Notes under the pieces: generated by a model
Databases searched by the model: none
What the model was told of the DNA's origin: nothing
What the model saw: the letters and a program-made list of their open reading frames with translations, nothing else
Shown here: positions 1 to 64,000 of the stretch, one piece after another
How positions within the stretch are numbered: the first letter of the stretch is position 1
Layout of the letters: each line of letters opens with the position of its first letter
Made by a program: the position numbers and the translations under genes
From: an uncultured Eubacteriales bacterium
Lineage (GTDB): Bacteria; Bacillota; Clostridia; Peptostreptococcales; Anaerovoracaceae
Length of the DNA: 64,000 bases
NCBI GenBank assembly: GCA_902775345.1
Contig: CACYLW010000003.1
Coordinates: 186,001-250,000 of the forward strand
Direction: 5' to 3'

Positions 1-1
1 C

Positions 2-445
2 TGGGGTGACGAGGACGCGAGCGATGAAGAGGTGAGGTTTGCCGCAGAGATAGCTCAGGCGACTGAATTCATAGATGAAAGACCGGAAGGCTTCAGCAGG
101 GAGGTATCACAGGGAGGCGCCAACGTTTCCGGCGGCCAGAAACAGAGACTTGCCATAGCGAGAGCTGTGTTGAAAAAGCCGCCGGTGATGATCTTCGACG
201 ACTCATTCTCTGCTCTCGACATGAAGACCGACGTCACTCTCAGAAGGGCGCTTGCTTCCGAAATAGCCGGATGCACTCGCATAATAGTGGCACAGAGAGT
301 AGGTACCATACTGCACGCTGAGCAGATCATAGTGCTCGATGAAGGCAGGATAGTAGGAAAGGGAACCCATAAGGAACTCATGGATTCCTGCAGGATATAC
401 AGGGAGACAGCCGTTTCACAGCTGTCGGAAGCTGCTTTGGCCTGA
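2..445 (+). CDS. ABC exporter half-transporter, C-terminal end (partial)
   Basis: Only the end of the nucleotide-binding domain is present; the gene begins before the window. The signature motif SGGQKQR is encoded near bases 128-150 and the Walker B stretch VMIFDDSFSALD near 186-221. The position normally held by the catalytic Glu after Walker B is Asp (FDDSFSALD), which marks the degenerate-site subunit of heterodimeric exporters such as BmrC/BmrD or TM287/288. The D-loop and an H-loop region (IIVAQR, with Gln instead of the usual His) follow. The stop codon lies 3 bases before the start of the next ABC half, so the two are almost certainly co-translated partners. The substrate, probably a drug or lipid-like compound, cannot be told from the sequence. 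Confidence 0.9.
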   Translation, partial: WGDEDASDEEVRFAAEIAQATEFIDERPEGFSREVSQGGANVSGGQKQRLAIARAVLKKPPVMIFDDSFSALDMKTDVTLRRALASEIAGCTRIIVAQRVGTILHAEQIIVLDEGRIVGKGTHKELMDSCRIYRETAVSQLSEAALA

Positions 446-448
446 TAA

Positions 449-2383
449 ATGACAACGAAAAAAGACAGCAAAACTGAATATATGGCCGGGGAAACAAAGC
501 CCGAAGCGCAGCAGCTGCCTGAAGAAGACCAGCCGCAGACAGGACTGGGCGACGGAAAGAGGCAGAGAAGGCGCGGGGGCGGTCCGAGCAGCATTCTTGC
601 ACCGGGAGAAAAGGCAAAAGACTTCCGCAAGGCTATAAGGGACACGCTCAGTTACATGGGCGGGTATAAGTTTGCAGTTGCTGTCGTTATTGTAGTGTCG
701 GCTGTCGCGACCATTTTCGAAACGGTCGGACCTAAAGTAATGGGGCGCGCTACAACGCTTCTCGCCGAGGGCGTCATGAACAAGGTGCACGGCACCGGCG
801 GCATCGATTTTGAAGCTGTTGCCCATGTGCTTCTCCTGACTCTCGCGCTGTACGCAATAGGCGCGATAGCACAGTATGTACAGGCTCTCATCATGACAAA
901 CGTAACGCAGAAGATCGTTTATAAGATGAGGCGCGATATATCGGAAAAGATAAACCGCATGCCTATAGGCTACTTCGAGCGCGTCCAGACCGGTGAGATA
1001 CTGTCCAGGATCACGAATGACGTGGATACCCTCGGACAGTCGCTCAGCCAGAGCATTTCCAACTTCATATGGGCTATAATAAGCATGGTGGGAATAGTCG
1101 TCGTGATGCTGACTATCAACGTGACGATGACGCTTATAGCGCTCATGGTCATACCGCTGTCGGCTCTGGTCATGGGGGCGCTCATAAAGGTATCCCAGAA
1201 GCACTTTGCCGCCCAGCAGAAATATCTTGGTATAATAGACGGACAGGTGGAAGAGACATTCTCCGGGCATCTGGTAGTCAAGGCTTTCAACAGGGAAGCT
1301 GCGGTCACCGGGGAATTTAACGAGTCCAACGAAAAACTGTATGAATCCGCATGGAAGTCGCAGTTCCTCTCGGGCCTGATGCGCCCGCTTATGAGGATCG
1401 TGAGCAATCTGGGGTATGCCGCGGTGGTAGTCGCGGGAGGGATCTTCTGCGTGAGAGGCGCCATAGGCGTAGGAGACATACAGGCATTCGTCCAGTATGT
1501 CAAAAACATAGGGCAGCCTATACAGGATATCGCACAGATAATGAATCAGGTACAGTCCATGGCAGCGGCAGCGGAGCGAGTATTCGAATTCCTGAACGAG
1601 GAAGAAGAGATCGATGCTCCGGGAGCGGCTGATGAGATGGGTGAGATAAAGGGCGCTGTTGAATTCAGGCATGTGAGATTCGGATATAAGAAAGATCAGC
1701 CGGTAATAAAGGACTTCAGCGCAAAAGTTGAGCCGGGACAGAAGATCGCTATCGTAGGTCCTACGGGCGCCGGCAAGACAACTATGGTAAAATTACTTAT
1801 GAGGTTTTATGATGTGGATGGAGGATCTATCCTGATAGACGGCCATGACATCAGGGAATTCACGCGGGATGAACTTCGCGACAATTTCGCGATGGTTCTT
1901 CAGGACACATGGCTGTTCAGCGGCACCATCAGGGAGAACATCGCTTACGGCAGGGAAGGCGCTACTAACGAAGAGATCATCCGGGCGGCCAAGACGGCCA
2001 AGGCACATCACTTCATAAAGGCACTGCCGGGCGGTTACAAAATGATGCTCAACGAAGATGCGACAAACATTTCCGAAGGGCAGAGACAGCTCCTGACGAT
2101 AGCGCGTGCAGTGCTGGCAGACAAGAGACTATTGATACTGGACGAAGCGACTTCGTCAGTAGATACACGCACAGAAGAAGAGATACAAAAGGCGATGGAC
2201 GCTCTTACCGAAGAAAGGACGAGTTTCATCATCGCGCACAGGCTCTCGACCATTCGGAATGCCGATCTTATTCTCGTAATGGATCACGGCGACATCGTGG
2301 AACAGGGCAAACATGAGGAGCTGCTCGCAAAGGGCGGCGCCTACGCAGAATTATATAACTCACAGTTTGAAGAAGTAGGTTAA
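449..2383 (+). CDS. ABC exporter half-transporter, ATP-binding/permease (catalytic-site partner)
   Basis: A 644-residue type IV exporter half. After a polar N-terminal tail of about 60 residues come the membrane-spanning helices (about 70-350) and the nucleotide-binding domain. Walker A GPTGAGKTT is near residues 437-445, the signature reads SEGQRQ near 545, and Walker B LLILDEATSSVD near 564-575 has the catalytic Glu; the switch His is in IIAHRLST. The altered signature (SEGQ rather than SGGQ) together with the Asp in the partner's Walker B means one composite ATP site is degenerate and one is canonical, as known for heterodimeric exporters. The pair should export an amphipathic compound across the cytoplasmic membrane; the substrate is unknown. 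Confidence 0.92.
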   Translation: MTTKKDSKTEYMAGETKPEAQQLPEEDQPQTGLGDGKRQRRRGGGPSSILAPGEKAKDFRKAIRDTLSYMGGYKFAVAVVIVVSAVATIFETVGPKVMGRATTLLAEGVMNKVHGTGGIDFEAVAHVLLLTLALYAIGAIAQYVQALIMTNVTQKIVYKMRRDISEKINRMPIGYFERVQTGEILSRITNDVDTLGQSLSQSISNFIWAIISMVGIVVVMLTINVTMTLIALMVIPLSALVMGALIKVSQKHFAAQQKYLGIIDGQVEETFSGHLVVKAFNREAAVTGEFNESNEKLYESAWKSQFLSGLMRPLMRIVSNLGYAAVVVAGGIFCVRGAIGVGDIQAFVQYVKNIGQPIQDIAQIMNQVQSMAAAAERVFEFLNEEEEIDAPGAADEMGEIKGAVEFRHVRFGYKKDQPVIKDFSAKVEPGQKIAIVGPTGAGKTTMVKLLMRFYDVDGGSILIDGHDIREFTRDELRDNFAMVLQDTWLFSGTIRENIAYGREGATNEEIIRAAKTAKAHHFIKALPGGYKMMLNEDATNISEGQRQLLTIARAVLADKRLLILDEATSSVDTRTEEEIQKAMDALTEERTSFIIAHRLSTIRNADLILVMDHGDIVEQGKHEELLAKGGAYAELYNSQFEEVG

Positions 2384-2399
2384 AGAAAGGCGGACAAAC

Positions 2400-4106
2400 A
2401 TGAGAAATTACAGAGAAGAGTATGAGTATTGGCTTGCGTCAGATGTAGTTGACGAAAAGACAAAGGAAGAACTCAGAGCGCTCGAAGGCAATGACCTTGA
2501 GATCGAAGGCAGATTCAAGGCCATGCTTACCTTCGGAACAGCAGGTCTGAGAGGAATTATGGGAGCCGGTATCGGCATGATGAACGTCTATACCGTAAGA
2601 TATGCGACACAGGGTCTTGCCAATCTCATAATCGCCAAAGGCGGCCAGATCGGCGGAGATTCACCTGAAGGAAACGGCGTTGCGATCGCTCATGACTCGA
2701 GAAACAACTCGAGGCTGTTCGCTGAAGAGGCAGCAGCAGTGCTTGCCGCAAACGGCATAAAGGCGTACATCTTCGATGACATGCGTCCTACACCTGAGCT
2801 TTCGTTCGCAGTAAGAGAGACCGGCTCGATCGCAGGGATCAACATCACTGCAAGCCACAACCCTAAGGAGTATAACGGTTATAAGGCGTACTGGGCAGAC
2901 GGCGCTCAGCTCGGACCTGAGCACGCAGACGTAGTATCCGCAGAGATAGCAAAAGTCGATATCTTCAAGGATGTAAAGACGATGGACTATAACAAGGCTT
3001 TAGCTGAAGGGCTTGTTGAGATCCTCGGCGATGAGATGGACGAGACATACATCGGCAAGGTAATGGAGACTTCGATCACACGCAAGTACATCGATCAGGT
3101 TGCGAAAGACATGAAGATCGTCTTCACTCCTTTCCACGGCGCGGGCTACAAGCTGGTTCCTGAGATCCTCAGAAGACAGGGCTACGGAGCAATAATCCCT
3201 GTTGAAGAGCAGATGGTTCCGGACGGAAACTTCCCGACCGTAAAATCGCCAAACCCTGAAAACACTGAAGGCTTCGCGCTTGCCATCGAGTACGCGAAGA
3301 AGAATGACGCGGAGCTCGTCATCGGCGTAGACCCTGACAGCGACAGATGCGGAGCAGTCGTAAAGGCAAAAGACGGATACAAGATCCTTTCGGGCAACCA
3401 GGAAGCCTGCCTCATGCTCGACTACATCTTTACAGTCAGAAAAGAGCTCGGCACGATGCCTGAAAAGCCGTTCGTCTGCAAGTCCATCGTTTCGACGGTC
3501 ATGGCTGACAAGATCGCGGCAGACAACGGAGTAAAAATGTACGACGTTCTGACAGGATTCAAGTTCATCGGCGAGAAGATCAAGGATCTCGACGAGAACG
3601 GCGATGAGCACTTCCTCTTCGGATTCGAGGAAAGCATCGGATTCCTCGGCGGCTCATACGCAAGAGACAAGGATGCCGTATACGCAGCGATGATGATGGC
3701 TGAAATGGCATGCTACTACAAGGCGCAGGGCATGTCGGTCTATGACGGACTCATGGCTCTTTATGAGAAGTACGGATATTTCGTAGAGAATACAGAATCC
3801 ACAGTATTTGAGGGATTTGATTCTGCCGAGAGAAGAGAAGCCGTAATGGCCCGCATCAGAGAGAATGCACCGGATGAGATCGGCCTCAAGGTCGAGGGCG
3901 TAACGGACTATCTCGGAGACGTTCCTGGATTCACAAAGAGCAACGTGCTCTTCTATAAGCTTGCGGATGGATGCGCTGTTGCAGTCAGGCCATCGGGAAC
4001 AGAGCCTAAGATCAAGACTTATGTAATGGCTCAGGGCGCAACAGCAGAAGAAGCAGAGAAGAACCGCAAGGCAGTAAGAGAAGCTGTAGACGCTCTGCTC
4101 GCATAA
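2400..4106 (+). CDS. pgcA: Phosphoglucomutase / phosphomannomutase family
   Basis: A 568-residue alpha-D-phosphohexomutase that should interconvert glucose 1-phosphate and glucose 6-phosphate, feeding UDP-glucose and envelope sugars from glycolysis. The phosphoserine loop TASHNPKEYNGYK is near residue 150, the metal-binding loop GVDPDSDRCGA near 310, and the phosphate-binding loop RPSGTEPKIKTY near the C-terminus. The length fits the long Gram-positive PgcA type rather than the roughly 450-residue ManB/GlmM type. A GAAAGGCGG ribosome site precedes the ATG. It lies 16 bases after the ABC exporter and 31 bases before the next gene, so co-transcription is possible. Sugar specificity (glucose or mannose) is not proved by the sequence. 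Confidence 0.93.
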   Translation: MRNYREEYEYWLASDVVDEKTKEELRALEGNDLEIEGRFKAMLTFGTAGLRGIMGAGIGMMNVYTVRYATQGLANLIIAKGGQIGGDSPEGNGVAIAHDSRNNSRLFAEEAAAVLAANGIKAYIFDDMRPTPELSFAVRETGSIAGINITASHNPKEYNGYKAYWADGAQLGPEHADVVSAEIAKVDIFKDVKTMDYNKALAEGLVEILGDEMDETYIGKVMETSITRKYIDQVAKDMKIVFTPFHGAGYKLVPEILRRQGYGAIIPVEEQMVPDGNFPTVKSPNPENTEGFALAIEYAKKNDAELVIGVDPDSDRCGAVVKAKDGYKILSGNQEACLMLDYIFTVRKELGTMPEKPFVCKSIVSTVMADKIAADNGVKMYDVLTGFKFIGEKIKDLDENGDEHFLFGFEESIGFLGGSYARDKDAVYAAMMMAEMACYYKAQGMSVYDGLMALYEKYGYFVENTESTVFEGFDSAERREAVMARIRENAPDEIGLKVEGVTDYLGDVPGFTKSNVLFYKLADGCAVAVRPSGTEPKIKTYVMAQGATAEEAEKNRKAVREAVDALLA

Positions 4107-4137
4107 AAAACCGTATTAGAAGGAGATCTTATCTCAC

Positions 4138-5220
4138 ATGAAAGAAGATAAAGCGATTACCGCAGTCGGTGTCCTTGCAGTGATCCTGGGGCTGCTCATG
4201 ATGTCTGTAGGCAGATTCATCATGGGCGGCATAACCCTGCTGCTGGCGTTCGGTATATTCTGGAACCGCGGCGGAGGAACGCGTAATGACCGCAGCATTT
4301 ATGAAAAGGTCGTAAAGACGGATATGAGCATAGATGAGATCTATGAGAAGCTCAAAGATCTCGACACTCCGCTCGGCAGACCGTGGATAGCTGAACACAA
4401 AGGCTTCCCGGGTGACAGCATCGTATTCGGACCCTGCAGTTTCAAGGACTGTGTTGTGATTTCGCGTGTAAAAAACAACATCGATGTAAAACACGTCACC
4501 AGGCTCGAGAACATCATAAGAAAAGAGGAAGACGAATACCGCTTCGAAAACCTAGTGGATACAAATGAAGCAGAAGTGACGCCTGCCAGATATGCCGTAT
4601 TTGCGGGGTTCAAACTTGCTTCCGTGATGCTTGTAAGGCATCTCGCAGAGCTGATCGGGAAGATGAGCGGTGAAAGAGGCGCGGCTGTACCGGAAGACCT
4701 CGATATGTACAGGTTTTACTATCACAACTCCTCAGAAGGGTACTTCAGGGACTCTGACGGCAATGACGTTCTCAGGGTGGAGACTTCGCTGCGGCCGTTC
4801 ACGGCTAAGGTGCTTGACACTGACGGCAATGAGATGGCTTCGGTAGTGCCTCACGCCTTTGACAAGAAGGGCTATCCTCTGGAATCAGCCGGTTTTGAAC
4901 TGTTCTCTGACGGTGAACACTTCGGTGAGATCAAAAGGTTCAGGGACTCCGGCGGAGAGGGCTTCGTAGCTGATACTGATGCAGGAGTTTTCAGGATCAG
5001 CCTTTTCCCGTCATGCATGAAGGCAAGGATATCCAACAACTACACGATAGAGCACGAGGGGAAGCTTAAGGCTGTCATCGGGGGTTCACCTAATCTTCTG
5101 TTTGACGAATACGGCAGGTGCAGAAACGACATCATAAATTCCTACGATGACGATTATCTGGTGTTTTATGCGATCGCTGAAGTATTCATTCTTACGAACA
5201 ACAGCAAGTTCCTTAAATAG
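4138..5220 (+). CDS. Uncharacterised membrane-anchored protein
   Basis: A 360-residue protein of no family I recognise. Two hydrophobic segments lie at the N-terminus (about residues 7-25 and 29-41), followed by a soluble, acidic region of about 310 residues. There is no signal cleavage site, so the soluble part is probably held at the membrane by a hairpin anchor. The middle contains a DSDGNDVLRVETSLRPF segment that reads like a beta-rich scramblase/LURP-one-like fold, but this is only an impression. AGAAGGAG lies upstream of the ATG. It follows pgcA closely and is followed by a promoter for the stress protein gene, so it probably ends the upstream operon. Confidence 0.8.
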   Translation: MKEDKAITAVGVLAVILGLLMMSVGRFIMGGITLLLAFGIFWNRGGGTRNDRSIYEKVVKTDMSIDEIYEKLKDLDTPLGRPWIAEHKGFPGDSIVFGPCSFKDCVVISRVKNNIDVKHVTRLENIIRKEEDEYRFENLVDTNEAEVTPARYAVFAGFKLASVMLVRHLAELIGKMSGERGAAVPEDLDMYRFYYHNSSEGYFRDSDGNDVLRVETSLRPFTAKVLDTDGNEMASVVPHAFDKKGYPLESAGFELFSDGEHFGEIKRFRDSGGEGFVADTDAGVFRISLFPSCMKARISNNYTIEHEGKLKAVIGGSPNLLFDEYGRCRNDIINSYDDDYLVFYAIAEVFILTNNSKFLK

Positions 5221-5231
5221 GATTAATTAAA

Positions 5232-5261
5232 TTGATATATTCAATATCAGCGTGATACAAT
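5232..5261 (+). promoter_or_regulatory. Predicted sigma-A promoter for the Usp gene
   Basis: TTGATA (5232-5237) and TACAAT (5256-5261) are separated by 18 bases in an AT-rich gap between the membrane protein and the stress protein gene. The start codon lies about 35 bases downstream of the expected start of transcription, with AGAGGA before it. No operator is evident. Confidence 0.5.
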
Positions 5262-5302
5262 TAATCAGTTAAAATATTGGGAATATAGAAGAGGACAAAC
5301 TG

Positions 5303-6433
5303 ATGAAAAAGATACTCATCCCGATCGAAGAAACACAGAGGAGTCTGAAAGCGGTCGCATATGTTAAGAAGCACTATACGCCTGAAGAGGCTGAGATAGT
5401 GCTCATGATGATAGATGAGAGACTCGGATATTCAGTAAGGACCGATGTAGAAAGTGCTGCAATCAAGCAGCTCGATGAGAAGCTCGATCTCATAGCCGAA
5501 GCATTCGAAGGATACAAGGTAACCAAGCTGTCTGCTGTCGGAAAGGCAGGCGTGAGGATAACCAGAGCTGTACGCGAGACCGGAGCAGATCTTGTAATAA
5601 TGACAAAGTCTTCCAAGGAAGACATGCTCAACTCCATCGGAACGACTGCCGAGTACGTGATAAACAACTCGCCTTGCGATGTAATTATCGTGAGCGAGCA
5701 GGCCGGCTCACGCAATGAGTACAGAGGACTCGTCTACAAGACGGCAAGGGGGACTGTCAATCTCAGAGGACAGCTGGGTGACAAGCAGAGCGAATGCCTC
5801 CTCCCGAGTGTCAATCAGGACTGCATATATCACATAAACGTTACGGTAGGAAAGATCAGATTCTTCCACACCGCTTATAATCCGGATACCAGAAACTGGG
5901 ATCTCCCGCCTATCCCGGGACAGGATGTAACGCTTGACATAGCTGCCGGTGAGACAAGAGACATTCTCGTCAAGGCTGACAGCACTGACGGCAAGGCAGA
6001 CAGGATCAGGATAGTCAACAGGGATATGAGAAAGGAAGCGGTGTTCGATTTCAGGATCACAGCTGCTCCTGAGAATCACGAACCGGAACCGGAGCCTGAA
6101 GAAAAAGAGAAGACGCCTTTCGAGAAGAGAGCAACGCTTGAAGTTCCTAGAACAGGCATTCCGAAGGACTTTGAAGCCCCTGAGGTGCCTACGTTCGTTG
6201 CAGAGGCAAGAGCTGAGTTCGATGCTCTTGAAAAGGAAGTTGCTGATGCGGCAGCAGCGGCTGTGGATGCGGTCTCAAAACACGAGGAAGCACCGGCTGT
6301 ACCGGCAGAAACTAAAGTATATGACGCATCGAGCTTCGTAGACTATCTGGTGGAAGAGATCAAAAACGAAGAAGCCGCAAGCGGATCATTCAAGGATCCT
6401 GATACGATGTTCTCGGTAGAGATAAACGAATAG
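5303..6433 (+). CDS. Universal stress protein domain protein with long C-terminal extension
   Basis: A 376-residue protein. Residues 1-137 form a UspA-type alpha/beta domain (MKKILIPIEETQRS at the start, a GKAGVRITRAVRETGADLVIM stretch, and SPCDVIIVS at the end). Residues about 140-252 are a beta-rich region that I do not recognise, and the rest is an acidic, alanine- and proline-rich tail (EPEPEPEEKEKTPFEKR and beyond). The canonical Usp ATP-binding loop G-x2-G-x9-G-(S/T) is not clear; the equivalent region reads SIGTTAEYVINNSP. Usp proteins act in stress survival or signalling in the cytoplasm. The extension may be a protein-interaction arm. A likely single-gene unit with its own promoter. 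Confidence 0.8.
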   Translation: MKKILIPIEETQRSLKAVAYVKKHYTPEEAEIVLMMIDERLGYSVRTDVESAAIKQLDEKLDLIAEAFEGYKVTKLSAVGKAGVRITRAVRETGADLVIMTKSSKEDMLNSIGTTAEYVINNSPCDVIIVSEQAGSRNEYRGLVYKTARGTVNLRGQLGDKQSECLLPSVNQDCIYHINVTVGKIRFFHTAYNPDTRNWDLPPIPGQDVTLDIAAGETRDILVKADSTDGKADRIRIVNRDMRKEAVFDFRITAAPENHEPEPEPEEKEKTPFEKRATLEVPRTGIPKDFEAPEVPTFVAEARAEFDALEKEVADAAAAAVDAVSKHEEAPAVPAETKVYDASSFVDYLVEEIKNEEAASGSFKDPDTMFSVEINE

Positions 6434-6459
6434 CACACCTGCCGCGGATCCGCGCCGGA

Positions 6460-6488
6460 TTGACAGATGCACGGCGTAATGGTATCCT
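6460..6488 (+). promoter_or_regulatory. Predicted strong promoter for scfA
   Basis: A perfect -35 TTGACA (6460-6465) and a -10 TATCCT (6483-6488) are spaced by 17 bases; TG at 6480-6481 gives an extended -10 (TGGTATCCT). The scfA ATG is about 27 bases beyond the expected transcription start and has a good CGGAGGAATTC ribosome site. Confidence 0.65.
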
Positions 6489-6521
6489 ACATGAGGGACA
6501 AAACAGACGGAGGAATTCAAA

Positions 6522-6671
6522 ATGAAGAGAATCAAGACTATAACAACAAGAGATATGGCTGAGTCAAAGGTCACCGGCGGATGCGGTGAGTGCCAGACTT
6601 CGTGTCAGTCTGCAAGCAAGACTTCCTGCAGCGTTGCAAATCAGCACTGCGAGCAGCGCAAGGAAAAGTAA
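6522..6671 (+). CDS. scfA: SCIFF-family ribosomal peptide precursor, five-cysteine variant
   Basis: A 49-residue peptide beginning MKRIKTITTRDM and containing the hallmark GGCGECQTSCQSA and KTSCSVANQHCE blocks. This is the SCIFF (six cysteines in forty-five) family of Clostridia, whose precursor is modified by the radical SAM maturase encoded next to it. Cysteines are at 21, 24, 28, 36 and 43. The usual fourth cysteine (residue 32, in SACKTSC) is Ser (codon AGC), and residue 37, which is Thr in characterised homologues, is also Ser. From memory of the CteA and Tte1186a work, the known thioether joins Cys32 to Thr37, so this precursor lacks both partners. The gene has its own promoter, a strong ribosome site and a terminator before scfB. 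Confidence 0.93.
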   Translation: MKRIKTITTRDMAESKVTGGCGECQTSCQSASKTSCSVANQHCEQRKEK

Positions 6672-6682
6672 GATGCTTACGG

Positions 6683-6714
6683 CGGCGCTGCATGATGCAG
6701 CGCCGTTTTTCTTT
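6683..6714 (+). terminator. Intrinsic terminator / attenuator between scfA and scfB
   Basis: A perfect 10-base-pair stem CGGCGCTGCA (6683-6692) / TGCAGCGCCG (6696-6705) with a three-base loop TGA is followed by TTTTTCTTTT. It lies 11 bases after the scfA stop and 22 bases before scfB, so partial read-through would give much more peptide than maturase message. Confidence 0.9.
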
Positions 6715-6735
6715 TGCCTCACTTAGGGGAAAGCA

Positions 6736-8154
6736 ATGATACATCAATACATTTTAAACGGATATAATATGGTAATAGACGCCGCAAGCGGCGCGGTCCA
6801 TTCGGTGGATGAGGTAGCTTACGATGCGATACAGAAGCTGGATGAAGAGGTGACCGGTGCCGGTGCAGGCGCTGCTTTCAGTGACAGCGGGCTCATTGAC
6901 CGGATCGCATCAGAGATCTCACGGAAGCACGGGATCAGCGAAGACGATGCGAAGGAGACTCTGGGTGATATAGCAGAGCTTCATGAGCAGGGCCTGCTCT
7001 GGTCTGAGGATCCTTTTGAGCAGGCAGCCGATGAGATCAAGATCAGGCAGTCGGTGCTCAAGGCGATCTGCCTTCACGTAGCTCACGGATGCAACATGGA
7101 CTGCGAATACTGCTTCGCCGGAAAAGGCGATTACAGCGGCAAGAGCGGCATCATGAGCGCGGAAGTCGGAAAGCGCGCCCTTGATTATCTTGTGGAGCAT
7201 TCCGGCACCCGCAGGCATCTTGAAGTGGACTTCTTCGGAGGGGAACCTCTCATAAACTGGGATGTCTGCAAGGAGATAGTCGCTTACGGAAGAGAACTGG
7301 AGAAGAAGCATAACAAGATCTTCAACTTCACGCTGACCACAAACGGAGTGCTTATCGATGACGATGTCATAGACTTCACGAACCGCGAGATGGGCAATGT
7401 GGTGCTCAGCATGGACGGAAGACGTGATACTCATGACCGCATGAGGCACAGCAAGACAGGCGGCGGTACTTACGACATGATAATGGACAATTTCAGGGCT
7501 CTGGTAGATTCACGCCTTGAAAACGCTGAAAGATCTTCCGAGTACTACATGCGCGGAACATACACCGCTTACAACAAGGACTTCGCGGCTGATGTGATCG
7601 CGATGGCTGACCTGGGGTTCAGAGAGACATCGATAGAGCCGGTAGTATCGGATCCCGATGTACCGTACGCGCTTCACGAGGAGGATCTTCCTAAGCTATA
7701 TGAAGAATATGAGAAACTGGCTCTGGAGATGCTCGCAAGAGAGGAGCGTGGCGAGGGCTTCAGCTTCTATCACTATACGGTAGATCTTACGGGAGGTCCG
7801 TGCATTTACAAGCGGGTCGCAGGGTGCGGAGTTGCTACTGAATACCTCGCGGTCACACCAACCGGAGACCTTTACCCATGCCACCAGTTCGTAGGCGACG
7901 ACAACATGATAGTCGGCAATATATATGACGGGATAACCCATCCTGAGACGGTCGGCATTTTCAGCAGCGGCAATAATATATACACACGTGACGATTGTAA
8001 AAACTGCTGGGCAAGACTGTACTGCGCCGGAGGATGCGCGGCAAACAATTACCATTCAAACGGAGATATCAACAAAGTTTACCGGTTCGGCTGCAAACTC
8101 CACAGAAAGCGTATCGAATGCGCTCTGATGATGGCGGCTGCGCGTGAAAAATGA
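6736..8154 (+). CDS. scfB: SCIFF radical SAM maturase (SPASM family)
   Basis: A 472-residue radical SAM enzyme. The N-terminal region (about 1-95) resembles the peptide-recognition part of SCIFF maturases (MIHQYILNGYNMVIDAAS). The SAM-cluster motif CNMDCEYC places cysteines at 119, 123 and 126, followed by the FFGGEPL motif. The C-terminal SPASM region (about 355-460) holds many cysteines (CIYKRVAGCG, YPCHQF, CKNCWARLYCAGGCAA, FGCKL) for auxiliary iron-sulphur clusters. Family members cross-link a Cys sulphur to a nearby residue of the peptide. It follows scfA through the attenuator. All cluster cysteines appear intact even though the peptide has lost the usual donor Cys, so the enzyme is not obviously decayed. 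AGGGGA precedes the ATG. Confidence 0.94.
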   Translation: MIHQYILNGYNMVIDAASGAVHSVDEVAYDAIQKLDEEVTGAGAGAAFSDSGLIDRIASEISRKHGISEDDAKETLGDIAELHEQGLLWSEDPFEQAADEIKIRQSVLKAICLHVAHGCNMDCEYCFAGKGDYSGKSGIMSAEVGKRALDYLVEHSGTRRHLEVDFFGGEPLINWDVCKEIVAYGRELEKKHNKIFNFTLTTNGVLIDDDVIDFTNREMGNVVLSMDGRRDTHDRMRHSKTGGGTYDMIMDNFRALVDSRLENAERSSEYYMRGTYTAYNKDFAADVIAMADLGFRETSIEPVVSDPDVPYALHEEDLPKLYEEYEKLALEMLAREERGEGFSFYHYTVDLTGGPCIYKRVAGCGVATEYLAVTPTGDLYPCHQFVGDDNMIVGNIYDGITHPETVGIFSSGNNIYTRDDCKNCWARLYCAGGCAANNYHSNGDINKVYRFGCKLHRKRIECALMMAAAREK

Positions 8155-8169
8155 TACAATTAAATATCT

Positions 8170-8826
8170 ATGAGAACAGTTATACTTGCATCACAGAATA
8201 AGAATAAGATCAAGGAAATCAGGGCGATACTGGATAAGTACGGCCTGAATGTCATAACGCGCGATGACGCGGGGATCCCGACAGACGATATAGAAGAGAC
8301 AGGCACGACCTTTGAGGAAAACTCACATCTGAAGGCCAGCGTTATCATGGATATGATCGCTGCCGATCCTTCACTTGAAAAGTACCTTGACAGCCCTGTG
8401 ATCGCCGACGATTCCGGGCTGATGGTGGACGCCTTAGGCGGCGCGCCGGGTGTGTACAGCGCCAGATATGCAGGCGAGGGATGTACTTATAATGATAATA
8501 ATACTAAGCTGCTTGCCGCGCTCGACGGAGTTCCTGAAGGTGAAAGAACAGCCAGGTTTGTTACGGTGATCACACTGATCTATCCGGATGAAAAAGGCGT
8601 TCCGGCGGAAGCGGTGCGGCAGGGAGACAGGTATGTTCTTGTCGCGAAAGGCGAGTGCTGCGGTCATATCGCTTCAGAAAAGAAGGGCGAGGGCGGCTTC
8701 GGATATGACCCGGTATTCATACCGGATGGATACAGCCAGTCTTTCGCTGAACTGGGAACGGATTTCAAGAATACAATAAGCCACAGGGCGAAAGCTCTGG
8801 AGGAACTGGAGAGACTGCTCGGCTGA
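8170..8826 (+). CDS. rdgB: XTP/dITP diphosphatase (HAM1/RdgB family)
   Basis: A 218-residue nucleotide-pool sanitising enzyme that hydrolyses dITP, XTP and ITP to monophosphates. Family signatures are ILASQNKNKIKEI at the N-terminus, ADDSGLMVDALGGAPGVYSA in the middle (catalytic acidic pair) and GEGGFGYDPVFIPDG plus SHRAKAL near the C-terminus. A TACAAT hexamer ends 9 bases before the ATG and no Shine-Dalgarno sequence is visible, so translation may start on a nearly leaderless message, although the -35 match is poor. It starts a run with yihY and the lipid kinase. Cytoplasmic. Confidence 0.95.
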   Translation: MRTVILASQNKNKIKEIRAILDKYGLNVITRDDAGIPTDDIEETGTTFEENSHLKASVIMDMIAADPSLEKYLDSPVIADDSGLMVDALGGAPGVYSARYAGEGCTYNDNNTKLLAALDGVPEGERTARFVTVITLIYPDEKGVPAEAVRQGDRYVLVAKGECCGHIASEKKGEGGFGYDPVFIPDGYSQSFAELGTDFKNTISHRAKALEELERLLG

Positions 8827-8845
8827 TGCCGTCTGAACTGACAGT

Positions 8846-9985
8846 ATGAGTGAATTCTGGGACAGCACATCTGACAATCCTGAACAGAAGAAACTCCATC
8901 TTACATGGAAAAGAGCTCTGAAAATCGGCTTCCACCTGTGGAGGCAGTTTGACGACCAATATTATGCGGGATTTGCTGCGCAGATCGCGTATTTCTTCTT
9001 TATGGCATCTGTTCCGATGCTCATCGTACTGACGCAGGTGCTTGGTATCTTTGATGTGTCGATGGACTTTATCAGAGAGTGGCTTGAACTGCACCTTTCG
9101 ACCGAGATGGGAAGCGTTCTTCAGAGGCTGTTCTCGGCATCATCCACGGCATTAAGCAGTTTCTTCATGATACTGCTTGCCCTGTGGGCGAGTTCATCCC
9201 TTGCATTTTCCCTGTCGAGACTTACGACATATACTATCAGTTACGGCAGGTACAGATTCAGCTTCTTCACCGAAAGACTCAAGGCGATACCTATAGCAGC
9301 CCTGTCCATACTCGCAGTAGCAGTCACTCTGGTCGGCTATGTGTACGGAGAACTTATCGCGAAGAGGATACTCCAGAATACATATATTGAGGGACTCATC
9401 TCGGGACTGAAAACTCCTGTACTCGTGATGCTGTTCTTCATAGTCATACTTGCGAATTATTATCTGCTTCCTCGTATACGTGTTCCTGTAGCAGCGGTAC
9501 TTCCGGGCGCTATATTTGCCACCATAGGAATATTGATAGTGACCTGGTGCTATTCGCTCTATATTTCAAGAGCTACAAACTACAACGTCCTGTACGGGGC
9601 GTTCTCAAACATCGTAGCCATGATGCTGTGGTTCTACCTGATAAGCTGGGTGCTCTGCATAGGCATGATGTTCAACAAGTCGTGGGACATACACATGAGA
9701 CGGGGCAGGCTGACTCCTGCAAAAATAAAGGAATACCTCATCAGGCAGTACGGTGACAATGGTGAGGAAATGTGGCATAAGCTGATAATAGGCGAGTACG
9801 ACATGGTCGACAGGTCGCTTGACAGCATAGCAGTAAGGTTCTCCAGAAAGTTCGATCCGGGCTATGATGAAAAGCGCGAAAGGGAGATCGCTGAACTCGT
9901 AGAAACAAAAAATGTCAGAGACAGGATCGAGCGTGAGATCGAGACCCGGAGAGCGGAACTCGAAGCAGGCGATGACGAGGAATAA
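8846..9985 (+). CDS. YihY/BrkB-family integral membrane protein
   Basis: A 379-residue protein with six or so membrane helices between about residues 40 and 290. Family features include the N-terminal amphipathic segment before FAAQIAYFFFMASVPMLIV and the late NYNVLYGAFSNIVAMMLWFY helix region. About 90 charged residues at the C-terminus lie outside the membrane. BrkB/YihY proteins are widespread and their role is unsettled; older ribonuclease BN labels are wrong, and a transport or envelope role is likelier. The gene starts 20 bases after rdgB and has a weak ribosome site. Confidence 0.88.
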   Translation: MSEFWDSTSDNPEQKKLHLTWKRALKIGFHLWRQFDDQYYAGFAAQIAYFFFMASVPMLIVLTQVLGIFDVSMDFIREWLELHLSTEMGSVLQRLFSASSTALSSFFMILLALWASSSLAFSLSRLTTYTISYGRYRFSFFTERLKAIPIAALSILAVAVTLVGYVYGELIAKRILQNTYIEGLISGLKTPVLVMLFFIVILANYYLLPRIRVPVAAVLPGAIFATIGILIVTWCYSLYISRATNYNVLYGAFSNIVAMMLWFYLISWVLCIGMMFNKSWDIHMRRGRLTPAKIKEYLIRQYGDNGEEMWHKLIIGEYDMVDRSLDSIAVRFSRKFDPGYDEKREREIAELVETKNVRDRIEREIETRRAELEAGDDEE

Positions 9986-10012
9986 TAATTATTTCCGGAG
10001 GAAAGCAATATC

Positions 10013-10918
10013 ATGCATAACAGAAAAAAGCTGCTGTTTATAATGAATCCGAAATCGGGACTCATGCAGGCTCCGAAATACATGGCTGAAATAGTCGGGC
10101 GCTTTTCCGGAGCAGGATATCTGACCCAGGTGCTGATGACTGAGGGCAAAGGGGACGCGAGGGATTTCGCAGCCGAGTACGGTGGAGAGGCCGATACCGT
10201 GGTAGTATCGGGCGGCGACGGTACTCTGAACGAGGTCATAGACGGGCTCATCAGCGGCGGACACAAGACACCGATCGGATATATCCCGGCAGGTTCAACA
10301 AATGACTTCGCCAATTCAATAGGACTCCCGAAGTCGATACCGGCCTGTGTTGACAGAATACTGAACGGCACGCCAAGCCCTGTGGATATCGGCAGTTTCA
10401 ACGGCCGTTACTTCAGCTACGTTGCTAGTTTCGGCGCATTTACGTCTACAACATATTCCGTGCCGCAGAATGTAAAGAACATTCTGGGACATTCGGCATA
10501 TGTCATGGCAGGCGTAAAGGAACTTGCGCATATAAAATCGATACATGCCAGGATCACACTCGAGAAGGGCGCACCGGAAGAGGAGGTGCACGAGGGGGAC
10601 TATGTTCTCGGCGGAGTATGTAATTCGAAGTCGATAGGAGGCATAGTCAATCTGCAGAGGCTGGATGTCGACATGAACGATGGGCTGATGGAAGTGATCC
10701 TCATCAGAATGCCGAGAGACCTGATCGAACTCAGTGACATAACTGCCAACATTATCAACGGGACATTCAAGTCGCATGAGATTGAAAAATATTCGGCACA
10801 TAAAGTGACATTCGAGCTGGATGAAAACGTTCACTGGACTCTCGACGGAGAATACGAAAAGGGCAGCGGGATATGTGAGATCGACACGATCAGATCGGCG
10901 ATCTCGCTCATAAAATAA
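10013..10918 (+). CDS. Diacylglycerol kinase-type lipid kinase
   Basis: A 301-residue member of the DagK/YegS/sphingosine kinase fold. The N-terminus reads LLFIMNPKSGL, the nucleotide loop VVVSGGDGTLNEVIDGL is near residues 62-78, and PAGSTNDFA near 90 is a family signature. It should phosphorylate a lipid such as diacylglycerol with ATP at the inner face of the membrane, recycling phospholipid head-group turnover products. CCGGAGGAAAG before the ATG is a strong ribosome site. Neighbours are the membrane protein YihY and a metallo-hydrolase, so an envelope-linked operon is plausible. The exact lipid is not determined. Confidence 0.9.
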   Translation: MHNRKKLLFIMNPKSGLMQAPKYMAEIVGRFSGAGYLTQVLMTEGKGDARDFAAEYGGEADTVVVSGGDGTLNEVIDGLISGGHKTPIGYIPAGSTNDFANSIGLPKSIPACVDRILNGTPSPVDIGSFNGRYFSYVASFGAFTSTTYSVPQNVKNILGHSAYVMAGVKELAHIKSIHARITLEKGAPEEEVHEGDYVLGGVCNSKSIGGIVNLQRLDVDMNDGLMEVILIRMPRDLIELSDITANIINGTFKSHEIEKYSAHKVTFELDENVHWTLDGEYEKGSGICEIDTIRSAISLIK

Positions 10919-10932
10919 AAGAGAGGACTGAC

Positions 10933-11601
10933 ATGATCATAAAATACACGGGACATGCATGTTTCAAGATCCTTGATCAGGAGACTGGGTATTCGATAGT
11001 TTTTGACCCTTACGAGCCTGGTTCAGTCAAGGGCTTCGGGGACATAAGGGACGCAGCGAGTGAAGTTCTTTGCTCGCACGATCATTTTGACCACAACTTC
11101 AGGAATGCAATAAAGCTTGAGCCTAAGGATGAAAGCCCGTTTGAAGTGAAGTGGATAGATACATTCCACGATCCGGAGAAAGGTGCTCTCAGAGGACCCA
11201 ACAGGATATACGTTATAACTCACAAGGCTACCGGAGAAAAGCTCATTCACTACGGTGATATAGGCGAGGTCCTTGATGATCTTCTGACAGAAGAGAACAT
11301 GGAGCTACTCAAAGACGCGGACATCGCTCTTGTACCGGTAGGCGGTGTATACACATACGACCGGCACGAGGCGCTGGATCTCATTGAAAAGACTACGCCT
11401 AAACTGGTGCTTCCGATGCATTACAGATCGGAGTCAGCCGGATTCGGTCTGCCTAACATCGATACCATTGAGAATTTCATTATGGAAGCCGCCGGAAGGG
11501 GGCACGGGATAAGCCTCGGACAGGTGTGGTTCATCAACACCGCTGAGTACGATATCGACGCAGACATACTCGTGCTCCGCCCGCAAAACATGAAGCTTTG
11601 A
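10933..11601 (+). CDS. Metallo-beta-lactamase fold hydrolase (UlaG/UPF0173-like)
   Basis: A 222-residue protein with the MBL metal motif SHDHFDHN near residues 49-56, a second metal His in IHYGDIGE (near 103) and a further His in VLPMHYRSES (near 162). The N-terminus MIIKYTGHACFKI fits the short UlaG/UPF0173-like branch, where most members have unknown substrates. It should be a cytoplasmic metal-dependent hydrolase. It begins 14 bases after the lipid kinase with GAGAGGAC upstream, so it is part of that operon. Confidence 0.88.
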   Translation: MIIKYTGHACFKILDQETGYSIVFDPYEPGSVKGFGDIRDAASEVLCSHDHFDHNFRNAIKLEPKDESPFEVKWIDTFHDPEKGALRGPNRIYVITHKATGEKLIHYGDIGEVLDDLLTEENMELLKDADIALVPVGGVYTYDRHEALDLIEKTTPKLVLPMHYRSESAGFGLPNIDTIENFIMEAAGRGHGISLGQVWFINTAEYDIDADILVLRPQNMKL

Positions 11602-11607
11602 TATTTG

Positions 11608-11626
11608 AATCATGATAATCATTCAA
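11608..11626. promoter_or_regulatory. Fur-box-like inverted repeat (tentative)
   Basis: The 12-base core ATGATAATCATT (11612-11623) equals the centre of the classical Fur box, and by my count 14 of 19 positions match the full consensus. It lies between the hydrolase stop and the ribosome site of the small membrane protein. No clear promoter surrounds it, so a function is uncertain. Confidence 0.25.
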
Positions 11627-11638
11627 GGGGGGATTCAC

Positions 11639-11893
11639 ATGTTTAAATTATTAGTAGTACTCGCAGTTGCTTACATCGTGCTGAAAATACTGAATACAAG
11701 AGCTAAGTTTGCTGAGGCTGACGCAAGACGTGAGGCAGAAGAACAGCGCCTGAGAGAAGAGGCTGAGGCAGCTGCCGAAGATGAGATTATGCGCGAGGAG
11801 GCTGTTGACGTAGAAGCAGAAGTGATAGAAAACGGTGACGATGATGATGCTGCGGAAGTGGTGGAAATCATCGAACCTGAGGTCACAGAATAA
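11639..11893 (+). CDS. Small single-pass membrane protein with acidic coiled-coil tail
   Basis: An 84-residue protein starting at the ATG of MFKLLVVLAVAYIVLKI, chosen because AAGGGGGG lies just upstream; an earlier in-frame start would place that ribosome site inside the gene. One hydrophobic helix (about residues 2-18) is followed by an Ala/Glu/Arg-rich likely coiled coil and a strongly acidic end. I do not recognise a family; similar small membrane-anchored coiled-coil proteins are common and hard to classify. It sits between the metallo-hydrolase and yicC. Confidence 0.7.
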   Translation: MFKLLVVLAVAYIVLKILNTRAKFAEADARREAEEQRLREEAEAAAEDEIMREEAVDVEAEVIENGDDDDAAEVVEIIEPEVTE

Positions 11894-11915
11894 TAATTAA
11901 CGGAGTTTGAACAAG

Positions 11916-12809
11916 ATGATCAGAAGTATGACGGGATTCGGCAGGGGCGAGTACTCTGACGAGATCAGCAAGGTAACAGTAGAGATAAGATCTGTAAATC
12001 ACAGATATCTTGATATTTATGTAAAGATGCCGAGGCGCTATTCGTTCGCCGAGGAGACAATAAAGTCGGCTGTCAAGGAAAGGCTGCACCGCGGCAAGGT
12101 GGAGATCAGCGTAAGTGTTGATAACATAGGCAAGAGTGACAGCGATGTAAGGCTTGATAAGGAACTTGCTGCCCGCTACTATAATGTGCTGTCAGAACTG
12201 AAAGACAGCTTCGATTTCGGTGATGAGTCGCACGTTTCACTCAGCCTGCTTTCAAAAATGCCGGATGTTATAGTCACTACCCCGGCTGCTGAGGACGAGG
12301 AAGCCATGAAGGCAAGACTTCTCGGAGCGACTTCAAAGGCACTCGATGACTTCTGCTCCATGAGAGAAGCTGAGGGAGAGAAGCTTGCTGCAGATCTCTG
12401 TGCCAGAGCCGATACCATACAGGCGATCAGGGACAGCATAGAGAAAAGGGCTCCCGAGATCGAAAAGGAATATGCCGTGAAGTTCAAGGCCAGGGTCGAG
12501 GAGATACTCGGCGGTGTGTACGAAGTGCCGGAAGAGAGGATCGCTCTTGAGGCGGCCATATTCGCGGACAAGGCAAATATTACTGAAGAACTCGTAAGGC
12601 TGGGCAGCCACATAAGCCAGCTCAGGAAATTCCTGCAGTCTGACGGACGCGAAGCCGTCGGCAAAAAGATCGATTTTCTTATCCAGGAGATGAACCGTGA
12701 GGCCAACACGATCGGATCCAAGTCGAATGACAGGGAAATCACCTCAAATATGCTCGACCTCAAGGCTGAGATCGAGAAGGTCAGAGAACAGGTGCAGAAC
12801 ATAGAGTGA
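11916..12809 (+). CDS. yicC: YicC-family protein (endoribonuclease-like)
   Basis: A 297-residue YicC protein. The start is taken at the ATG of MIRSMTGFGRGE, which matches the family start and has GGAG about 10 bases upstream; a TTG three codons earlier is less likely. The N-terminal SMTGFGRGE and RSVNHRYLDIYVKMP segments and the C-terminal FLIQEMNREANTIGSKSND segment (DUF1732) are diagnostic. YicC-family proteins have been linked to RNA turnover and stationary-phase survival. In Bacillota the usual order is yicC-remA-gmk-rpoZ; here a symporter gene lies where remA would be, overlapping the yicC stop by 4 bases. Confidence 0.92.
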   Translation: MIRSMTGFGRGEYSDEISKVTVEIRSVNHRYLDIYVKMPRRYSFAEETIKSAVKERLHRGKVEISVSVDNIGKSDSDVRLDKELAARYYNVLSELKDSFDFGDESHVSLSLLSKMPDVIVTTPAAEDEEAMKARLLGATSKALDDFCSMREAEGEKLAADLCARADTIQAIRDSIEKRAPEIEKEYAVKFKARVEEILGGVYEVPEERIALEAAIFADKANITEELVRLGSHISQLRKFLQSDGREAVGKKIDFLIQEMNREANTIGSKSNDREITSNMLDLKAEIEKVREQVQNIE

Positions 12810-14017
12810 AAACTGTTTTCAAAAAAGAGAATCTGTTCATTAGGATAGCAATAGGCTTCGGAGCCGGGATCCTTCTGGGAACCTTGGCTCCGCAGTTTTC
12901 GATTGACGCAAAAATCATCGGCGATGTCTATCTGAACCTGATAAAGATGATGGTGATACCTGTTCTCATCTGCGCGGTGATGACAAGTATCATCAATTCA
13001 GCGAACCTGGCATCGCTCAGGAGGATAGCAGTCAAGACGGTGCTGCTTTATGTGGTGATGTTCCTCGCTTCGTTCGCGGCAGCGTTTGGAGTAGCAATGC
13101 TGATAAGGCCGGGGCTTGGCGTCGTGTTCGAGAACCAGCCGGTATTTGAAGGGGAGACTGGCGTACAGATACGTGTGTCGCAGGTCCTCATCGGCATGCT
13201 GCCGCACAGCTTTTCAGATATTCTGTCTGCGAAATGCATACTCCCTATGCTGCTTCTTTCCATACTGCTTTCTGCCGTGATAGTTGCGATGGGAGAGAGG
13301 GCGAGGCCCGTAACGGGATTCATAAACGGATTGAAGGACATAGTTTTCCGCCTGCTCTCAATAATAATGGAGACTTCGCCTATAGGTGTCATGTCGCTGA
13401 TGGCATACTCGATCGCGGAGTACGGCACAGGTCTGTTCATGGCCATAGGGAAATACATAATGTGCTGCTGGCTGGCATGCATCGCGGTTTACATCATAGT
13501 GTTCTTCATACCGGTACGGCTTTATGTAAAGACGGACGCGCGGACCTTCCTTTCGGCATGCGGCAAAGTCGCACTCATGACGCTGTCTACGACGAGCTCC
13601 GCCGCGACGCTTCCTACGACTATCCGGGTGAGCATAGAAGAACTCGGAGCGCCCGCGGCGATAAGCAACTTCACGCTGCCTCTCGGATGCACCATTAACA
13701 TGTGCGGAGGGGCGTGCTCGTTCTGCTGCCTTGCGGTATTTGTTTCAGATTTCTATTCGCTCGACCTTCCGCTCTTACAGTTTGCCGCGATGGCCATCAT
13801 TGCGACACTTCTGAACATGGCGGCTCCGGGCATACCCGGTGGAGGAATAGTGCTTATGACATCGTTTCTCACAATATTCGGCCTGCCGCTTGATCTGATC
13901 GGACCGATAGCTGCATTCTACAGACTTATCGACATGGCCTTTACTACGATCAACGTTGAGGGCGATGTTGCTGCTAATCTGATAATTGCTAAGTCAGAGG
14001 GAAGTATGTTAAAATAA
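12806..14017 (+). CDS. Dicarboxylate/amino acid:cation symporter (DAACS family)
   Basis: A 403-residue symporter starting with GTG that overlaps the yicC TGA (GTGA). Hydrophobic helices run through the protein, with the serine-rich re-entrant loop STTSSAATLPTTI near residue 260 and a second loop segment around INMCGGACSF and AAPGIPGGGIVL in the C-terminal half, as in GltPh/GltT-type transporters. It should take up an acidic or neutral amino acid or dicarboxylate with Na+ or H+. The canonical NMDGT motif reads NMCGG, so cation or substrate binding may differ from glutamate carriers. It is embedded in the yicC-gmk-rpoZ operon. Confidence 0.88.
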   Translation: MKTVFKKENLFIRIAIGFGAGILLGTLAPQFSIDAKIIGDVYLNLIKMMVIPVLICAVMTSIINSANLASLRRIAVKTVLLYVVMFLASFAAAFGVAMLIRPGLGVVFENQPVFEGETGVQIRVSQVLIGMLPHSFSDILSAKCILPMLLLSILLSAVIVAMGERARPVTGFINGLKDIVFRLLSIIMETSPIGVMSLMAYSIAEYGTGLFMAIGKYIMCCWLACIAVYIIVFFIPVRLYVKTDARTFLSACGKVALMTLSTTSSAATLPTTIRVSIEELGAPAAISNFTLPLGCTINMCGGACSFCCLAVFVSDFYSLDLPLLQFAAMAIIATLLNMAAPGIPGGGIVLMTSFLTIFGLPLDLIGPIAAFYRLIDMAFTTINVEGDVAANLIIAKSEGSMLK

Positions 14018-14038
14018 TAAGTCAGCGGGGAGGTGTAT

Positions 14039-14662
14039 ATGAGCCGTAAAAAAGGCAGCTTATTTGTTATATCCGGTCCGTCCGGAACGGGCAAAGGAAC
14101 TGTATGTGCCGAACTTCTCAAGGAGATCGGCAACGAGTTTTCGGTGTCGATGACTACCCGGGGACCCCGTGAAGGAGAAGTAGACGGTAAGGATTACTTC
14201 TTTGTCACAAGAGAGGTGTTCATAGAGAACATCGAAGCCGGGAATTTCCTTGAACACGCGACTGTGTTCGATAATCTGTACGGAACACCGAAAGACATGG
14301 TGATTAACCGTCTTGAAAGAGGCCGTAACGTGATACTCGATATCGATGTTCAGGGAGGTCTTCAGGTCAAGAAAGCGATGCCTGAGGCGGTGCTCATCTT
14401 CATACTTCCGCCTAGTCTGGCAGAGCTCAGGAGACGTCTCGAAGGCAGGGGCACCGAAACTGCAGAAAAGGTCGAGAGCAGACTCGGTCAGGCGCTGAAT
14501 GAGATCAGACTCATAGGAGAATACGATTACTATATAGTAAATGATGATATAAATGAGGCCGTCACGCTGGCAAAAAGCATAATGGCTGCAGAAGCAGCAA
14601 AAGTGCCTGAAGCGGTCAGGCCTATCATAAGAGAGTACGAAAACGAGTCAAAACAGAAGTAA
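14039..14662 (+). CDS. gmk: Guanylate kinase
   Basis: A 207-residue kinase converting GMP (or dGMP) and ATP to GDP and ADP. The P-loop GPSGTGKGT is at residues 13-21, and GMP-binding segments include SMTTRGPREGEVDGKDYFF and EHATVFDNLYGTP. The ATG at 14039 is preferred over a GTG six bases earlier because GGGGAGG is properly placed for it. It follows the symporter by 21 bases and precedes rpoZ by 21 bases, the conserved gmk-rpoZ pairing. Confidence 0.96.
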   Translation: MSRKKGSLFVISGPSGTGKGTVCAELLKEIGNEFSVSMTTRGPREGEVDGKDYFFVTREVFIENIEAGNFLEHATVFDNLYGTPKDMVINRLERGRNVILDIDVQGGLQVKKAMPEAVLIFILPPSLAELRRRLEGRGTETAEKVESRLGQALNEIRLIGEYDYYIVNDDINEAVTLAKSIMAAEAAKVPEAVRPIIREYENESKQK

Positions 14663-14683
14663 TATAAGAAAGGGGAACTGATA

Positions 14684-14887
14684 ATGCTTCTTTATCCATC
14701 AATAAACAAACTCAGAGAGAAGACAGACAGCAGATATTCGCTCGTCATCCTCACTGCAAAGAGAGCAAGGGATATCGTTGACGGAAAGCCTGCTCTTACG
14801 GAAGAAGAGAGCGAAAGACCTGTCAGTCAGGCTGCAAAGGAAATCGCTGCTGACATGATCACTTACACAAGAAAAGAAGAGGAGTAA
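14684..14887 (+). CDS. rpoZ: RNA polymerase omega subunit
   Basis: A 67-residue omega subunit. The N-terminus LLYPSINKLREKTDSRYSLV and the conserved TAKRARDI segment, which packs on the beta-prime subunit, identify it. It helps assemble and stabilise RNA polymerase. AAAGGGGA is upstream. It is shorter than the E. coli subunit but usual for Clostridia. It lies between gmk and gpmI. Confidence 0.93.
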   Translation: MLLYPSINKLREKTDSRYSLVILTAKRARDIVDGKPALTEEESERPVSQAAKEIAADMITYTRKEEE

Positions 14888-14890
14888 GCC

Positions 14891-16405
14891 ATGAAACACA
14901 GACCAACCATGCTGATGATCCTTGACGGATTTGGCTACAGAGAAGACTTTTACGGAAATGCTATCATGCGGGCCAAGACGCCTGTGCTCGACGAAATTTT
15001 CGACAATTATCCGTTCATCACAATCTATGCAAGCGGAGAGCCTGTTGGACTTCCTGCCGGACAGATGGGAAACTCAGAGGTTGGCCATCTTAATATAGGT
15101 GCCGGAAGCGTCATTTATCAGAACCTTCTCAAGATCTCCAGATCCATTGATTCCGGAGAGTTCTTTGAAAACGAAGCTCTGATGGCTGCCATGAAGAACG
15201 CGGCTGAAGGACACACACTCCATATCATGGGTCTTGTATCGGACGGCGGCGTACACAGCCATATGAAACACCTCATGGCCACCATAAACATGGCCAAGAA
15301 GAACGGCGTCAAGGATGTAGCAGTCCACTGCTTCCTCGACGGAAGAGATGTTCCGCCGAAGAGCGCCATGACATGGCTCGGACCTCTCGAAGAATATCTG
15401 AAGGATAACGAAGCAGGACGCATCGGTGTCATTTCCGGAAGATTCTACGCGATGGACAGAGACAAGAGATGGGAGCGTCTCGTAAGAGCATATGACGCGC
15501 TCACTCTCAGCGAAGGCCTTACTGCATCTTGCGCACAGGAGTGCATGGACAACTCCTATGCAAAGGATGAAGTAGACGAGTTCGTACAGCCGACAGTTAT
15601 CAATGCTGCTCCTATCAAGGACGGCGACTCAGTTATATTCATCAACTTCAGACCTGACAGAGCAAGAGAGATCACACGTGCTTTGGTCGATCCTGATTTT
15701 GACGGATTCGAAAGAAAGTCTGCTCCGAAGGATCTTACATACGTCTGCATGGCTGAGTACGATGCGACCATGCCGAACGTACTGGTAGCATTCCCGCCTC
15801 AGGATGTCGATCCGACTCTTGGCAAAACGATCGCTGATCTCGGACTGAAGCAGCTCCGTATCGCAGAGACAGAGAAGTATGCACATGTAACATTCTTCTT
15901 CAATGGCGGTGTTGAGGAGCCTAACGTTAACGAGGACAGGATCCTTATCCCTTCGCCGAAGGTAGCTACTTACGACCTTCAGCCTGAGATGAGCGCTCCT
16001 GAAGTTGCGGCAACCGTCATCGACAGGATCAATAAGGACATATATGATCTTATAATCCTTAACTTCGCAAATCCTGACATGGTAGGACATACAGGAGATT
16101 TCGACGCAGCTGTCAAGGCGATAGAGACACTCGACGGTCTGATCGGACAGATCCGAGACGCTGTCTTCGAAAAGGATGGACAGATCCTCCTGACTGCTGA
16201 TCACGGCAACGCTGACACCATGCTCGATGAGAAGGGCGAGCCGGTAACAAAGCACTCCACATCCAAGGTTCCGCTTTGCCACATCTGCAAGGAGCCTGTT
16301 CCGTTCAAGAAGAACTCCGGCAAGCTGGCAGATATCGCACCTACTATCCTGACGCTGATGGGTCTCGAGGTACCTGAAGGAATGGAAGGAGATGTACTGG
16401 TTTAA
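14891..16405 (+). CDS. gpmI: 2,3-bisphosphoglycerate-independent phosphoglycerate mutase
   Basis: A 504-residue metalloenzyme of the alkaline phosphatase superfamily that interconverts 3- and 2-phosphoglycerate in glycolysis. The catalytic serine is Ser62 in GQMGNSEVGHLNIGAG; metal ligands are seen in LMILDGFG (near residue 12), NFANPDMVGHTGD (near 395) and LLTADHGNAD (near 440). The insertion domain with FLDGRDVPPKSA is complete. AGAGGAGTAAGCC before the ATG is a good ribosome site, 3 bases after rpoZ. A terminator follows. Confidence 0.96.
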   Translation: MKHRPTMLMILDGFGYREDFYGNAIMRAKTPVLDEIFDNYPFITIYASGEPVGLPAGQMGNSEVGHLNIGAGSVIYQNLLKISRSIDSGEFFENEALMAAMKNAAEGHTLHIMGLVSDGGVHSHMKHLMATINMAKKNGVKDVAVHCFLDGRDVPPKSAMTWLGPLEEYLKDNEAGRIGVISGRFYAMDRDKRWERLVRAYDALTLSEGLTASCAQECMDNSYAKDEVDEFVQPTVINAAPIKDGDSVIFINFRPDRAREITRALVDPDFDGFERKSAPKDLTYVCMAEYDATMPNVLVAFPPQDVDPTLGKTIADLGLKQLRIAETEKYAHVTFFFNGGVEEPNVNEDRILIPSPKVATYDLQPEMSAPEVAATVIDRINKDIYDLIILNFANPDMVGHTGDFDAAVKAIETLDGLIGQIRDAVFEKDGQILLTADHGNADTMLDEKGEPVTKHSTSKVPLCHICKEPVPFKKNSGKLADIAPTILTLMGLEVPEGMEGDVLV

Positions 16406-16440
16406 AGGCCGGTTTTTCACCCACATAAAATGATATCGTT

Positions 16441-16470
16441 GGCACAGGGACAGACCCTGTGCCACTTTTT
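16441..16470 (+). terminator. Intrinsic terminator after gpmI
   Basis: A perfect 9-base-pair stem GGCACAGGG (16441-16449) / CCCTGTGCC (16455-16463) with loop ACAGA, then ACTTTTT. It closes the yicC-gpmI operon 35 bases after the gpmI stop. Confidence 0.92.
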
Positions 16471-16471
16471 G

Positions 16472-16500
16472 TTGATAAGCTAAGTAATGACGGATAAAAT
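16472..16500 (+). promoter_or_regulatory. Predicted promoter for addA giving a leaderless message
   Basis: TTGATA (16472-16477) and TAAAAT (16495-16500) are spaced by 17 bases, immediately after the gpmI terminator. The addA ATG begins at 16507, where transcription itself would start, and no Shine-Dalgarno sequence exists between them. Confidence 0.6.
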
Positions 16501-16506
16501 TAAATC

Positions 16507-19500
16507 ATGGCAAAAGGATTTACAGAAGAACAGGAAAAAGCAATAAAAACCCTCGATAAGTCGGTGCTCGTATCAGCAGCGGCGGGTTCGGGAAAGACTT
16601 CGGTGCTGATTGAGCGAATAATCAGGATCATCCTCGAGGGCAGGGCCAACGTGGATGAGATGCTTGTCGTGACTTTCACCAACGCTGCCGCTTCTGAGAT
16701 GAAACTCAGACTCGCATCTGCCATCAAAAAAAGAATGGCAGATCACCCTGAAGATGCGCCGCGAATGAAGGATCAGCTAGCGAGACTGTATAAAGCGTAC
16801 ATCTCGACCATAGACAGTTTTGCTCTCAGGGTCATAAAGGAGTTTTTCCATATGACAGACATGGAACCTTCCTTCGGAGTCGCGGATGAAGTACAGTGTG
16901 AACTGCTCAGACGGGAAGCTCTTGGCGAGCTCTTCGAGGATGGTTTCGAAAATGATGACCTGATAGAAGGAGGAAGTTTCAGGGCGTTCCTGAGGCTTTA
17001 CAGCGAAGAGAGAAGTGATGAAACGTTCATGGACGATATGCTCGACGCGTATTCTCGCCTCAGGACGATGCCTGACTACTTTAACTGGGCATTTGAGAAG
17101 GCAGAGCAGCTCAGGGTCACGCCGGAAACATTTGAAGGATCCGGCTTTCAGAAAATGCTGTCTGACGATGCCAGGGCGGTATTCGGGCGCGTCAGGAGAG
17201 CGCTGAAGGAACTCAGGAAAATTTTTGCCGGAGCAGGGATCCCTGAAATGTACGAGGCAAAGCTGGCAATGCAGGAGTCTGCCGCGGACAGTATATATGA
17301 CACACTGCTCTCGGACAGCGCGGACATGGGCGTCATTGCCGCGATAGAATCGTTTCCGTCTACCAGACTGGTTGCTGCCAAAGCACAGAAAGAAGCCTAT
17401 GCCGGGATAAAAGAGGAAGTGCAGGGACTCAACAAGGCGCTGAAAAAGGAGATAGAAGATCTGAAGAAGCGCTACATGATACCTGATCTCGAAACGCGTC
17501 TTGCCGAGATGAACTCCACATACGGGTATACGGTCTATTATCTCCGCCTGCTTGAAGAATTCGAGAGGAGATATGACGCTAAAAAGCGCGAAAAGAGGGT
17601 GATAGATTTCGCGGACATGGAGCATATCGCGGTACGCATCCTCAAAAACGATGAGGCGGCAGACACGCTTCGTAAAAGATTCCGGTTCATATTCGTAGAT
17701 GAATATCAGGATACAAATAACATACAGGAAAATCTGATCAGCCGCGTCGCGCGTCCTGACAACGTGTTCAGGGTAGGCGATGTGAAGCAGAGCATATATA
17801 AATTCAGACAGGCGGAGCCTGAGATATTTGAAAGACTGTACGCGCGCTATGCTGCGGGCATGGAGCCGGACGGTGTCGCCATAGATCTTGGACGAAACTT
17901 CAGGACGAATGATGCAACTATAAAATACATCAACCATGTTTTCAGCAGCATCATGGAAGGCTATGATGAGCATTCCATGCTCCATACAGGTATAAAATGC
18001 CCGCCTGAATACGACTTCATTCCGGAGATCCATGTGCTTCTGGATGATACGGCAGACGAAGAACCTGAGGAAGATGAAACCGGTGAATTCGATGTTGATG
18101 ATGAGATCGAAGAGCTCAGCAAGGAAGAGGCGGAGGCGGAGTATATTGCCGGCATCGTGCAGTCGATCATAGGGACTGAATTCTATGACACTGTATCCGG
18201 GACTGTCAGGAAAGCCGGAGCGAAAGACATAGCGATCCTTTTCAGAGCTGTCAGAACGAGAGGCGAGATAATGAGCCGCGCACTCAGGGCGCGTGCGGTC
18301 GAAGCCCACGTTGAGGAGACGGAGGACTTCTTTGATACCATCGAGATAGAAGTGGCGCTTGCCCTTCTGACATGCATCGATAATATGAAGAGAGACCTGC
18401 AGCTCATAACCGTTCTGCACTCCGAAGTGTTCGGCTTCAGCCCGGACGAACTAGCTGAGATAAGGATAGAGTACAGGAAGGCGGTACAGGACCGTGCCGC
18501 ATACTGGGAAGCCTTCGGATGGTTCGCCCGAAAGGGTCCTGAAGGCCGTCTGAAAAACAAGGCATCGGACGCAAGAGACTCGCTTCTGGAATGGCGCAGA
18601 CTGTCGCGCATACTGCCTCTTGAGGATTTCGTGTGGAAAGTTCTGGTCGATTCCGATTATTACAGGATGGCCGGAGCTATGCCGGGCGGAGCGGTCAGGC
18701 AGGCCAACCTCAGGACTCTCGCCGACAGAGCCGGCAGATTCAGCAAGGATACGATCGCTACCCTGAGCTCGTTTATCACTTTCCTTGAACTGCTAAAAAG
18801 CAAGAAACTCAAAAATGGGCAGGCCTCGATGGTGGGACGTGACGATGACGTGGTGCGTATTTCCACCATTCACAAGAGCAAGGGCCTGGAGTACCCGTTC
18901 GTCATAGTGGGCGGCCTGGGACACAGGTTCAGGTATGATACCAACAAAAAGGGGTTCAGCTTTGACCCGGAAGGAGGGATCGGACTGCCGTATGTGGATC
19001 CTGCCCGCAGATACTGGCGCTCAACTGTGCTTCAGCGCGCCATCAATTCAAAATCAAGGCAGGACTCCTACAGAGAAGAGATGAGACTGCTGTATGTCGC
19101 CATGACAAGAGCCCGCAACAAACTCTACATGGTCGGTACATGCAAAAATGTTGAAGAACTCGGCAAATACCAGCTCCAGCCGGCAAACTTTCTGCAGTCA
19201 ATGCAGGGCGTTCTTAAGAGCGTGTATAACAGGACATGCGTGTCGCCTCTTGTGCTTGCCAGAAAAGTGGAAGACACAGGCACTGAAGGCAGGATAAGCG
19301 CGTGCCTCGAAAAGCCGCTGAATGAAAGGGAGCAGGCTTTCTACAATGAGATCGACAGGAGGTTCAACTACAGATATCCTGACGAAGAACTCCTTACAGA
19401 AAAAGCCAAGTACTCTGTCAGTGCCATTCGCAGGGAAGAACTCGAAAAGGAGCGGCTGCAGAACAAGGAAGCTGTTGTGACCTCTGATGATGAGGTGACA

Positions 19501-20070
19501 CATCTCCGCACGGGAGTTGAGAAAAACAAGCGGGCATCTGCTGCGGACATCGGCATAGCTTATCACCGCATAATGGAGTTCCTCGACTTTTCGAAGGCGG
19601 CTGATCCGTCCGGAAATGTGGATAAGGATTACATTGCGGAGCGCGCGGCATTTCTGAGAGAGCACGAGGCCATAGACGGGGACGTATACGCGGAACTCGA
19701 CATGGACCGTATAGCATCATTCTTCAGCAGTGACCTTGGAAGAAGAGCTGCATCAGCTGCCGGCAGAGGAATGCTCATGCGTGAGAAACCGTTCACACTG
19801 CGGACTGTCCGCGGCGGACGCGAAATGCTGGTGCAGGGTGTCGTTGACTGCTGCTTTGAGGAAGACGGCAGGATGATCCTGATAGATTACAAGTCCAGCT
19901 TCATAAAACCGGGCAAACAGCACGAAGCCGAACTTGAGCGCATAAGAAATGAATACAAGGTCCAGACGGATCTTTACACCGAAGCCGTGGAAAAGGGCAC
20001 GGGAAAGGAAGTAGTAGAGGCATACCTTTACCTCTTTGCAAGCGGCGAAGCTATCGATATGATAAAATGA
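16507..20070 (+). CDS. addA: ATP-dependent helicase/nuclease subunit A
   Basis: A 1187-residue UvrD-type helicase fused to a RecB-type nuclease. Walker A SAAAGSGKT is at residues 23-31, Walker B FRFIFVDEYQDTN near 396, and the helicase motif VVRISTIHKSKGLEYPFV near 782. At the C-terminus the nuclease residues are present: GIAYHRIMEFLDF near 1017 and MILIDYKSS near 1122. AddA works with AddB to process double-strand breaks and respond to Chi sites. No addB is adjacent (upstream is gpmI, downstream a nucleotidase), which is unusual because addB normally precedes addA. The message appears leaderless. Confidence 0.93.
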   Translation: MAKGFTEEQEKAIKTLDKSVLVSAAAGSGKTSVLIERIIRIILEGRANVDEMLVVTFTNAAASEMKLRLASAIKKRMADHPEDAPRMKDQLARLYKAYISTIDSFALRVIKEFFHMTDMEPSFGVADEVQCELLRREALGELFEDGFENDDLIEGGSFRAFLRLYSEERSDETFMDDMLDAYSRLRTMPDYFNWAFEKAEQLRVTPETFEGSGFQKMLSDDARAVFGRVRRALKELRKIFAGAGIPEMYEAKLAMQESAADSIYDTLLSDSADMGVIAAIESFPSTRLVAAKAQKEAYAGIKEEVQGLNKALKKEIEDLKKRYMIPDLETRLAEMNSTYGYTVYYLRLLEEFERRYDAKKREKRVIDFADMEHIAVRILKNDEAADTLRKRFRFIFVDEYQDTNNIQENLISRVARPDNVFRVGDVKQSIYKFRQAEPEIFERLYARYAAGMEPDGVAIDLGRNFRTNDATIKYINHVFSSIMEGYDEHSMLHTGIKCPPEYDFIPEIHVLLDDTADEEPEEDETGEFDVDDEIEELSKEEAEAEYIAGIVQSIIGTEFYDTVSGTVRKAGAKDIAILFRAVRTRGEIMSRALRARAVEAHVEETEDFFDTIEIEVALALLTCIDNMKRDLQLITVLHSEVFGFSPDELAEIRIEYRKAVQDRAAYWEAFGWFARKGPEGRLKNKASDARDSLLEWRRLSRILPLEDFVWKVLVDSDYYRMAGAMPGGAVRQANLRTLADRAGRFSKDTIATLSSFITFLELLKSKKLKNGQASMVGRDDDVVRISTIHKSKGLEYPFVIVGGLGHRFRYDTNKKGFSFDPEGGIGLPYVDPARRYWRSTVLQRAINSKSRQDSYREEMRLLYVAMTRARNKLYMVGTCKNVEELGKYQLQPANFLQSMQGVLKSVYNRTCVSPLVLARKVEDTGTEGRISACLEKPLNEREQAFYNEIDRRFNYRYPDEELLTEKAKYSVSAIRREELEKERLQNKEAVVTSDDEVTHLRTGVEKNKRASAADIGIAYHRIMEFLDFSKAADPSGNVDKDYIAERAAFLREHEAIDGDVYAELDMDRIASFFSSDLGRRAASAAGRGMLMREKPFTLRTVRGGREMLVQGVVDCCFEEDGRMILIDYKSSFIKPGKQHEAELERIRNEYKVQTDLYTEAVEKGTGKEVVEAYLYLFASGEAIDMIK

Positions 20071-20089
20071 ACCGAGGGAAGCAAGACTG

Positions 20090-21628
20090 ATGGATGATCT
20101 GAAAAGAATAACCATTCTGCATTCAAATGACATACACGGAAAGTTCACCGGTGAGACCGGCGAGGACGGCAAGCTCAGAGGCAGTATGGCCCAGGTTGCC
20201 GGTCTTGTCGCGCAGACAAAGAAGGACAATCCCAACACGATTTATTGTATTGCCGGCGATGTATTTCAGGGTTCTCTGATAGACAGTGATTATCAGGGGC
20301 TTTCAACGATCGACATACTGAATCTGATAGACATAGATGTCATGTCCCTCGGAAACCACGAACTTGACTATGGGATATCTCACATGCTGTTTGCGGGAAG
20401 ATACGCGAACTTCGAGGTGATAAACGCCAACTTCATCATCAAATCCAACAGAAAGCATTTATTCAAGCCGTATTACATGGCTGATATCGATGGAGTCATA
20501 GTGCTTTTCATAGGGCTCCTGACTGAAACCATAATCGATCAGACCAGGGCAGAGGGGCTGGTCGGCAGATATGTTACAGTTGCTGATGCCAAGGATGAGA
20601 TCAGAAGGACTTACAGCGTGCTCGAGCAGAAGGGCCGCAAGGCAGATGTGGTAGTGCTGCTGACTCATAACGGATGGGATGCTGATCTGGAGCTTGCCGG
20701 ATCGCTCGAAGAGGAACTTGACGTTGACATCATAATCGGAGGCCATTCCCATACTTATATAGACGAACCGGTGGTAGAGAACGGGATACTGGTGCTCCAG
20801 TGCGGTTCTGACAACACTCACATCGGAAAACTCGAATTCCTCTACAACAAGGCAACGGATACAGTAGAGGACTTCAGCTGGGAGATGATACCCGTAGATG
20901 AAGATCACTGTCCTGCAGACAAATATGTCACTGCAATGATCAACACTTACGAGTATGAAATAAACATGAAGTACAGCAAGCTGGTTACGACACTCAAAAG
21001 GCCGCTTGATAATTACGGAAGGGGTAATACTACTGAAGTCGGACAGCTTTTCACGGATGTGTTTGCTGACGCTCTGGACCTTGACGTAATGTGCCTTGCG
21101 GCTTCAAGCATCAGGTGCTACAGCCTGGACGCTGATGTTACTCTCGAAGCCCTGAGAGAAGCGTACCCGTATGACGGCAAGATCTACTGCCTTGAGATGA
21201 GCGGGGAGCAGCTCAGACGGGCGATAATGTACATGCTGAGACCGGAGGTGCTCGAAGAATGGCAGGAGACTTTCTTCCATTTTTCGAAGCGCCTTAAAAT
21301 AGACTTTGACTTCGACAGCAAGGAGCTCAAAGTGGAGTTTGACGGTATCCCTCTTGAGGATGATCGCATTCTGGAAGTGGGCATGCAGGAATATTATCTG
21401 GTCAATTCAGAGACCGGCTTCGGTATCAGACCTGATGAACTGATTGCAGGAGAGGATGGCGTAATGATCGCTTCCCCGGACGCTTTCCTGACACTGCAGG
21501 ATTATTTATCCGAACATGATCACCTGGGCGGAAAAGCAGACAACAGATGTATCATAAGAGGAGATGTAGGAGGCTTTGCCCTTGATGTGAAAAGCGGCAG
21601 GAGAAAGAAGGGAATGCTTGAGAAGTAA
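20090..21628 (+). CDS. Bifunctional metallophosphatase / 5'-nucleotidase
   Basis: A 512-residue protein with the calcineurin-like metal motifs ITILHSNDIHGKF (start), MSLGNHELDYG (near residue 86) and IIGGHSHTYID (near 220), followed by a 5'-nucleotidase C-terminal substrate domain (about 300-490). Such enzymes hydrolyse nucleotides, UDP-sugars or cyclic phosphodiesters. No signal peptide is evident, so unlike UshA it is probably cytoplasmic. It starts 20 bases after addA (GAGGGAAGC upstream) and likely shares its message. A terminator follows. Confidence 0.9.
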   Translation: MDDLKRITILHSNDIHGKFTGETGEDGKLRGSMAQVAGLVAQTKKDNPNTIYCIAGDVFQGSLIDSDYQGLSTIDILNLIDIDVMSLGNHELDYGISHMLFAGRYANFEVINANFIIKSNRKHLFKPYYMADIDGVIVLFIGLLTETIIDQTRAEGLVGRYVTVADAKDEIRRTYSVLEQKGRKADVVVLLTHNGWDADLELAGSLEEELDVDIIIGGHSHTYIDEPVVENGILVLQCGSDNTHIGKLEFLYNKATDTVEDFSWEMIPVDEDHCPADKYVTAMINTYEYEINMKYSKLVTTLKRPLDNYGRGNTTEVGQLFTDVFADALDLDVMCLAASSIRCYSLDADVTLEALREAYPYDGKIYCLEMSGEQLRRAIMYMLRPEVLEEWQETFFHFSKRLKIDFDFDSKELKVEFDGIPLEDDRILEVGMQEYYLVNSETGFGIRPDELIAGEDGVMIASPDAFLTLQDYLSEHDHLGGKADNRCIIRGDVGGFALDVKSGRRKKGMLEK

Positions 21629-21642
21629 ATAGATAAAGTAAA

Positions 21643-21667
21643 AGAGACCGCCGGAGCGGTCTCTTTT
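21643..21667. terminator. Bidirectional intrinsic terminator between the nucleotidase gene and gdhA
   Basis: A 9-base-pair stem AGAGACCGC (21643-21651) / GCGGTCTCT (21656-21664) with loop CGGA. On the + strand TTTTCTT follows; on the - strand TTTACTTT follows, so it can serve both convergent genes. Confidence 0.88.
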
Positions 21668-21708
21668 CTTGTGTTTTTTGAGGTTTTACACCTAAAGAGT
21701 CATCTTGC

Positions 21709-23001
21709 TTATACAAGGCCCTGAGCCATCATAGCTTCAGCAACTCTCTCGAATCCAGCGATGTTAGCACCAGCAACAAGAGCGTTCTTGTCGTTGTAGT
21801 ACTTCTCGCCAGCCTTAGCGCAAGCGCTGTAGATGTCGATGCAGGAGCAAGCAACGCCACCTGCGTTAGCTGCCTTAGCAGGACCAACAGCGATCATGTT
21901 GTCCATGAGATACTTCAGAGCATCGTTTGTTGTAGGCATGTTAGCGCCTTCGCAGTAGAACTTGCAGCCGCCCTCAACGATCTGCTTAGCATGCTCCATG
22001 TGAACGTCGTTCTGCATAGCGCATGGGATGAACATATCGATCTTGCAGCCTGTATCCTGGAATACGCCCCAAGGCTTCTTTCCAGCGAAGAACTTAGCGT
22101 TAGGGAACTTCTCTGCGTATGGAGCGCAGATGTTCTTTCCGGATCCTCTGAGCTCGAGGAGGTAGTCAACCTTCTCCTGAGTTGTGATTCCGTCTGGATC
22201 ATAGATATATCCGTCTGGTCCGGAGATTGTTACGCACTTAGCACCGAGCTCCCAGAGCTTCCAAGCTGTACCCCAAGCAACGTTACCGAAGCCGGAGATA
22301 GCAACATTCTTGCCCTTGAAGTCTTCGCCGTTAGCCTTCAGCATTTCCTCAGCATACCATACGATACCGAATCCGGTAGCCTCTGCTCTTCCGAGGAGTC
22401 CGCCGTAAGGGATTCCCTTACCTGTGAGAACGCCTTCATATCTGTCAACGATTCTCTTGTACTGTCCGAAGAGATATCCGATCTCTCTAGCGCCTACGCC
22501 GAGGTCGCCAGCAGGAACGTCTGTGTTAGCGCCGATGTGTCTGTAGAGTTCTGTCATGAAAGCCTGGCAGAATCTCATAACTTCAGCATCACTCTTTCCG
22601 TTAGGATCGAAGTCGGAGCCGCCCTTGCCGCCGCCGATCGGAAGTCCTGTCAGGGAGTTCTTGAAGATCTGCTCGAATCCGAGGAACTTGATGATTCCAG
22701 GATATACGTTCGGAGCAAATCTCAGGCCGCCCTTGTAAGGTCCGATTGCGCTGTTGAACTGATATCTGTAGCCCTTGTTAACCTGAACCTTGCCATTGTC
22801 GTCAACCCATACTACTCTGAATGTAACTCCTCTTTCAGGCTCAACGAGTCTTTCAAGAAGTGCAGCTTCTTCATACTTTGGGTTAGCATCCATTACAGGA
22901 GCCAGGGAAGTCAGTACTTCTTCTACAGTCTGGTGAAATTCTACTTCGCCAGGATTGTTCTTCTTGCACTGCTCGATGACTCTTTCTACATAATTTGCCA
23001 T
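21709..23001 (-). CDS. gdhA: NADP-type glutamate dehydrogenase
   Basis: A 430-residue class I hexameric glutamate dehydrogenase that makes glutamate from 2-oxoglutarate, ammonium and NAD(P)H. The start is the ATG of MANYVERVIEQC, about 10 bases after AAGGAG; a GTG three codons upstream overlaps that site and is rejected. Substrate and catalytic residues lie in GPYKGGLRFAP, GGGKGGSDFDP and PAGDLGVGAREIGYL; the dinucleotide-binding segment is AISGFGNVAWGTAWKL. It is the only gene on the - strand and its codon use looks like that of a highly expressed gene. A long open frame on its opposite strand is a composition artefact. Confidence 0.95.
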   Translation of the reverse strand: MANYVERVIEQCKKNNPGEVEFHQTVEEVLTSLAPVMDANPKYEEAALLERLVEPERGVTFRVVWVDDNGKVQVNKGYRYQFNSAIGPYKGGLRFAPNVYPGIIKFLGFEQIFKNSLTGLPIGGGKGGSDFDPNGKSDAEVMRFCQAFMTELYRHIGANTDVPAGDLGVGAREIGYLFGQYKRIVDRYEGVLTGKGIPYGGLLGRAEATGFGIVWYAEEMLKANGEDFKGKNVAISGFGNVAWGTAWKLWELGAKCVTISGPDGYIYDPDGITTQEKVDYLLELRGSGKNICAPYAEKFPNAKFFAGKKPWGVFQDTGCKIDMFIPCAMQNDVHMEHAKQIVEGGCKFYCEGANMPTTNDALKYLMDNMIAVGPAKAANAGGVACSCIDIYSACAKAGEKYYNDKNALVAGANIAGFERVAEAMMAQGLV

Positions 23002-23065
23002 GGGTATCACTCTCCTTATAAAACACTTAAAAAGTTGGCATGGGCATAATAAGCCCTATGTCTAA

Positions 23066-23093
23066 ATTTTAACACCACGATATAAAAAGTCAA
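23066..23093 (-). promoter_or_regulatory. Predicted gdhA promoter
   Basis: On the - strand, TTGACT (23093-23088) and TAAAAT (23071-23066) are spaced by 16 bases, with TG in the extended -10 position (TGTTAAAAT). It leaves a leader of about 55-60 bases before gdhA. Confidence 0.6.
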
Positions 23094-23171
23094 CATCAAA
23101 CGGTACAGTAAAAGCATCAAATCACTCAGGTAAATGGAAGCGGGGCAGGAATGATTTTACTGTGCCGCTCT

Positions 23172-23200
23172 GTGACTACTGAGGTCAAAAGTGGTATAAT
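23172..23200 (+). promoter_or_regulatory. Predicted pcrA promoter with extended -10
   Basis: A perfect -10 TATAAT (23195-23200) with TG at 23192-23193 (TGGTATAAT) and a partial -35 GTGACT (23172-23177), spacing 17. The pcrA ATG is at 23210, only 9 bases after the -10, so the message would have at most a few untranslated bases. Confidence 0.65.
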
Positions 23201-23209
23201 TAAGTAACT

Positions 23210-25540
23210 ATGCGCAAGACTTTAAACAGTGAACAGAATAAGGCCGTGAGGCAGCTGGATGGTCCGGTGCTTATACTCGCAGGAGCGGGTTCAGGCAAGA
23301 CGGCGACCATGACACACCGCATGGCATACATGATAGAACAAGGAATCGACCCTCACAGCATCCTTGCTGTCACATTCACAAACAAGGCAGCCGGAGAGAT
23401 GAGGAGCCGTGTCGAAGAGCTGGTCGGAGAAGTATACGGCATGTGGATCATGACATTCCACGCCATGTGTCTTCGCATGCTCAGATATTCCCCTGAAAGG
23501 CTCGGATACAAGTCCGGATTCACCGTATACGATGAGACCGACAAGAAGACACTCATCAAACGGATATGCAAGGAGCTCCGGATAGATGACAAGGTCTCTT
23601 CGCCGTCCATGATCATCTCGGTCATAAGCAAGTGCAAGGAGAACGAAGAAGGGCCAGAAGAATTCCTGGCATCTGCAAAGGGCCTTCTTTATGAGAAACA
23701 CATATACGATGTGTATAAGCGGTACCAGGAAGAGTTGATGAGCGCCAATGCCATGGATTTTGACGATCTTCTCTGGAACGGCGTGAAGCTCCTCGAGCAG
23801 AATCCCGACATACTCGCGTACTATTCGAACCGCTTCAGATACATCATGGTGGATGAGTATCAGGACACAAACTACCTGCAGTACAAACTCATAAAGATGC
23901 TTGCTTCCGCTCACGGCAACCTTTGCGTTGTGGGAGATGACGATCAGTGCATATATCAGTGGCGCGGAGCCGACATACGCAACATACTTGACTTTGAGAA
24001 CGACTTCAGGAACGTTCTTACTATCAGACTCGAGCAGAACTACAGGTCTGACGGAAACATCCTGAAACTTGCGAATTCGGTAATAAAAAACAACAGGGAG
24101 AGGAAGGCCAAGGCTCTCTGGACCGACAGGAAAGACGGAGAGAAGATCACATATAAAAGGCTCGAAGACGAAAAGCAGGAAGCCTGGTGGATCGGATCAG
24201 AGATCGAAAGACTGAGGGAAACCGAGGGGTACAGCTATAAGGACTTTGCCATACTCTACAGGAAGAACGCCCAGTCGAGAAGCTTCGAAGAGAAGTTCAG
24301 CTTCCGCGGCATACCTTACAGGGTGCTGGCGGGACTCCGGTATTACGACCGCAAGGAAATAAAGGATGTAATGGCTTACCTCCGCCTGATAGAAAACCCG
24401 GGCGATAATGTTTCGATGATCAGGGTCATCAACGAACCTAAACGCGGCATAGGCGGAAAGACGCTCGCCGGGATCGAGGAATATGCCAATGCATACAGGA
24501 TGACTATTTTTGAGGCTCTCTGTGATGAACAGCTTCTTTCAACCTTCGGACCGAAGGTAAGAGGCGCGGTAACTGAATTCACGGGCATGATCGCCGGTAT
24601 CAGGGCAGAACAGGAGAACCTTACTCTTACGGATATATATGATAACGTGCTGAACCGCTCAGGCTACCTGAAGGCGCTTGAAGATGCCGGTACAGTCGAG
24701 GCCGAGAGCAGGATCGAGAACATCATGGAGTTCAAATCCGTCATTGCGGAGTTCGAGAAAGGCCTTGCTGACGGAAGCGCGCAGGCTCTGCGTGACGAGA
24801 TAAGGGCGGAAAGGCTCGCTCTTATGGGCGAGGACATCCCGGCCGAGAATCCTACTGATCTGTCGGCTTTCCTGGAGCAGATCACCCTCATGGCAGACAT
24901 AGACAATCATGATGAGGAAGAAGACGCGGTAGTGCTCATGACGCTGCATTCCGCGAAGGGACTGGAATTCCCTGTTGTCTTCATGCCGGGAATGGAGAAC
25001 GGGATGTTCCCGGGACTCGGAGCTTTAGATGAAGAGCACGGAATGGAAGAGGAGAGAAGGCTCTGCTATGTAGGAATAACCCGTGCGATGAAAAAGCTTT
25101 ATCTCACCGGAGCCCAGGTGCGCACGGTATACGGACGCACGGACTTCCAGGTGGAGTCGAAGTTCCTTGACGAAATGGACAGGGAATGCATGGACGGCGA
25201 CGTTCTTGTGAACGATAAGGTAAAGACCGGCACAGGCCTGAGGGGCGAGGGCTCATATCTCGGAGATTATTTCTTCGGAGGACGCACTTACGGAACGGCG
25301 GACGGTTATGCCGGCGAACCGGCTTCCAGACCTTTCGACAGCCTTGCAGCTTCGAGAAGGCAGACTGCTAATAAAGCTAAGATACATCAGGAATTCCGGA
25401 ATGGTGATATCGTAAGGCATCCGAAATTCGGCGAAGGCATGGTGATAGAGCAGGATGAGAAGACAATGACAGTCATGTTCGATGAATTCGGACAGAAGAA
25501 GCTCGGAAAAGGCTATGTCAAAATGGAGAAGGTTGAATAG
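23210..25540 (+). CDS. pcrA: ATP-dependent DNA helicase PcrA/UvrD
   Basis: A 776-residue superfamily 1 helicase that unwinds DNA 3' to 5' in repair and plasmid or rolling-circle replication. Walker A ILAGAGSGKTATM spans about 22-34, motif II IMVDEYQDTNYLQ near 218, motif III GDDDQCIYQWRGA near 239, and motif VI EERRLCYVGITRAMKKLYL near 613. The C-terminus ends with the Tudor-like module GDIVRHPKFGEGMVIEQ used by PcrA to touch RNA polymerase. No Shine-Dalgarno sequence is present. It is followed by ligA, as in most Bacillota. Confidence 0.95.
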   Translation: MRKTLNSEQNKAVRQLDGPVLILAGAGSGKTATMTHRMAYMIEQGIDPHSILAVTFTNKAAGEMRSRVEELVGEVYGMWIMTFHAMCLRMLRYSPERLGYKSGFTVYDETDKKTLIKRICKELRIDDKVSSPSMIISVISKCKENEEGPEEFLASAKGLLYEKHIYDVYKRYQEELMSANAMDFDDLLWNGVKLLEQNPDILAYYSNRFRYIMVDEYQDTNYLQYKLIKMLASAHGNLCVVGDDDQCIYQWRGADIRNILDFENDFRNVLTIRLEQNYRSDGNILKLANSVIKNNRERKAKALWTDRKDGEKITYKRLEDEKQEAWWIGSEIERLRETEGYSYKDFAILYRKNAQSRSFEEKFSFRGIPYRVLAGLRYYDRKEIKDVMAYLRLIENPGDNVSMIRVINEPKRGIGGKTLAGIEEYANAYRMTIFEALCDEQLLSTFGPKVRGAVTEFTGMIAGIRAEQENLTLTDIYDNVLNRSGYLKALEDAGTVEAESRIENIMEFKSVIAEFEKGLADGSAQALRDEIRAERLALMGEDIPAENPTDLSAFLEQITLMADIDNHDEEEDAVVLMTLHSAKGLEFPVVFMPGMENGMFPGLGALDEEHGMEEERRLCYVGITRAMKKLYLTGAQVRTVYGRTDFQVESKFLDEMDRECMDGDVLVNDKVKTGTGLRGEGSYLGDYFFGGRTYGTADGYAGEPASRPFDSLAASRRQTANKAKIHQEFRNGDIVRHPKFGEGMVIEQDEKTMTVMFDEFGQKKLGKGYVKMEKVE

Positions 25541-25586
25541 TGCATTTGAAGGCCAGCGGAGAAGCACCCGGAACATAAATAAAAGA

Positions 25587-27551
25587 ATGGATAAAACAAT
25601 TGACGAAAAGAGAAGCAGAATAGATTTCCTCACTGAAAAGCTCAATGAGGCTTCGCGTGCTTACTATACGGATGGCACTGAGATCATAACCAATTACGAG
25701 TATGATGAGATGTATGATGAACTTCTCGCTCTCGAGGATGAAACCGGCTACATCAGGGATGACAGTCCGTCTGTCAATGTAGGTTATGAAACAGCCGCGG
25801 GACTCCCCAAGATAGTCCATGAGAAGAAGATGCTGTCACTCAACAAGACCAAGGACAGGGAAGAACTTAAGGCATGGCTGGGTGATAAGGAAGGACTTCT
25901 GTCGTGGAAGCTGGATGGTCTTACTGTAGGACTCACATATGAGAACGGAAGGCTGGTCCAGGGAGTCACAAGAGGCAACGGCGTGGAGGGCGAACTCATC
26001 ACAGCCAATGTGCTGGCCTGCCGGAATGTTCCGAAGGTGATCCCGCATAAAGGAAGGACGATGCTCAGAGGCGAGGCGGTCATAAAATATTCCGACTTCG
26101 AGAAAATAAACGAAGCCATAGAAGATGCGGATGCTAAATACAAGAATCCGCGCAACCTCTGCAGCGGCAGCATCCGCCAGCTCGATCCGAAGATAACGGC
26201 TGAGAGAAGCGTTAACTTTTATGCTTTCTCGCTGACCCAGAGTGACGGGGTCGAATTCCTCACCAGGCATGAAAAGATCGAATGGGTAAAGGAACAGGGC
26301 TTCGATGTTGTGGACTACGTCATGGTCAACAGCGGAAACCTGGATGCCGCCATCGATAAATATGAAGCGGAGATCCCTGACTTTGACATACCGTCGGACG
26401 GACTCGTACTGACTCTTGATGATGTTGCTTATGCTTCTACGCTTGGCGAGACCGCAAAGTTCCCTAAAGACTCGATCGCTTTCAAGTGGCGCGACCAGCA
26501 GGCGGAGACAGTGCTCCGCGAGATAGAATGGAGCCCTTCGCGTACAGGTCTGCTGAACCCTGTAGCCATTTTCGATCCTGTCGAACTCGAAGGAACCACG
26601 GTGTCGCGCGCTTCAGTGCACAACATCAATATAATGGAAGACCTTGAACTCGGTATAGGCGATACCATACAGGTATATAAGGCAAACATGATAATCCCTC
26701 AGCTTGCGGGCAATCTCACAAGAAGCGGCAATATTGACATACCTGCCGTCTGTCCGGTCTGCGGAGGCCCGACCCTCATAAAGGACGACGAAGGTACAAA
26801 GACGCTTAACTGCACAAATCCGGACTGCCTGGCTAAGCATGTAAAGAAATTTTCGCATTTCGTGTCGAGAGACGCACTGAACATAGAGGGCCTGTCCGAA
26901 TCAGGGCTGCTGAAGCTGATAGGAATAGGCGCGCTCAGGGATTTTGCCGACCTGTTCAGGCTCGAAGAGCATAAAAGTGCTATTATTGGTATGGAAGGCT
27001 TCGGCGCAAAGTCGTATGATAACCTCATAGAGTCAGCAAAAAAGGCTTCTCATACCACACCGGCGAGACTGCTTTACGGACTCGGTGTTCCGGGGATCGG
27101 GGTAGCTACTTCCAATCTGATCTCGCGCTACGCGCGCAACAAATGGAGCGACATACAGAGCCTTGATGAAGAGACGCTTACGGAGATAGACGGCGTCGGA
27201 TCCGTCATGGCCCGTGATTATGCAGGCTTTTTTGCCGATGAAAACAATAAAGAGGCGGTAGCCGACCTGCTGGGACTGCTCACGATCGACGAGAGCTACG
27301 AGGCGGCAGGCACAGGACTTGAGGGAAAGACCTTCGTCATAACCGGCAGCCTTGAGCACTATGCAAACAGAAAGGATCTCAAGGCCGGAATCGAGGCTGA
27401 GGGTGGAAAGGTGGCCGGTTCCGTATCCGCAAAAACGGACTACCTCATTACGAATGATCCGAATTCGGGCTCATCCAAAAATAAGAAAGCCCGTGAGCTC
27501 GGAGTTGAAATAATAACCGAAGAGCAGATCATGGAGATGCTCAATAAATAG
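25587..27551 (+). CDS. ligA: NAD-dependent DNA ligase, divergent form
   Basis: A 654-residue ligase starting at the ATG of MDKTIDEKRSRIDF; upstream in-frame codons overlap pcrA and lack a better start. Domain Ia (YEYDEMYDELLALE), the nucleotidyl transferase with Lys108 in SWKLDGLTVGL, the OB-fold segment (IEWSPSRTGLLNPVA), a four-cysteine zinc finger (near 389-413), HhH repeats and a C-terminal BRCT (about 575-654) are all present. The Glu two residues before the catalytic Lys in classical LigA is Ser here, and the HxxPMLSL motif reads HEKKMLSLNKT, as in a divergent group seen in Clostridia. It seals nicks in replication and repair. The ribosome site is weak. Confidence 0.92.
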   Translation: MDKTIDEKRSRIDFLTEKLNEASRAYYTDGTEIITNYEYDEMYDELLALEDETGYIRDDSPSVNVGYETAAGLPKIVHEKKMLSLNKTKDREELKAWLGDKEGLLSWKLDGLTVGLTYENGRLVQGVTRGNGVEGELITANVLACRNVPKVIPHKGRTMLRGEAVIKYSDFEKINEAIEDADAKYKNPRNLCSGSIRQLDPKITAERSVNFYAFSLTQSDGVEFLTRHEKIEWVKEQGFDVVDYVMVNSGNLDAAIDKYEAEIPDFDIPSDGLVLTLDDVAYASTLGETAKFPKDSIAFKWRDQQAETVLREIEWSPSRTGLLNPVAIFDPVELEGTTVSRASVHNINIMEDLELGIGDTIQVYKANMIIPQLAGNLTRSGNIDIPAVCPVCGGPTLIKDDEGTKTLNCTNPDCLAKHVKKFSHFVSRDALNIEGLSESGLLKLIGIGALRDFADLFRLEEHKSAIIGMEGFGAKSYDNLIESAKKASHTTPARLLYGLGVPGIGVATSNLISRYARNKWSDIQSLDEETLTEIDGVGSVMARDYAGFFADENNKEAVADLLGLLTIDESYEAAGTGLEGKTFVITGSLEHYANRKDLKAGIEAEGGKVAGSVSAKTDYLITNDPNSGSSKNKKARELGVEIITEEQIMEMLNK

Positions 27552-27577
27552 CTTATAAGGGAAAGGAGGACGGACCA

Positions 27578-28975
27578 ATGGAGAATGTAAACATGGTTCC
27601 AGACATGGATCAGGCATACGAGGAATCTTTTTACAAAATAGTTGAACTCCTCGAAACCAAGAAATACTTCCATGCCCGGGACGAACTCCTGAAGCATAAT
27701 GAAGTTGAGATAGCAGAAATGCTGGTAGACATCAGAAGAGAATTCGACCTCAAGACAATGGTCGTTCTCTTTAGGGCGCTTCCGAAAGATATAAGCGTTG
27801 ATGTTTTTGCCGAACTGAGCGTAGAGGATCAGGTAGATATCATCAATATCATAACCGATCCCGAAATCAGATACATACTCGATGAACTCGACTTCGACGA
27901 TATGATCGACGTTCTTGAAGAGCTCCCGTCAAACATCGTTGACAAGATCCTCGACAAGACACCTAAGAGCGAGCGCCGGCTTATAAACACCTTCCTGAAG
28001 TATAAGGAAGACAGCGCGGGCGCCCTGATGACCCCGGAGTACATCAACCTCAAAAAGGATGCAACGGTAAGGGAAGCGCTCGATCACATCAAGGACGTAG
28101 GACTCGACTCAGAGACGATATATACGTGCTATGTGGTCGACAGCGGCCGCAAGCTTATAGGCGTTGTATCTCTGAAGTCGCTGGTAATTTCGCCTGACAC
28201 CATGAGGGTGTCGGAATTAATGCATGACGACCCGGTAGTCGCTCATGTGGACGACGACCAGGAGGAAGTATCAGAGCTGTTCACCAGATACGGTTATCTG
28301 GCCATCCCGGTAGTAGACAATGAATTCAGGCTCGTCGGTATCGTTACCGTAGACGACATCCTGGAAGTCATCGAAGAAGAGACTACCGAGGATATCGAGC
28401 GTATGGGCGGTGTCATCGACACGTCGGACAGGGAGTATCTCGACCGGTCCGTCTGGCAGCACGTCAAGGCGAGACTGCCGTGGCTGTTTCTGCTCATGTG
28501 CTCATACTTTGTTACCGGAGGCATTCTGGCACGTTTCGAAGATGCGATGTCAGCTGTCATTGCGCTGGTCATTTACATGCCGATGCTCATGGGTACCGGC
28601 GGTAACTCGGGCTCGCAGTCATCCACACTGGTCATACGTGGTATGGCGACCGGTGAACTCGAGCTTGGAGATTTCATAAAGGTAATGTGGAAGGAGATCA
28701 GAGTCGGCGTCATAGTCGGTATCTGTCTGAGCATCCTCAACTACTTCAGGATCGTGTATCTTGACCACAATCCGCCTCTTGTGGCGGTCACGGTATGTGT
28801 GTCCATGATACTCATAGTCATCATTGCGAAGCTTATAGGATCGATGCTGCCTATGATAGCCAAGCGCATCGGTATCGACCCTGCTCTGATGGCAGGCCCT
28901 ATGATGGCGTCCATTACCGACATGATATCATTATGTACGTATTTCATCATGGCAGGACTGTTCCTGCATATTTGA
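27578..28975 (+). CDS. mgtE: Magnesium transporter MgtE
   Basis: A 465-residue Mg2+ channel. The N-terminal superhelical domain (about 1-140) with ALPKDISVDVFAEL and LDFDDMIDVLEELP, the CBS pair (about 140-265; AGALMTPEYINLK, SELMHDDPVVAHVDDDQEEV) and five membrane helices (about 290-465) with the MPMLMGTGGNSGSQSS and AGPMMASITDM segments are all seen. The cytoplasmic domains gate the pore by sensing Mg2+. AAAGGAGG lies before the ATG, 26 bases after ligA, with a terminator after the gene. No Mg2+ riboswitch is visible in this short gap. Confidence 0.95.
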   Translation: MENVNMVPDMDQAYEESFYKIVELLETKKYFHARDELLKHNEVEIAEMLVDIRREFDLKTMVVLFRALPKDISVDVFAELSVEDQVDIINIITDPEIRYILDELDFDDMIDVLEELPSNIVDKILDKTPKSERRLINTFLKYKEDSAGALMTPEYINLKKDATVREALDHIKDVGLDSETIYTCYVVDSGRKLIGVVSLKSLVISPDTMRVSELMHDDPVVAHVDDDQEEVSELFTRYGYLAIPVVDNEFRLVGIVTVDDILEVIEEETTEDIERMGGVIDTSDREYLDRSVWQHVKARLPWLFLLMCSYFVTGGILARFEDAMSAVIALVIYMPMLMGTGGNSGSQSSTLVIRGMATGELELGDFIKVMWKEIRVGVIVGICLSILNYFRIVYLDHNPPLVAVTVCVSMILIVIIAKLIGSMLPMIAKRIGIDPALMAGPMMASITDMISLCTYFIMAGLFLHI

Positions 28976-28990
28976 CGATTGGACAGGGAG

Positions 28991-29027
28991 AAATGCTGCT
29001 GCCTTTTTTCAGGGCGGCAGCATTTTG
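28991..29027 (+). terminator. Intrinsic terminator after mgtE
   Basis: AAATGCTGCTGCC (28991-29003) pairs with GGCGGCAGCATTT (29013-29025) with one G-T wobble, loop TTTTTTCAG. The trailing T run is short and shared with the stem, so termination may be incomplete. It separates mgtE from the DUF2284 gene. Confidence 0.7.
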
Positions 29028-29052
29028 TATATCGATCACTCACGGAGAAAAG

Positions 29053-29613
29053 ATGATCGCGGCAGAAGGACACAAACCGGATATTAATGAACTCACTGAA
29101 CTTGCGAAAGAGGCAGGGTTTACTTTTGCTGCGCCTCTGGCGATGGGGTCCCTGGAATTCAGGGAAGAGGTCAGGGAGATGTGCAGCAGCGACCGGTGCA
29201 GGAGTTTCGGCAAAAGCTGGAGCTGCCCGCCTGCAGCCGGCGATCTTGCCGTGATCAGAAAAAGGGCGGAGCGCTTCAGAAGCGGCATAGTAGTGCAGAC
29301 ATGTGGAGACATACAGAGCAGTTTCGATACTGCGGCCATGCATGCGATAATGAAAGCTCATAAAAAGAACTTTGACAAACTGGTAAGGCAGATCAGGTTC
29401 TTTTATCCTGAATGCCTGCCCATGGGGGCCGGAGCCTGTGACGCATGCCGTACGTGCACATATCCTGACAGGCCCTGCAGGCATCCGGAGCGCATGTACA
29501 TATCGATGGAGGCGTACGGGCTGCTTGTAAGCGATGTGGCTGAAAGTTCCGGGTTACATTATAATTACGGTGACAATAAGATGACGTTTACTTCATGTAT
29601 TCTGACAGATTGA
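29053..29613 (+). CDS. DUF2284 cysteine-rich putative metal-binding protein
   Basis: A 186-residue protein starting at the ATG of MIAAEGHKPDINEL, which has GGAG 5 bases upstream. Cysteines at about 44, 49 and 58 (MCSSDRCRSFGKSWSCPP) and a dense cluster near the C-terminal third (GACDACRTCTYPDRPCRHP) match the DUF2284 family. These clusters suggest one or more iron-sulphur clusters or bound metal. The function is unknown. It ends 1 base before a corrinoid-methyltransferase gene, so a role in corrinoid methyl transfer, for example reductive reactivation of the corrinoid, is a reasonable inference only. Confidence 0.82.
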   Translation: MIAAEGHKPDINELTELAKEAGFTFAAPLAMGSLEFREEVREMCSSDRCRSFGKSWSCPPAAGDLAVIRKRAERFRSGIVVQTCGDIQSSFDTAAMHAIMKAHKKNFDKLVRQIRFFYPECLPMGAGACDACRTCTYPDRPCRHPERMYISMEAYGLLVSDVAESSGLHYNYGDNKMTFTSCILTD

Positions 29614-29614
29614 G

Positions 29615-31375
29615 ATGGTACCGCGTATGACAGCAAAAGAAATATTTCTGGAATTACTCAAACCGGATGGAAGACCTGAGAGGCAGTTGGTTCAGTATGA
29701 GGCTCTTCAGATGGCATTAGGTGATCCTATCGGCGGATATCTGCATATGGGAAGGATGCCGGGTGCTACCATTACAGACCGCTGGGGTACTGTGATAGAG
29801 TGGCCGGCTGACGCACCCGGGTCGATGCCTCTTGTAACTGATGAAAACAAAGTCATTAAGGATATAACGAGATGGCGTGAATACGTGCATGCTCCGGAGT
29901 TCATTACTCATACCAGCGACCCGGAGGCCTGGGCGGGATTACGCGCAAAAGTCAGAGAGAGAGCAGGTGACGAGCGACTGGTAGCAGGCTTCATGGCCAC
30001 CGGTATCTTTGAGCAGTGCCATTTTCTGATGCCGTTCAAAGACGTTCTGACAAATCTCTATGACCATCCTAAGGAAATGCATGATCTTATAGACTATATC
30101 ACTGAGTTCAGGCTCACCTATGTAAAGCATCTTATAGAGAATCTCAGGCCTGACGTGATCTTTTCGCACGATGACTGGGGAACAAAGGATGCTCTCTTCA
30201 TGAAGCCTGATATGTGGCGTGAATTTTTCAAGGAACCGTACCGCAGATTCTACGGATATATAAGAGAGCAGGGTGTTATTGCAATACACCATGCCGATTC
30301 ATACCTTGCCCCTATTGTTGAAGACATGGCTGAGATAGGCATCCAGGTATGGCAGGGAGTTCTTCCGGAGAATGACATACCTGCACTGCAGCAAAGGCTA
30401 AAGGGCCGCATGGTGCTGATGGGAGGCATAGGAGCTGCGATCGACAGAGAAGATGCAGGTGAGGAAGAAGTGCGCAACTATGTGCGTGAGGCTCTTCATG
30501 AATACTGTCCGGGAGGGCATTTCATACCATCGATAACATATGGCCTTGCGGGCACTGTGTATAAACATGTAGATCCGTGGATCGATGACGAGATCAGAAA
30601 GTACAATGAAGGAGTCCACCTGCCTAGATATGGGGCTCCATCCTGCGGCAGACTGAATCCGGTGAAACTGAGCGCAGCGGACGGAGATCCGGATAAGGCA
30701 GCAAAAACAGTTCATACGGCAGCTCCTGATGATGGGGCTGGTATTCTTGATGAGATATCTGAAGCCCTTCAGGACGGATCGGTATCTGAAACTGTCGATG
30801 CCGTGAACGCTGCGCTGGAACAAGGATTTGACGCGCAGACCATACTGACAGGCGGCCTGGTAAAGGGCATGAACGAGCTTGGAGAAGATTTCTCGCTTGG
30901 CGAAGTCTTCGTTCCTGAGATGCTCAGAGCCGCAAACTGCATGTCGGCTGCGACTGATATCCTGAAGCCTCTGCTTACGGGCGGGACCGGAGGCGGTGCT
31001 TCGGGCAGGGTCTGCCTCGGAACTGTCAGAGGTGACCTTCATGACATAGGCAAGAACCTCGTTAAGATAATGATGGAAGGCAGCGGGCTTGAAGTCATAG
31101 ACCTTGGCTGCGATGTCTGTGCCGAGGATTTCGTTCAGGCAGCCATAGACAACGAGTGCGATATTATTGCATGCTCAACGCTTCTTACAACAAGCATGGG
31201 AGAGATAAAGCGCGTTGTAGAGATAGCGAACGAGAGCGGGATACACGATAAAGTAAAGATACTGATAGGCGGAGCGCCTGTAACACAGGAGTACTGCGAA
31301 CAGGTTGGCGCTGACATATACACGCCGGATGCGGCGGCTGCTGCACGTGCAGCTGTGCAGATGATGGAGGTATAA
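29615..31375 (+). CDS. Fused URO-D-type methyltransferase and corrinoid-binding protein
   Basis: A 586-residue fusion. Residues about 1-340 form a uroporphyrinogen-decarboxylase-like TIM barrel of the MtaA/MtbA/CmuA methyltransferase group, and about 375-586 form a helical cap and Rossmann B12-binding domain with the base-off ligand motif DLHDIGKNL (His near 475). This order, methyltransferase then corrinoid domain, is that of chloromethane dehalogenase CmuA. The zinc site usually reading HxC is HHADS here, so metal binding may differ. The methyl donor is unknown. It precedes a homocysteine methyltransferase by 2 bases, suggesting the methyl group ends on homocysteine. An alternative start is the ATG at 29627. 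Confidence 0.88.
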   Translation: MVPRMTAKEIFLELLKPDGRPERQLVQYEALQMALGDPIGGYLHMGRMPGATITDRWGTVIEWPADAPGSMPLVTDENKVIKDITRWREYVHAPEFITHTSDPEAWAGLRAKVRERAGDERLVAGFMATGIFEQCHFLMPFKDVLTNLYDHPKEMHDLIDYITEFRLTYVKHLIENLRPDVIFSHDDWGTKDALFMKPDMWREFFKEPYRRFYGYIREQGVIAIHHADSYLAPIVEDMAEIGIQVWQGVLPENDIPALQQRLKGRMVLMGGIGAAIDREDAGEEEVRNYVREALHEYCPGGHFIPSITYGLAGTVYKHVDPWIDDEIRKYNEGVHLPRYGAPSCGRLNPVKLSAADGDPDKAAKTVHTAAPDDGAGILDEISEALQDGSVSETVDAVNAALEQGFDAQTILTGGLVKGMNELGEDFSLGEVFVPEMLRAANCMSAATDILKPLLTGGTGGGASGRVCLGTVRGDLHDIGKNLVKIMMEGSGLEVIDLGCDVCAEDFVQAAIDNECDIIACSTLLTTSMGEIKRVVEIANESGIHDKVKILIGGAPVTQEYCEQVGADIYTPDAAAAARAAVQMMEV

Positions 31376-31377
31376 GC

Positions 31378-32598
31378 ATGGAACTATATTATCCTCTGAT
31401 ACTTGACGGAGCCAACGGGACTGAGCTCCAGAAACGCGGCTATGACGGAAGCGTTTGTACCGAAGCATGGGTACTCGAGCATCCCGAAGTAATGAGAAAG
31501 CTGCAGGAAGAGTATGTGGAAGCCGGCAGTAATGTAGTTTATGCACCGACTTTCGGCGCCAACCGCGTAAAGCTCGAAGAGAACGGGATATTCAATCAGG
31601 TCGGAGACTTCAATAAAAGACTGGTCGCTATCTCAAAAGAGGCTGTGGAAGGCAGCAATGCAATTGTTGCAGGTGATATAGCCACTACAGGCAAGTTCCT
31701 TGCTCCGGTCGGAGATGTCACTTTTGCGGATCTGTACGACATTTATCATGAGCAGGCTGAAGCCATGGAAGAAGCAGGAGTCGACATGTTCGTGATAGAG
31801 ACGATAATGACCGTCCCGGACGCCAGGGCTGCGCTGCTTGCCGTAAAGGATGTGAGCGACAAGCCTGTGCTCGTTTCGTTTACATGCGACGAGAACGGAC
31901 GCACTCTGACCGGGTCAGATGTCAGGGCGGCGCTTGTGATAATGCAGGGCATGGGAATCGATGCCTTTGGCCTGAACTGCAGCACAGGTCCTGCTGAGAT
32001 GCTTGAGCAGGCAAAGCGCCTTCGCGATCTGGCGGAGGTGCCGCTGGCCATAAAGCCTAACGCAGGCCTTCCTAAATCCGTGAACGGAAAGACTGTATAT
32101 GACTGCCCGCCGAATGAATTCGTGAAGCATACCAGGGAATTTTCCGAACTCGGAGGAGCCCTCTTCGGAGGCTGCTGCGGCACAGGACCTGAGCACATCG
32201 CGAAGATAGCACCGGAGCTCAGTGATTTTGAACTCAGAAAGCCTGACCCTGAGTTCAGGGATAAGATAGTCTGTGCTACTGAAAAGGATGCGTTCATACT
32301 TGAACCGGGCATTGAAGCGGGAGAGATTATCGAATGCGGCCCGGATCTGGAGGAGCGTTTAAGAAAAGCAAATAAAAACGACTCGCAGATCATCACTGTG
32401 AAGATAAGCTGTGAGTCAGACCTGGATGAATTTGAAGCTGCACAGTACGTGATCAGAAAGCCGCTTTGCATTGTCTGCGATGACGCGGCGTTCCTTGACG
32501 AAGCACTGAAACTGTATCAGGGCAGGGCGCTCTATGCCGGAAGCCTTTCCGATGAAGAACTGGCTCCGCTCAAGCGAAGATACGGGCTCATATTCTGA
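31378..32598 (+). CDS. Homocysteine S-methyltransferase family protein
   Basis: A 406-residue protein. Residues about 1-290 form the Zn-dependent homocysteine methyltransferase barrel: LILDGANGTELQKRG at the start, FGLNCSTGPAEM (Cys near 201) and GGCCGTGPEHI (Cys pair near 265). About 115 C-terminal residues form an extra alpha/beta region (RLRKANKNDSQIITVKI) seen in several clostridial homologues, of unknown role. It lacks the pterin, B12 and activation domains of MetH and would receive its methyl group from the corrinoid protein encoded immediately upstream. Product: methionine. The ATG follows GGAGGTATAAGC, overlapping the end of the upstream gene. Confidence 0.9.
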   Translation: MELYYPLILDGANGTELQKRGYDGSVCTEAWVLEHPEVMRKLQEEYVEAGSNVVYAPTFGANRVKLEENGIFNQVGDFNKRLVAISKEAVEGSNAIVAGDIATTGKFLAPVGDVTFADLYDIYHEQAEAMEEAGVDMFVIETIMTVPDARAALLAVKDVSDKPVLVSFTCDENGRTLTGSDVRAALVIMQGMGIDAFGLNCSTGPAEMLEQAKRLRDLAEVPLAIKPNAGLPKSVNGKTVYDCPPNEFVKHTREFSELGGALFGGCCGTGPEHIAKIAPELSDFELRKPDPEFRDKIVCATEKDAFILEPGIEAGEIIECGPDLEERLRKANKNDSQIITVKISCESDLDEFEAAQYVIRKPLCIVCDDAAFLDEALKLYQGRALYAGSLSDEELAPLKRRYGLIF

Positions 32599-32618
32599 CC
32601 GGAAGAAATGGAAGAAAA

Positions 32619-33428
32619 ATGAATTCAGAAAACGTATTGCTGGTTGTGAGCTTCGGCACAACTTCAGCTGAGAGCCGCCGGCTGAATATAGGGTCTGTTG
32701 AGCAGGCAATACAGGAAACCGCCGGAAAAAGCTGGAATGTCCGCAGGTGCTTCACTTCGCAGACCATAATCAATATCATATCTCGCAAAGAACAAATCAA
32801 AATCGATAACATCAGCGAGGCGCTTGAAAAAGCCGCCTCCGACGGAGCAAGAAATCTTGTCGTACAGCCTACTCACCTCATGAAAGGACTGGAGTATGAT
32901 AAGCTTTGCGGCATGCTTTCAGAATACGGGGACTCGTTCGAAAAGGTCGCTGCAGGCGATCCGCTCCTCACATCCGATGAGGATTTCCTCAGAGTCGCAG
33001 ACGCTCTTATCGAAGCTTCTGCCCGCAGTGAGGACGGTGAGACGGCTTTTGTTTTCATGGGCCATGGCACGGAGGCAGCTGCAAACGGTATCTACAGCAA
33101 GATGCAGAACGTGTTCAGCAACAAGGGAATGTGCGATTATTTCGTAGGAACTGTTGAGGCAGAGCCATCTCTGAACGACGTGATAAAAGCTGTCGGTGAA
33201 AGAAACTATAAAAGAGTGGTGATCAGGCCGCTGATGCTTGTCGCCGGGAATCATGCGATAAACGACATGGCTTCGCGTGATGATCCGGGATCCTGGTATT
33301 CGCGGTTCAGGGCTGAAGGATACGAAACCGTATGCATTATAGAAGGGCTGGGTCAGCTGGAAGCTGTCAGGAACATATATGCGGATCATGCTGATAGAGC
33401 AATCGCATCTCTGACCGGTCAGCTATAA
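32619..33428 (+). CDS. cbiK: Sirohydrochlorin cobaltochelatase, cytoplasmic copy
   Basis: A 269-residue CbiK that inserts Co2+ into sirohydrochlorin, the entry step of anaerobic corrin synthesis. Residues matching the Salmonella active site are present at nearly the same spacing: Glu near 92 (GLEYDKL), His near 148 (VFMGHGTE) and His near 212 (VAGNHAINDMA). There is no signal peptide. It ends the corrinoid methyltransferase operon and stands upstream of the cobalamin riboswitch, so it should not be under that switch. A second, exported CbiK lies just downstream of the leader. Confidence 0.93.
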   Translation: MNSENVLLVVSFGTTSAESRRLNIGSVEQAIQETAGKSWNVRRCFTSQTIINIISRKEQIKIDNISEALEKAASDGARNLVVQPTHLMKGLEYDKLCGMLSEYGDSFEKVAAGDPLLTSDEDFLRVADALIEASARSEDGETAFVFMGHGTEAAANGIYSKMQNVFSNKGMCDYFVGTVEAEPSLNDVIKAVGERNYKRVVIRPLMLVAGNHAINDMASRDDPGSWYSRFRAEGYETVCIIEGLGQLEAVRNIYADHADRAIASLTGQL

Positions 33429-33509
33429 AGTTTTTCTATAGTTGTGCGGATACAAGGGCTTGCCAAGGGTGTTACAATAATTTTGCACTGCAAATAACTA
33501 AATAACATG

Positions 33510-33683
33510 AAGTGCCGGTGTCCCGTTATCAGGCGGGGAGAATAGGGAAGCAGGTGAGAATCCTGCGCGATCCCGTCACTGTGATAGAGCGTATCAGTCC
33601 ATTATGTCACTGGGATAAAAAATCATGCCCGGGAAGGCGGACTGATATGACAGGTTCTTAAGCCAGGAGACCTGCCGGTACTT
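33510..33683 (+). promoter_or_regulatory. Cobalamin riboswitch aptamer
   Basis: The closing stem pairs AAGTGCCGG (33510-33518) with CCGGTACTT (33675-33683). Inside are the conserved core GGGAAGCAGGTGAGAATCC (33544-33562), GCGATCCCGTCACTGTG, and the B12 box AAGCCAGGAGACCTGCC (33660-33676). It should bind adenosyl- or other cobalamins and, through the downstream terminator, lower transcription of the long corrin gene run when the vitamin is plentiful. Confidence 0.95.
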
Positions 33684-33796
33684 AAGCAGGAGATTATCTG
33701 CATGCAGCCTGCAGTGCAATGGGTGGTGCTGATGGTTTCCCGATCACGTGGAATTGGTCGTACAGCATGGAAGGAGCTATGCTCCCTGCTTCTGTC

Positions 33797-33830
33797 GCCT
33801 TTTTTACCGTGAGTAAAAAGCGGCTTTTTT
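33797..33830 (+). terminator. Riboswitch expression-platform terminator
   Basis: GCCTTTTTTAC (33797-33807) pairs with GTAAAAAG-(C)-GGC (33813-33824) with one wobble and one bulged C, then six T (33825-33830). The GGCTTTTT at 33822-33829 can instead pair with AAAAAGCC at 33834-33841, a competing hairpin that would disrupt the terminator. Confidence 0.85.
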
Positions 33831-33874
33831 AATAAAAAGCCAAAAAATTCATAGTTGAAAAGGAGAATACTGAC

Positions 33875-35104
33875 ATGAAGAAAAAGTTATTGGTTTTGAT
33901 GCTGGGTCTGGCTATGATCCTCTCGTTCTCATTTCTGACAGCATGCGGAAGCAACGAGGAAGCAGTGCCTGAAGAAGAGACTGCTGCAGATCCTGTCGCT
34001 GAATGCGCGGCTCTGATCGATGCTATCTATGTTCAGGAGTACACAGAGGATACTTATGCACAATGCGAGGCTGCAAAGGCTGCATGGGATGCTCTGACTG
34101 ATGAACAGAAGGAGCAGGTGGAAGGTGAAGAAGCCAGCCCTGACTACTTCGGAAGAGATACCGGAGACGCTTCCAAGGACGATCCGCTCAATCAGGACGA
34201 TATCGGTGAAAACGAGCTTCTGGTGGTAAGCTTCGGCACATCGTTCAATGACAGCCGTGCAGAAGATATAGGCGGTATCGAGAAAGCGCTGCAGGAAGCA
34301 AATCCTGACTGGTCAGTAAGAAGAGCATTCACAGCTCAGATCATCATCAATCACGTATATGCGCGTGACGGTGAAAAGATCGACAATGTTGATCAGGCTC
34401 TTCAGAGAGCTGTTGACAACGGAGTAAAGAACCTCGTTGTTCAGCCGACTCATCTGATGCACGGAGCTGAGTATGACGAGCTCATCGCAGCTCTTGAAAA
34501 TTATAAAGACAAGTTCGAAACAGTTAAGGTAGCAGAGCCGCTGCTTGGTACTGTCGGTGAGGACGCAACTGTGGTAAACGCTGACAAGGAAGCAGTTGCA
34601 CAGGCTGTAGTTGCGCAGGCTGTTTCGGAGTCCGGATCCGATTCACTTGAAGCAGCTGCTGCAGAAGGAACTGCGTTCGTATTCCTGGGACACGGTACTT
34701 CCCACCAGGCTGCCGTAACTTACGACCAGATGCAGGAGCAGATGAAGCAGCTCGGATACAGCAACGTATTCGTAGGTACAGTAGAAGGCAAGCCTGAAGA
34801 TACCGCACTTCCGGCAGTAAAGAAGGCTCTCGAAGATGCAGGATACAAGAAGGTAATACTCAGACCTCTGATGGTAGTTGCGGGTGACCATGCCAACAAC
34901 GACATGGCAGGCGATGAAGAGGGTTCATGGTACTATGGATTTGTCAATGGCGGTGAATTCGAAGTTGAAGGCGCTGATGAAGCTGTAGATACAGGCGCGG
35001 GATTCGGTGCTGACAATGTAAGCTGCCAGATCGCGGGACTTGGAAGAATCGAAGGCGTACAGAAACTCTACGTTGAACACACTGCTGCTGCAATGGCTCA
35101 ATAA
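33875..35104 (+). CDS. Exported lipoprotein form of cobaltochelatase CbiK
   Basis: A 409-residue protein with a lipoprotein signal (LSFSFLTAC, lipidated Cys24), so it should be held on the outer face of the membrane. Residues about 40-80 form a helical surface module (DTYAQCEAAKAAWDALTDEQ), and about 115-405 are CbiK. The active-site residues of the family are kept: Glu near 197 (GAEYDEL), His near 273 (VFLGHGTS) and His near 338 (VAGDHANND). Insertions of about 20 and 10 residues distinguish it from the cytoplasmic copy. A periplasmic CbiK is known in Desulfovibrio. It is the first gene after the riboswitch and precedes a lipoprotein and a BtuFCD importer, pointing to metal or tetrapyrrole capture rather than only synthesis. 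Confidence 0.9.
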   Translation: MKKKLLVLMLGLAMILSFSFLTACGSNEEAVPEEETAADPVAECAALIDAIYVQEYTEDTYAQCEAAKAAWDALTDEQKEQVEGEEASPDYFGRDTGDASKDDPLNQDDIGENELLVVSFGTSFNDSRAEDIGGIEKALQEANPDWSVRRAFTAQIIINHVYARDGEKIDNVDQALQRAVDNGVKNLVVQPTHLMHGAEYDELIAALENYKDKFETVKVAEPLLGTVGEDATVVNADKEAVAQAVVAQAVSESGSDSLEAAAAEGTAFVFLGHGTSHQAAVTYDQMQEQMKQLGYSNVFVGTVEGKPEDTALPAVKKALEDAGYKKVILRPLMVVAGDHANNDMAGDEEGSWYYGFVNGGEFEVEGADEAVDTGAGFGADNVSCQIAGLGRIEGVQKLYVEHTAAAMAQ

Positions 35105-35113
35105 GAAGCACGA

Positions 35114-35956
35114 ATGAAGAATAAAAAACTTTCAAAAATTATATTATATGCTGTGCTTGCCGCAGTCATCCTTGTCATGGCGGGCTGCGGCAATACAGAA
35201 AAGACGGCTGATCCGGGCATTGCTGACGGGACTTATGTTGCGTCCTTTACGACGGACAGTTCGATGTTCCATGTAAATGAGGCCAACAGGGATAAAGGGA
35301 TACTGACGGTAAAGGATGGTAAAATGACCATTCACGTAAGCCTTCAGTCCAAGAAAATTGTTAATCTTTATCCGGGCTTAGCTGAGGACGCTGAGAAAGA
35401 AGGCGCTGAGCTGCTTGAGCCGACCACCGACAAAGTCGTTTACAGCGATGGCTACGAAGACGAGGTGTACGGCTTTGACATCCCGGTACCTGCGCTTGAC
35501 GAAGAATTCGATGTAGCGCTGATCGGCACTCACGGCAACTGGTATGACCACAAGGTAGTCGTTTCTGATCCTGTAGAAGGAGACGATATCCAGGCGGTCA
35601 TAAACGGGGGTCCGGAAGAGGGCAGTAATGCTTCAAATGCTGTTTCTGACGGAGAGCACACCATTGAGGTAACACTCGAAGGCGGTACAGGCAGAGCTAC
35701 GGTAGAAAGTCCCGCAGTGATCCGAAAAACCGGAGAAGAGATAATTGCGGTAATTACCTGGAGCAGCCCGTACTATGATTACATGATCGTAGACGGACAG
35801 AAATACGAGCCGGTTAACACAGAAGGCAACTCTGTATTCGAGATACCGGTGGCGTCTTTAGACAGCCCGCTTGAAGTGGTAGCGGATACTACTGCGATGA
35901 GCGAACCGCACGAGATCGAATATACGCTTAGATTCGACTCATCATCGATAAAATAA
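35114..35956 (+). CDS. Two-domain surface lipoprotein of unknown function
   Basis: A 280-residue lipoprotein (lipobox VMAGC, Cys25). Two beta-rich repeats follow: residues 38-153 (DGTYVASF, KDGKM, FDIPVPALD, NWYDHKVVV) and 179-276 (DGEHTIEV, AVITWSSPYYDYM, FEIPVASLD, HEIEYTL). The repeats share a pattern F-(D/E)-IPV-x2-LD. The first repeat is clearly related to the extracellular part of the membrane protein at 60537-61229. The fold impression is NEAT-like, and a heme or corrinoid-binding role is a guess. It sits between exported CbiK and the substrate-binding protein of an importer, in the riboswitch-controlled run. Confidence 0.85.
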   Translation: MKNKKLSKIILYAVLAAVILVMAGCGNTEKTADPGIADGTYVASFTTDSSMFHVNEANRDKGILTVKDGKMTIHVSLQSKKIVNLYPGLAEDAEKEGAELLEPTTDKVVYSDGYEDEVYGFDIPVPALDEEFDVALIGTHGNWYDHKVVVSDPVEGDDIQAVINGGPEEGSNASNAVSDGEHTIEVTLEGGTGRATVESPAVIRKTGEEIIAVITWSSPYYDYMIVDGQKYEPVNTEGNSVFEIPVASLDSPLEVVADTTAMSEPHEIEYTLRFDSSSIK

Positions 35957-35970
35957 TAGTTGCAATTAAT

Positions 35971-36005
35971 GCAGGGATACTGCTGCATGGAAGCGGTATC
36001 CCTGC
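35971..36005. other. Intergenic hairpin before the importer binding-protein gene
   Basis: A perfect 10-base-pair inverted repeat GCAGGGATAC (35971-35980) / GTATCCCTGC (35996-36005) with a 15-base loop, in the widest gap of the corrin run. There is no T run after it, so it is more likely a message-stability or processing element than a terminator. Confidence 0.55.
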
Positions 36006-36022
36006 GTTCGTGTATATTACTT

Positions 36023-37180
36023 ATGGTAAAAAGAAAACTTTTAGCAGCAATAATAACAATGGTGCTCGCGTTTGTCCTTGCCGGCTGCAGCGGCAGCGGT
36101 CCGGACAATGCTGGCAGCGCCTGGAATGATCATCTTACAGGATCGATGGAGCTGAAGTATGCAGACCAGTTCCATGTCGATTATTATGATGACGGTATTT
36201 CGGTGGTTACTGTAGAAGATGGACTGAGGTATCTGGTAACAGAGGATGCTGATGCACTGCCGGAATGGTTGCCTGAGGATGAAGTCAGCGGCATGACCGT
36301 GATCACAGCTCCGGCGCATGCTGTATACAATGCTGCCTCGTCGGCAATGGATCTTATCGACGCATCAGGCGGGATCGGCTCAGTCGTCATGACCAGCACA
36401 AAGGCAGGTGACTGGGGCATCGACAAAATCAAAAACCTGGTGGAGGATGAAACGATCCGATATATCGGAAAGTACAGCGCACCAGATTATGAGGCTCTGC
36501 TTGAGAGCGATGTGGATCTTGCGATCGAGTCCACGATGATATATCACAGTCCGCAGGTAAAGGAAGCGATCGAAGAACTGGGTATCCCGGTCCTTGTGGA
36601 GAGATCCAGCTATGAATCGGATCCTCTGGGAAGGCTTGAATGGATCAAACTGTACGGATTGCTTCTGGGAAAGGGCGATGAGGCTCAGGCTTTCTTTGAT
36701 GAGGCTGTGGCAAAAGTTGAAGGCGTGAACACGGATGCAGTGACAGGATCGCCTTCAGTAGCATTCTTTTCAGTCAGCTCAAACGGTTCAGTAGTCGTAA
36801 GAAAGCCGGGAGATTACGTAACAAGGATGATAGAAACAGCCGGAGGGACTTATGCTCTCGACGGGATCACAAGTGAAGAAGACAATGCGCTTTCAACGAT
36901 GAACATGCAGATGGAAGCGTTCTATGATAAAGCAGTTGATGCTGATATACTCATCTATAACAGCACGATCGAAGGCGGCCTGAAAGACCTGAGCGACCTG
37001 ATGGCGCTTTCAGACAAATTCAACGATTTTGCTGCGGTGAAGAACGGTAATGTATGGTGTACTGAAGCCAGCACGTTCCAGCGGACCACAGGCGCAGCGG
37101 ACATGATCGTTGAGATGAACAGGATTTTTGCAGGCGCTGCGGACGACAGCGGCATGGAGTATTTCCGCAAGCTGGACTAA
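36023..37180 (+). CDS. ABC importer substrate-binding lipoprotein (BtuF/FepB type)
   Basis: A 385-residue lipoprotein; the start is the ATG of MVKRKLLAAIITMV, giving a standard lipobox (LAGC, Cys22). The body is a class III binding protein with a long connecting helix (DLAIESTMIYHSP, PVLVERSSYESDPLGRLEWI, AGGTYALDGI). Such proteins deliver corrinoids, heme or iron chelates to a BtuC-type permease. Its place directly before the permease and ATPase genes and among corrin genes favours a corrinoid or cobalt-chelate ligand. No clear Shine-Dalgarno sequence is present; a hairpin precedes the gene. Confidence 0.88.
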   Translation: MVKRKLLAAIITMVLAFVLAGCSGSGPDNAGSAWNDHLTGSMELKYADQFHVDYYDDGISVVTVEDGLRYLVTEDADALPEWLPEDEVSGMTVITAPAHAVYNAASSAMDLIDASGGIGSVVMTSTKAGDWGIDKIKNLVEDETIRYIGKYSAPDYEALLESDVDLAIESTMIYHSPQVKEAIEELGIPVLVERSSYESDPLGRLEWIKLYGLLLGKGDEAQAFFDEAVAKVEGVNTDAVTGSPSVAFFSVSSNGSVVVRKPGDYVTRMIETAGGTYALDGITSEEDNALSTMNMQMEAFYDKAVDADILIYNSTIEGGLKDLSDLMALSDKFNDFAAVKNGNVWCTEASTFQRTTGAADMIVEMNRIFAGAADDSGMEYFRKLD

Positions 37181-37196
37181 AACGGCGGGTGAACTG

Positions 37197-38201
37197 ATGA
37201 AAAGCAGCAGGATCAAAGCGTGCTACGCTTTGCTGGGAGCGCTGCTCCTGGCGCTGATACTACTGAATATTCTTATAGGCAGTTCCTCCATGACGATGGG
37301 GGACGCTTTAAAGATCCTTTTTTCGCATGACGCGGTATCCAAATACGGCAGGATCGTATGGGATATCCGCATGCCGAGGATACTTGCGGCGGTCCTTCTG
37401 GGGGGAGCTCTTGCCGTATCCGGATTTCTGCTTCAGACATTCTTTGCGAATCCCATTGCAGGTCCGTATATTCTCGGTATCTCATCAGGCGCCAAGCTTG
37501 TAGTAGCGTGCATCATGATCTTCGCGCTGAGTCATGGCATGATGATGCACTCACTGGTGATGATCATCGCCGCATTTGCGGGCTCCCTTGTTGTAACCGG
37601 AGTGATCCTGCTGATCTCCGGCAAAGTAAAGAGCATGGCAGTCCTTATTGTATGCGGCGTCATGGTCGGATACATCTGCTCGGCAGTCACGGAATTCCTC
37701 ATCACATTCGCTGATGACTCAAATATTGTCAATCTGCATAACTGGTCGATGGGAAGTTTTTCAGCTGTCAGCTGGGACAACATCAGAGTGATCACCGCTG
37801 TCGTGCTGATTTCCGTGATCGTTTCATTCCTTCTGTCAAAACCGATGAACGCTTTTCAGATGGGAGAACAGTACGCGGTCAGCGTCGGAGTCGACATCCG
37901 TTCGTTCAGGATAGGTCTGATAACTCTGTCGAGCATTCTGTCAGCGACGGTCACTGCCTTCGCGGGACCTATATCGTTCGTAGGCATAGCCGTGCCGCAC
38001 ATCATAAGATCTGTCACCGACACGTCAAAGCCTGTAGTCATGATACCGCAGTGTTTTCTGGGCGGCTCGGTGTTCTGTCTTTTCTGCGACCTGCTCGCAA
38101 GAAGCCTGTTCGCGCCTACTGAAATGAGCATCAGTTCGATGACAGCGGTATTCGGAGCACCTGTGGTGATCGCGATGCTCATCGGAAGAAAGAAGAGGTG
38201 A
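37197..38201 (+). CDS. ABC importer permease (BtuC/FecCD family)
   Basis: A 334-residue permease starting at the ATG of MKSSRIKACYALLGAL with GGCGGGTG upstream. Around ten hydrophobic helices are visible with family segments WDIRMPRILAAVLLGGALAVSG, FANPIAGPYILGISSGA and GPISFVGIAVPHIIR. It should form the homodimeric channel for the binding protein encoded just upstream. The ligand is inferred from context to be a corrinoid. It overlaps the region just before the ATPase start codon. Confidence 0.9.
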   Translation: MKSSRIKACYALLGALLLALILLNILIGSSSMTMGDALKILFSHDAVSKYGRIVWDIRMPRILAAVLLGGALAVSGFLLQTFFANPIAGPYILGISSGAKLVVACIMIFALSHGMMMHSLVMIIAAFAGSLVVTGVILLISGKVKSMAVLIVCGVMVGYICSAVTEFLITFADDSNIVNLHNWSMGSFSAVSWDNIRVITAVVLISVIVSFLLSKPMNAFQMGEQYAVSVGVDIRSFRIGLITLSSILSATVTAFAGPISFVGIAVPHIIRSVTDTSKPVVMIPQCFLGGSVFCLFCDLLARSLFAPTEMSISSMTAVFGAPVVIAMLIGRKKR

Positions 38202-38206
38202 CAGGC

Positions 38207-38992
38207 ATGAGATCGGTTATCAGGACTGAGCACCTCGATTCGGGGTACGGGCATAAAGTAATAGTTGCCGGCGCGGAGATAATCGTGCAGCCGGGCGAGA
38301 TAGTGACACTGATCGGGCCAAACGGAGCGGGTAAGTCAACTGTCCTTAAGACCATAGCAGGACAACTCGAACCTGTAGCGGGAACCATATACATAGGTGA
38401 CGAGGAGCGCTCGTCCTACACGCTGAGCGACATCGCGAAGAAACAGGCGGTGATGCTCACAGAGAGAAATCCGGCAGAGAAGATGACCTGCGAAGAGGTG
38501 ATCTCACTCGGAAGATACCCGTACACCGGAAGACTAGGCATTCTTTCTGAGAACGATAAAAAGACCGTACGGGATACCATGGAACTGGTGCATGTGGCAG
38601 AACTGGCTGACCGCAGCTATGACCACATCAGTGACGGGCAGAGACAGAGAGTGCTGCTCGCGAGAGCCATCTGCCAGGAGCCTGAGATCATGATACTCGA
38701 TGAGCCGACATCATATCTGGATATCAGGCATAAGCTTGAGTTCCTGGATCTTCTCAGGAATCTCACCCGTGAGAGGAAGATAGGTGTCATAATGTCGATG
38801 CATGAGCTGGAGCTTGCACATCTCATTGCAGACAAGGTGATCTGCGTATCCGCGGACGGCAAGGTGGAGAAAACAGGAAGTCCGGAGGAGGTCTTCACTG
38901 ACGAACTCATAAGCAGGCTTTACAGTCTCGAAGACGGAAGGCTCAGAGAAGTTTACTCAGGATTTGTTAAGTGCATAGAGAAAAATGGCTAA
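38207..38992 (+). CDS. ABC importer ATP-binding protein (BtuD/FecE type)
   Basis: A 261-residue ATPase. Walker [18 protein letters not shown] is near residues 39-55, the signature reads [14 protein letters not shown] near 145 (SDGQ rather than SGGQ, common in this family), and Walker [14 protein letters not shown] near 163. The ATG at 38207 is preferred to a GTG 9 bases earlier that overlaps the permease stop, since AAGAGG is suitably placed. It powers the BtuFC importer. The gene overlaps cbiP by 8 bases. Confidence 0.92.
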
Positions 38993-40478
38993 GGTAATAA
39001 TGGTACAGGGCACGATGTCCAACGCAGGCAAGAGCCTTCTTGCTGCCGGACTGTGCCGCATATTCAGACAGGACGGATACAGGGTCGCGCCTTTCAAATC
39101 CCAGAACATGGCGCTCAACTCCTTTGCGACAAAAGAAGGTCTCGAGATGAGCCGCGCGCAGGTCGTGCAGGCTGAAGCTGCCGGGACCGATCCTTTGGTG
39201 TGCATGAACCCTATACTCCTGAAGCCGACGGACGATCAGGGGTCACAGGTGATTATAAACGGAAAGTCAATCGGCAACATGAAGGCCCGTGATTATTTTA
39301 AATTCAAAACAGAACTGATCCCTGTGATAAAGGATGCGTTCCGCAGGCTCGAGGATCAGTTTGACATAATCGTGATCGAAGGCGCGGGTTCTCCGGCAGA
39401 GATCAATCTTAAGGAGAACGATATAGTCAACATGGGACTTGCTGAGATGGTGGATGCACCTGTCCTGCTGGTCGGAGACATAGACAGGGGCGGAGTCTTC
39501 GCGCAGCTTCTCGGCACGCTCATGCTCCTTGAAGACAGTGAAAAGGAAAGAGTCAAGGGACTCATAATAAATAAATTCAGAGGCGACGCGTCGCTGCTCG
39601 ACAGCGGCATTGAGATGCTTGAAGAAAAGGGCGGAGTGCCTGTAGTTGGTACTGTGCCGTATATGGATATAAAAGTGGAGGATGAGGATTCGCTTTCGGA
39701 CAGGCTCTCCGCAAGCCGCAGGGGCCTGGTGGACATAGCTGTCGTAAGGCTTCCGAAGATATCCAACTTTACTGACTTTGATGTATTTGAGCAGTTCCCT
39801 GACGTATCGGTAAGATATGTTTCTGAGCCTGCAGAGCTCAGGGGAGCAGACATGGTGATCCTTCCGGGATCAAAGAGCACGATCGCTGACCTCACATGGA
39901 TTCGTGAAAAAGGATTCGACAAAGAGATAGTCAGACTCAGCAGAAGCGGTATCCCGGCCTTCGGCATATGCGGCGGCTACCAGATGCTTGGCGTCGAAGT
40001 ATCAGACCCTGAGGGCGTTGAAGGCGGAGGCAGGATGGAAGGTCTTGGGCTGCTGCCGGTTTCGACCGTGCTCACGGGCAGTAAAAAGACCGAACAGTTC
40101 AAGGGCCGTTTCTGCAACGTTGATGGCCTGCTTGAGGGGCTTTCTGGCCTTGAGGCTGAAGGCTACGAGATACATATGGGACAGACTTTCCCTGAAGGCT
40201 GCATGGCACAGAGCGCGTTGGATTTCACATCAGACGATACCGGTGTCTGCGAAGGCAATACCTACGGAACATACATACACGGTATTTTTGACAGAGAAGG
40301 TGTGGCTGTGGCCGTGGTGAACGCGCTGGCAGAGAAGAAGGGCGTGGCCCTCAGCGGCGGAGATACCTCCGGTCACAGGGAATTCAAGGAGAAGGAATAC
40401 GACAGGCTGGCAGCCATACTCAGGGAGAACCTCGACATGGAATGCATATACTCCATGCTAAGGGAGGCGGCATTTTGA
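38985..40478 (+). CDS. cbiP: Cobyric acid synthase
   Basis: A 497-residue glutamine-dependent amidotransferase that amidates side chains b, d, e and g of adenosylcobyrinic acid diamide. The N-terminal dethiobiotin-synthetase-like ATPase opens with [20 protein letters not shown] and contains [12 protein letters not shown] and [11 protein letters not shown]; the C-terminal type I glutaminase has the nucleophile Cys in [12 protein letters not shown] (near 329) and the His in YGTYIHGIF. It overlaps the importer ATPase by 8 bases and the next gene by 4. Confidence 0.96.
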
Positions 40479-42061
40479 TAAATATAGTACCTTTTGACAA
40501 AGACAAATATGATGAAATAAGAGCCAGGTGGGACAGCATCGCAAAACCGCTGAACAGTCTCGGCAGATTTGAAGAGATAACTGCTCGCATTGGTGCGGTA
40601 CAGGGCTCGGCTGATATAGACATAAGAAAGCGCGCGGTAATAATCATGTGCGCTGATAACGGTGTAGTTGCTGAGGGTGTCAGCCAGTCCGGACAGGACG
40701 TGACACGCGCTGTCGCCGAGTGGATGGGAAGGCGCGAAAGTTCTGTCTGCCGCATGGCCAAAGAGGCTAAGGCAGATATTATTCCTGTGGATGTCGGCAT
40801 CAACATGGAAGGCAGCCCGAAGGGAGTCATAGACCGCAAGGTGATGAAGGGCACCGGGAACTTTGCGCATGAACCCGCCATGACTGAGGATGAGTGCATG
40901 CAGGCCATAGAGGCAGGGATCGATATAGTCTGCGATTGCAGCGCCGGGGGATACAGGCTGCTGGCTACGGGAGAGATGGGCATAGGCAATACTACGACAA
41001 GTTCGGCTCTTGCTGCGGCTCTTCTCGGTCTGGATGCCGATGCTGTGACCGGAAGAGGCGCAGGTCTCAGTACCGAAGGACTCAGGAAAAAGACGCAGGT
41101 GATCAGGGATGCCCTTAAAGAATATGATCCCGGTGATGCTGAAAGGACCAGCCCGGAGTACGCCATGCACATGCTATCGTGCGTCGGAGGCCTTGATATA
41201 GCAGGGCTCGCGGGAGTGTTCATCGGAGGAGCGATGAATCACATCCCGGTGATCATAGACGGCTTCATAAGCGCGGTAGCTGCTCTGATCGCCGAAAGGC
41301 TGGTGCCGGGGACCCGGAACTTCATGATAGCTTCCCACATGGGAAAAGAGCCGGGCATGAAGTACATACTCGACATACTTGGACTGGAGCCTGTCATTGA
41401 CGGAATGCTTGCGCTTGGCGAAGGCACCGGAGCTGTCATGCTCATGCCTTTGCTGGACATGGTGCTTGCCCTTTACTCAGAGGGGCTCAGCTTTGCGGAA
41501 ACGACGGTCGAACAGTATCAGGACTTTGAAGAGGAACCTGCGGGAGGTACTACTGTCTTTATCATCGGCACACCGGACAGCGGTAAATCGGCCATGGCCG
41601 AAAAGATCGTGTCAGAGCTGGCAGATCCTGACCACAGGATATACCTCGCGACGATGATCCCTTACGGAAGCGAGGGCAGGGAGAGAGTCAGAAAACACCG
41701 CATGATGAGAGACGGTAAGGGCTTCATCACGATCGAATCTCCATTCGATATCTGCAGCTCACTGAGCGATTATGACAAGAGCAATGGAAACAGGCTGGGT
41801 GAAATGACCGTTCTGCTTGAGTGCCTTTCAAATCTCGTCGCGAATGAACTGTTTGAAAGACGTTCCGGCCGGGAAGAATTGCTTGAGAGGCTGTACGGGG
41901 ATATCAGATGGATCGCGCAGCGTGCCGGGAACCTCGTTATCGTCAGCAATCACTTTGAGATCGAAGAATCATTCGACGAAGAGACGCGTTCTTATGCAGA
42001 GACGCTCGACATGCTCAACGAAATGATCAGCGGACTGGCCGATAAGACCATAAGGATATGA
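40475..42061 (+). CDS. cobT-cobU: Fused CobT phosphoribosyltransferase - CobU kinase/guanylyltransferase
   Basis: A 528-residue two-enzyme fusion. The start is taken as TTG at 40475 (TTGA overlap with the cbiP stop) because AAGGGAGG lies just upstream; an ATG 11 codons earlier would place this site inside the gene. Residues about 1-345 are CobT, which activates the lower-ligand base with nicotinate mononucleotide ([28 protein letters not shown], catalytic Glu near 316 in LGEGTGAV). Residues about 360-528 are CobU, adenosylcobinamide kinase/guanylyltransferase (P-loop [10 protein letters not shown] near 365; guanylylated His near 408 in RVRKHRMMR). Both halves keep key residues. Joining them links base activation to cobinamide activation before CobS. 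Confidence 0.92.
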
Positions 42062-42068
42062 ATCAAAG

Positions 42069-42854
42069 ATGAAACTACTGAAAGCCATAGCGATAGCTTT
42101 TGCACAATATTCAAGAATACCGATGCCGCGTTTCGAGTGGAAAGAAGAGGACATGCGATACAGCATTGCAGCTTTTCCGCTCGTCGGAGCAGTGATCGGT
42201 GTCTTGTTTTTTGCTTTGTACGGAGCCTGTGCACGCCTCGCTCTGCCTGATACTGCAGCGGCATTCCTGCTTACCGCAGTTCCTCTCGTTATGACGGGCG
42301 GCTTTCATGTTGACGGCTTCATGGATGTTTCCGACGCCCTGAGTTCATACAGATCCAGGGAAGAGAAGCTTGCCATTCTCAAGGATCCGCACATCGGTGC
42401 ATTCGCTGTGATACGGCTGGCAATATGCGGCCTTATTTACATTGCGTCACTCGTAATAGTGATCGCTTCGGATGCCGGCGCCGGACTCATGACTGCCATT
42501 GCTGCGGGATTTGTGTTTTCAAGATGCCTCAGCGCCCTGTCAGTGCTGACATTCAGATCGGCCAGGAAGGAAGGGATGCTGTACTATGAGGCAAGTACGG
42601 CAGCAGGCGGCAGAAAAGCAAATCTCATCATGGTTTTCATTCTGGCAGGAATCTCTGCGTTTATCATGGCTTTTTATGCACTGGCTGCAGGCGTGGTAAT
42701 GCTTGTGACAGCGCTCCTGAGCTTTATATGGTATAAACATATAAGTTACAGGGAGCTCGGAGGCATCACAGGAGACACAGCAGGATACTTCGTTGTTATC
42801 TGCGAGACTGCCATTGCCGCAGCTGCCGCAGCAACAACTGTACTACCAATATAA
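42069..42854 (+). CDS. cobS: Adenosylcobinamide-GDP ribazoletransferase
   Basis: A 261-residue membrane enzyme with six or so helices that joins adenosylcobinamide-GDP with the alpha-ribazole phosphate. The N-terminal segment FAQYSRIPMPRFEW and the catalytic acidic loop GGFHVDGFMDVSDAL are diagnostic, along with KDPHIGAFAV. It follows the cobT-cobU fusion by 7 bases, so the three lower-ligand activities are encoded in order. The ribosome site is weak (AAAGA). Confidence 0.94.
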   Translation: MKLLKAIAIAFAQYSRIPMPRFEWKEEDMRYSIAAFPLVGAVIGVLFFALYGACARLALPDTAAAFLLTAVPLVMTGGFHVDGFMDVSDALSSYRSREEKLAILKDPHIGAFAVIRLAICGLIYIASLVIVIASDAGAGLMTAIAAGFVFSRCLSALSVLTFRSARKEGMLYYEASTAAGGRKANLIMVFILAGISAFIMAFYALAAGVVMLVTALLSFIWYKHISYRELGGITGDTAGYFVVICETAIAAAAAATTVLPI

Positions 42855-42871
42855 AGGGCTGGTGACCGGAA

Positions 42872-43528
42872 ATGAAATGTTATCTTATCAGACATGGCAT
42901 AACAGAAGGAAACAAGGCGCTGCACTTCAACGGAAGCGGGACGGATGAGCCTCTGACGGAGCAGGGAAAGGAAGCTCTGAAAGAGATCGAAGTCGCAGAA
43001 CCGGAGTCGATGCTGTTCGTGAGTCCCATGAAGAGGGCCCGGGAGACGGCTGCCATTATGTTTCCGGGAAAGCGACCTGCTATAATTGATGGTCTCAGAG
43101 AAATGCACTTCGGAATATTCGAGGGAAAAAATCACAGTATGCTCGATGGTGAGCCTGAATACCAGGCGTGGCTCGACAGCGGCGGTGTATCCAAGATACC
43201 CGGAGGCGAGAGCATAGGCAGCTTCCGCGACAGGGTATGGAAGGCTTTCGCTGAAGCGATAGCGATGGCTGCACGGGAAGGGACAGACACTGTCTACATG
43301 GTCGTTCACGGAGGAACGATCATGGCTGTAATGAGCAGCCTCACCGGCGAGGATTATTTCGCGTTCAACGCGCCGAACGGCGCAGGATATATAATTGATT
43401 TGGAGACTGATGATGCAGGAAATGTCACTGCTGCAACTACATATGATCGCTTTTGCGGCGGGCTTCGTGCTGGATCTGATGGTTGGAGACCCCCACGGTA
43501 TACCCCATCCGATAGTATGGATAGGTAA
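42872..43528 (+). CDS. cobC: Histidine phosphatase, probable adenosylcobalamin/alpha-ribazole phosphatase
   Basis: A 218-residue phosphoglycerate-mutase-like phosphatase. The phospho-His motif LIRHGITEGN has His8; supporting motifs are SPMKRARETA, LREMHFGIFEG and VHGGTIMAV. In this context it should remove the 5' phosphate from adenosylcobalamin phosphate or alpha-ribazole phosphate. Its last 38 or so codons overlap the start of cbiB in another frame, and the final residues (WRPPRYTPSDSMDR) look like sequence imposed by cbiB rather than a conserved tail. GGCTGGTGACC precedes the ATG. Confidence 0.9.
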   Translation: MKCYLIRHGITEGNKALHFNGSGTDEPLTEQGKEALKEIEVAEPESMLFVSPMKRARETAAIMFPGKRPAIIDGLREMHFGIFEGKNHSMLDGEPEYQAWLDSGGVSKIPGGESIGSFRDRVWKAFAEAIAMAAREGTDTVYMVVHGGTIMAVMSSLTGEDYFAFNAPNGAGYIIDLETDDAGNVTAATTYDRFCGGLRAGSDGWRPPRYTPSDSMDR

Positions 43529-44435
43529 ACTGATTGCGCGGCTCGACGCGGCGCTGCTTGGGGAGTTCCCGGCCGGTAAAGCTGATCCTGAAACAAGAGA
43601 TAAAGCTTCAGAGCACAGAAAAGGACTCCTCCTGGTGCTCATCGTGATCACACTGACCGCTGCTGTTACCGCAGCTGTCATGTACCTTGCATACCGCATC
43701 TCGCCGGCTGCAGGTGTGGTGATCGAAGCGATACTCACATGCTATCTGCTTGCGCAGACAAGTCTGAGGCGTGAGAGCATGAAGGTGTACCGCGAGCTGA
43801 AAGGCGGAACTATTGAGAGCGCAAGAAAAGCTGTCTCGATGATCGTAGGACGTGATACGGCCGTGCTTGACGGTACGGGAGTTACGAAAGCGGCAGTGGA
43901 GACTGTGGCGGAGAATTTCTCAGACGGAGTCATCGCTCCGATGCTGTATGCAGCCATCGGAGGTCCGGTTCTGGGTCTGACATATAAAGCCATAAACACC
44001 ATGGACTCCATGATCGGATATAAGAACGACAGGTATATGTGGTTTGGAACAGCAGCGGCAAGACTCGATGACATCGCGAATTACGTTCCGTCAAGAATAA
44101 GCGCGATCCTTCTTATAGCGGCGAGCGCGATAAGCGGTAAGAACTACGATGCTTCCCGTGCCTTTCGCATCTGGAAGCGCGACCGTTTCAATCATAAGAG
44201 CCCTAACGCCGCACAGACAGAAAGCGCGGCTGCCGGTTCCCTGGGACTGCAGCTGGCAGGGGACGCACAGTATTTCGGCAGAATAGTGAGCAAGCCGTTC
44301 ATAGGCGACAAAATAAGAGACATAGAAGCATACGATATAGTCAGGGTCAACCGCCTCATGACAGTTGCATCCTTTATGGGATTCACATTATGCACGCTTG
44401 CCATATACATCACTTACCTGACTGCCGTAAGATAA
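43413..44435 (+). CDS. cbiB: Adenosylcobinamide-phosphate synthase, membrane protein
   Basis: A 340-residue membrane enzyme that attaches (R)-1-amino-2-propanol phosphate to adenosylcobyric acid. The start at ATG 43413 is chosen for the GGAG 7 bases upstream; other ATG codons at 43410, 43422 and 43443 are possible. The conserved GDPHGIPHPIVWIG segment follows the first helix, and ETVAENFSDGVIAPMLYA, NTMDSMIGYKNDRY and KRDRFNHKSPNA are also family marks. Even with the latest start it overlaps cobC by 86 bases. Substrate comes from CobD, encoded next. Confidence 0.92.
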   Translation: MQEMSLLQLHMIAFAAGFVLDLMVGDPHGIPHPIVWIGKLIARLDAALLGEFPAGKADPETRDKASEHRKGLLLVLIVITLTAAVTAAVMYLAYRISPAAGVVIEAILTCYLLAQTSLRRESMKVYRELKGGTIESARKAVSMIVGRDTAVLDGTGVTKAAVETVAENFSDGVIAPMLYAAIGGPVLGLTYKAINTMDSMIGYKNDRYMWFGTAAARLDDIANYVPSRISAILLIAASAISGKNYDASRAFRIWKRDRFNHKSPNAAQTESAAAGSLGLQLAGDAQYFGRIVSKPFIGDKIRDIEAYDIVRVNRLMTVASFMGFTLCTLAIYITYLTAVR

Positions 44436-44458
44436 ACCAACGCAACAAGGACTCGCTA

Positions 44459-45562
44459 ATGGATCTTAGTAACAGCAACAGCAATAACAAAAACGATAAT
44501 CGAATAGAAACTCTTCATGGCGGGGATGTGTACAGGAATGAGGTGAGACTTGATTTTTCGGTCAATCTCAATCCTTTTCCAATGCCGCAGGAAGTGACTG
44601 AAGCGATGCAGGCCGGGATGTCAGAGGTGCATCAGTATCCGGATCCGTCTCAGCAGAAACTTCGTGAGGGGATAGCTTCTCTTAAAGGCCTTGACACTGA
44701 AAATGTCATATGCGGAAACGGCGCGTCAGAACTCCTTATGGCTGCAGTACATGCGGTAAGACCCAAGAAGGCACTCGTTGCGGCGCCATGTTATGCAGGC
44801 TATGCTGTGGCTCTTAAGGCTGAAGATGCAGAGATCGAAGAGTATCTGCTTGATGAGGAGCAGGACTTTGCTGTAGATGCAGGCATACTGGATCAGATCA
44901 CTGATGAGACCGGGATGGTATTCATCGCTGACCCAAACAACCCGAACGGAAGACTGATCGAACCTGAGCTCAAAAGGGCGATAATTGAAAAATGCGAAGA
45001 ATGCGGTGCTGTGCTGGTGATAGATGAATGTTTCTACCCGCTGACCGCGGCAGGGACAGAGAGAATGGAACTTACGGATAATGCCCTCCATCTGAGGGCG
45101 TTTACCAAGACCTTTGCAATACCGGGCATAAGGATCGGATACATGCTGTCACGAAACACAAGGATGCTGGAAAGGATAAAAAAGCATCTGCCTGAATGGA
45201 ATGTTTCGAGGATAGCAGAGCGGACGGGAGAGGCTGCCGCTGAGGTACTTGCGTCCGGTGATTACCTTGAGGAGTCAGTCCGGCTGATAAAGAGGGAGAG
45301 GGAATACCTCACGGAGCAGATCGAAAAGCTCGGAATAAAAGTATATGGAAGCGATACGAATTATCTGCTCATAAAAAGCGGACCGGAACTGTATGAAAAG
45401 CTTCTTGAAAGAGGGATACTGATCAGACGGTGCGCGAATTTCAGCGGACTTGATGATACGTATTTCAGGATCGCAGTAAGACAGCATGAAGACAACACGG
45501 AACTGATAAGAATTCTCGGTAAAGTTTTCAGCAGCAAAGAAATCACAGGATATGACAGGTAG
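44459..45562 (+). CDS. cobD: L-threonine-O-3-phosphate decarboxylase
   Basis: A 367-residue PLP enzyme of aminotransferase fold that makes (R)-1-amino-2-propanol phosphate for CbiB. The start is the ATG of MDLSNSNSNNKN with AAGG upstream; the Asn-rich first 17 residues are probably disordered. Motifs: HGGDVYRNE, LDFSVNLNPFPMP, CGNGASELL, IADPNNPNGRL and the PLP lysine in AFTKTFAIPGIRIGYM (near 217). Fold type alone would also fit HisC, but the gene neighbours and HGG start fit CobD. Confidence 0.92.
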   Translation: MDLSNSNSNNKNDNRIETLHGGDVYRNEVRLDFSVNLNPFPMPQEVTEAMQAGMSEVHQYPDPSQQKLREGIASLKGLDTENVICGNGASELLMAAVHAVRPKKALVAAPCYAGYAVALKAEDAEIEEYLLDEEQDFAVDAGILDQITDETGMVFIADPNNPNGRLIEPELKRAIIEKCEECGAVLVIDECFYPLTAAGTERMELTDNALHLRAFTKTFAIPGIRIGYMLSRNTRMLERIKKHLPEWNVSRIAERTGEAAAEVLASGDYLEESVRLIKREREYLTEQIEKLGIKVYGSDTNYLLIKSGPELYEKLLERGILIRRCANFSGLDDTYFRIAVRQHEDNTELIRILGKVFSSKEITGYDR

Positions 45563-45568
45563 ATAATC

Positions 45569-46213
45569 ATGACAGAACATGTGAAACCTCAGGACATTGA
45601 AGCGAGAAGCTTTGAAATAATAGCGAAGGAGCTTGCAGACAGGGGGATCGTACTCGATACAGACAAGGACCTGATAATCAGGCGCGCGATACACACCTCT
45701 GCAGACTTTGATTATGCCCATACGCTCTGTTTCTCGGATGATGCGGTAAATACCGCAAGGAAGCTGATCCTTGAAGGAGCAGATATCGTTACCGACACAA
45801 ACATGGCCCTGACCGGGATCAATAAAAAGAAGCTGGCTTCTTTTGGCGGCAGCGTCCACTGCTACATGGCAGACGAAACCGTTGCTGCGGAGGCAAGGGA
45901 GCGTCAGATAACCAGGGCTTCCGTAAGCATGGAACATGCTGCGCGTGATGCGAAGGAGGCGGGAAGGAAGACCATATTTGCCATAGGCAATGCTCCGACG
46001 GCGCTGATCACACTCAGGGAGATGTACGATAAGGGCAGCTTTGTACCGGACTTTGTTATAGGAGTTCCGGTGGGCTTCGTCAATGTGGTCGAGTCAAAAG
46101 AACTGATACTTGAGACTGACATACCACATATCATAAACCGCGGCCGCAAGGGCGGCAGCAATGTAGCGGCAGCCATTGTGAATGCGCTGCTGTATACGAT
46201 GGAACAGAAATGA
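45569..46213 (+). CDS. cbiC: Cobalt-precorrin-8 methylmutase
   Basis: A 214-residue enzyme that moves the methyl group from C-11 to C-12 to give cobyrinic acid. The active His is in RRAIHTSADFDYAHTL (near 43); GADIVTDTNMALTGI, AIGNAPTALITL and VGFVNVVESKE are conserved family segments. It begins 6 bases after cobD and its TGA overlaps the ATG of cbiD (ATGA). Cytoplasmic. Confidence 0.95.
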   Translation: MTEHVKPQDIEARSFEIIAKELADRGIVLDTDKDLIIRRAIHTSADFDYAHTLCFSDDAVNTARKLILEGADIVTDTNMALTGINKKKLASFGGSVHCYMADETVAAEARERQITRASVSMEHAARDAKEAGRKTIFAIGNAPTALITLREMYDKGSFVPDFVIGVPVGFVNVVESKELILETDIPHIINRGRKGGSNVAAAIVNALLYTMEQK

Positions 46214-47337
46214 TGGACAGTAAACTCAGAAGCGGATTCACGACAGGGAGCTGCGCTGCTGCCGCTGCCAAGGCGGCTGCATGGATGCTCCTTACGGGAA
46301 CAGAGAAAACGGATATCTCTGTCATCACCCCGAAGGGTGCCGCTTTTGATGCAAAGATCCTTGATATACAAAGGACGGCGGACAGCGTTAAATGTGCTGT
46401 CAGGAAAGATGGCGGAGATGATCCGGATGTCACGACCGGAGCCCTCATATATGCCGAAGTCAGGCTTTCTGATGATGAAGGCGTAAGGCTGGACGGAGGA
46501 GAGGGTGTCGGCAGAGTGACCCGACCGGGACTCGACCAGCCTGTGGGAGCGGCTGCGATCAACTCAGTGCCCCGCGCTATGATAAACCGGGAAGTGTCTG
46601 AAGCCGCGGAGGCGTACGGCTACGAAGGCGGCTTTGACGTGATCATCTCGGTTCCGGGCGGTGAAGAGATAGCTGCACGCACGTTCAATCCAAGGCTCGG
46701 GATCGAGGGAGGCATATCCATCATAGGAACATCCGGAGTCGTAGAGCCGATGAGTGAGAAGGCGATACTCGATACGATCAGAGTAGAGCTGAGACAGCAG
46801 AAGGCTGAAGGCTGCAGAACCGCGTTCATTTCTCCGGGCAACTACGGACTGGACTTCATGAAGGAAACCTACGGAATGGATCTGGACCGCAGCGTAAAGT
46901 GCAGCAACTACATCGGCCTGACGGTCGACATGATAAAGGAACTCGGCTTTGAAGGGATGCTGCTTACAGGACATGCCGGCAAGCTGGTAAAGGTAGCCGG
47001 CGGCATCATGAACACACACTCCCGCGAGGCTGACTGCCGCATGGAGATAATCGCTGCTGCCTCTGCAAAAGAAGGGGCAGGCACAGAACTGATACTCAGC
47101 ATACTCGGCTGTCTGACTACCGAGGAGGCTTTCACAAAGCTCAGGGGAGCGGACGAAGCCATGGCTGAAAGCGTGGCGTCAAGACTGATGGACGGCATAC
47201 TCGCCAGCCTCAGCAGAAGGTCAGGAGGCGGACTCCATATAGAGTGCATCATGTATACTAAAGAGAACGGACTCATCGCGGCATCTGACGGAGCCGTAGA
47301 GATGATCCGGAATAACAGGGAGCAGTGGAATGGATAA
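46210..47337 (+). CDS. cbiD: Cobalt-precorrin-5B C1-methyltransferase
   Basis: A 375-residue CbiD, which methylates C-1 during ring contraction of the anaerobic route. The N-terminus LRSGFTTGSCAAAAAKAA and later GGVGRVTRPGL-like and VPGGEEIAARTFNPRLGIEGGISI segments are diagnostic; GHAGKLVKVAGG lies in the C-terminal half. Presence of cbiD marks the oxygen-independent pathway. It overlaps cbiC by 4 bases and cbiF by 8. Confidence 0.96.
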   Translation: MMDSKLRSGFTTGSCAAAAAKAAAWMLLTGTEKTDISVITPKGAAFDAKILDIQRTADSVKCAVRKDGGDDPDVTTGALIYAEVRLSDDEGVRLDGGEGVGRVTRPGLDQPVGAAAINSVPRAMINREVSEAAEAYGYEGGFDVIISVPGGEEIAARTFNPRLGIEGGISIIGTSGVVEPMSEKAILDTIRVELRQQKAEGCRTAFISPGNYGLDFMKETYGMDLDRSVKCSNYIGLTVDMIKELGFEGMLLTGHAGKLVKVAGGIMNTHSREADCRMEIIAAASAKEGAGTELILSILGCLTTEEAFTKLRGADEAMAESVASRLMDGILASLSRRSGGGLHIECIMYTKENGLIAASDGAVEMIRNNREQWNG

Positions 47338-48100
47338 GAAGCAGGTATATTTCGTAGGAGCCGGACCCGGTGCGGCTGACCTTATAACAGTAAGAGGCGC
47401 GAAGCTCATCGCAGACGCGGACGTTGTCATTTACGCGGGTTCACTCGTGAATCCCGATCTGCTCAGCTATGCCCGTGAGGGAGCGGAGATACACAACAGC
47501 GCATACATGACACTCGGGGAAGTACTCGATGTGATGAAGCGCGCTGCGGCAGAAAACAAGACCGTGGTCAGGCTCCATACCGGCGATCCGAGCCTTTACG
47601 GAGCTGTGAGGGAACAGATGGACGCGCTCGATGAACTCGGAATAACATTTGAGTCGTGTCCGGGAGTATCTGCGGCTTTCGGAGCTGCCGCTGCCATGGA
47701 CCTCGAGTATACGCTGCCGGGACTCTCGCAGTCCCTTGTGATAACACGCATGGCAGGACGCACGGCTGTGCCTGAAAAGGAAAGCATCGAAAGCTGGGCC
47801 GCGCACGGCTCGACCATGGCGATATACCTCAGCACGGGAATGCTCGAAGAGCTCAGCAGAAGGCTGATAGCCGGAGGGTACAGGGAAGATACGCCGGCTG
47901 CCATAATATACAAGGCTACATGGCCTGATGAAGAATACTATTTCTGCAAGACAGCCGATCTGGCTGCAGTTGCCGCCGAACACGGCATCACAAAGACAGC
48001 ACTCATTCTGGTGGGCGATGCCATAGGCAGATCCGGATACGAGAAATCGAAATTATATGACGAGACTTTTTCAACAGAGTTCCGTGAGGCGAAGAAGTAA
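47330..48100 (+). CDS. cbiF: Cobalt-precorrin-4 C11-methyltransferase
   Basis: A 256-residue SAM-dependent methyltransferase of the corrin/siroheme family. The glycine-rich SAM segment VGAGPGAADLITVRGA opens the protein; VIYAGSLVNPDLL, RLHTGDPSLYGAVREQ and TRMAGRTAVPEKE distinguish the C-11 enzyme. It acts after CbiH and before CbiG in ring modification. It overlaps cbiD by 8 bases. Confidence 0.95.
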   Translation: MDKKQVYFVGAGPGAADLITVRGAKLIADADVVIYAGSLVNPDLLSYAREGAEIHNSAYMTLGEVLDVMKRAAAENKTVVRLHTGDPSLYGAVREQMDALDELGITFESCPGVSAAFGAAAAMDLEYTLPGLSQSLVITRMAGRTAVPEKESIESWAAHGSTMAIYLSTGMLEELSRRLIAGGYREDTPAAIIYKATWPDEEYYFCKTADLAAVAAEHGITKTALILVGDAIGRSGYEKSKLYDETFSTEFREAKK

Positions 48101-48102
48101 AA

Positions 48103-49059
48103 ATGAGGATAAAAACACTTTACTTTACAGATAAAGGAAAAGCGTTAGCTGAAAGACTTAAAGACGGACTGTCAGGGCATGACGTGACAGTAGTGCCTAA
48201 AGGAGTGCCTCTTGCTTTTGTATGCGGTGATGCTTTCGTTGATAATGAGGCGCTTGTGTTTATCGGCGCTGCAGGAATAGCCGTCAGAGCTATTTCTCCC
48301 TTCGTGAGCGACAAACTGAAAGACCCTCCGGTCATAGTAATAGATGAGAACGGGAATTATGTGGTACCTATACTTTCCGGACATGTAGGAGGAGCCAACA
48401 GCCTCGCGCTTGAAGTTGCTGATATTCTCGAAGCTCAGCCGGTGATCACTACGGCGACGGATGTGAGCGGTGCATTTCCGGTAGATGTATTTGCTAAGGA
48501 AAATGAGCTCAGGATCGCCAACCGCGACGGCATCGCGAAGGTATCATCTTCTGCGCTTGGAGGAAAGCCGGTGACCATATGCATAAAGGATTATCCACCT
48601 GAGGGACCGGTGGATGTGCTGATAGCAGATGAAGCTGCGGCAAAAGGTCTCAGGGACTCAGCAAAAATTGTTCTTTGCCCTAAGCAGTATGCGATCGGCA
48701 TGGGCTGCCGCAAAGACAAACCGTTCGAAGACCTCAGGGCATTCGCTGAAGAAGTCCTGGCCGAAAACGGGATAGACATAAGCGATGCGGGCTGCATCGC
48801 GACGATAGACATAAAAAAGGATGAAGAAGGGCTGAAACGTCTGTCGCAGGCATGGCGCATGCCGCTGATCACCTTCGACGCCGGGCTGCTGGCAAAGGCA
48901 GAAGGAAGCTTCAGCCATTCCGACACAGTCATGGAAAAGGTCGGAGTAGATAACGTATGCGAGCGCGCAGCGGTGCTGGCTGCCGGCAGAGGATCACAGA
49001 TCATAGTAAAAAAGACTGCCCGTGACGGGATGACCATTGCGGTCGCGGAGAAAAAGTAA
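48103..49059 (+). CDS. cbiG: Cobalt-precorrin-5A hydrolase
   Basis: A 318-residue CbiG that opens the delta-lactone of cobalt-precorrin-5A and releases acetaldehyde. The N-terminal region has FIGAAGIAVRAISPFV and LSGHVGGANSLALEVA, the central linker contains VTTATD-like ITTATDVSGAFPVD, and the C-terminal CobE-like part has GMGCRKDKPFEDL. All parts are present and in order. It starts 2 bases after cbiF and shares one base with cbiH. Confidence 0.95.
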   Translation: MRIKTLYFTDKGKALAERLKDGLSGHDVTVVPKGVPLAFVCGDAFVDNEALVFIGAAGIAVRAISPFVSDKLKDPPVIVIDENGNYVVPILSGHVGGANSLALEVADILEAQPVITTATDVSGAFPVDVFAKENELRIANRDGIAKVSSSALGGKPVTICIKDYPPEGPVDVLIADEAAAKGLRDSAKIVLCPKQYAIGMGCRKDKPFEDLRAFAEEVLAENGIDISDAGCIATIDIKKDEEGLKRLSQAWRMPLITFDAGLLAKAEGSFSHSDTVMEKVGVDNVCERAAVLAAGRGSQIIVKKTARDGMTIAVAEKK

Positions 49060-49832
49060 TGACAGGCAATATGGAGATGAAAAACAACGTTAAGGGATGC
49101 ATAGCAGTGGTCGGCATGGGTCCGGGAAGGGAATCGATGATGACACAACAGGCTCTTCAGGCACTTGATGCTGCTGATGTCATTGTTGGATATACCGTAT
49201 ATCTGGAACTCCTCGGCGAGAGATTCAGTGGCAAGGAACTTCTTTCGACTCCTATGAAGCAGGAGACGGAACGCTGTAGGCTTGCGTTCGCGGAAGCGGC
49301 CAAGGGAAAAAGCGTTGCAATGGTATGCAGCGGAGACGCAGGCATATACGGCATGGCATCACTGATGTTTGAGGTAAAAGAGGAACTCGGCGGGGATGCA
49401 GCCGGTGTGGATATAAACGTTATCCCGGGTATCACCGCAGCTTCAAGCGGGGCGGCTGTCCTCGGAGCGCCGCTCAATCACGACTTCTGCGTCATAAGTC
49501 TGTCAGACCTGCTCACTCCGTGGGAACTCATCGAAAAGAGACTAAGAGCGGCTGCTGAGGGAGACTTCGCTGTCGCGATATATAATCCGTCGAGCAAAAA
49601 GAGACATGACTACCTGCAGAAAGCATGCGATATTCTTCTTGAAACCGTTGAGCCGGAAAGAGCCTGCGGCTATGTACGCAGCATCGGCCGTGACGGAGAA
49701 GAGTTCCGCACATGCACTCTGGCAGAGCTGAGAGATACTGAAGTGGACATGTTCACGACGGTGTTCATCGGCAATTCACAGAGCCGCGTCACAGACGGCA
49801 GGCTCATTACACCGAGGGGATACAAGCTATGA
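49059..49832 (+). CDS. cbiH: Cobalt-precorrin-3 C17-methyltransferase
   Basis: A 257-residue methyltransferase that methylates C-17 and drives ring contraction. The SAM site VVGMGPGRESMMTQQA, the GYTVYLELL segment, MVCSGDAGIYGMA, and AAVLGAPLNHDFCVISLSD are family marks of CbiH/CobJ. It lacks the C-terminal iron-sulphur extension seen in some homologues. The start ATG shares one base with the cbiG stop (TAATG). Confidence 0.95.
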   Translation: MTGNMEMKNNVKGCIAVVGMGPGRESMMTQQALQALDAADVIVGYTVYLELLGERFSGKELLSTPMKQETERCRLAFAEAAKGKSVAMVCSGDAGIYGMASLMFEVKEELGGDAAGVDINVIPGITAASSGAAVLGAPLNHDFCVISLSDLLTPWELIEKRLRAAAEGDFAVAIYNPSSKKRHDYLQKACDILLETVEPERACGYVRSIGRDGEEFRTCTLAELRDTEVDMFTTVFIGNSQSRVTDGRLITPRGYKL

Positions 49833-51835
49833 AAAAACCTCTAATATTCTCGGGAACTACAGAGGGAAGAAGGCTCTCTGAAAAGCTGACCGCATCCGGA
49901 ACGGCGCACATCGTGTGTGTAGCTACCGAATACGGCGAGCTTGTCATGGAGCCAAGCGGATTTGCCGATGTGCGCAGAGGACGCATGACTGCTCTTGAGA
50001 TGTACGACCTGATGAAGTCTGAAGCAGACATAGTATTTGATGCCACACATCCATATGCAGCAGATGTTTCGCATAACATCCTTACAGCATGTCTGGCGGC
50101 GGACAGGAAATACGTAAGGATACTCAGAGACACGGACAGCGAACTGTTTCCGGAGGATGCCGACATCCGCATGTTCGATAACTCAGCGGCATGTGCTGAC
50201 GCGCTTGCTGCGACTGAAGGAAACATACTCCTCACTACAGGCAGCAAGGAACTGGGTATCTACACGGCTGATGAAGGTATAAGGAGAAGGCTTTACGCGA
50301 GGGTCCTGCCTTCACGAGAGAGCATCTCCCTGTGCGAGGAGGCGGGCCTCAGCGGCAAGCACATAATTGCGATGCAGGGTCCTTTCAGCATGGAAACAGA
50401 CCTGGCACTGATAAAACAGTTCGGTATCAGGACACTGGTGACCAAGTCCAGCGGATCAGCCGGCGGAGCTCCTGAAAAGATAAGGGCAGCTGCCGAAGCG
50501 GGGATCCCTGTGTATATGATCGGACGTCCGTCTGAAGAGACGGGTCTGTCAGTTAATGAGGCGCTGGCAAAGCACTTCGGCCTGAGAAGCCGGATGACCG
50601 TAGATCTGATCGGCATAGGTCCCGGAGGCAAGGATCTTCTTACCGCTGATGCGGCTGAAGTGATCAGCAGAGCCGGCATACTGTTCGGAGCCGCGCGCAT
50701 GATAAACGGCTATGAATGCAGAAAGGCATACCCGTACTACAGAGCTGAGGATATTATACCTGTACTCGAAAAAGAGATGCCTGAAAGAGCTGCTGTTCTG
50801 TTCTCCGGCGACACCGGATTCTACAGCGGCGCTGCGAAACTTGCGCCGGCCTTAAGGGAGTGGGCACACGCATCAGGTACGGAGTGCACGGTAAATGTTC
50901 ATCCGGGAATATCTTCTTTTGCTTACCTTGCAGCTAAGGCAGGTGTCAGCTATCAGGATGCGAAACTGGTGAGCATACATGGCTGCTCGGATGACAGAAG
51001 AGCAGCAGTTGAGCTTTTGGACTCAGTCAAACATAATGAAAAGACATTCGTTCTCCTTTCAGGCGCAGGAGACGTGAAACTGATGGGGGAGCTGCTCAGG
51101 ACGAACGGACTCGGAAGCGCGGTGATAATACTCGGATTCCAGCTGTCGTATCCTGAGGAAATAGTTGGGATCATACGTGCTGAAGACTGCGGAAAGGTAA
51201 CAGAACCGGGACTTTACACGGCGATAGTGATCAACGAAAAGCCTGAGGCAAAGAAAATAATTCCTCTTATCGGAGATGACGAAATGATAAGGGGAAAGGT
51301 GCCTATGACCAAGGAGAACATCAGGCACCTCAGCATAATGAAGCTCGGCCTTACAGAAGGGGCAACGGTATACGACATAGGAAGCGGAACGGGATCTGTG
51401 GCCTGTGAGATCGCAGCACAGAGCAGCAGCCTTAAGGTATACGCGATAGAGAAGAAGGAAGAGGCCTGCAGCCTTATAGAGCAGAATGCTGCAAAATTCG
51501 GCCTTTCGAACATACAGATAATAAAGGGAACTGCTCCTGACGCACTCGAAGGACTCGAGCCTCCGACACACGCATTCATCGGAGGAAGCTCAGGAGAACT
51601 TAAAGAGATACTCACAGTGCTGAACCGCACGGGCGGAAGCGTCCGGGTCGTAATAAACGCCGTGAGCCTTGAGACCATAGCTGAGATACAGAGTGCTCTC
51701 AGGGAATTCGGTACAAGCGATCTTTCCGTAGAACAGATATCGGTCAGCAGGGCAAGGGAACTCGGAAGCTATCATCTCATGACAGCAGAGAATCCTGTGA
51801 TGATAGCATCATTCACGCTCGGAGGAAGATCATGA
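49829..51835 (+). CDS. cbiJ-cbiE-cbiT: Triple fusion: CbiJ reductase - CbiE - CbiT
   Basis: A 668-residue fusion of three consecutive corrin enzymes. Residues 1-250 are CbiJ, the NADH-dependent cobalt-precorrin-6A reductase (LIFSGTTEGRRLSEKL, FDATHPYAADVSHN, VTKSSGSAGGAPEKI). Residues about 256-460 are the C-5 methyltransferase CbiE (VDLIGIGPGGKDLLT, VLFSGDTGFYSGA). Residues about 485-668 are CbiT, the C-15 methyltransferase/decarboxylase (VPMTKENIRHLSIMKL, SAM loop YDIGSGTGSVACEI near 515). CbiE-CbiT fusion is common (CobL type); adding CbiJ in front is less so. The start overlaps cbiH by 4 bases and the end overlaps cbiA by 4. Confidence 0.93.
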   Translation: MKKPLIFSGTTEGRRLSEKLTASGTAHIVCVATEYGELVMEPSGFADVRRGRMTALEMYDLMKSEADIVFDATHPYAADVSHNILTACLAADRKYVRILRDTDSELFPEDADIRMFDNSAACADALAATEGNILLTTGSKELGIYTADEGIRRRLYARVLPSRESISLCEEAGLSGKHIIAMQGPFSMETDLALIKQFGIRTLVTKSSGSAGGAPEKIRAAAEAGIPVYMIGRPSEETGLSVNEALAKHFGLRSRMTVDLIGIGPGGKDLLTADAAEVISRAGILFGAARMINGYECRKAYPYYRAEDIIPVLEKEMPERAAVLFSGDTGFYSGAAKLAPALREWAHASGTECTVNVHPGISSFAYLAAKAGVSYQDAKLVSIHGCSDDRRAAVELLDSVKHNEKTFVLLSGAGDVKLMGELLRTNGLGSAVIILGFQLSYPEEIVGIIRAEDCGKVTEPGLYTAIVINEKPEAKKIIPLIGDDEMIRGKVPMTKENIRHLSIMKLGLTEGATVYDIGSGTGSVACEIAAQSSSLKVYAIEKKEEACSLIEQNAAKFGLSNIQIIKGTAPDALEGLEPPTHAFIGGSSGELKEILTVLNRTGGSVRVVINAVSLETIAEIQSALREFGTSDLSVEQISVSRARELGSYHLMTAENPVMIASFTLGGRS

Positions 51836-53229
51836 AAGTGCCGCGTGTGATGATAGCTGCGCCGAAGAGCGGAAGCGGCAAGACACTGATAACATGCGGA
51901 CTGCTCGAAGCCCTGAAGCGCAAAGGCACGGATGTCAGGGCATATAAGTGCGGACCGGATTACATCGATCCGATGTTCCACAGAAGCGTGCTGGGCATAC
52001 CGGGAGGCAATCTCGATACATTCTTTTCGGCAGAAAGCGAGATCAGGCAGACGATCGCTGAGTGCGGATCCGGAGCTGTGGTGATCGAGGGCGTGATGGG
52101 CATTTACGATGGTGTCACCGGAATGCAGGGTAAAGGCTCGTGCTATGACGTCGCTGCAGCCTCATCAACACCGGTGATACTGGTGATCGACGTAAAAGGC
52201 ATGGGACAGACCATGCTGTCAGTAATAAAGGGGATACTGCTCGACGACAGCAGATCACTTATCAGGGGCATAGTGCTGAACAGGATATCCAAAGGGTATT
52301 ACAGGCAGACGGAGCCGCTGGTCAGCGGAATGCTGAGCAGGATCTCAGACGAGCGCGGGTGCGATGTCAGGCTGCTGGGAGGCATACCTGCAAGCAGTGA
52401 CATCAGTCTGGAGAGCAGACATCTGGGCCTGCTCATGCCTGACGATATAGACGGCCTTAAAGATCAGCTTGCCCATGCTGCAGATCTGATAGAAGAGAAT
52501 CTGGACATGGATGCCCTTGCGGAGATAATGCAGGAGGCGCCTGAACCGGAGCCGGAAGCTGTCAGCTTTGAAGAGGAATCCGATACATGCGGGCCGTGTC
52601 TGGCAGCAGCGAGAGACGAGGCGTTCTGCTTCTACTATGAGGAAAACCTCAGGATGCTCAGAAAAGCCGGCATAAGAATAATTGAATTCTCACCGCTGCA
52701 TGACGGCTGTGTACCGGAGGACGCTGACGGACTTCTGCTGGGAGGGGGATATCCTGAACTGCATGCGGCAGAGCTGAGCGCAAATGCAGGGATGCTCAGC
52801 TCCATAAAAGAGGCGATCGGATCGGGCATGCCGAGCCTTGCGGAATGCGGAGGCTTCATGTACCTGCTCGAAGAACTCGAAGATAAGGACGGACAGGTCT
52901 TCAGAATGGCCGGAGTCATTGAAGGCAGAACGGCATGGACGGGAAAGCTTTCGAGATTCGGCTATGCCGATGTGAGCGGGACAAAAGAGGGTACACTCCT
53001 CAGCGGACTGAGCGTAAAAGCTCATGAATTCCACTACTACGACAGCAGCAATAACGGTTCCGATGCCACTGCCGTGAAGCCGGGAAGCGGAAGCTCCTGG
53101 GAATGCATACACGCAGGCAGTGATCATATATGGGGATATCCTCACCTCTGGTATCCTTCGTGCCCTGAACTGGCCGGAAGATTCAGAGATGCCATGGACG
53201 AATACAGAAAGAAAAGGAAAGATGGATAA
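51832..53229 (+). CDS. cbiA: Cobyrinic acid a,c-diamide synthase
   Basis: A 465-residue glutamine amidotransferase that amidates side chains a and c of cobyrinic acid. The P-loop region MIAAPKSGSGKTLITCGLL starts at residue 7, DYIDPMFHRSVLG and EGVMGIYDG are substrate/ATP-side motifs, and the glutaminase has its Cys in LAECGGFMYLLEEL (near 338) and the late His in KAHEFHYYD. A Pro/Glu-rich linker (EAPEPEPEAVSFEEE) joins the halves. It overlaps the small cysteine-rich gene by 8 bases. Confidence 0.95.
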   Translation: MKVPRVMIAAPKSGSGKTLITCGLLEALKRKGTDVRAYKCGPDYIDPMFHRSVLGIPGGNLDTFFSAESEIRQTIAECGSGAVVIEGVMGIYDGVTGMQGKGSCYDVAAASSTPVILVIDVKGMGQTMLSVIKGILLDDSRSLIRGIVLNRISKGYYRQTEPLVSGMLSRISDERGCDVRLLGGIPASSDISLESRHLGLLMPDDIDGLKDQLAHAADLIEENLDMDALAEIMQEAPEPEPEAVSFEEESDTCGPCLAAARDEAFCFYYEENLRMLRKAGIRIIEFSPLHDGCVPEDADGLLLGGGYPELHAAELSANAGMLSSIKEAIGSGMPSLAECGGFMYLLEELEDKDGQVFRMAGVIEGRTAWTGKLSRFGYADVSGTKEGTLLSGLSVKAHEFHYYDSSNNGSDATAVKPGSGSSWECIHAGSDHIWGYPHLWYPSCPELAGRFRDAMDEYRKKRKDG

Positions 53230-53470
53230 TTCGAACAGGTTTTTCGCAAACAGGGATTGTGAGTATTACCCTTGCCATGAGGGCATAGAAGAACTGAACT
53301 GCCTCTTCTGTTACTGCCCGCTGTATCATCTTGAGGACTGTCCGGGAAATCCCGTGTTCAAAGAGAAGAACGGCAGGAGGATCAAGGTGTGTACAGGATG
53401 CATCTTCCCGCACAAGGCCGGGAATTATGATGAAGTGATAAAGATACTAAAGGGATGGGATGGGAAATAA
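53222..53470 (+). CDS. Small cysteine-rich protein (Cys_rich_small family)
   Basis: An 82-residue protein starting at the ATG that overlaps the cbiA end by 8 bases. Eight cysteines at 13, 18, 27, 30, 32, 40, 57 and 60, with His19 and His64, match the Cys_rich_small (PF04071-type) proteins that recur in cobalamin gene sets. It probably binds a metal (zinc, cobalt or an Fe-S cluster) and may be a cobalt carrier or redox helper; the biochemical role is not known. Its position between cbiA and the DUF819 gene supports a corrin link. Confidence 0.85.
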   Translation: MDNSNRFFANRDCEYYPCHEGIEELNCLFCYCPLYHLEDCPGNPVFKEKNGRRIKVCTGCIFPHKAGNYDEVIKILKGWDGK

Positions 53471-53491
53471 TAAACTCAGGAGGTATTCCAC

Positions 53492-54742
53492 ATGTCTTCA
53501 TTCTGGATAGGATCGGTCGGGCGTGAGTCGCTTATCGCTCCGGATGACACATGGGGGCTTCTGGCCGTCATGGCCGTCGGCGTATTTTTTGCTATCTGGC
53601 TTGAACAAAAATATACATGGGCATCCAGGGTGTCCGGATGCATCATCGCTCTGGTAACAGCGATGGCACTGGCCAACCTTGGGATCATACCGACATCATG
53701 CGTGCTTTACGATGATGTCGTCTGGGGGATAATCGTTCCTCTTGGCATCCCGATGCTGCTTCTGCGCTGTGATCTGAAGAAGATATGGGCTGAAACGGGG
53801 CGCATGCTTGTGATATTCCTGGTCGGTTCCGCCGGGACCGTACTTGGAGCATATATAGCCTATTTTCTGCTGAAGACACCTTATGGCAACGACGGAGACC
53901 TTGCGAGAGTAGCTGCAATGATGACAGGTACATATACCGGCGGAAGCGTGAACCTGGCTGCCATGGCATCACAGTACGCCGCAGGCGATGATGTAACGGC
54001 TGCGGCCATAGTTGCGGATAATCTGACAATGGCTCTCTACTTCTTCGCGCTTATATTCTTCGCCGGAAGCAGATGGTTCCGTAAAAGATTCAGTCATCCG
54101 CTGATCGATCAGATCGAAGCAGAAGAGACCGCAGCCGGCGAAAATAAAACACTTGCTGCCGCTTTCTGGAGCCGTAAGGATATTTCGCTGAAGGATATTG
54201 CTGTCAACATAGCATATGCGTCTTCGGTGGTTTGGGTATCCAGACTTATCGCAGGGATCTTCGGAGACTTTGAACCGGACGGGCTGCTGCTGAACTTCGT
54301 GGTGAAGTTCTTAGGATCACAGTACGTCTGGATCACAACGATCTCTGTTCTGGTCGCTACGCTGATGGCCGGTAAGGTAAAGGAGATACACGGATCTCAG
54401 GAGATAGGCACATTCTGCATATACATGTTCCTGTTTGTGATCGGTGTACCTGCGAACATCTATACTGTCATCACAAAAAGTCCGCTCCTGCTCGTGCTCA
54501 CGTTCATCATGGTGTTCATGAACATGATATTCTGCTTCGGAGTGGCCAGGATACTGAAATTCAACCTCGAAGACGCCATCATCGCTTCGAATGCCAATAT
54601 AGGGGGGCCGACGACTGCTGCCGGCATGGCTATTTCACAGGGCTGGGTAGATCTGGTAGGACCTGCGATGCTCATAGGAACGTTCGGCTACGTGATCGGC
54701 AACTATCTTGGGACAATAGTAGCCGTTTCGCTTGGATTGTGA
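53492..54742 (+). CDS. DUF819 family integral membrane protein
   Basis: A 416-residue membrane protein with about 11-12 hydrophobic helices. Segments PLGIPMLLLRCDLKKIW, MMTGTYTGGSVNLAAMA and ASNANIGGPTTAAGMA are typical of DUF819 (YjcL-like), a family related to cation/proton antiporter-type folds. The ribosome site CAGGAGGTATT is strong. It lies between the cysteine-rich protein and hemB, in a run otherwise dedicated to tetrapyrrole synthesis, so transport of a precursor or product is an inference; no substrate is known. Confidence 0.87.
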   Translation: MSSFWIGSVGRESLIAPDDTWGLLAVMAVGVFFAIWLEQKYTWASRVSGCIIALVTAMALANLGIIPTSCVLYDDVVWGIIVPLGIPMLLLRCDLKKIWAETGRMLVIFLVGSAGTVLGAYIAYFLLKTPYGNDGDLARVAAMMTGTYTGGSVNLAAMASQYAAGDDVTAAAIVADNLTMALYFFALIFFAGSRWFRKRFSHPLIDQIEAEETAAGENKTLAAAFWSRKDISLKDIAVNIAYASSVVWVSRLIAGIFGDFEPDGLLLNFVVKFLGSQYVWITTISVLVATLMAGKVKEIHGSQEIGTFCIYMFLFVIGVPANIYTVITKSPLLLVLTFIMVFMNMIFCFGVARILKFNLEDAIIASNANIGGPTTAAGMAISQGWVDLVGPAMLIGTFGYVIGNYLGTIVAVSLGL

Positions 54743-54780
54743 TATTTTTTAAAAACTTACAGATAAACGAGGACCATAAA

Positions 54781-55776
54781 ATGCAAATGACTGAAAGACC
54801 GCGCAGGCTGCGTTCAACACCGGTACTGCGCAAGATGGTAAGAGAAACAAGAGTTGACGCGTCATCACTGATATATCCTATGTTCGTGACTGACGGAAGC
54901 GGCAGGATAGAAGAGATAAAGGCTCTTCCGGGACAGAACAGATACACTGTCGACATGACTGACAGCAAGATAGAGGAACTGCTGAAAGCCGGTGTCAGCA
55001 GCATAATGCTTTTCGGTATCCCGGAGCACAAGGATGAGCTGGGCACGCAGGCTTATGCAGAGGACGGCATCATCCAGAGAGCGGTTTCACACATAAAGGA
55101 ACGCTATCCGGAAATGTATGTCATCACTGATGTCTGCATGTGCGAGTACACTTCGCATGGCCACTGCGGAATGCTGCATGAATGCGGCGGACATTACGAT
55201 GTTGATAACGACAGCACGCTCGGACTGCTGCAGAAGGTGGCAGTTTCGCAGGTCAGGGCCGGATCTGACATGGTAGCTCCTTCGGATATGATGGACGGAA
55301 GAGTAAGAGCAATCAGGGAAGCTCTCGATGCAGAGGGATTCTCCAACACGCCGCTTATGTCGTATGCTGTCAAATATGCGTCGTCGTTTTACGGACCGTT
55401 CCGTGAGGCGGCGGGCTCAGCTCCGGCGTTCGGTGACAGAAAAAGCTACCAGATGGATTACCACAACAGAAGAGAAGGCATAAAGGAAGCCCTGCTCGAT
55501 GTAGCGGAAGGGGCGGATATCGTCATGGTGAAGCCGGCGATGTCATACCTTGACATGATCCGTGAAGTGAGGGATGCAGTGGACATTCCGGTTGCTGCTT
55601 ACAGCGTCAGCGGTGAATACGCCATGGTGAAGGCTGCAGCCGCGAACGGATGGATAGACGAAGCCTCGATCATATGTGAGATGGCAGTCGGTGCATTCCG
55701 TGCCGGAGCACAGATTTACGAGACATATTTTGCGGAAGAACTTGCCGGATATATAAAAGAAGGCAGGATAGGATAG
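54781..55776 (+). CDS. hemB: Porphobilinogen synthase (5-aminolevulinate dehydratase)
   Basis: A 331-residue enzyme that joins two 5-aminolevulinates into porphobilinogen. The start is the ATG of MQMTERPRRLRSTPVLR with GAGGACC upstream. A zinc-type cysteine set is present in DVCMCEYTSHGHCG (Cys near 119, 121 and 129). Schiff-base lysines are in SYAVKYASSFYGPF (near 197) and VMVKPAMSYLDM (near 251). It starts the tetrapyrrole part of the run and is followed by hemC 9 bases later. Confidence 0.95.
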   Translation: MQMTERPRRLRSTPVLRKMVRETRVDASSLIYPMFVTDGSGRIEEIKALPGQNRYTVDMTDSKIEELLKAGVSSIMLFGIPEHKDELGTQAYAEDGIIQRAVSHIKERYPEMYVITDVCMCEYTSHGHCGMLHECGGHYDVDNDSTLGLLQKVAVSQVRAGSDMVAPSDMMDGRVRAIREALDAEGFSNTPLMSYAVKYASSFYGPFREAAGSAPAFGDRKSYQMDYHNRREGIKEALLDVAEGADIVMVKPAMSYLDMIREVRDAVDIPVAAYSVSGEYAMVKAAAANGWIDEASIICEMAVGAFRAGAQIYETYFAEELAGYIKEGRIG

Positions 55777-55785
55777 TCAGTAAAG

Positions 55786-56688
55786 ATGACAGACGATAAA
55801 GGTTCTAAAAGAATAGTAAGGGTGGGAAGCAGAGCCAGCAGACTTGCAGTGCTCCAGTCTGAGATAGTGATAAGGCAGATCGAAGAGGCCTGTCCGGAAG
55901 TCAGCGTGGAACTGATCACCATGAAAACTACCGGTGATAAGATACTCGATAAGACGCTTGACCAGATCGGAGGAAAAGGGCTCTTCGTGAAGGAACTCGA
56001 TGAGGCGCTGAGGGCCGGAGAAGTCGACATCACAGTACACAGCCTGAAGGACCTGCCGGGAGTCATTCCGGAAGACCTTCCGCTTTCGGCATTTTCACAC
56101 AGAAAGGATCCGAGGGATGTGCTGGTGCTTCCTGCCGGAAAGACGGAGATAGACCTGTCGCTTCCGGTCGGTACCTCGAGCCTGAGACGGTCTCTGCAGA
56201 TAAAGGAACTGATACCCGGTGTGACTGTCGCGCCGATAAGAGGCAATGTGGAGACCAGACTGCGCAAGCTTGACGAGGGGCAGTACTCGGCATTAGTGCT
56301 TGCGGCTGCCGGTCTTAAGAGGCTTGGTCTGGAGACCAGGATAAGCAGATACTTCAGCCCGGAGGAGATGATCCCGGCTGCCTGCCAGGGAATACTGGGG
56401 ATCCAGACGAGAGAAGATGCTGATGCTGCTCTTATAGAGATGATAAATGACGATGATGCGAGAAAATGTGCGCTTGCGGAGCGCGCATATGTAAAAGCGA
56501 TCGGTGCGGACTGCGGTTCACCGGATACTGCTTTCGCACAGATCGACGGTGACAGGATGATGATCAGGGGACTCAGATACGATACTGAGAGAAAACTGGT
56601 CATAAGAGAATGTATCAGCGGTGACGCGTCGGACCCTGAGGAGCTCGGCAGAGAACTCGCGGACAGGATGATGAAACATGAGCAATAA
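55786..56688 (+). CDS. hemC: Hydroxymethylbilane synthase
   Basis: A 300-residue porphobilinogen deaminase. Motifs: RVGSRASRLAVLQSE, GGKGLFVKELDEAL, HSLKDLP with the catalytic Asp, TSSLRRSLQ and AACQGILGIQTR. The dipyrromethane cofactor Cys is near 243 in GADCGSPDTAFAQ, where the usual GGC reads ADC. It makes the linear tetrapyrrole for the following HemD domain and overlaps the next gene by 11 bases. Confidence 0.95.
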   Translation: MTDDKGSKRIVRVGSRASRLAVLQSEIVIRQIEEACPEVSVELITMKTTGDKILDKTLDQIGGKGLFVKELDEALRAGEVDITVHSLKDLPGVIPEDLPLSAFSHRKDPRDVLVLPAGKTEIDLSLPVGTSSLRRSLQIKELIPGVTVAPIRGNVETRLRKLDEGQYSALVLAAAGLKRLGLETRISRYFSPEEMIPAACQGILGIQTREDADAALIEMINDDDARKCALAERAYVKAIGADCGSPDTAFAQIDGDRMMIRGLRYDTERKLVIRECISGDASDPEELGRELADRMMKHEQ

Positions 56689-58225
56689 TAAACATGCTGA
56701 TAAAAAAGGTAAGGTGTGGCTCGTCGGAGCGGGACCTGGAGAAATGTCTCTCATTACGCTGAAAGGCAGAGACGTTCTTGCTGAGGCTGATGTCGTCGTA
56801 TATGACGCGCTCGTCAGGGGAGGGATGATGTCGCTCATACCCGGAGAAGCCGAGCTTATATATGCCGGCAAACGCGCAGGCAGGCACACCATGAAGCAGG
56901 AGGAGATCAACGCTCTTCTGCTTGAGAAGGCGCTTGAGGGCAAAAAAGTCGTCAGACTTAAAGGCGGCGACCCCTTCGTTTTCGGACGCGGCGGGGAAGA
57001 ACTCGAACTTCTGGTGCAGAACGGAATCGACTTTGAGATAGTGCCGGGAGTGACAAGCGCTTTCGCTGCTTCGGCCTACGCGGGCATCCCGGTGACCCAC
57101 AGGGATTTCTGCAGGGGTGTTTCGGTGATAACCGGGCACAGAAGGAGCAACGGAAGTCTTGATCTGGATTTCAGGGCTCTTGCGGCTACAGGAAATACCC
57201 TCGTTTTTCTCATGGGAATGTCCACCATGGAAATAATAACGGACGGTCTCATTGGCGCAGGCATGGCAGGAGATACTCCTGCAGCGATCATAGAGAAAGG
57301 GACGACTTCATCTCAGCGCGTACTGACTGCCGACCTGGCTCATCTAACAGAGACAGCGAAGGCAAATAACGCGGCTGCGCCGGCGGTAATAGTCATCGGA
57401 CACGCAGCGGGACTTGCGGAAAGGTTTGGCTGGCGTGACAGCCTGCCGCTGAATGGTGTCAGGGCCGTAGTAACAAGACCGAGAGAACTTTCATCGGGGC
57501 TTGCTTCGATGCTCCGCAAAAAGGGCGCCGAGGTGATAGAAGTGCCGGTCATAGATATAGTTCCTGTCGAGGATAATGAAAGACTGAAAACTGCGATCGG
57601 ACAGCTGAAAGAAGGTCAGTATAAGTGGGTCGTGCTGACAAGCCCGAGCGGTGTCAGGGTGTTCTTCGATGAACTGATGAAGACCGCTGACGTGAGGGCT
57701 CTTTCGGGATGCAGGGTAGCTTCGATCGGCAAGGGAACCGAAGCAGAACTTGCAAAAAGAGGTATACACGCAGACATGGTACCTTCAAGATATGACGGGC
57801 GTACTCTCGGGGCGGAGCTCTGCAAGCTTCTCGAACCCGGAGACCGCGTGCTCATCCCGAGGGCGGGCATAGGAAACAAAGCTCTCACTGAGGAACTTTC
57901 AAAAGCTGAAGACGTCATCATCGATGACATTGCCACATACGATACCGTTTTCAGATCAGCGGCATGGTTTGATGCTTCGAAGGAACTTGCTGACCCGGAT
58001 ACATTTGCGCTGTTCACAAGCGCATCAGGTGTAAGAGGTTTCGTCAGCGCCTACCCTGAGATGGATCACTCTGCGGTAAAGGCGATATGCATCGGAGCCA
58101 TGACAGCAGCAGAGGCGGAAAAACACGGAATGAGGGTATGGATATCCGGAGAAGCAACGCTGGCTTCACTTGCAGACCGCCTTCTTGAGGCAGCGGTTGA
58201 ACTTGCAGGCGGTGACAGGAGATAG
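56678..58225 (+). CDS. cobA-hemD: Fused uroporphyrinogen-III C-methyltransferase and uroporphyrinogen-III synthase
   Basis: A 515-residue fusion common in Clostridia. Residues about 1-245 are the SAM methyltransferase giving precorrin-2 (VGAGPGEMSLITLKGRDVL, VVYDALVRGG, RLKGGDPFVFGRGGEE). Residues about 255-515 are HemD, which closes and inverts ring D (TRPRELSSGLASMLRKKGAEV, VLTSPSGVRVFFDE, FTSASGVRGF). The order methylase then synthase means the first committed corrin/siroheme step is linked to ring closure. It overlaps hemC by 11 bases. Confidence 0.95.
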   Translation: MSNNKHADKKGKVWLVGAGPGEMSLITLKGRDVLAEADVVVYDALVRGGMMSLIPGEAELIYAGKRAGRHTMKQEEINALLLEKALEGKKVVRLKGGDPFVFGRGGEELELLVQNGIDFEIVPGVTSAFAASAYAGIPVTHRDFCRGVSVITGHRRSNGSLDLDFRALAATGNTLVFLMGMSTMEIITDGLIGAGMAGDTPAAIIEKGTTSSQRVLTADLAHLTETAKANNAAAPAVIVIGHAAGLAERFGWRDSLPLNGVRAVVTRPRELSSGLASMLRKKGAEVIEVPVIDIVPVEDNERLKTAIGQLKEGQYKWVVLTSPSGVRVFFDELMKTADVRALSGCRVASIGKGTEAELAKRGIHADMVPSRYDGRTLGAELCKLLEPGDRVLIPRAGIGNKALTEELSKAEDVIIDDIATYDTVFRSAAWFDASKELADPDTFALFTSASGVRGFVSAYPEMDHSAVKAICIGAMTAAEAEKHGMRVWISGEATLASLADRLLEAAVELAGGDRR

Positions 58226-58241
58226 ATCAGGAGAGATTTAC

Positions 58242-58958
58242 ATGAAAAAGAACAATACCAGAGGCATGGCATACGGCGTAGGCGTGGGCCCGGGAGATCC
58301 TGAACTGATGACTCTGAAAGCGTGCAGGCTGATCCGTGAAAATGACGTGATCGCAGTGCCGGGAAAGGTACCGCAGGATGCCGTAGCATATAAGATAGCT
58401 GTACAGGCTGTGCCTGAGCTGGCAGAAAAGGAACTTGTACCGGTCTATATGCCAATGGTGAAGGACAGGGATGTCATCAGGGAGAGTCACGCAAAGGTTG
58501 CTGATCTGCTGAAAAGCTATCTCGACTCCGGTCGTAATGTGGTTTATCTGACACTCGGGGATTCGACGATTTATTGCACTTTCAGCTACATACAGCATAT
58601 ACTTGAAGCTGACGGATACGGTGTGGAGCTGGTCAGCGGCATACCGTCTTTCTGTGCTGCGGCGGCGAGGCTCGGAGTATCTCTGACAGAGTGGAACGAA
58701 TCGCTTCATGTGATGCCCGCGCTTCACAATGCGCATGAGGGCGCCCTGGAGTGGCCGGGGAATTATGTTCTCATGAAGTCAGCAAGCAGGATCCCTGAAG
58801 TAAAAAAGATGCTCGCGGAATCGGGTTACGATGTGATCGCTGCTGAGAACTGCAGCATGGAGAACGAGAAGCTTTACAGATCGGTCGATGAGATACCTGA
58901 TGATGCCGGCTATTTCACGCTGATAATCGCCAAAGAAAAGAAGGAAAGCAGCATTTAA
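58242..58958 (+). CDS. cbiL: Cobalt-factor-II C20-methyltransferase
   Basis: A 238-residue SAM methyltransferase acting on cobalt-factor II / cobalt-precorrin-2. The start is the ATG of MKKNNTRGMAYGVG with CAGGAGAG upstream. SAM motif GVGVGPGDPELMTLKA, then LTLGDSTIYCTFSYI and VSGIPSFCAAAARLG are CbiL/CobI features. It lies 16 bases after the cobA-hemD fusion, away from the other cbi methylases, and shares one base with the ABC ATPase start (TAATG). Confidence 0.94.
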   Translation: MKKNNTRGMAYGVGVGPGDPELMTLKACRLIRENDVIAVPGKVPQDAVAYKIAVQAVPELAEKELVPVYMPMVKDRDVIRESHAKVADLLKSYLDSGRNVVYLTLGDSTIYCTFSYIQHILEADGYGVELVSGIPSFCAAAARLGVSLTEWNESLHVMPALHNAHEGALEWPGNYVLMKSASRIPEVKKMLAESGYDVIAAENCSMENEKLYRSVDEIPDDAGYFTLIIAKEKKESSI

Positions 58959-59794
58959 TGATCGAACTGCGCGGACTGACAAAGAGATTCGGTGATTTTA
59001 CCGCTGTCGACGGACTCTCCTTTGAGATAAAAACAGGGGAGTTCTTTGGCTTGCTCGGGCCAAACGGCGCCGGCAAGACCACCACGATCAGTATGATGTC
59101 TACCGTGCTGCTTCCGAGCTCGGGCGAAATATTTATTGACGGAAACAGGCTTACGAGGGCTGCTACAGAACAGAAGCGCAAGCTTGCCGTCATCACACAG
59201 GAATATTCGATGCGCCAGGATATGACCATGGATGAGGTCATGGAATATCAGGGGCGCCTTTATTATATGCCGCGGAAACAGATAAAGGAGCGTTCGGAAC
59301 AGCTCCTTGAGTTTGCGGGACTGTCAGACTACCACAGAAGGACGGTCAGGCACCTGTCAGGCGGAATGAAGCGCAAGCTCATGATCTGCCGGGCACTTCT
59401 CATAGAGCCTGAGATACTTCTTCTGGACGAGCCGACTGCGGGCATGGACGCGCTTTCAAGGCGGCAGATGTGGAACCTCCTCAAGCAGGTCAACAACAGA
59501 GACATGACCATCCTGCTCACGACTCATTACATCGAGGAGGCGGAAGCCCTGTGCGACAGGGTGGCAATGATAAACCGCGGCAGACTGCAGAAACTTGATT
59601 CACCGCAGGCTCTCATAACAGAGCTTGGCGAATTCACGGTCGATGAGACAGGCGAGGGAGACCTCAGGAGTTCTCACTTTGCAACAAGGGAAAAAGCGAT
59701 CCGCTACCTCGAAAGCACGGGATCGGGATCGGTACTCAGGCAGACGACACTGGAAGATGTCTTTATAGATGTCGCAGGACGCAAACTGCAGTAA
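58958..59794 (+). CDS. ABC-2 type exporter ATP-binding protein
   Basis: A 278-residue ATPase of the drug/polyketide exporter group. Walker A GPNGAGKTTT is at 34-43, the signature LSGGMKRKLMICRAL near 133, Walker B ILLLDEPTAGMD near 151, and the switch His in LLTTHYIEEAEALCDRV. The C-terminal region FVDVAGRKL-like end (VFIDVAGRKLQ) fits the DrrA family. It pairs with the permease 11 bases downstream. Tight coupling to cbiL suggests export of a tetrapyrrole, metal or related compound, but no substrate is known. Confidence 0.92.
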   Translation: MIELRGLTKRFGDFTAVDGLSFEIKTGEFFGLLGPNGAGKTTTISMMSTVLLPSSGEIFIDGNRLTRAATEQKRKLAVITQEYSMRQDMTMDEVMEYQGRLYYMPRKQIKERSEQLLEFAGLSDYHRRTVRHLSGGMKRKLMICRALLIEPEILLLDEPTAGMDALSRRQMWNLLKQVNNRDMTILLTTHYIEEAEALCDRVAMINRGRLQKLDSPQALITELGEFTVDETGEGDLRSSHFATREKAIRYLESTGSGSVLRQTTLEDVFIDVAGRKLQ

Positions 59795-59805
59795 AACAGG
59801 AAGAT

Positions 59806-60537
59806 ATGGGCATAGTTACTGTACTCTGGGAAAAATGGGTCGAATTCAGACGCGATTTTTATAAGATCACCGTTGCGGCGATGATCTCTCCTTTGATGTA
59901 CCTCATAATCTTCGGACTGGGTATCAGAGTCACTTCTCACGGCCAGCCTTACATACAGTTCCTTGTACCGGGACTTGTAGCCATGTGCACGATGACGGGC
60001 AGCTTCAGCGCGATAGCTCAGAACATGAGCGTGCAGAGGCTGTACGAAAAAGCACTCGATCAGGTGATGGTGTCGCCGACTCCTCTGTGGCAGTTCATTC
60101 TCGGACAGATCATCGGAGGCAGTCTCAGGGGGATGTACGCGGCGTGCGTGATACTGATACTGACTACACCTGTAAGGCACGGGCTGGTATTCAACGGCCT
60201 GTCGTTCCTTATCATGCTGCTGAACGGAATGGTGTTTGCCACGCTTGCGCTGGTGCTGTCATTTCTTGCAAAAACATACTCGGACGCTCCGAGGTTCAAC
60301 ACATATATAATCATGCCGATGACTTTCCTCTGCAACACCTTTTTCTCTACGGAGGAGATACCTGATGGATTCAGACAGGTCATCGAGATCATACCTCTGT
60401 CACAGGCGAGCGGCATGATCAGAAGCATAGCTCAGGGAGAGCCGCCGGAGCTGATCGGATTCGCGGTACTCGCAGGATGGCTCGCTGTACTCGGATCGAT
60501 CTCGGTGGTATTTATCTATCGCAAAAAGAACCTGTAA
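59806..60537 (+). CDS. ABC-2 type exporter permease
   Basis: A 243-residue membrane protein with six hydrophobic helices, including MISPLMYLIIFGLGI, FLVPGLVAMCTMTGSFSAI and the FNTYIIMPMTFLCNTFFSTEEIP segment with the amphipathic turn typical of ABC2 membrane proteins. It should form a homodimer with the ATPase encoded upstream. Its stop codon overlaps the ATG of the surface protein gene by one base, so the three genes form a unit. Confidence 0.9.
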   Translation: MGIVTVLWEKWVEFRRDFYKITVAAMISPLMYLIIFGLGIRVTSHGQPYIQFLVPGLVAMCTMTGSFSAIAQNMSVQRLYEKALDQVMVSPTPLWQFILGQIIGGSLRGMYAACVILILTTPVRHGLVFNGLSFLIMLLNGMVFATLALVLSFLAKTYSDAPRFNTYIIMPMTFLCNTFFSTEEIPDGFRQVIEIIPLSQASGMIRSIAQGEPPELIGFAVLAGWLAVLGSISVVFIYRKKNL

Positions 60538-61229
60538 TGATAAGACGTATTTCAGCTGTCACAGCATCATTAATACTTGCTGTCATGATCTTCATGCCGT
60601 CCGGCATGAGGGATGCTTTTGCTGAACCTGTAGTTATAAAGGACTCGTCAAAAGGGATAGGGGTCGAAGACAGCGAAACCACGCCTCAGCGTGACAGGAG
60701 CCTGCAGGACGGAACTCTTGTCTACAGCATGACTCCCGTCTATCCTGAAGACGTTCAGGAGGGAGATTACGAACCCGAAGTTATTTCCGATTCACGCTTT
60801 TTTAAGATCATCCATTCTGACCTGACAAATAAAGACGGCAGAATGGAAGCGGTCATAACCATATCCAGCACGAGCTATGCATATGTGTTTCAGGGAACTG
60901 CGGAACAGGCAGCTGCCGCGGACAGCAGCGAATGGATAGCTGCTGATGAAAGGGACGGATACGGAAACTTCAGCGTTTCTGTTGAAGCGCTCAACAAGGA
61001 GATCCCATGCGCAGCCTTCAGCAAGAAGAAACAGAAGTGGTACGACCGAAACATCGTCTTCCTTGCAGATAGCCTGCCGGATGGATCTGTCATGATAGAG
61101 ATGAACGAAGACGGCGGCACAATTGCGGATACTCAGGACGCTGCTCTTCAGGTGATCTATATCGCGTTGGCTATAATAATTGCAGGCGGCATCCTGAATC
61201 ATTTCGTCAAAAAGAGGTATTACGAATGA
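60537..61229 (+). CDS. Membrane-anchored surface protein sharing a domain with the 35114 lipoprotein
   Basis: A 230-residue protein starting at the ATG of MIRRISAVTASLIL. A signal peptide (cleavage near AFA-EP, residue 29), an external beta-rich domain (about 85-180) and one C-terminal helix (204-221) followed by a basic KKR end are visible. The external domain aligns with repeat 1 of the lipoprotein at 35114-35956: KDGRM/KDGKM, G-x-AE-x-A, DGY, V-x-AL and KWYD/NWYD occur in the same order. No known family is recognised. The gene is translationally coupled to the exporter permease (TAATG) and to precorrin-2 dehydrogenase (ATGA), so it is probably an accessory part of the exporter. Confidence 0.85.
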   Translation: MIRRISAVTASLILAVMIFMPSGMRDAFAEPVVIKDSSKGIGVEDSETTPQRDRSLQDGTLVYSMTPVYPEDVQEGDYEPEVISDSRFFKIIHSDLTNKDGRMEAVITISSTSYAYVFQGTAEQAAAADSSEWIAADERDGYGNFSVSVEALNKEIPCAAFSKKKQKWYDRNIVFLADSLPDGSVMIEMNEDGGTIADTQDAALQVIYIALAIIIAGGILNHFVKKRYYE

Positions 61230-61690
61230 GTCTGTATTTTCCTATGTTTATGGACCTGTCAGAAAAGAATGTGCTTTTTGTCGGTGCGGGACGTGTCAAC
61301 TCGGGAAGGATCAGGACGATGCTTGACTTTGCCGGCAGCATCACCGTGGTATCTCCTGAGGCGGATGCGTCGATCATGGCACTGAGCGATGAAGGGCGCA
61401 TCTCGCTGCACCGGAGGAGATTCGACGAGAGGGATCTCGACGGCGCGGATATCGTGATCACATCGACAGGACATGCGGGTACGGATGTCCGCATAGCCGG
61501 AATGTGCAGACGGCGCGGAATACTTGTAAACGCATCCAGTGATAAAACACTGTGTGACTTTTATTTCCCGGGGATCGCCAGAAGGGATCCGCTTGTTGTG
61601 GGAGTCACGGCATCGGGAGAGGATCACAGCCTTGCGGCGAAAGCTTCAGCGTATTTCAGAAAGCTTCTCGGAGACAGGAGAGATGACTGA
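61226..61690 (+). CDS. Precorrin-2 dehydrogenase / probable sirohydrochlorin chelatase (Met8/CysG-N type)
   Basis: A 154-residue protein with an NAD-binding loop VLFVGAGRVNSGRIRTML and the family segment VNASSDKTLCDFYFPGIARRDPLVVGV. It should oxidise precorrin-2 to sirohydrochlorin, the substrate of CbiK. The dehydrogenase domain is present, but the helical dimerisation and methylase parts of full CysG are absent. The usual STxGxSP loop reads TASGEDHSL, a departure that could affect chelatase activity. It overlaps the surface-protein gene by 4 bases and the VWA gene by 8. Confidence 0.9.
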   Translation: MSLYFPMFMDLSEKNVLFVGAGRVNSGRIRTMLDFAGSITVVSPEADASIMALSDEGRISLHRRRFDERDLDGADIVITSTGHAGTDVRIAGMCRRRGILVNASSDKTLCDFYFPGIARRDPLVVGVTASGEDHSLAAKASAYFRKLLGDRRDD

Positions 61691-63041
61691 TTTCAAAGGC
61701 ATCAGAAAAAAAGAAACGGAGCTTGAAAGACTGGCCGCAGACGTTCTGGAGCTGGCCAGAGGGAGGCTGCTTGTGAACCTCAGATACATGGATGTCGCCA
61801 TGACATTCCATGACAGAAGGGTATATCACGGGAGTTTTTCTACTGACGGACGAATCCTTTTCTACGACCCGAAGTCCGTGCTCCTGACATACAGGGAGTC
61901 CAGGGAACGGCTGACCAGGACATATCTTCACCTGGTGCTTCACTGCGTGTTCTGCCATCCCTTTGTCGGGATCGACGTGGACAGAAGACTATGGGACCTT
62001 GCATGCGACATTGCATCGGAATCTGTCATATGCGAGCTGGATCTTCCGTGCACGAGGTCAGATGATGACGGCCGCAGGACTGACATGCTCAGGAAGATAC
62101 GCAGGGAAACAGGCTTTCTTACAGCTGAGAAAATATATGCTTCTCTCAGGAAAGGTGAACTGAGCGCTGCGGATACGGGTGAAAAGCTGAAGCAGCTCGA
62201 GGAACTGTTCATGGCAGATGAACATTCGGAGTGGTACAGGGGAGAGCAGCAGCCTCCTGCCGTCCAGACCGTACTGTCAGATGAGCCCCAGCCGGTAAGC
62301 GACGATATGAGTACGGAAAGCGACTGGAAGGAGATAGCTGAGCAGATCGAGATGGAGATCGAGACCTTCGCCAAGGTACGCGGAAAGTTCGCCTCATCAC
62401 TTGTCCAGAATCTCCGGGCCGTGAACCGCGAGAAATATGACTATTCGGATTTCCTCAGAAAGTTTGCTGCAATCAATGAGACCGTAAAAGTTTCTGACGA
62501 TGAATTCGATTATATTTACTATAATTACGGGCTCACTCATTACAGCAAAATGCCTTTGATCGAACCCCTTGAATACCGCGAGGACAGCCGCATTAGGGAT
62601 TTCGTGATCGCAATAGACACTTCCGGATCGGTAGCGGGGGAGGAAGTGCAGACTTTCCTCCGGAAGACGTACAATATATTAAAGAACCGCGAGTCCTTCC
62701 ATAACAGGATAAATGTGCACATCGTTCAGTGCGATGCGCAGATACAGTCCGATGAGATCATTACCTCTCCGGAGGATTTCGACAGATATCTCGAAACCAT
62801 GGAAATAAGAGGTCTTGGAGGCACGGACTTCAGACCTGTATTCGACTATGTCGACAGATTAGTAAAAGAAGGGGAGTTCAGTGACCTGAAAGGCCTGATA
62901 TACTTCACCGACGGCCTGGGGATATATCCGTCTTCAAAGCCGGCTTACAAGACCGCTTTCGTATTTGTGGAAAGCGGATACAACGTGCCTGAAGTGCCGG
63001 CATGGGCGATGAAAGTCGTACTCCGCCCTGAAGAATTGTGA
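61683..63041 (+). CDS. VWA-domain protein (DUF2201 type) with metallopeptidase-like N-terminal region
   Basis: A 452-residue protein; the ATG at 61683 is chosen because AGGAGAG lies just upstream and it overlaps the previous stop by 8 bases. The N-terminal part contains HLVLHCVFCHPF (His83, His87, His92), resembling the HExxH region of DUF2201 proteins but without the Glu. The C-terminal VWA domain has an intact metal site: DTSGS (312-316), GLGGTDF and YFTDGLG. It is paired with the MoxR-like ATPase downstream. VWA and AAA+ partners act in metal insertion or protein remodelling (for example the ChlD/ChlI and CobT/CobS chelatases); coupling to precorrin-2 dehydrogenase makes this worth testing. 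Confidence 0.88.
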   Translation: MTDFKGIRKKETELERLAADVLELARGRLLVNLRYMDVAMTFHDRRVYHGSFSTDGRILFYDPKSVLLTYRESRERLTRTYLHLVLHCVFCHPFVGIDVDRRLWDLACDIASESVICELDLPCTRSDDDGRRTDMLRKIRRETGFLTAEKIYASLRKGELSAADTGEKLKQLEELFMADEHSEWYRGEQQPPAVQTVLSDEPQPVSDDMSTESDWKEIAEQIEMEIETFAKVRGKFASSLVQNLRAVNREKYDYSDFLRKFAAINETVKVSDDEFDYIYYNYGLTHYSKMPLIEPLEYREDSRIRDFVIAIDTSGSVAGEEVQTFLRKTYNILKNRESFHNRINVHIVQCDAQIQSDEIITSPEDFDRYLETMEIRGLGGTDFRPVFDYVDRLVKEGEFSDLKGLIYFTDGLGIYPSSKPAYKTAFVFVESGYNVPEVPAWAMKVVLRPEEL

Positions 63042-63090
63042 TACCATTGCAGCATGAAGATATAGTTTCAGCCTTACCGGAAAGACAGAT

Positions 63091-64000
63091 ATGAACATCA
63101 GAAAAGCAAAAGAGCAGATAAGAAATGCCATTACGGCATATCTCACAAAAGATGATCTCGGCAATTATGTGATACCGGTCGAAAAGCAGAGACCGGTGCT
63201 TCTCATCGGGCCGCCGGGCATAGGCAAGACCGCCATCATGGAGCAGCTTGCGTCAGAGCTCGGCATAGGACTCATTTCCTATTCGATGACACATCATACA
63301 CGCCAGAGTGCGATCGGACTTCCGTTCATCAGCCGCAAGGTATACGGCGGAACGGAATGCGATGTCACCGAATATACCATGAGCGAGATCATAGCATCTG
63401 TATACGACATGATGGAGGCTACGGGCGTCAGGCAGGGAATACTCTTCCTCGATGAGATAAACTGCGTATCCGAGACACTGTCTCCTCTGATGATGCAGTT
63501 CCTGCAGTATAAAGTCTTCGGCGGGCACAGGCTTCCTGAGGGCTGGATAGTCGTTACTGCAGGCAATCCGTCAGAGTACAACGACTCAGCCAGGGAATTC
63601 GACATAGTGACACTCGACAGGCTTAAAAAGATCAATGTCGAACCGGATTTCGAGGCATGGAAGGAATACGCTTCCGCGGTGCACATGCACCCGGCTGTGA
63701 TGTCGTTCCTTCAGAGCAAGAGGAACCATTTCTATCATGTAGAGACTACCGTAAGCGGAAAATCCATCGTGACACCGAGAGGCTGGGAAGACCTGAGCAA
63801 GATGCTCCTTCTGTACGAAGCGAACGGTATAGAAGCCGACGAGGATCTGATAGTCCAGTACCTTCAGAACGAAAAGACGGCAAAGGAGTTTGCTGTCTAT
63901 CTGGATCTTTTTAATAAGTACAAGGAGAAATATCCGGTGGACGCGATACTGAACGGCGAGATCCCTGACGGAATGGCAGAAAGAGCATCCGAAGCGGGAT
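63091..64000 (+). CDS. MoxR-type AAA+ ATPase (partial)
   Basis: The first 303 residues of an AAA+ ATPase running off the window end; no stop is reached. Walker A GPPGIGKTA is at 40-48, Walker B ILFLDEIN near 117, sensor 1 VVTAGNPSEYND near 155 and the Arg-containing REFDIVTLDRLKKI segment after it. It is of the MoxR/BchI-like clade that works with VWA proteins such as the one encoded 49 bases upstream. The role could be chaperone-like remodelling or metal chelation; the sequence alone does not decide. Confidence 0.9.
   Translation, partial: MNIRKAKEQIRNAITAYLTKDDLGNYVIPVEKQRPVLLIGPPGIGKTAIMEQLASELGIGLISYSMTHHTRQSAIGLPFISRKVYGGTECDVTEYTMSEIIASVYDMMEATGVRQGILFLDEINCVSETLSPLMMQFLQYKVFGGHRLPEGWIVVTAGNPSEYNDSAREFDIVTLDRLKKINVEPDFEAWKEYASAVHMHPAVMSFLQSKRNHFYHVETTVSGKSIVTPRGWEDLSKMLLLYEANGIEADEDLIVQYLQNEKTAKEFAVYLDLFNKYKEKYPVDAILNGEIPDGMAERASEAG

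Follow-up and report, generated by a model that had tools for sequence, protein, structure and literature searches.

A SCIFF precursor lineage with serine in place of the characterised donor cysteine, and matching differences in its maturase

Results

A five-cysteine SCIFF precursor gene adjoins a maturase gene

The stretch of DNA analysed here (64,000 nucleotides; hereafter the window) carries a precursor gene, scfA, whose stop codon lies 64 nt ahead of the start of an adjoining gene of the TIGR03974 maturase family, scfB (Table 1). Translation of the scfA open reading frame gives MKRIKTITTRDMAESKVTGGCGECQTSCQSASKTSCSVANQHCEQRKEK, which scored 76.3 bits against the NCBIfam model TIGR03973, 'six_Cys_in_45' (cut-off 50). 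The model is named for six cysteines within a span of about 45 residues; the window peptide has five, at residues 21, 24, 28, 36 and 43, and is therefore a variant SCIFF precursor rather than a typical six-cysteine member. The residue that would be the donor Cys32 in a thermocellin-type SCIFF is a serine, and of the two acceptor positions described for that type Thr34 is present and Thr37 is absent. The reading frame and the TIGR03973 match thus bear out the original prediction, made from the DNA letters, of a SCIFF precursor with AGC-encoded serines at residues 32 and 37.

The scfB product scored 668 bits against TIGR03974 (cut-off 425) and aligned over its residues 1–468 with CteB (5wgg; E = 5e-150, 504 bits). 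It contains the CX3CX2C cysteines (Cys119, Cys123 and Cys126), the SPASM cysteines (Cys364, Cys382, Cys421, Cys424, Cys430, Cys434 and Cys453), which follow the motif CX9-15GX4C...CX2CX5CX3C...C as given in PMC6231123, and in addition Cys356. By profile and by cysteine pattern it is a SCIFF maturase, and the claim that it keeps its cluster cysteines stands.

A promoter-like sequence upstream of scfA agrees with the consensus at 10 of 12 bases; as the scanned region held two such sites, with 1.7 expected from shuffled sequences, its assignment as the scfA promoter is suggestive only. The hairpin between the two genes (z -3.3; two terminator-like sites in the region, 1.1 expected) may serve to hold the precursor in excess over the enzyme. 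Terminator-like hairpins were also found in the scfA-scfB gaps of 140 of 155 loci with Ser32 peptides, 34 of 65 with Cys32/Gly37 peptides and 58 of 99 with Cys32/Thr37 peptides, counted by a simple scan with no shuffled control and with repeats still included. The neighbours look like ordinary genes: upstream lie a phosphoglucomutase gene, an open reading frame (ORF) with no Pfam match and an ORF for a universal stress protein, and downstream lies a Ham1/RdgB pyrophosphatase gene. In the ORF directly upstream of scfA (positions 5303–6433, forward strand), the universal stress protein domain (residues 1–130) is followed by a long, Glu-rich extension that has no Pfam match.

The genome to which the window belongs (90.5% complete, 26 contigs) yielded one scfA at E ≤ 0.001 and one scfB at E ≤ 1e-60. 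A second, intact six-cysteine scfA, which the original prediction had named as one of the findings that would speak against it, did not turn up in this genome at E ≤ 0.001.

Table 1. Positions of scfA, scfB and associated features within the window
Feature	Position	Strand	Remark
Promoter-like sequence (sigma-70-like), upstream of scfA	6460..6488	+	TTGACA, 17 nt, TATCCT; TG before second hexamer
Shine-Dalgarno-like GGAGGAA	6509..6515	+	6 nt before scfA start
scfA	6522..6671	+	SCIFF precursor, 49 aa, five Cys, Ser32/Ser37; complete ORF; TIGR03973 match
Cys28 codon TGT	6603..6605	+	Proposed donor in Ser-type peptides; invariant in 281/281 peptides
Ser32 codon AGC	6615..6617	+	Site of donor Cys in characterised SCIFFs
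Thr34 codon ACT	6621..6623	+	Acceptor assigned by co-expression in E. coli; invariant in 281/281 peptides
Cys36 codon TGC	6627..6629	+	Ser in 2/75 Ser-type peptides, two different codons
Ser37 codon AGC	6630..6632	+	
Intrinsic-terminator-like hairpin between scfA and scfB	6681..6707	+	12 pairs, then T run
scfB	6736..8154	+	Radical SAM/SPASM SCIFF maturase, 472 aa; TIGR03974 match; CteB 5wgg match
scfB Lys130	7123..7125	+	Four residues after radical-SAM Cys126
scfB Val366	7831..7833	+	Two residues after Cys364, first SPASM-motif Cys
scfB His456	8101..8103	+	Three residues after Cys453, last SPASM Cys

Ser32 marks a lineage, and residues 32 and 37 are coupled

scfA was found in 43 of the 47 genomes of the genus, including the genome of the window, and all 43 peptides were read, one of them truncated after residue 42 by the end of its contig. 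Every one has Ser32, with Ser37 in 42 and Ala37 in one. Ser32 is therefore neither a sequencing error nor the mark of a single odd strain, and the clade-wide occurrence for which the original prediction had suggested looking is indeed found. In the four genus genomes without scfA (completeness 94, 82, 68 and 74%), scfB was likewise absent at E ≤ 1e-60.

A wider sample comprised 281 distinct peptides from 275 genomes and 80 more from named records, 361 in total, counted after removal of repeats (identical record, core and leader); twelve loci (L249–L260) carried no SCIFF peptide. Sampling was non-random, with the genus complete, many loci taken from best hits among the matches listed and some matching genomes unread, so that the frequency of Ser32 peptides is enriched and genus counts are the fairer measure. 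Among the 281 peptides, residues 32 and 37 are Cys/Thr in 126 (110 genera, 54 families), Cys/Gly in 79 and Cys/Ala in one (40 genera, 16 families), and Ser/Ser in 74 and Ser/Ala in one (20 genera, 2 families); we refer to the last group, 75 of 281 peptides, as the Ser type. The combinations Cys32 with Ser37 and Ser32 with Thr37 or Gly37 did not occur among the 281 peptides, and Ala37 occurred once with Cys32 and once with Ser32. Residues 32 and 37 are thus coupled.

Ser32 is also present in named records of Mogibacterium pumilum, M. timidum, M. kristiansenii, Baileyella intestinalis, Mobilibacterium timonense, Gallibacter intestinalis, Alterileibacterium massiliense and a strain labelled Anaerovorax odorimutans; the lineage consists of anaerobic, largely gut-dwelling bacteria. 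A later, phylum-wide draw from the matches listed added one Ser/Ser peptide from a third family, outside the class of the window (genome G916, locus L381), and newly sampled genomes supplied 25 further Cys32 peptides (5 and 20). SCIFF pairs as such are widespread in the Clostridia, with at least 176 of 247 genomes in the family of the window and at least 322 of 391 in its class.

Several loci depart from the usual arrangement. Genome G136 has two Ser-type scfA genes (L225, L226) and two scfB genes, on different contigs. Five loci among the matches listed (L035 in G086, L333 in G362, L356 in G635, L358 in G482 and L371 in G788) encode head-to-tail fused precursors, in which a single open frame of 95–112 codons spans two leader-core units; every one of them belongs to the Cys32/Gly37 type.

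Residues 21–35 of Ser-type peptides are under constraint

Cys21, Cys24 and Cys28 are present in all 281 peptides, and Cys43 in all 280 whose sequence extends that far. Among 74 Ser-type peptides counted, 59 have five cysteines and 15 have six or seven. An additional Cys46 occurs in 13 of these 74, in 3 of 80 Cys/Gly or Cys/Ala peptides and in none of 109 Cys/Thr peptides; at this frequency it is no general substitute for Cys32. Where present, it produces a CEQC or CEKC end (for example L102, L109, L116, L118, L127, L215 and L381).

Two Ser-type loci of genus g42 (L170 and L248) have lost Cys36 as well. Their peptides read SASKTSSSV in this region, with TCA and AGC as the Ser36 codons and two changes on the tree, and retain Cys21, Cys24, Cys28 and Cys43 of the usual six cysteines; their scfB genes have all cluster cysteines in place. 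This observation weakens the case for Cys36 as an obligatory replacement donor.

Codon changes were mapped on a clade II scfB tree of 167 rows (clade II is defined below), 92 of them Ser-type. In the Ser-type rows, the Ser32 codon changed five times between AGC and AGT, and the Thr34 and Cys28 codons ten times each, with zero amino-acid changes; throughout residues 21–35, zero amino-acid changes accompanied 1–32 codon changes per site. As the codon changes at residue 32 were all synonymous, Ser32 is maintained as a serine, beyond a mere loss of cysteine. All 152 Ser32 peptides of the genome set and the named records encode this residue by AGY, one base from the TGY codons of cysteine; Ser27, Ser30 and Ser35 of the same 152 peptides are all encoded by TCN.

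These data make a drifting peptide without a cross-link, or an assembly artefact, hardly credible: a count of five rather than six cysteines and the replacement of Cys36 in two genomes of one genus would fit, but the serine is shared by all 43 genus peptides and across 20 genera, codons in residues 21–35 have changed without changing the protein, and the cluster cysteines of scfB are kept.

Thr34 is invariant and residue 37 is not

The SCIFF linkage is disputed in print: the reviews PMC8326336 and PMC8172795 give a Cys32-Thr37 link for Tte1186a and CteA in vitro, and a Cys32-Thr34 link, with the sulfur on the γ-carbon, for CteA co-expressed with CteB in E. coli. For SCIFF chemistry we relied further on PMC12406949 and PMC11002830. 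In our sample, residue 37 is glycine in 79 of 206 Cys32 peptides. Glycine has neither a β- nor a γ-carbon. Because Thr34 is invariant in the sample and residue 37 is often glycine, the data favour Thr34 over residue 37 as the conserved acceptor, as far as conservation can indicate it; the invariance of Thr34 could have other causes.

The original prediction had both ends of the known bridge missing from the window peptide. The loss of the donor, Cys32, stands; since Thr34 is retained, the donor is the only end that is surely missing, and the loss of both ends holds solely under the in vitro Cys32-Thr37 assignment. Nor is the loss of Thr37 special to the Ser32 clade, as the Gly37 peptides with Cys32 demonstrate.

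Maturase residues next to the clusters co-vary with the precursor type

A maturase was found at 343 of 368 peptide loci; 323 were within length limits, and the 262 left after removal of repeats were aligned with the window scfB and CteB. In 95 of 95 Ser-type maturases the CX3CX2C cysteines and the SPASM cysteines Cys364 and Cys382 are kept; Cys421, Cys424 and Cys430 are present in 94, Cys434 in 93 and Cys453 in 88, the remainder being gaps.

On a tree of 158 of the 262 maturases, the precursors were sorted under five labels (Cys/Thr, Cys/Gly, Ser/Ser, Ser/Ala, and Ser/Ser with Ser36), and four changes, the fewest possible, account for them. A branch with support 100 sets the maturases of Cys/Thr precursors apart from clade II (72 rows), which comprises the Cys/Gly group (support 99) together with the Ser rows. 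The best tree places the Ser rows on one side of a branch, but SH-aLRT support for this uniting branch is only 20, so that the change may have been either a single origin of Ser from Cys or a reversal in the Cys/Gly group. Clade II scfB genes were found in many families, and one family outside that of the window (f74) contains all three types (Ser/Ser, L263 and L264; Cys/Gly, L357; Cys/Thr, L298 and L300). This distribution suggests horizontal transfer of scfAB or old paralogy.

Within clade II, three of 451 scfB columns separate the Ser type from the Cys/Gly type without overlap. Site 130 is Lys (66), Glu (28) or Asp (1) in 95 of 95 Ser-type maturases vs Gln in 72 of 72 Cys/Gly maturases; this site is not diagnostic against Cys/Thr maturases, 12 of which have Lys and 8 Glu. 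Site 366 is Val in 95 of 95 vs Ser (68), Ala (3) or Cys (1) in 72 of 72. Site 456 is His (77), Gln (10) or Arg (1) in the 88 Ser-type rows that reach it vs Phe (67) or Leu (1) in 68 of 68 Cys/Gly rows; Cys/Thr maturases mostly have Glu here, with Gln in 17. Against Cys/Thr maturases, site 366 alone is nearly diagnostic of the Ser type: 93 of 95 have Ser, Ala or Cys, and the two with Val (L304 and L314, with Cys32 peptides) are the only two among all 167 maturases of Cys32 precursors. Residues 118 and 132 differ as well but overlap between types, and with 12 and 29 changes they are variable inside the set; they were set aside as markers.

Columns other than ligands within four residues of a cluster cysteine number 62 of 440, so that all three sites would fall there by chance with a probability of about 0.003, with a proximity cut that was picked after the three sites were known. 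Out of sample, site 366 was Val in G916, the only new Ser32 genome, and Ala or Ser in all 21 readable new Cys32 genomes (5, then 16 of 20). Of the checks that the original prediction had put forward, co-variation of the maturase thus also came out in its favour, with states that follow the scfB tree.

Discussion

Relation to known systems

The window scfB belongs to the same maturase family as the enzymes of thermocellin (CteA/CteB) and Tte1186a/Tte1186. The Cys/Thr peptides of our sample share the core CGECQTSCQSACKTSC, in which Thr34 is present; CteA and Tte1186a themselves were compared via their published description. The window peptide differs from thermocellin and Tte1186a in having Ser32 and Ser37 instead of Cys32 and Thr37, and its maturase has Val at site 366 instead of the Ser of CteB. 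The Cys32/Gly37 SCIFFs are the sister group in our sample: they have a leader similar to that of the Ser type (RI-T-x-TR-[DN]-[LM] in most), share Thr34 and maturase clade II (support 100), and are unlike the Ser type in Cys32, Gly37 and the maturase residues Gln130, Ser366 (68 of 72) and Phe456 (67 of 68). In the freyrasin system (PapA/PapB), PapB is a ranthipeptide synthase with sequence similarity to scfB, whose match to the PapB model (262 bits) is below the cut-off of 340. PMC8172795 and PMC9413430 describe six freyrasin rings, formed by Cys-to-side-chain thioethers between Cys and Asp in CX3D repeats; the window SCIFF core, unlike these repeats, has no Asp.

As both precursor and enzyme exceed the curated cut-offs of known families, the Ser type is not a new family. 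What sets it apart is that the characterised donor residue is absent across a lineage, with matching differences in the enzyme. We found no report of a Ser32 SCIFF among the matches listed by our searches, which covered open-access papers.

A redirected thioether as the preferred reading

We read the Ser type as a stable variant in which SCIFF precursor and maturase have evolved together; tentatively, and with somewhat less than even confidence, we suggest that its thioether is redirected to another donor. ScfB very probably still acts on the Ser-type peptide, because in the genomes tested the two genes occur or are missing as a pair, and both partners are constrained; it would bind the leader and run radical chemistry on the core as before. 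If a thioether is made, its sulfur would have to come from another core cysteine, because Cys32 is absent. Thr34 would be the natural acceptor, because it is invariant even where Cys32 is missing, and the likeliest product would be a ring in which a thioether joins Thr34 to Cys28 in the first place, or to Cys36 in the second. Cys28 is preferred because it is invariant, while Cys36 is Ser in L170 and L248, which have an intact scfB. We consider it likely that the Ser-type peptide is modified at all; a product with a thioether to Thr34 seems to us as likely as not, and the odds for Cys28 as its donor fall some way below that.

The bridge chemistry of the Ser32 lineage is probably different from that of the characterised SCIFFs, and the enzyme offers candidate determinants. 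Judging from its position in the sequence alone, residue 366, next to the first SPASM cysteine, may line the open site of the auxiliary cluster Aux I; if so, having Val there rather than Ser or Ala could plausibly change which cysteine is presented. Val366 by itself is compatible with a Cys32 donor, since L304 and L314 combine it with Cys32 peptides. The maturase differences could also be inherited company rather than causes, because a single branch of the tree carries the switch between Cys and Ser. Likewise, recognition or metal binding, instead of cross-linking, could be what preserves Thr34, Cys28 and the rest of residues 21–35. The related enzyme PapB accepts expanded and contracted Cys-Asp spacings according to PMC9413430; the review PMC8172795 calls it strict for Cys-X3-Asp, which weakens an argument from PapB promiscuity.

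Alternative readings

The strongest competitor, which we still regard as rather unlikely, is that no cross-link is formed. The Ser-type peptide would then be a bound partner, unmodified or processed in the leader only, in which Cys21, Cys24, Cys28 and Cys43 serve as ligands to a metal or an iron-sulfur cluster, with the open Aux I site of ScfB as one such target, and a thioether at residue 32 would never have been the conserved function of SCIFFs. The pattern of cysteine retention fits well, as precisely these four are kept in every peptide that reaches them and Cys32 and Cys36 can be lost, and in the CteB crystal, as described in PMC8326336 and PMC6231123, the open Aux I site is bound by a peptide cysteine other than the donor. 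Against this reading, the radical-SAM cysteines persist in 95 of 95 Ser-type maturases, scfB is absent from all four genomes that lack scfA, the fully separating scfB changes adjoin the clusters, and the invariance of Thr34 would have no explanation unless this residue is used or recognised.

A second possibility turns Ser32 from donor site into acceptor: within a CX3S motif, Cys28 would attack the β-carbon of Ser32, as a counterpart to the CX3D thioethers of PapB. The C28-QSA-S32 spacing equals that of CX3D as given in PMC9413430. Moreover, Ser32 is fixed in 75 of 75 Ser-type peptides, is AGY-encoded in all 152 when named records are included and has undergone repeated synonymous change, none of which a simple loss of Cys would require. 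Against this stand the acceptors described in the portion of PMC9413430 consulted, which are carboxylates with no serine precedent among them, and the consideration that Ser32 is perhaps kept just for its size or hydrogen bonds; we judge this reading improbable. We would call unlikely, though less so, the broader proposal that clade II Ser-type ScfB makes some linkage without Cys32, for instance a Cys28-Ser32 β-thioether with the donor site turned acceptor, and that cluster-adjacent residues such as 366 switched the choice of donor.

Very improbable, finally, is a radical chemistry at Ser32 or Ser37 other than thioether formation, such as an anSME-like oxidation of Ser to formylglycine. Both residues are Ser, distantly related SPASM radical-SAM enzymes (anSME) oxidise Ser or Cys according to PMC8172795, and the window scfB does match anSME, weakly (55 bits). 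Its matches to TIGR03974 (668 bits) and CteB (504 bits) are far above anSME (TIGR03942, 97 bits), however, and Ser37 is replaced by Ala in one Ser-type peptide of the 281-peptide set.

Implications

The sampled genomes provide three matched natural states (Cys/Thr, Cys/Gly and Ser/Ser), and to each corresponds a separate part of the maturase tree. These states are relevant to both published acceptor assignments, with Thr34 invariant and residue 37 replaceable by Gly, and point to maturase residues for the choice of donor. If a linkage without Cys32 were made by the clade II enzymes, the Cys/Gly group, which has no side chain at residue 37, would indicate that this residue is not the acceptor in SCIFFs generally. 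The Ser type also raises the question of whether a thioether at Cys32 is really the point of the SCIFF system.
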